Source: a virus
Direction: 5' to 3' (one strand)
DNA: 35,085 nucleotides
Virus record (IMG/VR): IMGVR_UViG_3300042691_015058
Location: 1-35,085 of that record
Made by a program: the position numbers and the translations under genes. The notes beneath the pieces were generated by a model. The model was given only the letters and a program-made list of their open reading frames with translations, searched no databases and was not told the origin of the DNA. Shown here piece by piece: positions 1-35,085 of the stretch; position 1 is the stretch's first letter; every line of letters starts with the position of its first letter.

Positions 1-69
1 GGCGGACAACGTGTCTGCCTCATTTCACATCGATCAAGATGGCGATCTGGTCATCCGAATGAACAACGA
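1..69. repeat. Terminal direct repeat, left copy
   Basis: These 69 bases are identical to 35017-35085. The reading frame that enters at position 2 continues the gene starting at 34994, so the window is one turn of a circular or permuted molecule with a 69-base overlap. Whether this is an assembly overlap or a real terminal redundancy cannot be decided from the sequence. Confidence 0.95.
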
Positions 70-178
70 AGAGATAACCATTTCACACTTGGTTGCTTTA
101 GAACTCATCGAGCATTTACGCTACAAACTATACGAGATTGAAGAAAAGGATTCTTTCATCAAAAAAATATTCCGATGA
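1..178 (+). CDS. Small early protein, 3' part (gene begins at 34994 across the circular joint)
   Basis: The frame starting at position 2 reads AlaAspAsnVal... without interruption to TGA at 176-178. Joined to 34994-35085 it gives an acidic protein of about 67 residues (MIIKQLIQADNVSAS...KKIF-R). I do not recognise the family. Its stop overlaps the ATG of the next gene at 175 (ATGA), and its start lies just before the stop of the Gp157-like gene, so it is a middle member of the early operon. It has no membrane segment or cysteine motif. The continuity of this frame is the main evidence that the genome closes on itself. Confidence 0.75.
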   Translation, partial: ADNVSASFHIDQDGDLVIRMNNEEITISHLVALELIEHLRYKLYEIEEKDSFIKKIFR

Positions 179-501
179 CAGAGATAGATGCAAAAATCAA
201 AAGCCTTTATTTGGAAGGACTTTCTAAAAACAAGATCAGCAAGGAACTGGGTCTTTCCTTGCCAAGGGTAAACTATGTGCTTTACATCAAATTGAGGATG
301 CAGGACAGTTACCGCAGAAAGCATATCACACCAGCTATGGTTGAAAAGTTGCCGAAGCCTATTATTGACCGAATTATTGTCCTGACCAACTTCGGATATT
401 CAGCCAAAGAAATTGCTGAAGATCAGCGGATTCCTACCGGGAAAGTCCATCAGGTTGTCGAGTTTGCCAAGGCACGGAATCAGATTCAGAAAAAAATTTG
501 A
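175..501 (+). CDS. Double helix-turn-helix protein
   Basis: This 108-residue protein carries two predicted helix-turn-helix units, at about residues 6-36 (KIKSLYLEGLSKNKISKEL then LGLSLPRVNYVL) and 66-95 (GYSAKEIAEDQRIPTGKVHQ). They resemble homeodomain-like/resolvase-type HTHs. It probably binds DNA and may regulate early genes or act at the replication origin; that role is inferred. The start is set by the ATGA overlap with the preceding gene. The protein at 2453 has the same two units in reverse order (see findings). It is followed by a promoter, so it may end one transcription unit. Confidence 0.75.
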   Translation: MTEIDAKIKSLYLEGLSKNKISKELGLSLPRVNYVLYIKLRMQDSYRRKHITPAMVEKLPKPIIDRIIVLTNFGYSAKEIAEDQRIPTGKVHQVVEFAKARNQIQKKI

Positions 502-519
502 AAAAAAAGTGGAAAATTG

Positions 520-551
520 TTGCGTGGAATCTAAGAAATAACTTATATTTG
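520..551 (+). promoter_or_regulatory. Bacteroidota-type promoter for the 582 gene
   Basis: A TTG at 520-522 is followed after 21 nt by TATATTTG at 544-551, which fits the Bacteroidota -33/-7 pattern (TTG...TAnnTTTG). The downstream leader is A/C-rich (AACAACAAAACAAC). The block GAATCTAAGAAAT between the boxes recurs in the promoter at 9134-9165. Confidence 0.7.
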
Positions 552-581
552 TATATCAAATAACAACAAAACAACACGGAC

Positions 582-758
582 ATGACACCTTCAGAAAAAA
601 TCTTCACAGGCGAATACATCAAATATCCAAACGGTTATGTTTTTTCAGTTTACAAGCAAATGACTAAAAAAGGTTTGAGATGGTACAGGTACACTAGAGG
701 AAGATTTCAAATTATTTCAAGAACTCAAATTGACCAATTAATTACAACACTAAACTAA
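582..758 (+). CDS. Small basic protein, 58 aa, unknown
   Basis: ATG at 582 opens a 58-codon frame (MTPSEKIFTGEYIKY... to DQLITTLN) ending in TAA at 756-758. It lies directly downstream of a good promoter and an A/C-rich leader, and upstream of a UUCG hairpin, so it looks like a separately transcribed early microprotein. It is rich in Lys, Arg and aromatic residues (GLRWYRYTRGRF), which would suit nucleic-acid or protein binding. No family is recognised. Early phage microproteins often target host functions, but nothing here shows a target. Confidence 0.65.
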   Translation: MTPSEKIFTGEYIKYPNGYVFSVYKQMTKKGLRWYRYTRGRFQIISRTQIDQLITTLN

Positions 759-767
759 TCAATCACC

Positions 768-781
768 GCCCCTTCGGGGGC
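768..781 (+). terminator. GCCCC-UUCG-GGGGC hairpin
   Basis: A perfect 5-bp GC stem is closed by the stable UUCG tetraloop just after the 582 gene. The downstream tract is only TTAATT, so it may be a weak terminator or an RNA-stabilising/processing hairpin rather than a full intrinsic terminator. Confidence 0.5.
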
Positions 782-796
782 TTAATTCAAACACCT

Positions 797-1006
797 ATGA
801 AATCAACATTCTCAACATTCACAACAATCACAGGGCGTAAGATCAGCGTAAGGCCTAACTTCTCAGCAAGAACTTTTACCATCAAGACAGATGCAGGTAA
901 GTACCGTACTTACAAGCTATCGAAAACTGAGTTTGATTCATGCCTTTTTAATACAGGAAATGATTGGAACGATTTCCTTAAATCAGATGACTACTATAAA
1001 GCATGA
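797..1006 (+). CDS. Small basic protein, 69 aa, unknown
   Basis: This 69-residue frame (MKSTFSTFTTITGRK...) follows the UUCG hairpin after 15 nt. It is basic, beta-prone and has no cysteine or membrane segment. The pattern GKYRTYKLSKTEFDSC suggests a compact single domain, but I do not recognise it. Its stop overlaps the ATG at 1003 of the next reading frame (ATGA), supporting co-translation in the early operon. Confidence 0.65.
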   Translation: MKSTFSTFTTITGRKISVRPNFSARTFTIKTDAGKYRTYKLSKTEFDSCLFNTGNDWNDFLKSDDYYKA

Positions 1007-1095
1007 AAACACTCTTTAAAATCATCTACACCATCATAGCCCTTGCACCAATAGCGGTGCTTGGCTTTATGTTAGGACTTAAATTAATTCAATAA
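1003..1095 (+). CDS. Single-span membrane microprotein, 30 aa
   Basis: ATG at 1003 overlaps the previous stop (ATGA). The 30-residue product is MKTLFKIIYTII then ALAPIAVLGFMLGLKLIQ, almost wholly one hydrophobic segment preceded by two lysines. Its position in a tightly packed early operon and the start overlap favour a real gene. The role is unknown; a small inner-membrane effector is one possibility. It is too short for most gene callers. Confidence 0.5.
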   Translation: MKTLFKIIYTIIALAPIAVLGFMLGLKLIQ

Positions 1096-1099
1096 ACCT

Positions 1100-1408
1100 A
1101 TGGAAAACTACACATTCACAACCAAGGTATTGACCGATTATTCGGTAGTACTGCCAAAGTATTTCAGAGTCATCAGGACTTATTACATGATCTTGGACCA
1201 GGAGACTTATCTCCGTGTTAGAGACAATACCGATGAACTTGACCCATTAGTTGGGCTTTATCCGGTAATTGAGAGGGAGAATATCAGATATTCCATTGAC
1301 CATCTTTCGGTCAGTCTGAAAAACGGTGAGATTCAATCGATCACTGAACAGGAGTTTAAAGAGGTATTCACCAAGGTATCCCTTGCGTTGGAGGCGTTAA
1401 TGAACTGA
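1100..1408 (+). CDS. Early protein, 102 aa, unknown
   Basis: The 102-residue product (MENYTFTTKVLTDYS...) starts 4 nt after the preceding stop. It is acidic, with a mixed alpha/beta pattern and no membrane segment or zinc motif. Its TGA at 1406-1408 overlaps the ATG of the next gene at 1408. I do not recognise the family. It is transcribed with the other small early genes. Confidence 0.7.
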   Translation: MENYTFTTKVLTDYSVVLPKYFRVIRTYYMILDQETYLRVRDNTDELDPLVGLYPVIERENIRYSIDHLSVSLKNGEIQSITEQEFKEVFTKVSLALEALMN

Positions 1409-1587
1409 TGACCTACCGGGAATGTCAAATATCTGAATCACGGACAATGACAGGATGGTACGAATGGTATCACCCTGCCTATGTGGACTACGATCAGCAT
1501 GGGGATACCATGTGGTGCGGTGCTGGTCAAAGCATTGAAGACTGTATTATTGAAATCGACAGTTGGTATGAAAGATTTGGTCTTTAA
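1408..1587 (+). CDS. Small Trp/Tyr/Cys-rich protein, 59 aa
   Basis: ATG at 1408 shares its A with the TGA of the previous gene. The 59-residue frame (MTYRECQISESRTM...) ends at TAA 1585-1587. It is rich in Trp and Tyr (GWYEWYHPAYVDYD) and has three cysteines, suggesting a small folded domain. The next gene starts inside it at 1568. No family is recognised. A competing frame from 1481 runs through the same DNA, but its first third overlaps this better-placed gene. Confidence 0.6.
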   Translation: MTYRECQISESRTMTGWYEWYHPAYVDYDQHGDTMWCGAGQSIEDCIIEIDSWYERFGL

Positions 1588-1732
1588 AGTACACGGATAC
1601 AAGTTTGAAGACCTGCCTCGACTGATGGGGCAGGTTTCTAAGATTGCCGGAAGATACGGCAAGACCAAGGTCAGCATGGTGATAGGGGAGACCTATCAAA
1701 TGGATGGAAAGTTTAATTTGATATTACAATGA
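1568..1732 (+). CDS. Small basic protein, 54 aa
   Basis: I place the start at ATG 1568 (MKDLVFKVHGYKFEDLP...) rather than at 1481, because an upstream start would overlap most of the 1408 gene. The 54-residue product overlaps that gene by 20 nt, and its stop overlaps the ATG at 1729. It is basic and probably alpha/beta. The family is unknown. Confidence 0.6.
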   Translation: MKDLVFKVHGYKFEDLPRLMGQVSKIAGRYGKTKVSMVIGETYQMDGKFNLILQ

Positions 1733-2118
1733 CACAACAACAACACAAACTAACACCTAAGGAATTGGTTCAAGAACTCCAGCGGAGGCATTCAATCAAG
1801 TATCTGTGCTACCTAGCACTTCAAGAGATTATGCTAGATTATTATCAGGATACTACATTTTTGAAAGCCTACGACCATGACTTGACTGTAAAATTTAAGA
1901 ACATGGTCTCAAGCCTTCAGCGGAACTCATCACAGGCTTACAGGTTCATTCAAGGTGATAAGAATGCTGAACAGACCGTTCAGCAGTTCCATGAACTCAC
2001 GAGGCTGTTTGAAGCCTTACACAATGCGATTGACAACGGTGGAAGGACATTCTTCGACTGCTTAGATGCGGTAGATGCGGTATTGATTAGAGATGGACTT
2101 AAAGAAAATTTGAAATGA
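1729..2118 (+). CDS. Helical early protein, 129 aa, unknown
   Basis: This 129-residue, largely helical protein (MTQQQHKLTPKELVQELQ...) is joined by ATGA overlaps to the genes on both sides. It has no membrane segment or recognisable catalytic motif. The composition, Gln/Leu-rich helices with a conserved-looking C-terminal DALDAV-like helix (FDCLDAVDAVLIRDGL), suggests a helical bundle and perhaps a protein-protein adaptor. No function can be named. Confidence 0.7.
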   Translation: MTQQQHKLTPKELVQELQRRHSIKYLCYLALQEIMLDYYQDTTFLKAYDHDLTVKFKNMVSSLQRNSSQAYRFIQGDKNAEQTVQQFHELTRLFEALHNAIDNGGRTFFDCLDAVDAVLIRDGLKENLK

Positions 2119-2456
2119 TACTAGCAAGCGATTTAAGAATAGGAAATTGGGTTTACTTCTCAAATGAATATGATTTAGTAAGTGGTGTATTTGAAAATTC
2201 TGTTGTAATAAAATACAGATCATATTCACCCGTTTTAATTAATTCAATCAAAGAAATCGAATTCACAAACGAATGGCTAGATAGATTCGGATTTGAGAAA
2301 AGAGATAATTCCAACTGGTGGCACAAAGGCAACTTTACCTATTGGCAAGATCAAAATACTTGGTATTGGAGAATGGAGCCGATTCATCCCGACTTAACAA
2401 TGTACGTTCATCAAATTCAGAACCTATATCATGCACTAACCGGAGAAGAACTATGA
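2115..2456 (+). CDS. RIGNWV / ALTGEEL family phage protein, 113 aa
   Basis: The protein begins LRIGNWVYF at residues 7-15 and ends with YVHQIQNLYHALTGEEL. Both ends match from memory a small family very common in Bacteroidota phages and prophages (LRIGNxV...T.EWL.KFGF...YVHQLQNLYFALTGEEL). The middle has the matching TNEWLDRFGFE segment. Its biochemical role is not known. It overlaps its neighbours by ATGA on both sides, within the early operon. The match is strong support for a Bacteroidota host. Confidence 0.8.
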   Translation: MILASDLRIGNWVYFSNEYDLVSGVFENSVVIKYRSYSPVLINSIKEIEFTNEWLDRFGFEKRDNSNWWHKGNFTYWQDQNTWYWRMEPIHPDLTMYVHQIQNLYHALTGEEL

Positions 2457-2758
2457 TGAGCGAAGAGCAGAAAAAAGAAACTATCCGGCTCTATTACATT
2501 GGAGTTCAGTTGTCATCCATTGCCAAATTTGTAGGCGTACCGATCGGCTCTGTGCATCGTTTGATTTACAAAAAAATGCAACTCCGGAAGCGGAATACAA
2601 GTCACTCAATGGCTACGTTTAGCAAAATCAAAGAACTCTACAACCAAGGCAAGAACAGTAAGGTGATCGGAGAGATACTTGGTTTGAGCAAGCATCAGAT
2701 CAGATATGTGATGAACCTGCATGGGATGGGGTTTAGGGATTTGAAAGGCCAGCGCTGA
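2453..2758 (+). CDS. Double helix-turn-helix protein (domain order reversed)
   Basis: The start is taken at ATG 2453, which overlaps the previous TGA. The upstream extension in frame to 2318 would overlap the previous gene by over 100 nt and is rejected. The 101-residue protein has HTH units at about 10-38 (IRLYYIGVQLSSIAKF, VPIGSVHRLI) and 58-87 (KIKELYNQGKNSKVIGE, ILGLSKHQIRYVM). It is related to the 175 gene with its two units swapped. It lies next to the candidate origin, so regulation of replication is plausible but unproven. Its stop is inside the loop of the terminator at 2749. Confidence 0.75.
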   Translation: MMSEEQKKETIRLYYIGVQLSSIAKFVGVPIGSVHRLIYKKMQLRKRNTSHSMATFSKIKELYNQGKNSKVIGEILGLSKHQIRYVMNLHGMGFRDLKGQR

Positions 2759-2771
2759 CGCTGGTTTTTTT
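2749..2771 (+). terminator. Intrinsic terminator of the early operon
   Basis: A perfect 6-bp stem CCAGCG/CGCTGG with loop CTGA is followed by seven T (2765-2771). The stop codon of the preceding gene forms part of the loop. Confidence 0.85.
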
Positions 2772-2979
2772 GTTGCCATGACGACGATAAAGACGATTCT
2801 CTATATTATACGGTTATAGTGAAAAACACATTTGCATATTTTTAAAAACCCGTAAACATCGTCACCATCGTCTTATCGTCTTTTTGTGCCTAATTTGGCT
2901 AAAAACAAAGATTTTATAAAAAAGTAAAAAAAATCATCGTCTTTTATCGTCATGATTTCGTCCTTTATCGAGTAATTAT
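2772..2979. other. ATCGTC hexamer array, candidate replication origin
   Basis: This stretch has no gene. GACGAT occurs at 2783 and 2792, its complement ATCGTC at 2858, 2867, 2875, 2936 and 2946, with a variant TTCGTC at 2957. Within clusters the spacing is 8-10 nt. Between clusters lie very A/T-rich blocks (2821-2850 and 2889-2935). Iterated short sites with A/T-rich DNA directly upstream of a primase-helicase gene are typical of replication origins; the assignment is inference. Confidence 0.5.
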
Positions 2980-3081
2980 TATATTTGTTCATTATCGAAT
3001 CATTCCTGAGGTAGCAGTCAAGAATGATTCCATAGGTTATTACAACCTGCCCGACAGTCTGCTACCTGCCGGGCTTTTTTT
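2980..3081 (+). ncRNA. Putative small self-terminating RNA with kissing hairpin loops
   Basis: A -7 box TATATTTG (2980-2987) predicts a start near 2993. Three hairpins then follow: GAATCATTC/GAATGATTC (2997-3005 with 3022-3030, perfect, 16-nt loop), AGGTT/AACCT (3034-3038 with 3044-3048, 5-nt loop) and GCCCG/CGGGC (3049-3053 with 3070-3074, 16-nt loop) with seven T (3075-3081). The loop of hairpin 1 contains AGGTAGCAG (3009-3017) and the loop of hairpin 3 contains its exact complement CTGCTACCT (3059-3067). Promoter, structure and terminator fit in about 100 nt, 9 nt before the primase start. It may be a free RNA or a leader that controls the replication genes. Confidence 0.6.
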
Positions 3082-3089
3082 ATCCCCTT

Positions 3090-5489
3090 ATGCAAAATGA
3101 ATATTATGATCCTGTAGTAACGGCATTTAAAAACCTGTTTAATGCCAAGGATACACCGCATCACATCAGAATTTCGATTCTTTTAAATCGTATTCAGACA
3201 GGGAATAGTGATTCAAAGGTTAAGATTGAAAGAATCAGAGCCTCCACCAATGATCATGAGATTCAAGAAATTAAGAAATCTCTTCCAGCATTAATGTTCA
3301 ATGGTAAATTTAACACAAGGAATGAACAGGGTATAATCGAACATTCTGGCCTTTGCATCTTTGATTTTGACAAGTATGAATCTGAGGAGGTTCTCAATAA
3401 AGAACGGTTGAGAATTCAAGCTGATAAATTTACTTATGCCTGTTTCTTGTCTCCATCGGGTAAGGGATTAAAGGTTTTGGTTAAGATTCCAAAGTCAAGT
3501 AAAGAAGAGCATTATCGAAGATTTCACGCTTACAAAAATTACATCAATTCAGATTATTTTGATGATGCAAATTCAAATCTTAGCCGTGTTTGCTTTGACA
3601 GTTATGACCAAAGGTTGTTTTGGAGACCGGAATCAAAGGTTTTTGAAAGTATAGAGGCTGAAGAAGAAAAAAATTATACAAAGCACGTTCCGGTTGTTTT
3701 GCTTACTGATACTAGGGCAAAAATTGAACGTATAATGAAATTTGATTTTCAATGTTCATTCGTTTCCGGAAGCAGAAGTAATTATATTTTTAAGGTTGCC
3801 TGTTGTTTTTGCGAATATGACATATCAAAAGATGATGCGGAGAGTTACCTTCTTGATTTTCAAGAAGCTGATTTTAAACAGGATGAAATTATTAGAATTA
3901 TTCGTTCAGCCTACAAGAAGTCTGAAAACAATACAAAGAAGTTTTTTGAGAATAATCACCTTAAAGAGGTAATAAAGAAAAAGATAAAAGAGGGAAATGA
4001 TGTCAAAGAAATTTCTAAGGAACTGAATGTTGGAGAAGATTCCGTCAAAGATGTCAAGAAAGAAGTTCAAGAATCTGAAACTATATTTTGGAAAATAAAG
4101 AAGACAAGGAATGGTAAGGAGGTTGAGGTAATTAATAATGTTCTCCGTGATTTTTTGGCTTCAAATGGATTTAACAAATATTATCCCGAAAAATCTGAAA
4201 AGTTCGTTTTTGTCAAAATAACACAGAATAAGGTTAAGGTCATTTCAAGCAGTCAAATCAAAGATTTTATATTGAATTGGCTAGATGAGAGAGGTCATGT
4301 TGATGTTTGGAATATGATGACTGGTAATAGAAAATTCTTTCAAGATGACTTTTTGAATTTTGTTCCTCCGATTGATTTGAGGATGCTAAATGATACAAAA
4401 GATGTTTCCTACATTCCTTATCAAAACGGTATTCTTGAGGTAAAGAAAGAGTCAGTAAAACTGATTCAATATCTTGACATTGATCTTTATGTATGGGAAA
4501 ATCAGATAATTAATAGGGATTTTGAATCTTTGGATGATTTTACAAATGATTTTCAAGATTTGGTTTCAAAGGTCACTAATGAAGACCAAGCCCGAACGAA
4601 GGCACTAGAATCAACCATTGGATACCTTATTCATGCTTATAAGGATAAGACTCATCAGAAGGCAGTAATTTTTAATGATCAGGAAATCGATGACAACCCA
4701 AACGGTGGATCAGGCAAATCTCTTTTGGTTACCGCATTGTCAAAATTCCGAAATGTGGTAAAAATTGACGGTAAGCATTTCAATCCGATGAAGTCTGATT
4801 TTGTTTATCAGCGGGTAAATTTAGACACTCAAATTTTAGCATTCGATGACGTTAAAAGAAACTTTGAGTTTGAGCAGTTGTTTGCAATAATCACGGAAGG
4901 TATAACGGTTAACCGAAAAAACAAGGATGAAATATTTATTCCTTTTGACCGATCTCCCAAAGTGGTTATCACCACAAACTATGTAATTGCCGGAGCAGGA
5001 GAAAGTCATGACCGTAGAAGGCATGAGATAGAGTTTTATCAATATTTTCACAAAAATAGAAGTCCGCTAAAGATTTACGGCAAATTGCTTTTTGATCAAT
5101 GGAATAGTTTGGATTGGTCAAAATTTGACAACTACATGATTTATTGTCTTCAGCTTTATTTAAAAAATGGATTGATTGCATCTCCGTCAATTAACGTGGA
5201 GGCTAAAAGATTTATTTCCTCAACCTGTAAAGAGTTTTTTGATTTCATGCATGAGAATTTCATTGAATTGAATAAAGTGATTTACAATTCAGATGCTTAT
5301 CATTTATTCATTAAGGAAAATAGATCATTTAAAGATTTGGATACAAGGAAGTTCATTAAATGGGTCGATGCTTATTGTCTTTACAAGGGATATAAGTTGA
5401 AGAAAGGCAAAGACAACAAAGGTAGGTGGTTAATGATCGTAACCAAGCCAGAAGAAGAAGATCAGTTTGCATTGGATTTAAATGAATAA
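3090..5489 (+). CDS. Primase-helicase (BT4734-type primase domain plus SF3-like helicase)
   Basis: The 799-residue protein probably primes and unwinds phage DNA. Residues about 20-190 look like the BT4734/VirE-N type primase domain: FDFDKY at 91-96 supplies the acidic pair and SPSGKGLK at 121-128 the glycine motif. About 210-275 resembles a PriCT helical region. An HTH-like stretch follows near 290-325 (VKEISKELNVGEDSVKD). The C-terminal ATPase has Walker A NPNGGSGKS at 536-544, acidic FDDV with Asp586-Asp587, and a sensor-like VVITTNY. The start at 3090 is the first ATG after the RNA terminator. The stop abuts the helicase gene at 5489. Presence beside the hexamer array supports an initiator-like role. 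Confidence 0.88.
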   Translation: MQNEYYDPVVTAFKNLFNAKDTPHHIRISILLNRIQTGNSDSKVKIERIRASTNDHEIQEIKKSLPALMFNGKFNTRNEQGIIEHSGLCIFDFDKYESEEVLNKERLRIQADKFTYACFLSPSGKGLKVLVKIPKSSKEEHYRRFHAYKNYINSDYFDDANSNLSRVCFDSYDQRLFWRPESKVFESIEAEEEKNYTKHVPVVLLTDTRAKIERIMKFDFQCSFVSGSRSNYIFKVACCFCEYDISKDDAESYLLDFQEADFKQDEIIRIIRSAYKKSENNTKKFFENNHLKEVIKKKIKEGNDVKEISKELNVGEDSVKDVKKEVQESETIFWKIKKTRNGKEVEVINNVLRDFLASNGFNKYYPEKSEKFVFVKITQNKVKVISSSQIKDFILNWLDERGHVDVWNMMTGNRKFFQDDFLNFVPPIDLRMLNDTKDVSYIPYQNGILEVKKESVKLIQYLDIDLYVWENQIINRDFESLDDFTNDFQDLVSKVTNEDQARTKALESTIGYLIHAYKDKTHQKAVIFNDQEIDDNPNGGSGKSLLVTALSKFRNVVKIDGKHFNPMKSDFVYQRVNLDTQILAFDDVKRNFEFEQLFAIITEGITVNRKNKDEIFIPFDRSPKVVITTNYVIAGAGESHDRRRHEIEFYQYFHKNRSPLKIYGKLLFDQWNSLDWSKFDNYMIYCLQLYLKNGLIASPSINVEAKRFISSTCKEFFDFMHENFIELNKVIYNSDAYHLFIKENRSFKDLDTRKFIKWVDAYCLYKGYKLKKGKDNKGRWLMIVTKPEEEDQFALDLNE

Positions 5490-7039
5490 TGATGAAAAAA
5501 TTAAACTACGAACAATCGGCTTTGCTTCGAAGATTAACTAGTTTTGTGAGTCAAAGCAGTAATGGGATTTTTGGAGTTTATGGTCCGGGTGGCACGGGAA
5601 AAACATTTACCGTTACTAGATTGCCAAATGTTGAAAATTTCATTTTCCTTGCTCCAACAAACAAAGCATCCAAAGAGGTTAATAGGAATTTCAAAGAAAA
5701 TGGAATAAAAAACAAATGCCTAACAGTTGACAGATTTCTTGGGTATAGGTTGACAATGGATGAGAATAACAAACCTGTTGTCAATTATAAAAATTTGGAT
5801 GAATTAGATTTAACTAAGGTTATTGTCATTGATGAAATTTCAATGCTGAATAACAATCATTTTCGGATGATTTTACAGCTATCCATTTTCTGCAAAATAA
5901 TTGCCATTGGTGATTATTTGCAGTTGCCTCCGGTTGAAGAAGAAAAGGATAAATATATTGGAAAAGAAGGGTATCAATGTTCAAGAATTTTTGAAATCGT
6001 TGATGAAAGTTTTGAACTCACAATTCCAAACAGGCAAGGAGAAGACTCTCACCTTTACACAATGATTTCAAGTTTTAGAAGAGAAATGCACAGACTTATT
6101 CCTTTTGGAAAATTTATTGATCATTTCAATAATAATATTGATGTTCAATTATTTGATATTAATTCTAAGGAATTTGCTGATTTTGTACGTAGTGAATCGT
6201 TTACAATTTTGGCTCATAAAAAAAGTTCATTGGCTTTTTTAAGCTATAAAGTTGGATCAATACGAAGGAACGACAAGAATTTTAATATTAAAACAATTAA
6301 AATAGGCTCTAAATATTACTTTGAAAAATCATGTTTTACTAAAGAAAGAACATTTTATACTTCTGAAGTAATTGAAATTACTGACATAATTGAAAAAGAA
6401 GAGGAATTTATTTTCCCTGTTACTGGTCAAAAGTTTAAAGACAAAATAAAATTCGCATCTATCATAGATGAGGATGGTAAAAATTTAGGGCAAGTCATGT
6501 TGCCAAATTCTAAATTTAGAGCAAAAATTAATAGCCATAGGGCTAATCATGCAAAGGTTGAAAAATATTCAAAAGACCAAGTATCGAAAATGAATACTTG
6601 GTACAATGACTTTAAAAACAAATTTGCTCATTTTGAGCCTGTTATAGGAACAACTATCCATAAATCTCAGGGTAGTACCTATGAAAAGGTTTTGATTCCT
6701 GTATTTGATTTTTATGAGCATTATGACAGATATAAAATTTTGAACCAGCTTTTTTATGTAGGAATTTCAAGAGCAAAGACTAAAATCATTTTTGTAAAGG
6801 GGAGGCATAATTTTGGTGATCATAATAAAAGAGTAATTTTTACCGAAGAGGAAAGAAATTTGATAGCATCATTAAATGATTTTTACTGCTCAAAATGTCA
6901 TCATAAATTTATTTCTGATCGTGATTTTGAGATTCATCATGTTATTCCATTAGAATCTCAAGACGCAAGAGGAAATAATTCCATAGGAAATCTGACTGCA
7001 CTTTGTAAACCATGTCACAAAAAACACCATTCTAAATGA
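5489..7039 (+). CDS. SF1 (RecD/Dda-like) helicase with C-terminal HNH nuclease domain
   Basis: The 516-residue protein has Walker A GPGGTGKT at 32-39, Walker B VIVIDEIS at 111-118, motif III GDYLQLPP at 141-148, and TTIHKSQGSTYE with FYVGISRAKTK near residues 390-430, the usual SF1B order. From about 465 an HNH zinc domain follows: CSKC, FEIHHVIPLE with His483-His484, an Asn-rich turn and LCKPCHKKHH. A helicase with an HNH tail is unusual; the tail could act on replication or recombination intermediates or derive from a captured homing nuclease. The gene is clearly A/T-richer than the structural genes. It overlaps both neighbours and belongs to the replication operon. Confidence 0.88.
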   Translation: MMKKLNYEQSALLRRLTSFVSQSSNGIFGVYGPGGTGKTFTVTRLPNVENFIFLAPTNKASKEVNRNFKENGIKNKCLTVDRFLGYRLTMDENNKPVVNYKNLDELDLTKVIVIDEISMLNNNHFRMILQLSIFCKIIAIGDYLQLPPVEEEKDKYIGKEGYQCSRIFEIVDESFELTIPNRQGEDSHLYTMISSFRREMHRLIPFGKFIDHFNNNIDVQLFDINSKEFADFVRSESFTILAHKKSSLAFLSYKVGSIRRNDKNFNIKTIKIGSKYYFEKSCFTKERTFYTSEVIEITDIIEKEEEFIFPVTGQKFKDKIKFASIIDEDGKNLGQVMLPNSKFRAKINSHRANHAKVEKYSKDQVSKMNTWYNDFKNKFAHFEPVIGTTIHKSQGSTYEKVLIPVFDFYEHYDRYKILNQLFYVGISRAKTKIIFVKGRHNFGDHNKRVIFTEEERNLIASLNDFYCSKCHHKFISDRDFEIHHVIPLESQDARGNNSIGNLTALCKPCHKKHHSK

Positions 7040-7509
7040 AACCAATAGAACATCTCCGAGCCTTGCGACTAGCCAAGACTATTAAGTCATTTCCAAATGT
7101 CCCGGAATATGCCTTGCCGAAATATGAGTACAATCCAAACTCAGCTAATGGTCTGACAAAGTGTATCCTTGATTTTCTAAATCTATCCGGATATCAAGCG
7201 GAGCGAATAAACACAATGGGCAGGATGTTGGACAATCGGAAGACCTACACGGATGTCATCGGGAGGACGAAAACGATAGGATCGACAAAGTATATCCCGA
7301 CTAGCGGGACGAAGGGATCAGCCGACATATCGGCAACAATTAACGGGAGGTCAGTCAAGATCGAAGTCAAGTGGAAAGCAGATCGACAGTCAAAAGATCA
7401 GAAAGCATATCAAGAGCAAGTTGAACGGGCAGGAGGAGTGTACTACATTGCCAAAGATTTTGATTCATTTTACGCTTGGTTCAATGAATTTATCAAACAA
7501 AATACTTAG
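7036..7509 (+). CDS. PD-(D/E)XK nuclease, VRR-NUC-like (resolvase-type)
   Basis: In the 157-residue product the core reads SADISATINGRSVKIEVKWK, giving Asp97, Glu110 and Lys112. It is followed by QKAYQEQVERAGGVYYIA, the Q-x3-Y and AGG pattern seen in VRR-NUC nucleases. Such small phage enzymes cut branched DNA or act in recombination and repair. It overlaps the helicase stop by ATGA and precedes a candidate ssDNA-binding protein, consistent with a replication-recombination set. Its GC content returns to the level of the structural genes, unlike the helicase before it. Confidence 0.8.
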   Translation: MKPIEHLRALRLAKTIKSFPNVPEYALPKYEYNPNSANGLTKCILDFLNLSGYQAERINTMGRMLDNRKTYTDVIGRTKTIGSTKYIPTSGTKGSADISATINGRSVKIEVKWKADRQSKDQKAYQEQVERAGGVYYIAKDFDSFYAWFNEFIKQNT

Positions 7510-7514
7510 ATTTA
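7507..7514 (+). promoter_or_regulatory. Possible -7 element before the 7535 gene
   Basis: TAGATTTA at 7507-7514 overlaps the nuclease stop codon and is followed by an AACAACAAAAAC leader like those after the promoters at 520 and 9134. No convincing TTG box lies at the right distance. Confidence 0.4.
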
Positions 7515-7534
7515 CATAAATAACAACAAAAACT

Positions 7535-7822
7535 ATGAGCGAACAAAAGATTTATTGCGGATCAGGTCAGACTAAATCCGGCAACTACGGTGAGTTTTTC
7601 AAGGTATCAATTTGCCTATCGGACTTGCCTAAAGAATTTATCACAACTGCGAAAAACGGGAAGAAATACATCAATTTGAACATCAGCAAGAAGAAAGAGG
7701 CTGATCAGTATGGTAAGGACCTGTCTGTTGTTGTAGATACTTGGAAGCCGGAGCAGAAGCCAGCACAGGTTCCGGTAAAAAATATAATTGACGAAATGCA
7801 AGAAAATCAACTTCCTTTTTAA
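7535..7822 (+). CDS. Possible ssDNA-binding/replication accessory protein, 95 aa
   Basis: This 95-residue protein has a beta-rich core (SGNYGEFFKVSICLSDLP ... KYINLNISKKKEADQYGKD), a Pro/Lys-rich linker and an end of NQLPF. The order of beta core, disordered linker and short acidic/aromatic tip resembles small phage single-strand-binding proteins, but no definitive motif is present. It sits between the nuclease and a small membrane protein, with its own A/C-rich leader, so it may be made in high amounts. The assignment is tentative. Confidence 0.6.
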   Translation: MSEQKIYCGSGQTKSGNYGEFFKVSICLSDLPKEFITTAKNGKKYINLNISKKKEADQYGKDLSVVVDTWKPEQKPAQVPVKNIIDEMQENQLPF

Positions 7823-7992
7823 TGACAAAGCAGAATCTATTCAGCCTACTATCATTCTTTTCAGCTGTAGGCTGGCTTCAAATTTTAGGAGTACAGCCAG
7901 GGTTTGCCTATGCGGCCTGGATTGTTATCATTGTAACTGAATTGGGATTGCTTTACGGAATATGCTTAGACGATCAAAAAAAAGAAGAATAA
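7822..7992 (+). CDS. Small membrane protein, 56 aa
   Basis: ATG at 7822 overlaps the previous TAA (TAATG). The 56-residue frame (MTKQNLFSLLSFFSAVG...) has two hydrophobic segments, about residues 6-24 and 30-48, and a charged tail DDQKKEE. It is probably a small inner-membrane protein of unknown role. The gene is followed by an A/T-rich stretch and a promoter. Confidence 0.55.
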   Translation: MTKQNLFSLLSFFSAVGWLQILGVQPGFAYAAWIVIIVTELGLLYGICLDDQKKEE

Positions 7993-8031
7993 ACCTTCTC
8001 TGCTTTTAAAATTATATTCTAACAAATAATT

Positions 8032-8039
8032 TATATTTG
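8032..8039 (+). promoter_or_regulatory. -7 element for the XRE regulator gene
   Basis: TATATTTG at 8032-8039 lies 15 nt before the ATG at 8055, in an A/T-rich spacer of about 60 nt. The expected start is near 8045, giving a very short leader. A TTTT at 8004-8007 is the only weak -33 candidate. Confidence 0.6.
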
Positions 8040-8054
8040 CCTAAACATTAGAAT

Positions 8055-8273
8055 ATGAGTGTACTAGAAGGCGATATGATTAAGAAGGCACGCAAAGCCA
8101 AGGGACTGACACAACTTCAACTGTGTGACCGGTTGGGCATTAGCCATGCACCGATCTATCATTTGGAGAACGGTCTTGAGTCGGTTAGCCTTAAAAATTT
8201 GAGATTGATTGCCGAAGAACTGGATTTGGAAGTGATAATAAGACCGAAGGATGCCAAGCAAAGCAATAATTGA
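8055..8273 (+). CDS. XRE-family (Cro/CI-type) helix-turn-helix regulator
   Basis: The 72-residue protein contains one classical XRE domain over most of its length: IKKARKAKGLTQLQLCDRLG then ISHAPIYHLENGLESVSLKN then LRLIAEELDLEVII. It should bind an operator as a dimer. There is no C-terminal cleavage or oligomerisation domain, so it is Cro-like rather than a full CI. It begins a new transcription unit after a -7 box. The next gene overlaps its 3' end by 23 nt. With no integrase in the genome, a lysis/lysogeny role is uncertain; control of early genes is an alternative. Confidence 0.82.
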   Translation: MSVLEGDMIKKARKAKGLTQLQLCDRLGISHAPIYHLENGLESVSLKNLRLIAEELDLEVIIRPKDAKQSNN

Positions 8274-8502
8274 TAAGCCGGATTATTCACTAGCCATCCG
8301 TTACCGAAAAAGAGATGGTCAATGGTCTGAATGGAAGGATCGGGGTTATGGCAAGTTTGAATCCATCGAGATAGTTCAGATGCAGATTAGGATTCTTGCA
8401 TCGGCTTATCCAAAGAAGGAGAAGGAGGTTCGATTTGAAAAGGATGGCGTTCTTTGTGATTTTATGGGAAATCCATCCGGAAAAGTTATTGAGTTGAAAT
8501 GA
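8251..8502 (+). CDS. Small protein, 83 aa, unknown
   Basis: The frame starts at ATG 8251 inside the 3' end of the XRE gene, preceded by purine-rich GAAGG. The 83-residue product (MPSKAIIDKPDYSLAIRYR...) is basic and beta-prone: YRKRDGQWSEWKDRGYGKF, then a helix, then two strands ending GKVIELK. It might be a partner of the regulator, as small genes overlapping an XRE gene sometimes are, but no toxin-antitoxin family is recognised. A minus-strand frame over the same DNA is a shadow. Confidence 0.6.
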   Translation: MPSKAIIDKPDYSLAIRYRKRDGQWSEWKDRGYGKFESIEIVQMQIRILASAYPKKEKEVRFEKDGVLCDFMGNPSGKVIELK

Positions 8503-8597
8503 TTCATCCAACACCACAGCCCGCCTAGTCGACTCGAGCGATGACAATAAAGAGAAGCGGGATGGATAGATTGACGGCATGGAATAGACCTGCAAAT
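8503..8597 (+). other. Non-coding leader to the tRNA-like element
   Basis: No convincing gene is visible. The stretch holds an inverted pair CCCGC/GCGGG (about 8520-8560) and fused GTCGAC and CTCGAG palindromes. It probably forms part of the same structured transcript as the tRNA-like element. Confidence 0.35.
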
Positions 8598-8745
8598 AGT
8601 CAGGTGGCGAAATTGGCTTAGACGCTGCAATTATAATGGACATTGATCACATACTTGCCTGAAGGTCGATAGGTCATTATAGTGAAGAAAAATCGGGATG
8701 ATGGCAAGTCACCGTTTGCAGGTTCGAATCCTGTCCTGACTGCAA
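8598..8745 (+). ncRNA. tRNA-like RNA (Leu-type D and T arms) with a long hairpin instead of an anticodon arm
   Basis: A perfect 7-bp acceptor-type stem AGTCAGG (8598-8604) / CCTGACT (8735-8741) encloses a tRNA D-arm with an A-box (TGGCGAAATTGG, 8605-8616; stem 8607-8609/8623-8625) and a canonical T-arm (GCAGG TTCGAAT CCTGT, 8718-8734). Between the arms lie 92 nt instead of the roughly 35 of a leucine tRNA, and no 5-bp/7-nt anticodon arm can be drawn. Instead 8630-8639 pairs with 8674-8683 and 8642-8648 with 8664-8670 to give a long hairpin. The 3' end reads GCAA, not CCA. It could be a tRNA mimic, a decayed tRNA or one with a tiny insert. Confidence 0.55.
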
Positions 8746-8829
8746 TCATAGTGTTAATTGGGTTTCATTAGTACGGGTCGCAAGTGCCTTACAGTTGCTT
8801 TGGATTTCATATTGGTTATTTGGATCAAG

Positions 8830-8857
8830 TCCCGAGTCTTTGATTCGGGATTTTTTT
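8830..8857 (+). terminator. Intrinsic terminator after the tRNA-like region
   Basis: TCCCGA (8830-8835) pairs with TCGGGA (8845-8850) around a 9-nt loop and is followed by seven T (8851-8857). It ends the transcript carrying the XRE gene and tRNA-like RNA. 8746-8829 shows no gene. Confidence 0.8.
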
Positions 8858-8872
8858 CATAGATTTAAAGTT

Positions 8873-9073
8873 ATGCGACCACAACACTACGGAGGGGAAG
8901 AAAACCCTCACGAACCGATAAAGATCATTGAACATTACGGATTAGGCTTCCATCTAGGGAACTGCATTAAGTACCTGCTCAGAGCCGGAAAGAAGGGAAG
9001 TGAGATTGAAGACTTGGAAAAGGCTAGGTGGTACTTGGATAGGCAGATTGAGAATTTAAAGAAGTCATATTGA
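8873..9073 (+). CDS. DUF3310 family protein, 66 aa
   Basis: I choose ATG 8873 (MRPQHYGGEENPHEPIKI...) because the TTG alternative at 8795 would place coding sequence across the terminator. The sequence YGGEENPHEP, LGFHLGNCIKYLLRAGKKG and DLEKARWYLDRQIE is the DUF3310 signature found in many phage early regions. These small proteins are often linked to nucleotide metabolism in phage annotation, but the function is not established. The gene is flanked by terminators on both sides, so it must have its own promoter; TAGATTTA at 8860 is the only candidate. Confidence 0.85.
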   Translation: MRPQHYGGEENPHEPIKIIEHYGLGFHLGNCIKYLLRAGKKGSEIEDLEKARWYLDRQIENLKKSY

Positions 9074-9096
9074 TGTTTGGTTGTTTTGTTGGAAAG

Positions 9097-9124
9097 TCCG
9101 GAATAATAATTCCGGATTTTTTTT
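9097..9124 (+). terminator. Intrinsic terminator after the DUF3310 gene
   Basis: An 8-bp stem TCCGGAAT (9097-9104) / ATTCCGGA (9109-9116) with a 4-nt loop is followed by eight T (9117-9124). Confidence 0.9.
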
Positions 9125-9133
9125 GCTAGATAC

Positions 9134-9165
9134 TTGACATGAATCTAAGAAATTTCTTATATTTA
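9134..9165 (+). promoter_or_regulatory. Promoter for the 9191 gene
   Basis: TTG at 9134-9136, then 21 nt, then TATATTTA at 9158-9165. The spacer contains GAATCTAAGAAAT, also found at the same place in the promoter at 520-551. The leader is A/C-rich (AACAATTAAAACAAACAAC). Confidence 0.7.
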
Positions 9166-9190
9166 CATAACAATTAAAACAAACAACATC

Positions 9191-9349
9191 ATGGCAACTT
9201 ACTTTAATAAAGCAACTGGAGAAACATACACGTTAAAAGGTGTTAATTCATTAAAACAAGCATGGAATATGGCAGAATTTGTATGTAAAAGAAATGATTG
9301 GAATTTATCAATGTTTTGTAACGATGTAAGGGTAAAATATGAAGCCTAA
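9191..9349 (+). CDS. Small protein, 52 aa, unknown
   Basis: ATG at 9191 opens a 52-codon frame (MATYFNKATGETYTLKG... ending VRVKYEA). It has its own promoter and an A/C-rich leader, and is flanked by terminators, so it is an independent transcription unit. The product has a beta hairpin-like start and a helix with two cysteines. Its promoter closely resembles that of the 58-aa protein at 582, so the two may be expressed together. No family is recognised. Confidence 0.6.
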   Translation: MATYFNKATGETYTLKGVNSLKQAWNMAEFVCKRNDWNLSMFCNDVRVKYEA

Positions 9350-9350
9350 A

Positions 9351-9380
9351 AAGCCTGGTTTTAAATCGGACTTTTTTTTT
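9351..9380 (+). terminator. Weak hairpin with long T tract
   Basis: An imperfect stem (AAGCCTG with CGGACT, one mismatch and a G-U pair) is followed by nine or more T up to 9380. This is probably the terminator of the 9191 unit. Confidence 0.45.
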
Positions 9381-9382
9381 GT

Positions 9383-9390
9383 TAGATTTG
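9383..9390 (+). promoter_or_regulatory. -7 element (TAGATTTG)
   Basis: TAGATTTG at 9383-9390 directly follows the T tract. An ATG begins only 3 nt after it, at 9394, so a transcript would be leaderless or start inside that codon. Confidence 0.45.
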
Positions 9391-9393
9391 AAT

Positions 9394-9447
9394 ATGAATT
9401 TTAGAACGGTCAAACTTTCAGAGATTAAGACTAATCCAATTGTTTAA
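9394..9447 (+). pseudogene. 17-codon remnant resembling a ParB-like N-terminus
   Basis: The frame reads MNFRTVKLSEIKTNPIV and stops. VKLSEIKTNP resembles the first strand and motif of ParB-like domains (compare ISDLKPAPYNPR at the start of the 10133 protein). It looks like the truncated start of a ParB-type gene left upstream of the HNH gene. It is too short to be sure and could be chance. Confidence 0.3.
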
Positions 9448-9452
9448 TCTAT

Positions 9453-9475
9453 CATTCGGTGAATGGGATTTTTTT
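9453..9475 (+). terminator. Short hairpin terminator upstream of the HNH gene
   Basis: CATTC (9453-9457) and GAATG (9461-9465) form a 5-bp stem with a 3-nt loop, followed by GGA and seven T (9469-9475). A TATATTTG -7 box (9477-9484) follows at once. Confidence 0.6.
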
Positions 9476-9488
9476 GTATATTTGACTT

Positions 9489-10136
9489 ATGAATGTATTT
9501 ATTTGTAAAAGTTGCAATAAGGAATTTGAAAGTAAGAAAAAATGTAAATCAAGGGTTCCAAAATTTTGCTCAATTAAATGTTACGGTCAATCGTTAAAGA
9601 TTGTAAAAAACTGCAAATTATGCGGAAGTGAAATAGAAAACAAACATTCAGTTAGTTTAAAAAATAGAGTTTATTGTTCTAAAATTTGTCAAAGTAAGTC
9701 AAGAAAAAATATACCGCTAAGTGAGGAATGGAAAAAAGCATTAAGCGAGGGTAGAAAAAAATCAGAAAAATGCAAAGGTTTAAATTTGTATAATTGGAAA
9801 GGCGGAAAAGAAACAAAAAAAATCAGATTAAAAACCTCATTTTACAAAAGGAAAAAAGCATTAACAAAGGATATGCCCGTAGAATTTTTGAATAAAATTT
9901 TACTAGCACAAAATAATCAATGTTTTTTTTGTGAATCAGAATTTGAAAAATACAAAGCTATTGAACATTTAACTCCAGTATCAAGGGGAGGAGATAATGA
10001 AATTTATAATTTGGTTTATTCCTGCAAAAGTTGCAACTCTAAAAAGAGACAAAAAACATTAGAAGAATTTGCAATAAAAGAAAAAAGACTAGATTGGATT
10101 AATAAATGGGAATCAGTTTTTAGTGAAGCCTTATGA
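9489..10136 (+). CDS. HNH endonuclease with N-terminal zinc fingers
   Basis: The 215-residue protein has two Cys4-type zinc ribbons in its first 75 residues (CKSCNKEF...FCSIKC and CKLCGSEI...YCSKIC), a basic linker with WKGGKE, and an HNH domain: CFFCESEFEKYKAIEHLTPV, SRGGDNEIYNLVYSC and CKSCNSKK. This layout is typical of free-standing phage homing endonucleases, which cut unmarked alleles and spread themselves. The gene is strongly A/T- and Lys-rich compared with its neighbours, suggesting recent arrival. A -7 box ends 4 nt before the ATG. Its stop overlaps the ParB-methyltransferase start (ATGA). Confidence 0.85.
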   Translation: MNVFICKSCNKEFESKKKCKSRVPKFCSIKCYGQSLKIVKNCKLCGSEIENKHSVSLKNRVYCSKICQSKSRKNIPLSEEWKKALSEGRKKSEKCKGLNLYNWKGGKETKKIRLKTSFYKRKKALTKDMPVEFLNKILLAQNNQCFFCESEFEKYKAIEHLTPVSRGGDNEIYNLVYSCKSCNSKKRQKTLEEFAIKEKRLDWINKWESVFSEAL

Positions 10137-11311
10137 TAATAGAAAAGAAAAAAATATCGGATTTAAAGCCAGCACCTTACAACCCAAGGAAAAGCAACGA
10201 AAAACAGGAAAAACATTTAAAGACTTCGTTGGAGAAATTTGGTGTAGTTGAACCAATTATTTTTAATAAGCAAACTGGATTTATTGTTGGGGGTCATTTC
10301 AGAGTAAGAGAATTAAAAAAGTTAGGATATAAAGAAGTTGATTGCGTTATTGTCGATTTAAGCCAAGAAGACGAAAAAGAATTAAACATTCGTCTAAATG
10401 CAAATACTGGCGAATGGGACTGGGAGATGATTGCCAATGAATGGGATTCAGAGCAGTTGGAAGAGTGGGGGTTGGATATTCCTGAATTTGAAGTCAAAGA
10501 GGAATTCTCTGCTGAAGAGGATGATTTTGACGAAGCACCGCCTGAGAATCCTATTACTGTATTTGGCGATCTTTACGAGATTGGAGAGCATCGTTTGCTT
10601 TGTGGGGATAGTACTCAAACAGTTGCTTTTCAAAAATTAATGCAAGGAGAACTTGCAGATATGGTTATAACAGATCCACCTTATAATGTATCTTATGAGG
10701 GAAAAACAAAGGACTCTTTAACTATCCAAAATGATTCAATGAGTAATGATGATTTTTACACATTCCTGTATGATTTCTATTCAGCTTTAACCACGGCAGT
10801 AAAAAAAGGAGGTGCAATTTATGTTTGGCATGCTTCAAGTGAAATTATAAATTTTGCTAAAGCAATGGTTGATGCTGGATGGCTTTTAAAACAACAATTA
10901 ATTTGGGTAAAAAATAGTATGGTTATGGGAAGACAAGACTATCAATGGAAACATGAACCTTGTCTTTATGGATGGCTTGACGGAGGAAGCCACAATTGGT
11001 ATTCAGATCGAAAACAAACAACTGTGATTGAATTTGATCGTCCAAATAGAAATGGAGAACATCCTACTATGAAACCTATTGGATTGTTTGCTTACCAAAT
11101 AGAAAATTCATCAAAACAAGGAGATATTATAATTGATGCTTTTGGGGGTAGTGGAACTACAATGGTGGCTTGCGAGCAAATAAAAAGAAAGGCAAGGATT
11201 ATTGAGTTTGACCCTAAATACTGCGATGTAATAGTTAGGAGAATGATTAAACTTGATCCAAACTTAAAAATTAAAAGAAATGGAGAGGATTTTACATTGC
11301 CAGATAAATAA
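10133..11311 (+). CDS. ParB-like domain fused to DNA methyltransferase (N4/N6 type)
   Basis: Residues 1-115 form a ParB-like nuclease/CTPase-fold domain (ISDLKPAPYNPR, FGVVEPIIF, GFIVGGHFRVRELKKLGY). Residues about 140-390 are an amino-methyltransferase with DPPYNV at 181-186 and FGGSGTT at 337-343, the catalytic motif preceding the AdoMet motif as in beta-class enzymes. Such fusions are common in phages and probably methylate phage DNA at a specific site, shielding it from host restriction; the target is unknown. There is no companion restriction nuclease. The gene overlaps the HNH gene and leads into the packaging genes. Confidence 0.9.
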   Translation: MIIEKKKISDLKPAPYNPRKSNEKQEKHLKTSLEKFGVVEPIIFNKQTGFIVGGHFRVRELKKLGYKEVDCVIVDLSQEDEKELNIRLNANTGEWDWEMIANEWDSEQLEEWGLDIPEFEVKEEFSAEEDDFDEAPPENPITVFGDLYEIGEHRLLCGDSTQTVAFQKLMQGELADMVITDPPYNVSYEGKTKDSLTIQNDSMSNDDFYTFLYDFYSALTTAVKKGGAIYVWHASSEIINFAKAMVDAGWLLKQQLIWVKNSMVMGRQDYQWKHEPCLYGWLDGGSHNWYSDRKQTTVIEFDRPNRNGEHPTMKPIGLFAYQIENSSKQGDIIIDAFGGSGTTMVACEQIKRKARIIEFDPKYCDVIVRRMIKLDPNLKIKRNGEDFTLPDK

Positions 11312-11444
11312 TAAAAATGGTTTTAAGTATGGCGAAAATGGTAAATGCTATACTTATAATCAAAATGATAAAAGTAAGCTAAAGGCTTTTGAGTTAGCAA
11401 AAAATGATCAAATAAATGGCATACGACAGAACAAAAATATTTGA
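11280..11444 (+). CDS. Small GKCYTY-motif phage protein, 54 aa
   Basis: ATG 11280 opens a 54-codon frame overlapping the methyltransferase end by 32 nt and the next gene by 29 nt. The core NKNGFKYGENGKCYTYNQ followed by a Lys-rich helix (KLKAFELAKNDQINGI) matches from memory a small protein recurrent in Bacteroidota phages near packaging and head genes (W/YG.SGKCYTY...KA..QG.AI). It explains the otherwise empty 104 nt between methyltransferase and terminase. The exact start is uncertain and the function unknown. Confidence 0.55.
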   Translation: MERILHCQINNKNGFKYGENGKCYTYNQNDKSKLKAFELAKNDQINGIRQNKNI

Positions 11445-11790
11445 ACAAGCTAAAGAGGCAATTCAAAAGCACAAGCTATTCTTTATGGATGAAGTGCCTG
11501 ATTTTTTGCCTTGTAGCAGGTCAACCTTTTACGATTATTTTCCTGATGGTTCGGACGAATTGGACACCTTTAAAAGCCTGATAGCAATAAATAAAACAGA
11601 GATAAAGACTTCACTTCGTTCCAAATGGTACAAGTCAAATGCTCCAGCTCTTCAGCTTGCTCTTTACAAGTTGATTGCTACACCAGAAGAACATAAGGCA
11701 TTGCAGATGCAGTACAATGATCACACCACAGGAGGAGAGAAGATACTGCCAAAAATAGTTTGGGAAGATGCCAATCCTGACGAATTATAA
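11416..11790 (+). CDS. Terminase small subunit-like protein
   Basis: The 124-residue protein starts with a helical DNA-binding-like domain: FEQAKEAIQKHKLFFMDEVP then PCSRSTFYDYFPDG, an HTH of the type found in Bacteroidota phage small terminases. It ends with the linker KILPKIVWEDANPDEL. It lies immediately upstream of the large subunit and overlaps it by 23 nt. The small subunit recognises packaging sites on phage DNA and regulates the motor. The identity comes from gene order plus the HTH; sequence alone would be weaker. Confidence 0.75.
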   Translation: MAYDRTKIFEQAKEAIQKHKLFFMDEVPDFLPCSRSTFYDYFPDGSDELDTFKSLIAINKTEIKTSLRSKWYKSNAPALQLALYKLIATPEEHKALQMQYNDHTTGGEKILPKIVWEDANPDEL

Positions 11791-12979
11791 GCCTTTACTG
11801 TACGGCAAAAGCAGATATTTTTTAGTTACAGGTGGCAGAGGCTCTGGAAAGTCATATTCACTTAATTATCTTCTTTTAAGGCTTACCTACAATAAAAACC
11901 ATGTCATTCTATTCACTAGATGGACAATGGTGTCAGCCAATATCTCTATCATTCCTGAGTTTATCGACAAGATAGAACTTGAAGGATGGCAAAATGATTT
12001 TACAATCACTCAGAATGAGATTGTAAATAATTTGACAGGTTCAAAGATTCTTTTCCGTGGAATCAAGACAAGTCAAGGAACGGCAACTGCTAATCTAAAA
12101 TCTATTGCAGGAGTTACCACATGGGTATTGGATGAAGCGGAGGAACTTGTTGATGAAGATGTATTTGATAGAATTGATTTATCTGTACGTTCACTTGATG
12201 CTCCAAACAGAGTGATAATGGTAATGAATCCATCGTTTAAATCTCATTGGATTTATAAGCGGTTTATTACCAATCACAGGGAAGATACAACCTACATTCA
12301 TACCACCTACCTTCACAATAAGAAAAACTTATCTAAGTCTTTTCTTGATCAAGCTGGCAGGGTAAAGGAAGAAAACCTCCATCGCTACGAACATTTATTC
12401 TTAGGCAAGTGGCTAGACGATGCTGAAGGATTGCTATGGAATAGACCGATACTTGAAAGAGCAAGGATAGTATCAAAGCCTGACCTAAAGAGAATAGTTG
12501 TAGCCATTGATCCTGCTGCAACTTCCAACATGGAAAGTGATGAGACAGGAATCATTGTGGCAGGTAAAGACCAAGACGGTAAAGGATATGTTTTGGAAGA
12601 CTTGTCCGGAAAGTATTCACCTAATGAATGGGGCAAAATAGCCCAACAAGCAGCGAAGAATTGGAATGCTGATTGTATTGTAGCTGAAAAGAACATGGGT
12701 GGTGACATGGTTGAATCTGTTATCAAGTCAACAGGTACACCCACAAGGATCAAATTGGTTACTGCCACCAAAGGTAAATATGTCAGAGCAGAACCTATCT
12801 ACTCTTTGTACGAACAACACAAAATTTACCATGTCGGGCATTTTCCGTTACTTGAATCTCAAATGATTACCTTTGATCCTGATAAGGGGAAATCACCTGA
12901 CCGGGTCGATGCCCTTGTATGGGGTATGACTGAACTGATGTTAGGCGTTCAGAAGGTCGCATTTGGAATAATTCAATAA
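11768..12979 (+). CDS. terL: Terminase large subunit (PBSX/Terminase_3-like)
   Basis: The 403-residue packaging motor has Walker A GGRGSGKS at 22-29 and Walker B VLDEAEEL with Asp122-Glu123. The C-terminal RNase H-fold nuclease has VVAIDPAATS (Asp248), an acidic ESDETG stretch, and a final DRVDALVWG (Asp381). Its length is normal for the family. It translocates DNA into proheads and cuts concatemers. ATG 11768 overlaps the small-subunit gene; no other good start precedes the Walker motif. About 30 nt separate it from the portal gene. Confidence 0.93.
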   Translation: MPILTNYKPLLYGKSRYFLVTGGRGSGKSYSLNYLLLRLTYNKNHVILFTRWTMVSANISIIPEFIDKIELEGWQNDFTITQNEIVNNLTGSKILFRGIKTSQGTATANLKSIAGVTTWVLDEAEELVDEDVFDRIDLSVRSLDAPNRVIMVMNPSFKSHWIYKRFITNHREDTTYIHTTYLHNKKNLSKSFLDQAGRVKEENLHRYEHLFLGKWLDDAEGLLWNRPILERARIVSKPDLKRIVVAIDPAATSNMESDETGIIVAGKDQDGKGYVLEDLSGKYSPNEWGKIAQQAAKNWNADCIVAEKNMGGDMVESVIKSTGTPTRIKLVTATKGKYVRAEPIYSLYEQHKIYHVGHFPLLESQMITFDPDKGKSPDRVDALVWGMTELMLGVQKVAFGIIQ

Positions 12980-13010
12980 AAAACTAAATTTCCAAAAAAA
13001 TAAAGATGAA

Positions 13011-14309
13011 ATGGGCGTTTGGCAAGATATAAAAAAGTTTTTCAATCCGGTACGGCAAACCGATAAGCAGTTCTACCCAGTTACGAAGACTTTGTACGGT
13101 GGCTTTCAACCTTATATTGGTTCCGATGACAAGTCAAGATACATTCGGGACTATGAGCAAGTCAAATACGCCTATGCGGTCATTTCTTGGATAGCAAAGA
13201 AGGCTGCCAAGGTGCCGTTTGTGCTGTTTAATTACAATACAAAAGGAGATAAAGAGCGGGTAAAGGTTAATGCTTTTCTAAATCTAATCGAACGACCGAA
13301 CAGCTATCAATCCTCATTTGAGTTCAAATACCAGGCATACGGGTATCTGCTATCAACAGGAGCGTTATACATCCACATTCCAAGACTTTCCTCAGGCCGT
13401 TGGACAGAAATGCACGTTATTCCATCCGATTATGTTCAGCCAGTTTATGACGTTCGGTTTTCGGGGCCAAAAGCATTCATCATAAACGATACCGGGATAA
13501 CCATTTCAGCAGATGAAATGCTTTACATCTTCCAGCCTTCTTTGATGTTCGATCAGGTCGGAGTAGGTGAGGCAGGCCATAGCCCGATGAAGGCATTGCT
13601 TACCGTCTTGAAAAAAACTGCCGATATTGACATTGCGGATCTTGCAACCATTCAGAACGGAGGGCTTGCCGGGATAATTACCGATAAATCGGCCACTGAG
13701 GGTCTAACAGTTGAACAGCAGTCTATCATTGAAACGCAACTCAAGACCAAGGCATACGGCCCACAGAACAAAGGGAAATTCCTTGTTACCGCCGGAGATG
13801 TCAGCTTTATTCCATTGGGGCTTTCGCCGATTGATTTGAACCTATACCAAGCAAATAACCAGGTTCTCCGGGATATTTGCATAGTTTACCACATTCCATA
13901 CATTATTTTCGACCAAACGGATGCCAGTTCATCCTTTGGAAGCCATATCAGGGAAGCTAGAAAAATGGCTTACACCGATGCTATCCTTCCAATAGTTGAG
14001 ATGCTTGTTGATGCAATCAATCATTATGGAATTGAGCCATTTGGCAAAGGGTTAGTTTTGGATTACGACACCAACGCAATCGAGGAACTTCAGATTGATG
14101 CCAAGGCGCAGGCAGAAACCTTAGCGATGCAATGGTGGAAGACAATTGGGCAAAAGCAAAGAGAATCAGGAATGGAAGTAGATCCTCAATTTGAGAAAGT
14201 CTACATGATTCCATCCGGTTTGGTCAGAATGGAAGAACTCGACTTTAATGCTCAGGTGGATAGAATTCAGGCTGAGATGAATCAACTAGAAAAGCACCTA
14301 TTCGGATGA
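13011..14309 (+). CDS. Portal protein (HK97-type)
   Basis: The 432-residue protein begins MGVWQDIKKFFNP and shows the HK97-family portal pattern: YAVISWIAKKAAKVPFVLF, LNLIERPNSYQSSFEFKYQAYGYLLSTGALYI, AGIITDKSATEG, and FLVTAGDVSFIPLGLSPIDL followed by ICIVYHIPYIIF. It forms the dodecameric DNA gate at the capsid vertex and docks the terminase. Its position between terL and the MuF-like gene is the standard one. The stop overlaps the next ATG (ATGA). Confidence 0.92.
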   Translation: MGVWQDIKKFFNPVRQTDKQFYPVTKTLYGGFQPYIGSDDKSRYIRDYEQVKYAYAVISWIAKKAAKVPFVLFNYNTKGDKERVKVNAFLNLIERPNSYQSSFEFKYQAYGYLLSTGALYIHIPRLSSGRWTEMHVIPSDYVQPVYDVRFSGPKAFIINDTGITISADEMLYIFQPSLMFDQVGVGEAGHSPMKALLTVLKKTADIDIADLATIQNGGLAGIITDKSATEGLTVEQQSIIETQLKTKAYGPQNKGKFLVTAGDVSFIPLGLSPIDLNLYQANNQVLRDICIVYHIPYIIFDQTDASSSFGSHIREARKMAYTDAILPIVEMLVDAINHYGIEPFGKGLVLDYDTNAIEELQIDAKAQAETLAMQWWKTIGQKQRESGMEVDPQFEKVYMIPSGLVRMEELDFNAQVDRIQAEMNQLEKHLFG

Positions 14310-15064
14310 CATTCGAAGAGCAGGCAAGGTTAATGCGAGAAAAACAGGACAGGCTAATTAAAAAGTATGAGATAGCTTTTGGTCTTGTTTTTGCCAAACA
14401 ACTCAAATCTTTTTCCAAGGCGGTGGAGCGATTTCCAACCGCAGCGGTCTATGAGATTGATCTATACTTTGATGAAAAGCCGCTCAAGAAAGCCTATGAA
14501 ATGATGGTCAGGCAGACGGCCAATGAATTTCAAATCAAAGATCCATCCATTCTTACCAAGTCAATTAGTGCCGACATTTGGAGAACATTGGTGAATAGTT
14601 TCCTATCAACCATTGGAGGTGAACGGATAACTGAAATCAACAAGTTCACCAAAGAATATGTCCTTCAGCGGTTAAGACCAATACTAACTCAAGGAATTGA
14701 TAAAGGGTTAGGGATTGGAGAGATAGGAAAGTTGATTGTGGGGGACATTGCCGAATACTCAGGAAAGTTTGCCAAGTACCGAGCGGAGCGAATCGCACGT
14801 ACTGAAATAATCGGTACTTCTAACTGGGCATCGCTTACTAGCGTGGAATCCTCAGGGGTAAAGGATAGACTGCTAAAAAAATGGCACGTGACCTTGGACA
14901 ATAGGGAAAGAAAAGCACATGCAGACATGGCTAATAAGCCAGCTATTCCGATCGATGACTTCTTTGATGTTGGCGGGGAAAAGCTAAAGTACCCGGGAGA
15001 TGTCAACGGTAGTGCAGGAAATACAATTCAATGTAGATGTGCTATCGTTTACCAAAGAGTTTAA
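14306..15064 (+). CDS. MuF/SPP1 gp7-like head morphogenesis protein
   Basis: In the 252-residue product the C-terminal half carries the MuF signature: RAERIARTEIIGTSNWAS, then KWHVTLDNRERKAHADM, then GNTIQCRCAIVY. The N-terminal half is helical. MuF-type proteins are minor head components bound near the portal, sometimes ejected with DNA. The gene overlaps the portal stop, and there is no extra toxin domain at the C-terminus. Confidence 0.88.
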   Translation: MTFEEQARLMREKQDRLIKKYEIAFGLVFAKQLKSFSKAVERFPTAAVYEIDLYFDEKPLKKAYEMMVRQTANEFQIKDPSILTKSISADIWRTLVNSFLSTIGGERITEINKFTKEYVLQRLRPILTQGIDKGLGIGEIGKLIVGDIAEYSGKFAKYRAERIARTEIIGTSNWASLTSVESSGVKDRLLKKWHVTLDNRERKAHADMANKPAIPIDDFFDVGGEKLKYPGDVNGSAGNTIQCRCAIVYQRV

Positions 15065-15101
15065 TATTTGGAAATTTATTTAGAATAATTTTCTTAGCAT
15101 C

Positions 15102-15797
15102 ATGTTTAAGTCAGGAATTCATATCATAAAAGAAATAAATAGTCAGAAAAAGACTGTGGTCTTTGCTTTTTCAAAGCTGAACGATTACGATTCTGATGAT
15201 GACTACACAGAAAAAACCGCTTTCGATAAAACGATGAGAGAATCCGGACCTGATGGATCGAATAGAATCCGTCACGTATGGAATCACGATCGAAAGGAAC
15301 TCCCGATTGGAAAGCCTATGAGGATGTGGAGGGATAATGAGTATGCCTACACCGAATCCAAGATGCTTGACAATCAGAAAGCTATGGATGCTTGGGATGC
15401 TTACGTCAATGAAGCAATAAACGAGCATTCCTATTGGGGTAAGGCATACAATACCGGAGTAAATCAAAAAGGCGGTAAGATTATCAAAGAGGTTAAACTG
15501 CTTGAGGTATCAACTGTTCTTTGGGGTGCACAGGAAAAAGCCAAATTGGTTGAAATGATCAAAGGAGGTGATAAACCAGAGCCTTGGTTTATTGAGCACA
15601 TTAAAGGTCTTCAAAGCTATGTGAAGAAATCCAATGCTTCAGATGACTTTTTGGAGACTTTAGAAATTGAATTGGAAAAAGCAATTGATATAATTGATTC
15701 ACTCGAAAAATCAGGCCGTGAAAAAGCACCTGTCACTATTGAGCCGAAAATCTCCCTATCACTTGCAGAAATTTATAAACTCAAACGAGAACTTTAA
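15102..15797 (+). CDS. Prohead maturation protease (HK97 U35-type)
   Basis: The 231-residue protein has RHVWNHDRKELPIGKP with candidate catalytic His62, and NEHSYWGKAYNTG with candidate Ser110, then VKLLEVSTVLWGAQEKA, the beta segment seen in phage prohead proteases. The C-terminal 80 residues are helical and may act as the scaffold-like tail. It should cleave the delta domain of the capsid protein encoded next. Spacing to the capsid gene is only 4 nt. Confidence 0.88.
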   Translation: MFKSGIHIIKEINSQKKTVVFAFSKLNDYDSDDDYTEKTAFDKTMRESGPDGSNRIRHVWNHDRKELPIGKPMRMWRDNEYAYTESKMLDNQKAMDAWDAYVNEAINEHSYWGKAYNTGVNQKGGKIIKEVKLLEVSTVLWGAQEKAKLVEMIKGGDKPEPWFIEHIKGLQSYVKKSNASDDFLETLEIELEKAIDIIDSLEKSGREKAPVTIEPKISLSLAEIYKLKREL

Positions 15798-15801
15798 TTA
15801 A

Positions 15802-17040
15802 ATGGAAACTAAAGAAAAATTCGAATTGGTAGAACTGATCAAACAGGACATCACTACCATCGCAAAAAAAGAAGCTGAAGGAGCAAAGGCTGAGGCTTCC
15901 GAACTGTATAAGTCACTTGAATCAAAGATTGAAAAGTCTTTGGATGGATTTGTGACCAAAGAAGCATTTGACAAGGCAGAGAATGACCTCAAAAAGGCGT
16001 TATCTGACTATGAGAACAAAGTTTCTAACGATGTGTCTTTCTCCGCGTCTCTTTCCGAAAGCATCGTAAAGTCAATGGATGCGATGACTGCTCTGAAGTC
16101 AGGCAGAACCAAGACGGCTGAACTTTACATTCAGAAAGACCCGTCAATCATGACTGCAACCAACTCCATCACCGGAAGTAATACCGCACAGGGTCGATTT
16201 GCAATCAATAACAACGAAACTATCGTTCCGATTGCAAGACGTCAGACTTACATCCGTCAGATCATTGGCATGGGTGCTACCGATCAGGAGGTTTACCCGT
16301 ATTTGAGAGAGACTGCAAAGGATGGTTCTTTTGGTGTTCAGAATCCGGAAGGCTCTGCCAAGCCACAGGTTGAATACAAGGCTGAATTGGTGACTGCCGT
16401 TGAATCTACCATCGCAGCATGGCAGAAAATCGGACGTCAGACTTTGACCAACGTTAGGGGTCTATCTTCTTTCATTCAGCTTGTTATGGTTGCCGATTTG
16501 ATGATCAAAGAAGACGATGAACTATTGAATGGTACTGGCTCTAACGGTAGAGTTCAAGGATTCCTTCAGTCTGCATCTGCACCGTCTTCATTTGGATTGA
16601 CTATCACATCACCTCAGATTTATGACGTGATTGCTGGTTCTGCAGCTAAATTGGCAGCTTTGGATTACACCGCAAACTTTGCCTTGGTTAACCCTGTTGA
16701 CTATTGGAAAATGGTGACTTTAAAGCAGGACGATAAAGCATATTTGCAGAATGTCATTTTCAATGCTTCTGCATCTAGCTTGAACGTGTTTGGTATCCCT
16801 GTATTCCCGACTACTGCAATTTCCGCTGGTAACTACGTTGTCGGTGATAGCCGATATGTAATGCCGATGCAGAGAGAAGGAATCAGCCTTCGATTCTTTG
16901 AGCAGGATGACAAGAACGTACAGGAGAACTTGATCACCGCAAGGATTGAGGAAAGAATCTTGCAGGCGGTTTACAGACCAAATGCCTTTGTTGGTGGTGC
17001 AATTGCTACCGCTATCACTAACCTTACTCCTTCGACTTAA
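15802..17040 (+). CDS. Major capsid protein (HK97 fold)
   Basis: In the 412-residue precursor, residues 1-80 form a Glu/Lys-rich coiled coil (delta/scaffold domain), which the adjacent protease probably removes, and residues about 115-410 form the HK97 fold. Recognisable stretches include IVPIARRQTYIRQIIGMGAT, the glycine-rich GTGSNGRVQGFLQSA loop, FALVNPVDYWKMVTLKQDD and IPVFPTTAISAGNYVVGDS. The cleavage site is probably near residue 100-115. Codon use is the least A/T-biased in the window, as expected for a highly expressed gene. A strong terminator follows. Confidence 0.94.
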   Translation: METKEKFELVELIKQDITTIAKKEAEGAKAEASELYKSLESKIEKSLDGFVTKEAFDKAENDLKKALSDYENKVSNDVSFSASLSESIVKSMDAMTALKSGRTKTAELYIQKDPSIMTATNSITGSNTAQGRFAINNNETIVPIARRQTYIRQIIGMGATDQEVYPYLRETAKDGSFGVQNPEGSAKPQVEYKAELVTAVESTIAAWQKIGRQTLTNVRGLSSFIQLVMVADLMIKEDDELLNGTGSNGRVQGFLQSASAPSSFGLTITSPQIYDVIAGSAAKLAALDYTANFALVNPVDYWKMVTLKQDDKAYLQNVIFNASASSLNVFGIPVFPTTAISAGNYVVGDSRYVMPMQREGISLRFFEQDDKNVQENLITARIEERILQAVYRPNAFVGGAIATAITNLTPST

Positions 17041-17073
17041 TTAGTAATTCATAGGGTGTTTTTGTTGTTGTTA

Positions 17074-17100
17074 AAGCCTCGGTTTTGCCGGGGCTTTTTC
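17074..17100 (+). terminator. Intrinsic terminator after the capsid gene
   Basis: A 9-bp stem AAGCCTCGG (17074-17082) / CCGGGGCTT (17088-17096, one G-U pair) with loop TTTTG runs into TTTTT. It separates the capsid operon from the glycosyltransferases. Confidence 0.88.
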
Positions 17101-17114
17101 TATTTATTTTTTCT

Positions 17115-17122
17115 TAGATTTG
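17115..17122 (+). promoter_or_regulatory. -7 element for the glycosyltransferase unit
   Basis: TAGATTTG at 17115-17122 ends 4 nt before ATG 17127, so transcripts would be leaderless or nearly so. No clear TTG box at the usual distance was found. Confidence 0.5.
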
Positions 17123-17126
17123 ATAC

Positions 17127-18509
17127 ATGAAAATAGGAATAGGCATAACAACTCGCAACCGTCGGGAAATAGCTGAAAAATCTATCCGTGAAATCAGGAA
17201 GTTTGCTCCTAAAGGGTCAAAAATTATTGTTGTTGACGATGCCTCGGACGATCCATATTACCGAGCCGATTATCGATTTCCATTTCAAGCGGGGATTGCC
17301 AAAGCAAAAAACAAATGCTTGGAATTACTGAAAGATTGCGACTATCTTTTTTTGTTCGACGATGATTGTTACCCAGTAAAGGAAGGATGGGCGGAAGCCT
17401 ACATTAACACAGGGCTTAATCATGCTTCATTCAATTTTGTTTGGCGAGGTGATGGAATGCACATTGTTGATCATTTGCCAAACAACGTAACAAGCTGGTC
17501 AAGTCCAAGAGGGTGCATGATGTTTTTCACCAAAAAAGCCTTGGAAGTTGCCGGAGGGATGGATGAAGGCTTTGCAATTTGGGGATATGAGCATCCGGAA
17601 TATTCAAGGAGGTGCTGGCTTTTAAAAATCAATCCATGTCCATTTCCGGATATTAAAGGAAGCGAAGAATATTTCTATTCCTATGATATGCACTCCAATA
17701 TTGTAACTACGGTAATCGATCGAACGGCATTAATTGACTACAACCGTGACAGGTACATGAAGTCAGAGGCTTTTCCGAGATTTGTACCTTTTATGAAAAA
17801 CGATATTCCGTTAAAGCCTATAATATTGACAAGTTACTTTAACGGGGCAAAAGACCCACAAAGGGGATATTATTGGGGTGGAAATTTAGGCGAAATCAGA
17901 GGATTAATAGATACCTGTCAGAATACAAATACCCCTTTGATTGTCTTCCATGATTGCTTTGATCAGGTAAAAGATTTTGGCAACGTTCATTTTAGGAGGG
18001 TAGCAAAAAATCCAAAGAAAAGTCCGTTGTCCTATCGTTGGCTTATCTATCGGGATTACTTGGAAAAAAACCATCACACCAAGTTTTTTTGTGTGGATTC
18101 AACCGATATTAAACTACTCAGAAATCCATTTTCATACATGGAAAATGGCAGGCTTTATGTCGGTGATGAATGGAATAATACTTGGGTGAATGTATGGGTC
18201 GAAAAATACAACGAGCCTTTCATTAAAATTAAAGATTACACAAAAGTCAAAGAAGCCAATGCCGATAAGCCTCTATTGAATGCCGGAATAGTTGGAGGTG
18301 ACTTTGAATACGCTTTTGGTCTGATTGATAGATTAGCTGATCAGATATTAAGAGAACCAAATGATCCTACTGTGCATACCGATATGGCATTGGTCAACTA
18401 CTTAGCAAGAAAATTCTATCCGGAAGTTTTACGGCATGGCGATCCGGTAAATACCCGATTCAAACAGTTTGAAGAATACCACCATTCAGCTTGGTTTCAA
18501 CACAAATGA
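17127..18509 (+). CDS. Bifunctional-looking glycosyltransferase (GT2-like N-terminus plus second GT-A-like domain)
   Basis: Residues 1-215 form a family-2-like glycosyltransferase: GIGITTRNRREIAEKSIRE, VVDDASDD, the FDDD metal motif at 77-80, and GGMDEGFAIWGYEHPEYSRR. Residues about 225-460 look like another GT-A-type domain: PIILTSYFNG, HTKFFCVDSTDIKLLRNPF with an acidic motif, and PLLNAGIVGG. It would transfer sugars from nucleotide donors to virion proteins, host surface glycans or another acceptor. It begins a unit with its own terminator and -7 box inside the structural region. The stop overlaps the next GT gene (ATGA). Donor and acceptor are unknown. Confidence 0.8.
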   Translation: MKIGIGITTRNRREIAEKSIREIRKFAPKGSKIIVVDDASDDPYYRADYRFPFQAGIAKAKNKCLELLKDCDYLFLFDDDCYPVKEGWAEAYINTGLNHASFNFVWRGDGMHIVDHLPNNVTSWSSPRGCMMFFTKKALEVAGGMDEGFAIWGYEHPEYSRRCWLLKINPCPFPDIKGSEEYFYSYDMHSNIVTTVIDRTALIDYNRDRYMKSEAFPRFVPFMKNDIPLKPIILTSYFNGAKDPQRGYYWGGNLGEIRGLIDTCQNTNTPLIVFHDCFDQVKDFGNVHFRRVAKNPKKSPLSYRWLIYRDYLEKNHHTKFFCVDSTDIKLLRNPFSYMENGRLYVGDEWNNTWVNVWVEKYNEPFIKIKDYTKVKEANADKPLLNAGIVGGDFEYAFGLIDRLADQILREPNDPTVHTDMALVNYLARKFYPEVLRHGDPVNTRFKQFEEYHHSAWFQHK

Positions 18510-19048
18510 AAGTCCACTACCTACAACCATTTTCGGAAGATAAAGATATTGCAAAGGCATACAATGAAGCCTGCAAGTTGATTCCGGACGAGGACTGGAT
18601 ATGTATTACCGACTATGATACGATGTTTTTATTTCATCAACAAAAACAACTGGTACAAAGAATAGCTGAATCCGGTAAGGCTGATTTGTATGGGGCAATG
18701 ACAAACCGATGCAATGTCCCTGAGTTTTTGGTTAGCGGAATGTTCGATGTGTTTGACCTAAAAGCCCATTATTTTGTAGCGAAAGAAAATTATTACATAT
18801 TTGGTGAAGAGGTAAAGCATACAAAAAACGTAATACCGGGTTATTTTATGCTTTTCTCAAAAAAAACATGGAATGAAGTAAGAGGATTTGAAATGCCTGA
18901 CAGTCTGCCCAACTTTGTTTTTGATCAGCATTTTTCAAGCAAAATCAAAAATAAAGCAATAATTAAAGGGCTATACATAGTTCATGCCTATCGAATCTGG
19001 AGTAACCATCCACAATTAGACACAGATCATTTGAAAAATGATATTTGA
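18506..19048 (+). CDS. Glycosyltransferase-like protein, 180 aa
   Basis: I choose ATG 18506 (MKVHYLQPFSEDKDI...) since it overlaps the previous TGA; an upstream start at 18491 is possible. The core WICITDYDTMFLF holds a DxD-type metal motif, followed by GYFMLFSKKTWNEVRGFEMP and DQHFSSKIKN, a typical GT-A layout (GT2-like or DUF-type small glycosyltransferases). It is short for a stand-alone enzyme and probably works with the preceding protein. It overlaps the connector gene by 11 nt, so the GT insert is transcriptionally continuous with the tail genes. Confidence 0.78.
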   Translation: MKVHYLQPFSEDKDIAKAYNEACKLIPDEDWICITDYDTMFLFHQQKQLVQRIAESGKADLYGAMTNRCNVPEFLVSGMFDVFDLKAHYFVAKENYYIFGEEVKHTKNVIPGYFMLFSKKTWNEVRGFEMPDSLPNFVFDQHFSSKIKNKAIIKGLYIVHAYRIWSNHPQLDTDHLKNDI

Positions 19049-19517
19049 AATCATATCCGACACCGAAATAGGATCAGAGCCAACTGTCCTTCAAGATGCC
19101 CAGCTTTATTTTCGTTCCGAAGATTCAAACGGGATCGAAGACGATCTGATCAAATCTTTTTTAAGACAAGCTAGGCAGGCAATTGAAACCGCAACAAATT
19201 TGTCATTAATTGACAGAGAATTGGAAGTGTATTGCGATGAGTATATCGGATTTTTGCCTTATGGACCTATTGATCCGGATACTTTAACGATTGTGTCCGG
19301 AACTGCTGACACTAAAGGAAAAGCATATCCATACGTCAATGAATCTGCTGATGCAACGATTACCTACACCACCAAAGCCTATGTAAATGAGGATATTTTA
19401 AATGCCATTTATGAACTTGCTTCATTTTGGTATTTCAGAGGTGACGTGAACACGGTGAATATGCCGGATAAAGTAAAATTTGTCATTAAAAGACATACAC
19501 GGAAGACATTTGTATGA
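19038..19517 (+). CDS. Head-tail connector (gp6-like)
   Basis: The 159-residue protein has the connector pattern: an early helix LIKSFLRQARQAIETATNLSL followed by a beta part (GFLPYGPIDPDTLTIVSG, ADATITYTTKAYV) and a late helix LNAIYELASFWYFRGD. Gp6-like rings bind below the portal and join the head to the tail. Gene order capsid, connector, head closure and tail completion agrees. It overlaps the next gene by 4 nt. Confidence 0.82.
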   Translation: MIFEIISDTEIGSEPTVLQDAQLYFRSEDSNGIEDDLIKSFLRQARQAIETATNLSLIDRELEVYCDEYIGFLPYGPIDPDTLTIVSGTADTKGKAYPYVNESADATITYTTKAYVNEDILNAIYELASFWYFRGDVNTVNMPDKVKFVIKRHTRKTFV

Positions 19518-19849
19518 AAAGAGACAAATTTATCATTATTCAAGAGCCGATTATGACCGTTGGACCTACCGGAGGCACTAGAGAAATCTATGTGCAATAT
19601 TGGTCCGGATGGGGTCAGGTTAATGAGCGGTCGTACGGTACAAGTATGGAAGAAGGTCAATTTGCCGGAAACAAAACCATACAGGTAATGCTTTGGAAAA
19701 ACGGAAAGACAGATAAAATCAATACTGCCATGCGGATTGATTATCGTTCAAAGACTTACCTGATTAACTCGATTAGAGAAATTGACCGATTTACCTTAGA
19801 GTTGACTGCCGTGATTAAAGAATTACCGGATGTAACCCTGTCCTCATGA
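19514..19849 (+). CDS. Head closure / head-tail joining protein
   Basis: The 111-residue beta-rich protein matches the SPP1 gp16/phage_H_T_join type: YVQYWSGWGQVNERSYG, then IDYRSKTYLINSIREID and FTLELTAVIKEL. It would plug the portal channel after packaging and bind the tail. It is linked by ATGA overlaps to both neighbours. Confidence 0.82.
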   Translation: MKRDKFIIIQEPIMTVGPTGGTREIYVQYWSGWGQVNERSYGTSMEEGQFAGNKTIQVMLWKNGKTDKINTAMRIDYRSKTYLINSIREIDRFTLELTAVIKELPDVTLSS

Positions 19850-20256
19850 GTGTAAAACTAGAAATGAAAGTTAATAAATTAGTCGATAAATTCGATTCAA
19901 TGCCTGATGAAATACAAAAGGCAATGATTGACGAGTTACGGGTGACTGGATTTATGATTGAATCTACTTATAAAATAGCTGTTCCGGTTGTTACCTCACG
20001 GCTTCAAACATCTATCCACACCGAGCATTCTGATTTGAAATCACATACCTATTCCGACAACAAAGGAAACACCTATAATGGATCATTAGGCTATAACCTA
20101 AAGCCTACTCAGGTGATTGTCGGAACTAACGTAGAATACGCAAACAAGATCGAATACCGAGGCGGGAAGTCCGGACGTGGCAAAAGAGCATTGCTTAGAG
20201 CGTTTGAAACTGAAACCGCAGGACTGCCCGAACGTTTAGCTAAGTTGATAAAATGA
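19846..20256 (+). CDS. HK97 gp10-like tail component
   Basis: The 136-residue protein has a helical start, then ARxxxPVxTxxLxxSI-type sequence (YKIAVPVVTSRLQTSI) and VIVGTNVEYANKIEYRGGKS, which are typical of the HK97-gp10 family. The C-terminal helix LLRAFETETAGLPERLAKLI is also usual. These proteins sit at the head-tail junction or tail tube end. ATGA overlaps are present on both sides. Confidence 0.83.
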   Translation: MSVKLEMKVNKLVDKFDSMPDEIQKAMIDELRVTGFMIESTYKIAVPVVTSRLQTSIHTEHSDLKSHTYSDNKGNTYNGSLGYNLKPTQVIVGTNVEYANKIEYRGGKSGRGKRALLRAFETETAGLPERLAKLIK

Positions 20257-20672
20257 TAAACTCCGGAACTCAAATAAAAACCGCTTTGGTTTCTTTATTG
20301 AAACCTTTGATCGCACCTGTAAAGGTATGGTCTATGATGCCTCCGGATGCGGTGCTAAAATATGTATTGATTCAAGATTTATCCGAAACGGCATTAGATG
20401 AAAAACGGGCATTTTTAAACGAAGGATTTATCAGCATTGCGGTAGTTGAAAAGTTCCTTGGTCGAGATGGTGATTTTGATCAGGTAAACAATTTAGCCAA
20501 CACTATAATTCAAGCGGTAACTCCAGATAGATTGTCTACATTTGGAAATGTCGGTGGGATAAATATCTTTAGCCTTAGATTTGAGAGCAATTCAGAAACT
20601 ATGTTCGAAACAGATAGCGGAAGGATAGCTGTAAAGAATCTTAGGCTGAAATATTTCGTTCAATCAACATAA
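20253..20672 (+). CDS. Tail terminator / DUF3168-like protein
   Basis: The 139-residue protein starts with a helix (IKTALVSLLKPLI), followed by VKVWSMMPPDAVLKYVLIQD and a C-terminal strand pair. This fits the DUF3168/gpU tail-completion fold that caps the tail tube. Its place just before the major tail protein supports this; sequence similarity is moderate. Confidence 0.72.
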   Translation: MINSGTQIKTALVSLLKPLIAPVKVWSMMPPDAVLKYVLIQDLSETALDEKRAFLNEGFISIAVVEKFLGRDGDFDQVNNLANTIIQAVTPDRLSTFGNVGGINIFSLRFESNSETMFETDSGRIAVKNLRLKYFVQST

Positions 20673-20679
20673 AAAAAAC

Positions 20680-21099
20680 ATGGCATTTGACGGCAAACAC
20701 ATAATTGTAAAAGTCGGATCAGTAACCGTACTTGGTCAGACCTCCGGCTCTTTGGAATACTCCGTGGATATGTTGGAGACTACCAACAAGCTATCCAAAG
20801 ACGTAGTAACCGGAGTAACTCACAAAACATACATTGCAGGAGACCGAGACGGTACAATCTCAATTGAAGGAAATACCTCAATGGATTCTAACGGATGGCC
20901 GGAACTCTTCGACCTGTACAAAGATCAGACTGTCGCAGCGACTATCTATTACGGTTCAACCGTGGCAGGTGAAAAGTATTATTCTCAATCCGGATGGCTA
21001 TCCAGCTTGAGCAGAACCGATGGACAGAACGCTATCTCTACTTATTCAGCTACTTTCCAAAAGACTGGTCCTGCTACCGAAAACGTAGTTCCAACCTAA
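20680..21099 (+). CDS. Major tail tube protein
   Basis: The 139-residue product is highly beta and starts MAFDGKHIIVKVGSVTVLGQTSG, with VDMLETTNKLSKDV...THKTYIAGDRDGTISIEG and GWLSSLSRTDGQNAISTYSATFQKTG, the pattern of phage major tail tube proteins of the TP901-1/phage_tail_2 type. Hexameric rings would stack to form the tail. Spacing to the chaperone gene is 9 nt. Confidence 0.87.
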   Translation: MAFDGKHIIVKVGSVTVLGQTSGSLEYSVDMLETTNKLSKDVVTGVTHKTYIAGDRDGTISIEGNTSMDSNGWPELFDLYKDQTVAATIYYGSTVAGEKYYSQSGWLSSLSRTDGQNAISTYSATFQKTGPATENVVPT

Positions 21100-21108
21100 A
21101 AATAATTT

Positions 21109-21477
21109 ATGCTTGTAACAATCAAAGGAATAGATGTTGAGTTTAATTTCTCAATCGGAGCGATAACAGAAATCGTTCAGTACAAGAAATTTTATGAGCC
21201 ACATGACCGAGTGACTCTTACTCAATATCTTTCCCGAATTGACAACGAGGATTATTCAATCGATAATCTTTGTGACTTAATTTATTATGCCCATGCGATT
21301 AAGTGCCGGAACGTGGGCAAACAACCTCAATTGACCTACGGTGATGTGACAGAATGGGTGTTTACCAATGTAAACCAAGTCAGTCATGTGGTCAATTCTT
21401 ATGTGGAATCAATGCCACAACCGAAATTAAAGGATGATGTCACAAAAAAAAAGACGGTGAAGAAAGCCAAGAATTAA
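21109..21477 (+). CDS. Tail assembly chaperone (gpG-like)
   Basis: The 122-residue product lies between the tail tube and tape measure genes, the fixed place of the gpG/gpGT chaperones. Sequence features are a beta start (MLVTIKGIDVEFNFSIGAIT), helices, and a Lys-rich end TKKKTVKKAKN encoded by a nine-A run. Ribosomes that slip at A_AAA_AAG (21447-21453) would continue into the next frame (see the 21453 entry). Confidence 0.85.
   Translation: MLVTIKGIDVEFNFSIGAITEIVQYKKFYEPHDRVTLTQYLSRIDNEDYSIDNLCDLIYYAHAIKCRNVGKQPQLTYGDVTEWVFTNVNQVSHVVNSYVESMPQPKLKDDVTKKKTVKKAKN
21447..21453 (+). promoter_or_regulatory. -1 programmed frameshift slippery site A_AAA_AAG
   Basis: In the frame of the gpG-like gene the codons are ACA AAA AAA AAG; the heptamer A AAA AAG is the classic bacterial -1 slip site. 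The -1 frame is open from 21438 to the TAA at 21795-21797, while the zero frame stops 22 nt downstream at 21475-21477. Confidence 0.85.
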
Positions 21478-21797
21478 ACCTAGATTCTATTTATGAATTA
21501 GCAGGCGATTGGGGATTAGAACCTAATCGCCTTCTTTCGTTTACACTTCGCCAAGTTTACGAATACGCCAAAGGGGTAAAAAAGCGGAGGGCATTGGAAG
21601 AAAATCAAATCAGAAGGTTTGCATACCTATTTGCATCCGCTAACCGTGATCCTAAAAAATCATTTCCACAGATTACCGAGTTTTGGCCTATTCCTGTTTT
21701 GGATAAGGCGTATTATCAAAGTTTTGGCACTCCCGAAGAAAATCAAGAAATTAAGGCAAAATTAATCGAGATATGGCAACTGAATCAGCTGAATTAA
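21453..21797 (+). CDS. Frameshift extension of the tail chaperone (gpT part of gpGT)
   Basis: The second reading frame, -1 relative to gpG, reads DGEESQELNLDSIYELAGDW... to LNQLN. It has no good start codon of its own near the 5' end; the only ATG-like start (near 21594) would lose the first helix. Fusion gives a product of about 229 residues. The T part (ELAGDWGLEPNRLLSFTLRQ, PQITEFWPI) is helical, as in other phages, and links the tape measure to tail tube subunits. It overlaps the tape measure start by 25 nt. Confidence 0.82.
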   Translation, partial: DGEESQELNLDSIYELAGDWGLEPNRLLSFTLRQVYEYAKGVKKRRALEENQIRRFAYLFASANRDPKKSFPQITEFWPIPVLDKAYYQSFGTPEENQEIKAKLIEIWQLNQLN

Positions 21798-23734
21798 TAG
21801 CCAAACTGAGCCTAGACAATGCTAGGTTCAAAAAGCAGTTAAAAGAGGCTAGAGATAAACTCAAAGAATTTGGGGATCAAGGAGAACAATCAGGAGATCA
21901 AGCCAAAGAAGGCTTTGATAATGCTGGAAAAGGTGCTTCTCAATTTTCAAAAGATTTAGATTCAATGAAAGGACTTGTGGCTAGTGTATTTACCGCAGGT
22001 GCTTTGTTGGATTTTGAAAGAGCCGTAATCAATGCCACATCGGAATTTCAGAGAATGGAATCTGTATTGTCAAATACTTTGGGTTCAAATTCTTCTGCTC
22101 AAATTGCTATGAGGCAAATCGTTGATTTTGCCCAAAAAACTCCTTTTCAAGTTAATGAATTAACCGATGCTTTTATAAAGTTAGCCAACAGGGGATTTGT
22201 TCCGACAATAGAGCAAATGACCGCCATGGGTGATTTGGCATCATCAACCGGAAAATCTTTTGATCAATTAGTTGAGGCGATACTAGATGCTCAGACTGGT
22301 GAGTTGGAAAGATTAAAAGAATTTGGGGTTACATCCAAACAAGAGGGTGATAGAATCCAATTCACTTTTAAAGGCGTAACAACCGAGGTCCAAAAGTCAG
22401 ATAAGGCAATACAGGATTACCTGATTTCATTAGGTAAAATGGAAGGAGTTGCCGGAGCGATGGAAGGAATTTCAAGAACTACCGGAGGTATCATTTCAAA
22501 CTTGGGTGATAATATCGCTGGATTGTTTACCGATATAGGAAATTCATCTTCAGGGTTTATCAATTGGTTTATCAAAGACTTAAATAGGGTTGTTACTTCC
22601 ATTCGTTACATGAGCGAAACATTGGAAGGTCTTAATCCTTTTAAAAATATTTCAGAAAAGTCAGAAGACTTTAGAAAATTTCTTTTGACTGTATCCGAAG
22701 CCACAACTGATACGGGTTTAGCTTACAAAGATTTTGCATCGACATTTAATAAAGTTGATTTAAAGAAATTACTTGGAGATACAAGATATCGCCAACTTTT
22801 TATCGATACGTTAAAAAAAGAAGGCAATTCTTTGAAAGAATCGCAATCATTATGGGAAACTTATGTAAAAATTAGAAAACAGTCTTTTGATGACGAACAA
22901 AAATTAAACGCATCAAAAATACAATCCATTAAAGTAACAAGTGGGTTAACTGAAGAAGAAAAAAGAAGAGCGGAAGAGGCAAGAAAAGCCCACAAAGAAA
23001 AAATTAAGGAATTAAGAGCCGAAGAATCTGCTTTTTTGAAATTGGCAAAAGCTATGCCTTTGCAACGTGGTTTTATTGATACGGATAAGTTAAAGGCAGT
23101 TAAAAAATTGACAGATGACATTATTGGTAAGGCATTAAAGCCAGTAATAACTCAAGGAATTATAATTCCGCAGGAAGCAATTGACCGAATCAAACTAGCA
23201 AAAGAAGAGCAGGCACAATTCAATAAAGAAATGTCCATTGCTAGTACTATTAGTTCAATGCTTGGCGATACCTTCCAAAGTGCTTTTGAAGGAATGCTGA
23301 ACACCGGAAAGATTTCATTCAAAGGTATCATTGACGGATTGAAAGCATTGATTATTAAGTTAATTTCGGCTGCGGCTGCGGCTGCGGTGTTGGCAGGCAT
23401 CTTGGCCGCTACCGGGCTAGGTGCAGCAGGTGGATTTATAGGCAATTTCAAGGACATATTCGGAAAGATGACAGGGCTTGCTGGGCTTTTTGGAAAAACG
23501 ACTCCCTTTGCCGAAGGAGGTATGGTTACAGGGTTGACTACTGCCATCCTAGGAGACAATCCATCAGGCAAGGAAGCAGTAATTCCATTTGAAAAAATGG
23601 GTTCTTTCCTTTCTCAATACGGCAACGGTGGAGGAAATATGAGGGTGGAGGTAGTTGGAACAATCAAAGGTCAAGACATCTACCTATCAGGGTCTAATTA
23701 TTCACAACGCAGAAATAAAATTCTTGGAGTATAA
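21773..23734 (+). CDS. Tape measure protein
   Basis: The 653-residue protein has an N-terminal coiled coil (RFKKQLKEARDKLKEFGDQG), a tape-measure domain around 75-220 (FERAVINATSEFQRMESVLS, TPFQVNELTDAFIKLANRGF, DAQTGELERLKEFGVTSKQE), a Lys/Glu-rich helical middle and a hydrophobic C-terminal region near 530-560 (LISAAAAAAVLAGILAATGL). Using about 1.5 angstrom per residue, it predicts a tail of roughly 100 nm; that number is an estimate. It ends in TAATG with the next gene. Confidence 0.9.
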   Translation: MATESAELIAKLSLDNARFKKQLKEARDKLKEFGDQGEQSGDQAKEGFDNAGKGASQFSKDLDSMKGLVASVFTAGALLDFERAVINATSEFQRMESVLSNTLGSNSSAQIAMRQIVDFAQKTPFQVNELTDAFIKLANRGFVPTIEQMTAMGDLASSTGKSFDQLVEAILDAQTGELERLKEFGVTSKQEGDRIQFTFKGVTTEVQKSDKAIQDYLISLGKMEGVAGAMEGISRTTGGIISNLGDNIAGLFTDIGNSSSGFINWFIKDLNRVVTSIRYMSETLEGLNPFKNISEKSEDFRKFLLTVSEATTDTGLAYKDFASTFNKVDLKKLLGDTRYRQLFIDTLKKEGNSLKESQSLWETYVKIRKQSFDDEQKLNASKIQSIKVTSGLTEEEKRRAEEARKAHKEKIKELRAEESAFLKLAKAMPLQRGFIDTDKLKAVKKLTDDIIGKALKPVITQGIIIPQEAIDRIKLAKEEQAQFNKEMSIASTISSMLGDTFQSAFEGMLNTGKISFKGIIDGLKALIIKLISAAAAAAVLAGILAATGLGAAGGFIGNFKDIFGKMTGLAGLFGKTTPFAEGGMVTGLTTAILGDNPSGKEAVIPFEKMGSFLSQYGNGGGNMRVEVVGTIKGQDIYLSGSNYSQRRNKILGV

Positions 23735-26700
23735 TGGCATTTGCAACGAAATATAGCATTGAAGGGACTTCTGACATCTTCGGAAAAGTAACTGTCAATT
23801 TACGGCAGGACTTATACGCTGGATCAATTATCTACTTTGAAGGTGCTGGGAGAGATTGGATAAATTTATCAATCGGTCAGGGTGGAAATGATATTTCATT
23901 GGCTATACTCCCTTCAAAATGCTCAGTTCAGTTTTATGCCATGACTGATTTTGTAGCCTTGGAATTAGGTCAAGACCCATCATTTACTTGGCAAATGCAG
24001 GTATTGGATACCGATGGCGATCTAATTTGGCAGGGCATTGTTCTTCCGGAAGAATATCAGGAAGATTACAGCAATACACCATACATAGTAAGCATTACGG
24101 CTTCCGATGGATTGGAAGAACTAAAAACAATTGACTATCCAATAACTGTTGGGGCGAAAGCTACACTTTGGGATCATTTGACCGATGCCTTGGCTTTTAC
24201 CGGACAATCAATTCACTTTTTTGAGTCGGTCAATATTTACGATGTGGAAATGGACACGGCAAATTCCGATTCTCCATTTTTGCAGGCTGAAGTAACCTAT
24301 GAATCATTTCTAAAACTTAGCGAAAAGCCAAACTGCTATGATGTAGTTGTTGGTATTCTAAAGCCATTCTTTGCCCGTGTTTATCAGTATAGAGGATGGA
24401 GAATTGAGAACATTTACGGGAAAAAAGCTAGTTACATTGAACGGGAATTTGATGAATCAGGAGTTTATGTGACCAATACATCAGTCAATCCTATTGTCGA
24501 ACTTGACAATGATCCATCAGATTTCAAGGCTTTTTTATCCAAATCAGGATTGTTGCAATTTCATCCTGCTTTAAATTCAACTGAGATTTATTTTAATACC
24601 GCAAGGATAGTCAATCCGGATGGTCCGGGTGGTTGGTCTTTGGAAAGTGACTGGACCAATTCGACCACTCTGACTGATTGGACAAACGAGAATAGTATAT
24701 CAATTAGTAAGCTATCCTTTGGCTACAACGGATCAGAAACCATTGTAAGAATACAGGGAAAGCAGGATAGTTTAACAACTGGAAAGCACATTAAAAGCGG
24801 TGCATACACGATAAATTCATCCGACTTTCAAAATTTCTTTTTCCGCTTTGACTATTGGATGAACTATCCAACCCTAATTATTTTAGGTTCAAAGCCAATT
24901 CTTTACTTACAGGTTGAGTTGACGGATTCCTTGTCAAACAAATGGTACTTTAAAAATAATTCGTGGACGCTGATTCAAGCCGATGGATGGATAAGAATTG
25001 ATCCGGTAGGTAGACAGATTTGGAAACCTTTTGAAATCAATATCAACACCCTACCAAACATTACGGGTAGTGCTGATATTCGTTTTTACGTCTATCAATT
25101 GGTAAAATCAGGTTCTGCTGATCAGGTTGAATTAAGGTTAACGAATTGGGCAACCAATATTCAAGTAGATGAAGCCTATGAAGATTTAATCCTGCAAGAA
25201 AAAGCAGGAATCAATATTCTTTCAACTTATCGAGGACCATCTTTTCAGCATTTCATTTCGGACGGTGAAGTTGTTGACCTTGCCGGAGTCATGGATGTTA
25301 ATGGGGTGTTGACTTCAGAATGGAATCGAAGAGGCGAAACCGATGCACTAAATATCAGGCGATTATTCATGATGCAATGGTTGACCATGCATCAGGGACA
25401 AGCGGTTAAGATTGGAGGAACTTTGTACCAAAAAGGTGAACACGTCACACCTATGTCGGTAATCAAAGACAAGGATTCCGTTTCGACAAGAAAATATATC
25501 ATGACCGGATGGGAATTCAGTCTCGGACGTGGCACAGGATCAATAAATTTCCATGAGATATTTGAAAACGAGGTTACGCCTTTTTATTTTCTTGATTTTG
25601 TCACTTCTATACCTTCTTCCGCTTATATTCTTCCTGATTATTCTATACCTATCGGAGTTCCCGGGTTAAGCCCCGGAGTTTTACCCGGTGGAGGTGGAAT
25701 CAGCATTCCGAATATTAATTTTCCTCCATTAAACGGGGATGTAAGAGGCGAACCTTCCGGTGCTGAAATTACACCTTCAGCAATATTTGGAAAAGCAAGA
25801 TTGGATACTACTGGTTTAACCGGAACGGACATCATTTTCAATGCCGTAAAAGACACTCCAACGCAGGAAAACATGACCAATTTAAGGTTAAGTGATACTT
25901 ACCCTATATTGGATACAGTCTTTGTCCCGTACACCGGAGCAAAATCAAATATTAACCTTGGCGAAAAAGGTCTATCCACGGGCTATGTAACCTTTGACAC
26001 TACACCGACCGGAACTCCGACTACCCAAGGCACAACCTATTGGGATGATTCCAAGTCTACGGTAGCTTTGATTATGAACGGAACTACCCAACATATCGGG
26101 CAGGATCAGTTCATCTATGTCAAGAACTCAACAGGCTCACCGATTGCGAAAGGGGTAGCGGTCAGGAACTCAGGAACGGATGGCGGTAGCGGTCACATCC
26201 TGATAGAGCCTATGCTTGCCAACGGGATGAATGCTTCCGAAACGTTTATAGGCGTAACTGCTGAGGCGATAGCCAACGGATCATTTGGTCAGGTTATGTC
26301 ATTCGGTGAATTAGCAGGAATTAACACAAGCACCTACACCGCAGGTGCATTTCTTTATGTATCGACTACCGTGGCAGGGCAATTCCAAACGACTGCACCC
26401 GTAGCACCTAATAACATCATTCTAGTTGGTCGGGCTATCAATAGCAAGAACAACGGAGATATTTTTGTCAGACCGACAATCGGGTCGAACATACGGAATG
26501 ATGAAGGGGTGAAGATTACTAGTGGAACAACTGGGGACTTACTTCAGCTTCAGTCAGGTGGATTGTGGGAGAATAAGTCGGTAGCAACGGTTATCGGTTC
26601 AGCCTATGTGCCATCGACAAGGACATTAACTATCAACGGAACTGCATTTGACTTAAGTGCAAATAGGTCTTGGTCGGTTGGTACGGTTACCGATGTGACC

Positions 26701-27408
26701 GCAGGGACAGGCATTGCGGTATTTCCCAACCCGACATCAGCGACACCACAAGTTGCTTTGACAGGTCAGGCATTGTCATTTCATTCGTTATCCGGAACAG
26801 GGTTTGTTTACCGGACAAGCGGAATAGTCGGTGTAAGAACCTTAACCGCAGGAAGTGGAATAACAATTACCAACGGAGATGGTGTAAGTGGTAATCCGAC
26901 AATAGCCGTAAACTTTGCAACTCCAGCCTATTCTGAAAATTCAACAGAAACGGTTTATAATATTCTTGACACCGGATATACAACAATGGTTGATTTTGCA
27001 TCATTGAATTTAACAGGCGTGTCAAGTATGGATATTTATTCCATAATGTATATCAATCAGGCATCAGGTGCTATGGCTGATCGTGTTTTTGGAGTGGCAA
27101 CAAAAATAAACACAACGAACAATTACAATCAAACTGGTGGAAATATCATTAGCACTCAGGCAATTACAAACGAAGAATTGATAATTAAAACTAATATTAA
27201 AATTGTCAGTAGTTCAGAGTTAAAGATAACCACGGAAATGATCTTTAAATTCTCAGGTGTTTATTCTTTGGTGGCAGTCAATTCATCAACAGTTACAGGA
27301 TTATCATTGACCTTATCAAATGTAAGCGTAGGACTTTCCGCTTATGTTGATGACTCTACTCCTCAAATGACTGCCACTAATAGATTTACTAAAATAACTA
27401 GATGGTAA
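23734..27408 (+). CDS. Large tail tip/hub protein with fibre-like C-terminus
   Basis: The 1224-residue protein occupies the distal-tail/hub position after the tape measure. Residues 1-640 are beta-rich and resemble large Bacteroidota prophage tail proteins (VNLRQDLYAGSIIYFEGAGR, WQGIVLPEEYQEDYSNTPYI). A glycine/proline hinge (LPGGGGISIPNI, about 648-660) follows. Residues 700-1100 have fibre-type repeats such as SAYVPSTRTLTINGTAFDLS. It probably combines tail tip and receptor-contact functions. The region 25,970-26,900 is less A/T-rich than its flanks, suggesting module exchange. Confidence 0.78.
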   Translation: MAFATKYSIEGTSDIFGKVTVNLRQDLYAGSIIYFEGAGRDWINLSIGQGGNDISLAILPSKCSVQFYAMTDFVALELGQDPSFTWQMQVLDTDGDLIWQGIVLPEEYQEDYSNTPYIVSITASDGLEELKTIDYPITVGAKATLWDHLTDALAFTGQSIHFFESVNIYDVEMDTANSDSPFLQAEVTYESFLKLSEKPNCYDVVVGILKPFFARVYQYRGWRIENIYGKKASYIEREFDESGVYVTNTSVNPIVELDNDPSDFKAFLSKSGLLQFHPALNSTEIYFNTARIVNPDGPGGWSLESDWTNSTTLTDWTNENSISISKLSFGYNGSETIVRIQGKQDSLTTGKHIKSGAYTINSSDFQNFFFRFDYWMNYPTLIILGSKPILYLQVELTDSLSNKWYFKNNSWTLIQADGWIRIDPVGRQIWKPFEININTLPNITGSADIRFYVYQLVKSGSADQVELRLTNWATNIQVDEAYEDLILQEKAGINILSTYRGPSFQHFISDGEVVDLAGVMDVNGVLTSEWNRRGETDALNIRRLFMMQWLTMHQGQAVKIGGTLYQKGEHVTPMSVIKDKDSVSTRKYIMTGWEFSLGRGTGSINFHEIFENEVTPFYFLDFVTSIPSSAYILPDYSIPIGVPGLSPGVLPGGGGISIPNINFPPLNGDVRGEPSGAEITPSAIFGKARLDTTGLTGTDIIFNAVKDTPTQENMTNLRLSDTYPILDTVFVPYTGAKSNINLGEKGLSTGYVTFDTTPTGTPTTQGTTYWDDSKSTVALIMNGTTQHIGQDQFIYVKNSTGSPIAKGVAVRNSGTDGGSGHILIEPMLANGMNASETFIGVTAEAIANGSFGQVMSFGELAGINTSTYTAGAFLYVSTTVAGQFQTTAPVAPNNIILVGRAINSKNNGDIFVRPTIGSNIRNDEGVKITSGTTGDLLQLQSGGLWENKSVATVIGSAYVPSTRTLTINGTAFDLSANRSWSVGTVTDVTAGTGIAVFPNPTSATPQVALTGQALSFHSLSGTGFVYRTSGIVGVRTLTAGSGITITNGDGVSGNPTIAVNFATPAYSENSTETVYNILDTGYTTMVDFASLNLTGVSSMDIYSIMYINQASGAMADRVFGVATKINTTNNYNQTGGNIISTQAITNEELIIKTNIKIVSSSELKITTEMIFKFSGVYSLVAVNSSTVTGLSLTLSNVSVGLSAYVDDSTPQMTATNRFTKITRW

Positions 27409-27409
27409 T

Positions 27410-27553
27410 ATGCCCCTACCAAAACCAAAACCGAACGAACCGAAGGAAACCTACATGAACAGGTGTATGGCTGACTCGACTATGAGAAGGGAATTTAAAC
27501 CCAGATCGCAAAGATTTGCGGTGTGTCAGGTGCAATGGGAAAATAAAAAATAG
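27410..27553 (+). CDS. Small PKPK..RCM..QRFAVC phage protein, 47 aa
   Basis: ATG 27410 lies just after the hub gene stop. The 47-residue frame MPLPKPKPNEPKETYMNRCM then AVCQVQWENKK matches from memory a small phage family (MPIPKPKxGExKxxFIxRCM...QRxAVCxxQW). In other phages this unit often lies next to or is fused to the prohead protease; here it is among the tail and lysis genes. The conserved Cys pair may bind metal. Function unknown. The opposite-strand frame over this stretch is a shadow. Confidence 0.65.
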   Translation: MPLPKPKPNEPKETYMNRCMADSTMRREFKPRSQRFAVCQVQWENKK

Positions 27554-27584
27554 TTGTACTTTTATGCAAACGAAAAGAGTAATA

Positions 27585-27800
27585 ATGAACACGTTCGACC
27601 CATTCGAGTACATCTTAGGATTTGCCATGATCGGAACTACAATTAGCCTGATTCCTGACATGAGCGAAACCTTACGTTTTATTCTATTGCTGATAACTGC
27701 CTCAGGTGCGATAATTAAACTATGGGAGCAAATCAAAAAGTCCGAACATTTCAAAAATGATGTGATTGCATTATGGAAGAAGATAAGCGGTCGAAAATAA
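27585..27800 (+). CDS. Holin-like membrane protein, 71 aa
   Basis: I use ATG 27585 (MNTFDPFEYILGFAM...); an in-frame extension to 27516 would overlap the preceding gene. The protein has two hydrophobic segments (about 9-27 and 30-47) and a basic tail WKKISGRK, the size and shape of a small class II holin. It is followed, overlapping, by a second membrane protein, and the M15 endolysin is 3.7 kb downstream. The holin role is inferred from size, topology and setting. Confidence 0.6.
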   Translation: MNTFDPFEYILGFAMIGTTISLIPDMSETLRFILLLITASGAIIKLWEQIKKSEHFKNDVIALWKKISGRK

Positions 27801-27928
27801 AACGCCTTGCAATCTGGGCGGTGTTCATCATTACCTTGGGATTCATCGGGGCATTGTATATTCCGACTGAAACCTACGGCTCGTTTATTGATTTACTTAA
27901 AGATGTTATTACTCACTTAGTAATCTAA
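27773..27928 (+). CDS. Single-span membrane protein, 51 aa
   Basis: ATG 27773 lies inside the 3' end of the holin-like gene (28-nt overlap). The 51-residue product MEEDKRSKIKRLAIWAVFI... has a charged N-terminus and one or two hydrophobic stretches, ending KDVITHLVI. It could be a holin partner or antiholin. TAA ends at 27928, one base before the next ATG at 27930. Confidence 0.5.
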   Translation: MEEDKRSKIKRLAIWAVFIITLGFIGALYIPTETYGSFIDLLKDVITHLVI

Positions 27929-27929
27929 T

Positions 27930-28304
27930 ATGGCAAATCTCAACGCCCCAAAGCAGGGGATTCTCAATATCAATGCGATTCAAGGTAATTACTTGGATGT
28001 TCCCATGACGTTCAAAAAGCAGAATGGCGATCCGATTGACCTGACGGAATACGAGAATATCCGGATGGAAATCAAGAAGACATTCAATGTAAATGAAACG
28101 CCATTCCTGACCTATGAAGTCGGCACGGGATTGACCATCTCCGGAGTTGACAACAACGTTCTGACCTTTGTCATTGACGAGGCTTTTTGGGATTCGCAAA
28201 CAACGAGATGGGTGTATGACATTGTGTTTGAAAACGAGTTCGGGGAATTTTACACCTTCATCAAAGGAACTATCAACATCAATTTAACTGCGAGCAAGCT
28301 ATGA
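27930..28304 (+). CDS. Beta-rich baseplate/fibre-associated protein, 124 aa
   Basis: The 124-residue protein (MANLNAPKQGILNINAIQGN...) is almost entirely beta: MTFKKQNGDPIDLTEYENIR, LTYEVGTGLTISGVDNNVL, then RWVYDIVFENEFGEFYTFIK. This resembles BppU N-terminal or Ig-like domains that attach fibres. It precedes the big fibre gene with an ATGA overlap, so a fibre connector or adaptor is the likely role. Confidence 0.7.
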   Translation: MANLNAPKQGILNINAIQGNYLDVPMTFKKQNGDPIDLTEYENIRMEIKKTFNVNETPFLTYEVGTGLTISGVDNNVLTFVIDEAFWDSQTTRWVYDIVFENEFGEFYTFIKGTININLTASKL

Positions 28305-31021
28305 GTTTCTATGTAACCGTAACGCCAACTATTCAAAACGTAGAGGTAGAAGTCAATCCGCAGACCCTACCATTTGAGGTGGAGGTGGTTGTCAATGGCG
28401 ATCTAAAAGAATATGTCGATCAGGCAGAGGCGTTTGCTGATCAGGCAGAGGCTTCGGCTATCTCAGCTGACAATAGTGCGGATAGTGCTTTGGCAAGTGC
28501 CACAAGTGCCACGGCTTCGGCAAACTCAGCTTCGTCTTCGGCATCTTCTGCGAGCAGTTCAGCATCTACCGCAACTACTCAGGCAGGGATAGCAACAACC
28601 GAGGCGAACGAGGCTTCTCAGTCGGCTAGTAATGCTTTGGCATCCGAGCAGGCATCGGCTATCTCCGAGGCTAACGCTTTGGCATCTGAGCAGGCTTCCG
28701 CTCAGTCGGAGGCTAACGCCTTGAGTTCAGAACAGAATGCCCTAGCAAGCGAACAGGCTTCCGCTCTATCGGCTAGTAATGCTTTAGCTTCTGAGAACTC
28801 AGCATCCGCATCGGCTTCTACTGCGACTACTCAAGCAGGGATAGCCACAACTCAAGCAGGAATAGCGACAACTCAGGCAGGCAATGCACTGACATCGGCT
28901 AACAACGCAGCGGCTTCGGCATCAGCAGCGGCACAGGTCGGTACAAGTACGTTGTTGACAGGCTTTTCAGTAGGTGCGAATACTGCCATCGCAGGGACTG
29001 ATTCCATATTACAGGCATTCAATAAGACTCAAGGTCAGATCAATGCTAGGGTGTCAGGCACAGGAGTAGCTGGTCAGGTTAGCTTTTGGAACGGGACAAG
29101 CAGTCAGACTGGGAGTGCTGACTTTACTTGGAATAACACTGCTAAAGTATTAGCATTTAGTAGTGGTGGCACATTAACAAATGAAATAAGAATAAGTAGC
29201 ATTAATACTAATACATTTTTTGGAAGAAATGCTGGGATTTCAAATAATACGGGTAACATTAATACTTTTATTGGTGTAAATGCTGGATTTTCAAATACTT
29301 CTGGCAGTAACAATACTCTTATTGGTTCAAGTGCTGGTTCCCTTAACTTAACTGCTGGATCACTTGTCTGTATAGGAGTTAATGCAGGACTTAATTTAAC
29401 CAGTGGTGATAGTAATGTTTTTATAGGTAGAGAATCTGGTAGATGGATAGCGGATGGCACTACCTCATTGACAACTTCCAGTACATCAATTTTAATAGGT
29501 AGAGGATCAAGAGTAAATGCTAATAGTGAATCAAATCAAATTGCAATAGGTAACAATGCAATTGGTCTAGGAACAAATACTACAGTAATAGGTAATTCAT
29601 CTACAACATTTGGACGTTGGTGGGGAAATTTATTAATAGGAACTTCAGTCAATAGTGGATTTGCTTTAGATGTATCAGGTACAACCCGACTTAACGGCTT
29701 GCAGACCTTCCAAGGTACGACGGCTTCCGATACCGCACCTCTCGGAACTGAACTTACAACAACAGGGTCAGGAACTAATTGGACAGGTACAGACTTTGCA
29801 ACTGGCTATACCCACACAGTAGGATCAACTGCTTCATTGACTACTTCCATCCCTGCGGTGAACGGCACTTACTATCAGATTGCCTACACCATCACAGGAA
29901 GAACGGCAGGATCAATAACAATCAACTACGGAGGCACTTCCACGGCATCAATCACGGCAACAGGAGCAACAGGGCCTAGAGCAACTTCTACGGCAAATCT
30001 TGAGATTGTTCCTACTACTGATTTTGATGGAACGGTTGTTTTGTCGGTTCGATCAATCGGAACAAGTTCGGCAACTACAACAATAAATGATAGTGGTGGT
30101 AACTCAAGGATTCAGATTAGAGCAACTTCTAGCACTAATAATACTATTGTTGGACTTAATTCGGGAACAAGAATTACAACTGCTTTAAGCAATTCTTTCT
30201 ACGGTCAGTCAGCTGGTAATAATACTACTACTGGTAATTCTAATTCTTTTTTTGGTAGAGAATCAGGTTTTTCTAATACAATTGGCATTAGTAATTCATT
30301 TTATGGGTCTAATTCTGGATTTTCAAATATATCAGGATCAGCTAATTCATTTTTTGGGACAAGTTCTGGAACAAATAATACTGGCAATAATAATTCTTTT
30401 TTTGGAGCTAATTCTGGCAATGCAAATACAACCGCAAGTAGCAATTCATTTTTTGGAGTTAATTCTGGATTTAACAACACAACTGGAAGTAATAATACCT
30501 TTATAGGATTAGATGCAGGTCGAAGAATATCAGGAGGTGGAAATTTAACAGTATCAACTAACTCAGTATTTGTAGGAGTTGACACAAGAGCCAATGCTGA
30601 TTCTGAAACCAACCAAACTGTCATAGGCTACCAAGCCATTGGTCTAGGCTCAAACACCACAGTAATAGGTAACAGTAGCACAACTTTTGGACGTTGGTGG
30701 GGTAACTTGTTGTTGGGTACGAGTACGAATAGTGGGTTCTTGCTTGATGTCAACGGAACGGCTAGGTTTTCCAATGATGTGACCATTGCGGACACAAGGA
30801 ACATAATCCTATCAACAACCACAGGAACTCGTATTGGAACGGCTACAAATCAGCGGTTGGCTTTGTGGAATGCTACACCAAACGTTCAGCCGACAAATGC
30901 AATAACCGCTGCCGCTTTTGTTGCCAACACATCGGGAATTGTAAACGATACGGCAACTTTTGGAGGCTACACAATCGGTCAGATAGTTGCCGCACTTCAG
31001 CGAATCGGGGCTTTGGCATAA
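28301..31021 (+). CDS. Long tail fibre with Ala/Ser coiled coil and YadA-like head repeats
   Basis: The 906-residue protein has a beta N-terminus (1-40), an Ala/Ser/Thr-rich coiled coil with repeats such as NALASEQASAISEA and ATTQAGIATTQAG (about 45-215), and two head blocks of short repeats of type NTFIGVNAGFSNTSGSNN (about 300-450 and 615-800). Each block ends in a conserved module IGNSSTTFGRWWGNLL followed by LDV.GT. A beta sandwich-like domain lies between them (465-590). Repeats of this kind form trimeric beta-rolls in adhesins. It probably binds the host receptor. There is no S74-type C-terminal chaperone; the end is LQRIGALA. Confidence 0.85.
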   Translation: MSFYVTVTPTIQNVEVEVNPQTLPFEVEVVVNGDLKEYVDQAEAFADQAEASAISADNSADSALASATSATASANSASSSASSASSSASTATTQAGIATTEANEASQSASNALASEQASAISEANALASEQASAQSEANALSSEQNALASEQASALSASNALASENSASASASTATTQAGIATTQAGIATTQAGNALTSANNAAASASAAAQVGTSTLLTGFSVGANTAIAGTDSILQAFNKTQGQINARVSGTGVAGQVSFWNGTSSQTGSADFTWNNTAKVLAFSSGGTLTNEIRISSINTNTFFGRNAGISNNTGNINTFIGVNAGFSNTSGSNNTLIGSSAGSLNLTAGSLVCIGVNAGLNLTSGDSNVFIGRESGRWIADGTTSLTTSSTSILIGRGSRVNANSESNQIAIGNNAIGLGTNTTVIGNSSTTFGRWWGNLLIGTSVNSGFALDVSGTTRLNGLQTFQGTTASDTAPLGTELTTTGSGTNWTGTDFATGYTHTVGSTASLTTSIPAVNGTYYQIAYTITGRTAGSITINYGGTSTASITATGATGPRATSTANLEIVPTTDFDGTVVLSVRSIGTSSATTTINDSGGNSRIQIRATSSTNNTIVGLNSGTRITTALSNSFYGQSAGNNTTTGNSNSFFGRESGFSNTIGISNSFYGSNSGFSNISGSANSFFGTSSGTNNTGNNNSFFGANSGNANTTASSNSFFGVNSGFNNTTGSNNTFIGLDAGRRISGGGNLTVSTNSVFVGVDTRANADSETNQTVIGYQAIGLGSNTTVIGNSSTTFGRWWGNLLLGTSTNSGFLLDVNGTARFSNDVTIADTRNIILSTTTGTRIGTATNQRLALWNATPNVQPTNAITAAAFVANTSGIVNDTATFGGYTIGQIVAALQRIGALA

Positions 31022-31039
31022 ACTTTAACTAAACATATC

Positions 31040-31333
31040 ATGAAAACTATTCAACCAATCACGCTCTGGGTAAACGGACAGAGCAAAACCGCAAGTGTAT
31101 TGAACGCTTACGGGATTAACACCACGCTAGGTACAAGTGCTACCTTTTATTATTCGCTGATGGTAGTTAATCAAGACGGAACACTTGGCGAACAACTTGC
31201 ACAGGGAAATCTAACCATGACAGGTGATGAGTACCTAAACTGGGGAGATGACGATGACTACGCTTGGAATTGGGTTGCAGGTCAGCTAAATTTGACCATC
31301 ACCGGAGATTTCATTCAGCCGGAAAGCAATTAA
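31040..31333 (+). CDS. Small beta-rich fibre-adjacent protein, 97 aa
   Basis: The 97-residue protein MKTIQPITLWVNGQSKTASV... ends with LNLTITGDFIQPESN and contains an acidic WGDDDDYAWNW patch. Its place directly downstream of the fibre gene suggests a fibre accessory or chaperone; similar small proteins follow fibre genes in many Bacteroidota phages. No precise family is claimed. Confidence 0.68.
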   Translation: MKTIQPITLWVNGQSKTASVLNAYGINTTLGTSATFYYSLMVVNQDGTLGEQLAQGNLTMTGDEYLNWGDDDDYAWNWVAGQLNLTITGDFIQPESN

Positions 31334-31345
31334 TCAAACAATCCT

Positions 31346-31528
31346 ATGAAAAAGCTAGTATTAAAAGACCAAGAAATCGACACCTTGGCAGGTCTAATCG
31401 GTAATTTGCCTACGTTTCCACGGACCATCAACGAGACCAAAGCGATTTCCGATGCAGTTGAGAACCTGATGCAGTACTTGGGATCAAAAGTAGTTGACGA
31501 TGAAACTGACAGAGAACTTCAGTCTTGA
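31346..31528 (+). CDS. Small helical protein, 60 aa
   Basis: The 60-residue acidic, helical product (MKKLVLKDQEIDTLAGLIGN...) overlaps the endolysin start by 29 nt. It has no membrane segment. It may help fibre assembly or regulate the endolysin, but no motif supports either. Confidence 0.6.
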   Translation: MKKLVLKDQEIDTLAGLIGNLPTFPRTINETKAISDAVENLMQYLGSKVVDDETDRELQS

Positions 31529-31877
31529 TGAGTTCAAATCGAAAGATGGTGCATCATTTCCTGCGGATGTGATGCAGAATCTTTCCATCCTTGCAGAGCA
31601 ATTGCAGGCACTCCGTGACCATCTAGGTAAGCCGATAACCGTACTCTCAGGTTATCGGTCACCTGCCCACAATATCAAAGTAGGTGGAGCAAAAGAATCT
31701 TTTCATGTTAAAGGGATGGCTAGTGATTTGCAGGTAGCCGGAATGAGTCCATCTGAATTAGCTGAAGAAATTGAGGGACTGATTAAACAAGGAAAGATGA
31801 AACAAGGAGGGATGGGTGTCTATCCTACCTTTGTGCATTATGATTTTAGGGGCAAACGTATTAGATGGAAAAAATGA
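31500..31877 (+). CDS. Endolysin, peptidase M15 (DD-/L-Ala-D-Glu-type) family
   Basis: I start at ATG 31500 (MKLTENFSLDEFKSKDGASF...) rather than the TTG at 31494. The 125-residue enzyme has ITVLSGYRSPAHNIKVGG, then SFHVKGMASDL with His and Asp zinc ligands, then VHYDFRGKRIRW with the HxD pair; all M15A catalytic features are present. It cleaves peptidoglycan cross-links or stems at the end of infection. No signal peptide is seen, so export depends on a holin. Confidence 0.9.
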   Translation: MKLTENFSLDEFKSKDGASFPADVMQNLSILAEQLQALRDHLGKPITVLSGYRSPAHNIKVGGAKESFHVKGMASDLQVAGMSPSELAEEIEGLIKQGKMKQGGMGVYPTFVHYDFRGKRIRWKK

Positions 31878-32332
31878 AACTACTCAAAAAAATTGCCGAT
31901 TTCATCAGGGATCGGTTCAATGATCTTAGCGATCTATTGGAAGAAAATGCAGGCGTTGCCGTTCAGATCACTCAGGCGGTAAAGGAATCAATCGAGAAGC
32001 ATGATGGATCGATTCAATGGGTGCTTGAGCATCTTGAGGTAAACGGTCTGCATAGAGCCTATGCCTTGGCGAAACATCATTTGCCGGAGATTGTGAATGA
32101 ACTTGCCCTAATTGATAATCTGATCAATCCCGGTCAGACAAAAGAAGAAGCATGGAAGGCTTACACCGGATACGTTCAGTCGAAATTTAAGGAAAGCAGA
32201 CGAAAAGAATGGGTGATGCTATCCGCTGAAATCCTTGGAATGATCATAGGTAAAAAAGTCAATATTGGGTTATTGATCATGGCTACGCAGAAGGCTTACC
32301 AACTGATCTTTAGAAAAAAGGCTCTCAATTGA
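31874..32332 (+). CDS. Helical protein after the endolysin, 152 aa
   Basis: I choose ATG 31874, overlapping the endolysin TGA (ATGA), over 31865 (adds three residues). The protein is mostly helical: FIRDRFNDLSDLLEENAGVA, AVKESIEKHDGSIQWVLEHL, EAWKAYTGYVQSKFKESRRK, and a hydrophobic stretch near MLSAEILGMIIGKKVNIGLL. It ends the plus-strand lysis operon inside the bidirectional terminator. Possibly a lysis accessory protein; not recognised. Confidence 0.68.
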   Translation: MKLLKKIADFIRDRFNDLSDLLEENAGVAVQITQAVKESIEKHDGSIQWVLEHLEVNGLHRAYALAKHHLPEIVNELALIDNLINPGQTKEEAWKAYTGYVQSKFKESRRKEWVMLSAEILGMIIGKKVNIGLLIMATQKAYQLIFRKKALN

Positions 32333-32345
32333 GAGCCTAATTTTT
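32314..32345. terminator. Bidirectional terminator between converging operons
   Basis: The perfect palindrome GGCTCTCAATTGAGAGCC (32320-32337) has AAAAAA to its left (32314-32319, a T tract for the minus strand) and TAATTTTT to its right. The plus-strand stop codon lies in the stem and the minus-strand stop at its edge. Confidence 0.85.
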
Positions 32346-32561
32346 GGGAGATAAAACAATTTTTTGACCGACATAAGCATTAGGAATCTGAGCCTTGCTA
32401 AACCTACCTATTGACAGGCAGTCAGGTCTAGCGACATTCTCACAGGGAAAGACAACATCCACATGATCGGAATATACTGCCGACACTTCACCGACTCCGG
32501 AAAGATAGACTGTTTTGCAACTAGTTAGAGCGATACAAATGACGATTATAAGCCTTATCAT
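32337..32561 (-). CDS. Small lipoprotein, 74 aa
   Basis: The product starts MIRLIIVICIALTSCKTVYL, a short signal ending in a lipobox (LTSC, Cys15). The mature part is beta-rich with two further cysteines (FPCENVARPDC). It would be anchored in a membrane facing the periplasm. Two explanations are an o-spanin-like lysis lipoprotein or a superinfection-exclusion lipoprotein, and neither is proven. Its start lies inside the upstream membrane-protein gene (41-nt overlap), a nesting also seen in spanin pairs. Confidence 0.72.
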   Translation of the reverse strand: MIRLIIVICIALTSCKTVYLSGVGEVSAVYSDHVDVVFPCENVARPDCLSIGRFSKAQIPNAYVGQKIVLSPKN

Positions 32562-32736
32562 ATTGCTTAAATTTTTTTTCTTTTTTGACCTTATACCTAT
32601 AACATTTTGCCCATTTTTCCCGTGGCTTAGCTTCAGCTAACGGAGCAGTTAGCAAGAACACAAGGCAGATGCCCATAATGATCAAAGCCCAAATGGCTAG
32701 GAATCGCTTGGCTTCGTCTTCGTTTTTAAAGTTCAT
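32521..32736 (-). CDS. Small membrane protein with basic tail, 71 aa
   Basis: The 71-residue protein has one transmembrane segment (FLAIWALIIMGICLVFLLTA, residues 12-31) and a strongly basic C-terminal part (YRYKVKKEKKFKQYDKAYNR). Overlap with the following lipoprotein gene suggests the two act together, possibly as an i-spanin/o-spanin-like or exclusion pair. The C-terminal domain is shorter than in usual i-spanins. Family unknown. Confidence 0.65.
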   Translation of the reverse strand: MNFKNEDEAKRFLAIWALIIMGICLVFLLTAPLAEAKPREKWAKCYRYKVKKEKKFKQYDKAYNRHLYRSN

Positions 32737-32749
32737 GATTCTAATATAA

Positions 32750-32938
32750 TCATCTCCAATTACTTTTAGCAGTCCTCAAAGCCATTTCTTCCGTTTCCAT
32801 AACTCCTGAATCAAAGGTGAATCCATCCCAAAACCAATAAGCATATCCGCCCATGGCCTTGCATACGCCTATCGAGTCTTTTGGATAGTCGTTCTTTAAA
32901 ATGATCTGTTGCGCCTGTGCGCCTGTGAATACCTGCAT
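32750..32938 (-). CDS. Small protein, 62 aa, unknown
   Basis: The 62-residue product (MQVFTGAQAQQIILKNDYPK...) has an aromatic-rich middle (GGYAYWFWDGFTFDSG) and one cysteine, with no signal peptide. It lies 7 nt after the pentapeptide gene and 13 nt before the membrane protein gene, so it is part of the minus-strand cassette. No family is recognised. Confidence 0.6.
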   Translation of the reverse strand: MQVFTGAQAQQIILKNDYPKDSIGVCKAMGGYAYWFWDGFTFDSGVMETEEMALRTAKSNWR

Positions 32939-32945
32939 AGCTGTG

Positions 32946-33563
32946 TTAAGATTTTAAGTGTGTTAGATAAGCTCGGTAAGCAAGATATACTGCCTGTATT
33001 TGTTTGAATTCTTCGGTATTCCTTGGCGTTTGAATAATTTGATCAGAATCAAAAAAAATGTCCCAATCATCAATAGTTTTTGTCTCACAACCAATGTGAA
33101 TTAACTGATTTGTTATTCCGTGTGACCATTTGCAAAAAATAGGTAGTTTAATAGCCCCTCTAAGGTCAGCACCTTCAAGGTCAGCACCTCTAAGGTTAGC
33201 ACCTTCAAGGTTAGCACCTCTAAGGTTAGCCTCTTGAAGGTTAGCACCTTCAAGGTCAGCACCTCTAAGGTTAGCCTCTTCAAGGTTAGCCCCTTGAAGG
33301 TTAGCACCTCTAAGGTTAGCCTCTTGAAGGTTAGCCCCTTGAAGGTTAGCACCTCTAAGGTTAGCACCTTCAAGGTCAGCACCTCTAAGGTTAGCACCTC
33401 TAAGGTTAGCCTGTTGAAGGTTAGCACCTTCAAGGTCAGCACCTCTAAGGTTAGCCCCTTGAAGGTTAGCTTTTTTTAAAACAGCCTCTTCGACTGTTTT
33501 TTTAATTGTGTGTTGATTAGACTCGTAAAGAATCTTGTCATAGTTTGATTTAATTACTGTCAT
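32946..33563 (-). CDS. Pentapeptide-repeat protein, 205 aa
   Basis: Residues 32-136 consist of 21 perfect tandem pentapeptides of form A(N/D)L-x-x ([20 protein letters not shown]...), predicted to form about five coils of a right-handed quadrilateral beta-helix. Residues 137-205 form a C-terminal domain ([48 protein letters not shown]) that recurs in phage pentapeptide proteins. Such helices can mimic DNA and bind gyrase or other DNA-binding proteins; here that is a hypothesis. The gene leads the minus-strand cassette from its own promoter. Frames open on the other strand and phase are products of the 15-bp repeat. Confidence 0.85.
33156..33470 (-). repeat. Tandem array of 21 x 15-bp units (pentapeptide coding)
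   Basis: The 15-bp unit (AAGGTTAGCACCTCT and close variants on the plus strand) repeats without spacers for 315 bp. Units are almost identical at the DNA level, including third positions, which implies recent expansion or conversion. Confidence 0.9.
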
Positions 33564-33585
33564 AGACTGTCTTGTTTTAGTTTCT

Positions 33586-33613
33586 CAAATCTAAGAAAAA
33601 AATTTAATTCCAA
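33586..33613 (-). promoter_or_regulatory. Promoter of the minus-strand cassette
   Basis: Read on the minus strand: TTG (33613-33611), 17 nt, TAGATTTG (33593-33586). The predicted start is near 33580, about 17 nt before the pentapeptide ATG. The region up to 33687 is very A/T-rich and must also hold the promoter of the divergent early operon, for which I see only a weak TATTTTTA. Confidence 0.65.
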
Positions 33614-33687
33614 GGAAAAAATTAAAGAAATATTTTTAATTCTAATTTATTCCTTTTATTTTTAGACAAACAATTCAAAACAATCTT

Positions 33688-33954
33688 ATGGAACACAACA
33701 CAGAATTACACGAGAATGCGGAGGTAGTCTTCGAATACGATGGCGAAGACTTGGTATGGATCGGTGATATGGAGGTCATCGAAGAAATCGACAGAGGCGA
33801 TTATGATACTCCGGATTATTCGGAGGTTTACGCCCGAATCTATCGGACAACATCCCTCCAACGGTACAATGACGGCACCGGAGATTGGGAAGATGTAGAG
33901 ATGGATGCTAGCATTATGCAGGAAATTCAATGGCAGTATGAAAAATCACTTTAA
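33688..33954 (+). CDS. Acidic early protein, 88 aa
   Basis: The 88-residue protein (MEHNTELHENAEVVFEYDGE...) is very acidic (many Glu/Asp) and beta-prone. It is the first gene of the early operon, divergent from the pentapeptide cassette and 3 nt before the ERF gene. The charge would suit DNA mimicry or inhibition of a DNA-binding host protein, but this is speculation. No family is recognised. Confidence 0.68.
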   Translation: MEHNTELHENAEVVFEYDGEDLVWIGDMEVIEEIDRGDYDTPDYSEVYARIYRTTSLQRYNDGTGDWEDVEMDASIMQEIQWQYEKSL

Positions 33955-33957
33955 CCT

Positions 33958-34518
33958 ATGGAAAAATCAACAAACATCAGCAACCTAACCAAGGCATTGG
34001 CCCAGTTCCATGCCTTGGTAGGAAAGATCAGTAAGGACTCAAAGAATCCTTTCTTTAAATCAAATTACGCTAGCCTTCCGCATATCCTGACCGAAGTCAG
34101 CGATCCGTTACAACAGGCGGGTCTTGTTATCACTCAATTTCCTGATGGGGATGCACTTACCACAATGCTCATTCATGCCGAGTCAGGAGAGTACATAGCA
34201 TCAAGCTACACCATGCCAGTTGCCAAAGCTAATGATCCACAGGCACTTGGTTCAGCTATAAGTTATGCGAGGCGTTACTCTGTATCTTCTATTTTATCGC
34301 TAAAAATCGATGACGATGACGCAGAGGGAGCAATGAAGGCAGTAAGGCAACCACAACAGGCAGAGGATACTAGACCTTGGTTGAATAAAGCAGATTTTGA
34401 CAAAGCATCCGACTATCTACGGAAAGGGGGCAATATAGAAGTAATTAAAGCAAAGTACCGAATTAGCCGAGAAATGATGGAATCTTTAAATTTAATCCTT
34501 AACAACTTACCAAAATGA
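33958..34518 (+). CDS. erf: ERF-family single-strand annealing recombinase
   Basis: In the 186-residue protein, the N-terminal 125 residues have the ERF pattern: LTKALAQFHALVGKISKDSK, NPFFKSNYASLPHILTEV, then ALGSAISYARRYSVSSILSL and DDDDAEGA. ERF proteins anneal complementary single strands in phage recombination and genome circularisation. Residues 130-186 are a shorter helical tail. It overlaps the Gp157-like gene (ATGA), a common pairing in phages. Confidence 0.92.
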   Translation: MEKSTNISNLTKALAQFHALVGKISKDSKNPFFKSNYASLPHILTEVSDPLQQAGLVITQFPDGDALTTMLIHAESGEYIASSYTMPVAKANDPQALGSAISYARRYSVSSILSLKIDDDDAEGAMKAVRQPQQAEDTRPWLNKADFDKASDYLRKGGNIEVIKAKYRISREMMESLNLILNNLPK

Positions 34519-34997
34519 ACCTCTACAACATCACAACAGAAATGAAAAACCTCACTCTCCAACTTGAGGAGGGTGAGTTGACTCCGGAACTGGAGCAGGC
34601 TCTAGTCATCACTCAGGATCAGTTGCAAGCCAAGGCAATCGATTATTGCTATGTAATCAAGAACATAGAATCAGATAGCGAAGCAATCGACAACGAGATC
34701 AAGAGATTGAAGGCTATGAAAGAAGCCAAGGACAATACAATAGACAGGCTCAAAGAAGCTGTCAGAAATGCCATGCTTGCCTCCGGAATTGACAAAATAG
34801 AATCGAGCCTTTTTAAACTATCTCTGAGGCGTTCGGAATCTGTGGAGGTAGTCAATATAGACCAACTACCCGAAAGCCTTACAACAGTCAAAAAAACGGT
34901 ATCAGCCGACAAGGTAAAGATTAAGGAGGCTATCAAAGCTGGCGAGGCAGTGTCAGGTGCAGTAATTATTGAAAATTTTAACCTACAAATCAAATGA
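34515..34997 (+). CDS. Siphovirus Gp157-like protein
   Basis: The 160-residue protein has a helical coiled-coil first half (IESDSEAIDNEIKRLKAMKE, NTIDRLKEAVRNAMLASG) and the typical Gp157 C-terminal beta part: KIESSLFKLSLRRSESVEVV, then LTTVKKTVSADKVKIKEAIK and GAVI. Gp157 proteins occur beside recombination genes, and one streptococcal phage version was linked to phage resistance; the biochemical role is unclear. It overlaps its neighbours on both sides. Confidence 0.88.
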   Translation: MNLYNITTEMKNLTLQLEEGELTPELEQALVITQDQLQAKAIDYCYVIKNIESDSEAIDNEIKRLKAMKEAKDNTIDRLKEAVRNAMLASGIDKIESSLFKLSLRRSESVEVVNIDQLPESLTTVKKTVSADKVKIKEAIKAGEAVSGAVIIENFNLQIK

Positions 34998-35085
34998 TCA
35001 TCAAACAACTTATTCAGGCGGACAACGTGTCTGCCTCATTTCACATCGATCAAGATGGCGATCTGGTCATCCGAATGAACAACGA
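34994..35085 (+). CDS. Small early protein, 5' part (continues at 1-178)
   Basis: ATG 34994 overlaps the Gp157-like stop (ATGA). The frame reads MIIKQLIQADNVSASFHIDQ... to the window end and resumes in frame at position 2 through the 69-base overlap. Full length is about 67 residues; family unknown. Confidence 0.75.
   Translation, partial: MIIKQLIQADNVSASFHIDQDGDLVIRMNN
35017..35085. repeat. Terminal direct repeat, right copy
   Basis: Identical to positions 1-69. It shows that the contig wraps around on itself. Confidence 0.95.

Follow-up and report, generated by a model that had tools for sequence, protein, structure and literature searches.

What is the short, structured element that lies between a cluster of repeats and the first replication gene of this virus, and how might it act on the genes that follow? 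The DNA analysed (35,085 nucleotides, hereafter the window) is a 35 kb virus contig from IMG/VR that encodes a major capsid protein, and the element had been described in an initial annotation as a single, self-contained small RNA. We found that this single case belongs with a widespread family of leaders, in which the window is placed by position and anatomy. As dozens of related phages keep the arrangement with different letters, it is probably a real, previously undescribed control switch for phage replication.

Anatomy and surroundings of the element

A −7 box, three consecutive hairpins and an intrinsic terminator had been reported between 2980 bp and 3081 bp; all were present, and the predicted fold was as described (Table 1). 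Transcription is expected to start at approximately 2992 bp–2996 bp, after the −7 box. Hairpin 1 consists of a perfect 9 bp stem (GAATCATTC, 2997 bp–3005 bp, and GAATGATTC, 3022 bp–3030 bp) and a 16 nt loop, CTGAGGTAGCAGTCAA. Hairpin 2 (AGGTT, 3034 bp–3038 bp, and AACCT, 3044 bp–3048 bp) is contained in the linker, and hairpin 3 has a stem of GCCCG (3049 bp–3053 bp) and CGGGC (3070 bp–3074 bp) with a 16 nt loop, ACAGTCTGCTACCTGC. The 9 nt complement claimed between loops 1 and 3 was exact. Folding with RNAfold gave −29.5 kcal/mol for the leader (z = −3.3); hairpin 3 alone had a predicted energy of −11.6 kcal/mol. RNAfold also predicted three extra inner pairs in hairpin 1 (UGA/UCA) and hairpin 3 (CAG/CUG), which leave 8 nt apical loops in both, so that a strict kiss would be of approximately 7 bp; the 9-mer:9-mer duplex of A and A′ alone had a predicted energy of −14.0 kcal/mol.

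Table 1. Positions in the window of the leader features and of the neighbouring repeats and genes
Feature	Position (bp)	Strand	Basis or remark
ATCGTC/GACGAT hexamers	2783–2951	+	copies at 2783, 2792, 2858, 2867, 2875, 2936 and 2946
−7 promoter box TATATTTG, Bacteroidota-type, TAnnTTTG	2980–2987	+	sequence
Hairpin 1 (P0), presents the anti-loop	2997–3030	+	sequence, RNAfold
Anti-loop A AGGTAGCAG	3009–3017	+	exact complement of 3059–3067
Linker CATAGGTTATTACAACCT, contains small hairpin 2	3031–3048	+	sequence, RNAfold
Hairpin 3, terminator stem GCCCG/CGGGC and inner CAG/CUG	3049–3074	+	sequence, RNAfold
Apical-loop partner A′ CTGCTACCT	3059–3067	+	exact complement of 3009–3017
T7 run completing the intrinsic terminator	3075–3081	+	sequence
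Primase-helicase (phrog_28855; BT4734-like_N + PriCT_1)	3090–5489	+	first gene of replication operon
Dda/PIF1-like helicase with C-terminal HNH domain	5489–7039	+	next operon gene

A 9 nt complement between two 16 nt loops of the same composition had a probability of 0.0004 when the loops were shuffled. When the window leader was dinucleotide-shuffled 20,000 times, no shuffle reproduced in full a descriptor made up of the promoter box, a hairpin with a T-run and an apical loop complementary to an upstream part, and only this leader fitted it among the 18 plus-strand TAnnTTTG sites of the window. Outside the leader, the window had approximately as many sites complementary to loop 1 as expected by chance.

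The iterated hexamers noted beside the element were confirmed as seven copies within 170 bp. This cluster is a candidate iteron-like origin, and similar repeats (GTCACG, ATCGTC, TTGTCAT) were found upstream of the primase gene in many relatives. At the end of the gene upstream of the iterons there is a separate terminator-like repeat (2748 bp–2775 bp; CCAGCGCTGACGCTGG followed by T7), which would isolate the leader promoter from upstream transcription. The ATG of the primase-helicase gene lies 9 nt past the T-run of the leader and no TAnnTTTG box fits in this gap, so that expression from the leader promoter needs read-through. The control of read-through proposed in the initial annotation was soundly reasoned, as the terminator separates the primase start from the only visible promoter. 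Elsewhere in the window, 10,133 bp–11,311 bp encodes a ParB-like domain fused to a DNA methyltransferase, and a minus-strand ORF (32,946 bp–33,563 bp) encodes pentapeptide-like repeats that derive from tandem TTGAAGGTTAGCACC-type DNA repeats.

A similarity search of the window DNA against phage records gave no match, and a single-protein search retrieved one contig, L002, and none among genome contigs. L002 was the only near-identical contig; its leader was 100% identical to that of the window and it is therefore uninformative on covariation. Alignment of L002 with 2400 bp–3200 bp of the window showed approximately 90% identity in the upstream gene, rising to 100% across the leader, the primase start and most of the intergenic region, a step that is likely to be a recombination boundary. 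An exact pattern scan of viral contigs with the 9-mers of the window found 15 stretches, approximately the chance number by estimate, and the near-identical contig was the only relevant one.

A family of leaders at the head of phage replication operons

A profile built from the window primase and its 40%-identical homologue retrieved 80 loci, and two further searches brought the total to approximately 240 loci, in 95 clusters of upstream sequence. Many clusters had short iteron-type leaders lacking the element, which is thus not essential. A large minority, mutually dissimilar in sequence, had one common plan that runs from a TAnnTTTG box to the start codon of the primase gene: A, linker, B, C, A′, C′, B′, T-run, ATG. 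In this plan A pairs with A′, the anti-loop being 7–9 nt long and complementary to the apical loop of the terminator, and the terminator hairpin that encloses A′ is made up of B and C. The box opens nearly all members of the family, at a distance of 1–27 nt from the first pairing element. When the clusters were scanned generically for interleaved stems and a T-run, at most 1 in 60 shuffles scored as well in 19 of the 95 (p < 0.02); four of these (L021, L079, L176 and L221) were iteron or simple-terminator cases and were left out of the family. A promoter-anchored scan of both strands of 1.4 Mb gave 43 distinct matches, nearly all of them on the leader strand and of the common plan. The spacing from A to B is narrow in leaders without P0 (usually 15–29 nt), and that from P0 to B is approximately 15 nt in those with it.

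In the latter, the kissing subclass, A is carried by a 5′ hairpin loop, as in the window. Their conserved linker, AAGGTATTATT, is single-stranded and more conserved than the helices, and a pattern scan of viral contigs based on it found approximately 70 distinct elements; the same motif gave chance-dominated results in genome contigs. Alignment of 26 members showed that 98.5% of cells were paired, compared to 75.9 ± 1.1% in shuffles, and 99.5% in the loop–loop helix, where two-sided changes were seen at six of eight pairs and one-sided changes at none. A T-run followed the terminator stem throughout. R1, a covariance model built without the loop–loop helix, identified 97 members in a set of 100 loci. 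Its matches comprised 22 distinct loop pairs, of which 21 had a complement of 7–9 nt; the exception had a 9 nt match just outside a mis-set loop. R1 also recovered leaders that have no 5′ hairpin (L093, L213 and L086), which makes both classes one family. The A:A′ pairing is, on this comparative evidence, under selection in the related leaders: the loop–loop complementarity, for which the initial annotation had asked whether homologues break it, was kept through compensatory change in many lineages.

The window shows the same arrangement. The −7 box lies directly upstream, the apical loop of the terminator, which in the family is complementary to an upstream part over at least 7 nt, is so over 9 nt and is followed by T7, the anti-loop is presented by a 5′ hairpin, and a replication operon begins after the T-run. 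Hairpin 1 is the equivalent of P0 of the kissing subclass (GGTTC/GAACC and others), and the linker resembles the conserved family linker TAAAGGTATTATTGAACC. The proportions deviate, with a P0 of 9 bp, a terminator stem of 5 bp and an A′ that overlaps the inner stem by 2 nt. The window was left out of the sets from which R1 and a second covariance model, R2, were built. R1 aligned to exactly 2980 bp–3081 bp with a marginal score (15.9 bits, E 0.47), and R2 was likewise marginal on the window leader (13.1 bits, E 5.2). Given these scores we regard the window as a family member by position and architecture, sequence homology being unproven, and the covariation described above comes from relatives that are not close homologues of the window. 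Rfam gave no match at the gathering threshold for the window or 20 relatives, and R2 and the descriptor found nothing in the stretches searched of Leef_1, BT-TP2, Panino, MW202897 and MW202828.

The operon that follows leaders of the kissing subclass includes a small ORF in some cases; its other genes are a DnaD-like loader or DUF6291 gene, a helicase that resembles DnaB or a primase-helicase, and NinG. Leaders of the same plan also occur at the same place in phages with other replication initiators. What the window and the kissing subclass have in common is thus a replication operon rather than a single protein family. The element also precedes other genes, including HNH endonucleases and a methylase-like gene, and L049 and L099 carry several copies with differing A:A′ sequences. 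The cultured Tenacibaculum phage Gundel_1 (NC_062747, L607) has two elements with different loop pairs (16,777 bp–16,893 bp and 33,891 bp–34,001 bp), neither of which is annotated; their −7 boxes are at 16,777 bp and 33,891 bp. One copy directly precedes the primosomal gene gp037, and the other lies approximately 14 nt upstream of the anti-repressor gene gp064. The isolation paper does not list an integrase for Gundel (PMC8776804).

These positions bear on whether the inverted repeats might be single-stranded DNA hairpins at the origin, with the RNA features incidental. The iterons that adjoin the window leader are consistent with such a role. We nevertheless consider it very improbable, as the promoter box, T-run and gene-facing orientation are kept, the element also lies before non-replication genes, and nearly all of the cases examined had it in a 5′-UTR position.

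A second class of leader (class 2) was found upstream of the primase gene in L047, L056, L058, L179, L181, L182 and L234. Here the apical loop of the terminator pairs with a stretch past the T-run, 12–17 nt before the start codon, and several members have the common motif GGAGGCATCC..GTAAAAGG. Class 2 leaders could act on the translation of the read-through mRNA. On the minus strand of L427, an element starting at 5151 bp, upstream of metK in a Flavobacteriaceae MAG, also fitted the descriptor; this may be a leader of the SAM-riboswitch type, its terminator loop being complementary to an upstream stretch.

Proposed attenuation in cis and the alternatives

On balance we favour, with modest confidence, the reading that the leader is a cis transcriptional attenuator of the phage replication operon, locked by loop–loop pairing. 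Transcription would start just past the −7 box, and in the nascent RNA the hairpin presenting anti-loop A would fold first. The terminator hairpin would fold next and its apical loop A′ would pair with A, kiss and terminator forming a compact locked structure at the T-run. Some polymerases would stop and release an RNA of approximately 90 nt and others would continue into the primase-helicase gene, read-through being set by the frequency of A:A′ pairing as the RNA is made. That the window leader is transcribed and terminated, that its loops pair in cis and which way the kiss acts are inferred.

Attenuation is supported by the recurrence of the same box, element, T-run and replication gene in many lineages, by the covariation of the loop–loop helix in related leaders and by the lack of another visible promoter before the start codon, and the narrow spacing of A and A′ in the relatives favours pairing in cis. 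In the family A′ is confined to the apical loop with no overlap with the terminator arms, so that kiss and terminator can coexist. As A′ does not compete with the terminator stem there, we lean slightly towards a kiss that favours termination; the guanidine-IV riboswitch is a precedent for a kissing loop that decides terminator formation, and shows that the effect may also have the opposite sign. A rough length estimate of our own suggests that hairpin 2 must open for the 18 nt linker of the window to span a stacked kissing complex, so that hairpin 2 may compete with the kiss. The position of the class 2 partner, after the T-run, counts against attenuation as it fits translation control equally.

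The main rival to cis attenuation, which we think rather unlikely, is a role in trans like that of the P4 and IsrK RNAs. The terminated leader would accumulate with phage copy number and pair through A or A′ with newly made leaders of the same phage, in the manner of P4 CI, P1/P7 c4 and Gifsy-1 IsrK. The result would be feedback on replication or the exclusion of related phages that superinfect. P4 alpha is a primase-helicase. The P4 CI RNA comes from the leader of a replication operon in which self-complementary segments control termination (PMC4825925), and thus resembles the window leader as a self-complementary leader RNA before replication genes. However, CI is processed from its leader and is an antisense RNA on two flanking sites, whereas in the window leader an anti-loop is matched by the apical loop of an intrinsic terminator. 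In Gifsy-1, IsrK arises among phage regulatory genes as a terminated short RNA that has one promoter in common with a read-through mRNA (PMC4825925); it is a precedent for a terminated leader that acts on its own read-through mRNA, although it does so on translation and no kissing-loop terminator has been described for it. The c4 antisense RNA of P1/P7 has complementary loops and controls an anti-repressor gene (PMC12197685), but it acts around the ribosome binding site, and no match to the c4 Rfam model was found in 2400 bp–3600 bp of the window at E values up to 10 or in 20 relatives at the gathering threshold.

Both partners are present on each leader RNA, A:A′ types vary between lineages and between copies in L049, L099 and Gundel_1 in the manner of specificity groups, and the downstream genes match the targets of P4 CI (replication) and P1 c4 (the anti-repressor, as with gp064 of Gundel_1). 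Against a role in trans, this variation extends to all helices and is not found in A:A′ in particular, and cis pairing should outcompete pairing in trans. Lysogenic immunity is also unlikely, as no integrase was found among the window ORFs examined and R1 found no member in 395 genomes of one Bacteroidota class. The free-standing trans-acting small RNA or dimer of the initial annotation was not supported, the tight partner spacing in the relatives pointing to cis. That the released leader is a sense-strand self-sensor, with RNAs of the same A:A′ type recognising each other in trans, seems to us unlikely.

A different reading is that the locked fold and the linker AAGGTATTATT are recognised by RNA polymerase, by a phage or host factor or by a replication protein, and that this factor sets termination, as at HK022 put or lambda nut sites. 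The single-stranded linker, which is more conserved than the helices, would agree with this, as would the multiple copies per genome before different genes that a common factor would require. No candidate factor was identified, however, and little linker sequence is common to class 1, class 2 and the window; we consider such a binding leader a distinctly unlikely explanation.

Relation to known RNAs and significance

Plasmid copy-control RNAs (ColE1, pT181, IncI) form kissing loops or pseudoknots and lie next to replication genes and an origin, and the initial annotation had likened the element to them. They use a convergent antisense transcript, whereas no conserved antisense promoter was found in the leader family; a search limited to the CAAAnnTA type gave none in 2980 bp–3400 bp of the window, and of 97 family loci only 14 had one. 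For this reason we rejected a free-standing antisense RNA of the copy-control kind. Of the earlier interpretation, the loop–loop pairing and the read-through inference have held, and the trans-acting RNA or dimer and the copy-control design have found no support.

In the guanidine-IV riboswitch a kissing loop beside an intrinsic terminator decides read-through, the kiss opposing the terminator (PMC11611296). The window leader resembles this RNA (mepA) in its loop–loop kiss at an intrinsic terminator. However, guanidine-IV binds guanidine and controls exporters, whereas the leader family has freely varying helices, no Rfam match and replication genes; the window has no guanidine-IV match at the gathering threshold and encodes a primase, not export genes, downstream. 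Type III toxin-antitoxin RNAs are tandem pseudoknot repeats before a toxin gene, in contrast to the single unit before the primase-helicase gene of the window. Attenuators, switches based on kissing loops and leader RNAs of phages have all been described before; kissing or pseudoknotted terminators at the head of phage replication operons were not found in Rfam or in the open-licence literature searched.

Control of replication in Bacteroidota phages is little explored, and a covarying leader that is absent from Rfam and stands at the head of the replication operon offers a testable control point, including in the cultured phage Gundel_1. If the leader were a self-sensor, each lineage would measure its own copy number or exclude close relatives through a private loop–loop code, with need for neither an antisense gene nor a repressor protein. 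If the kiss gates termination, the leader would be a protein-free attenuator made of loop–loop pairing alone, and usable as a design for orthogonal regulators.
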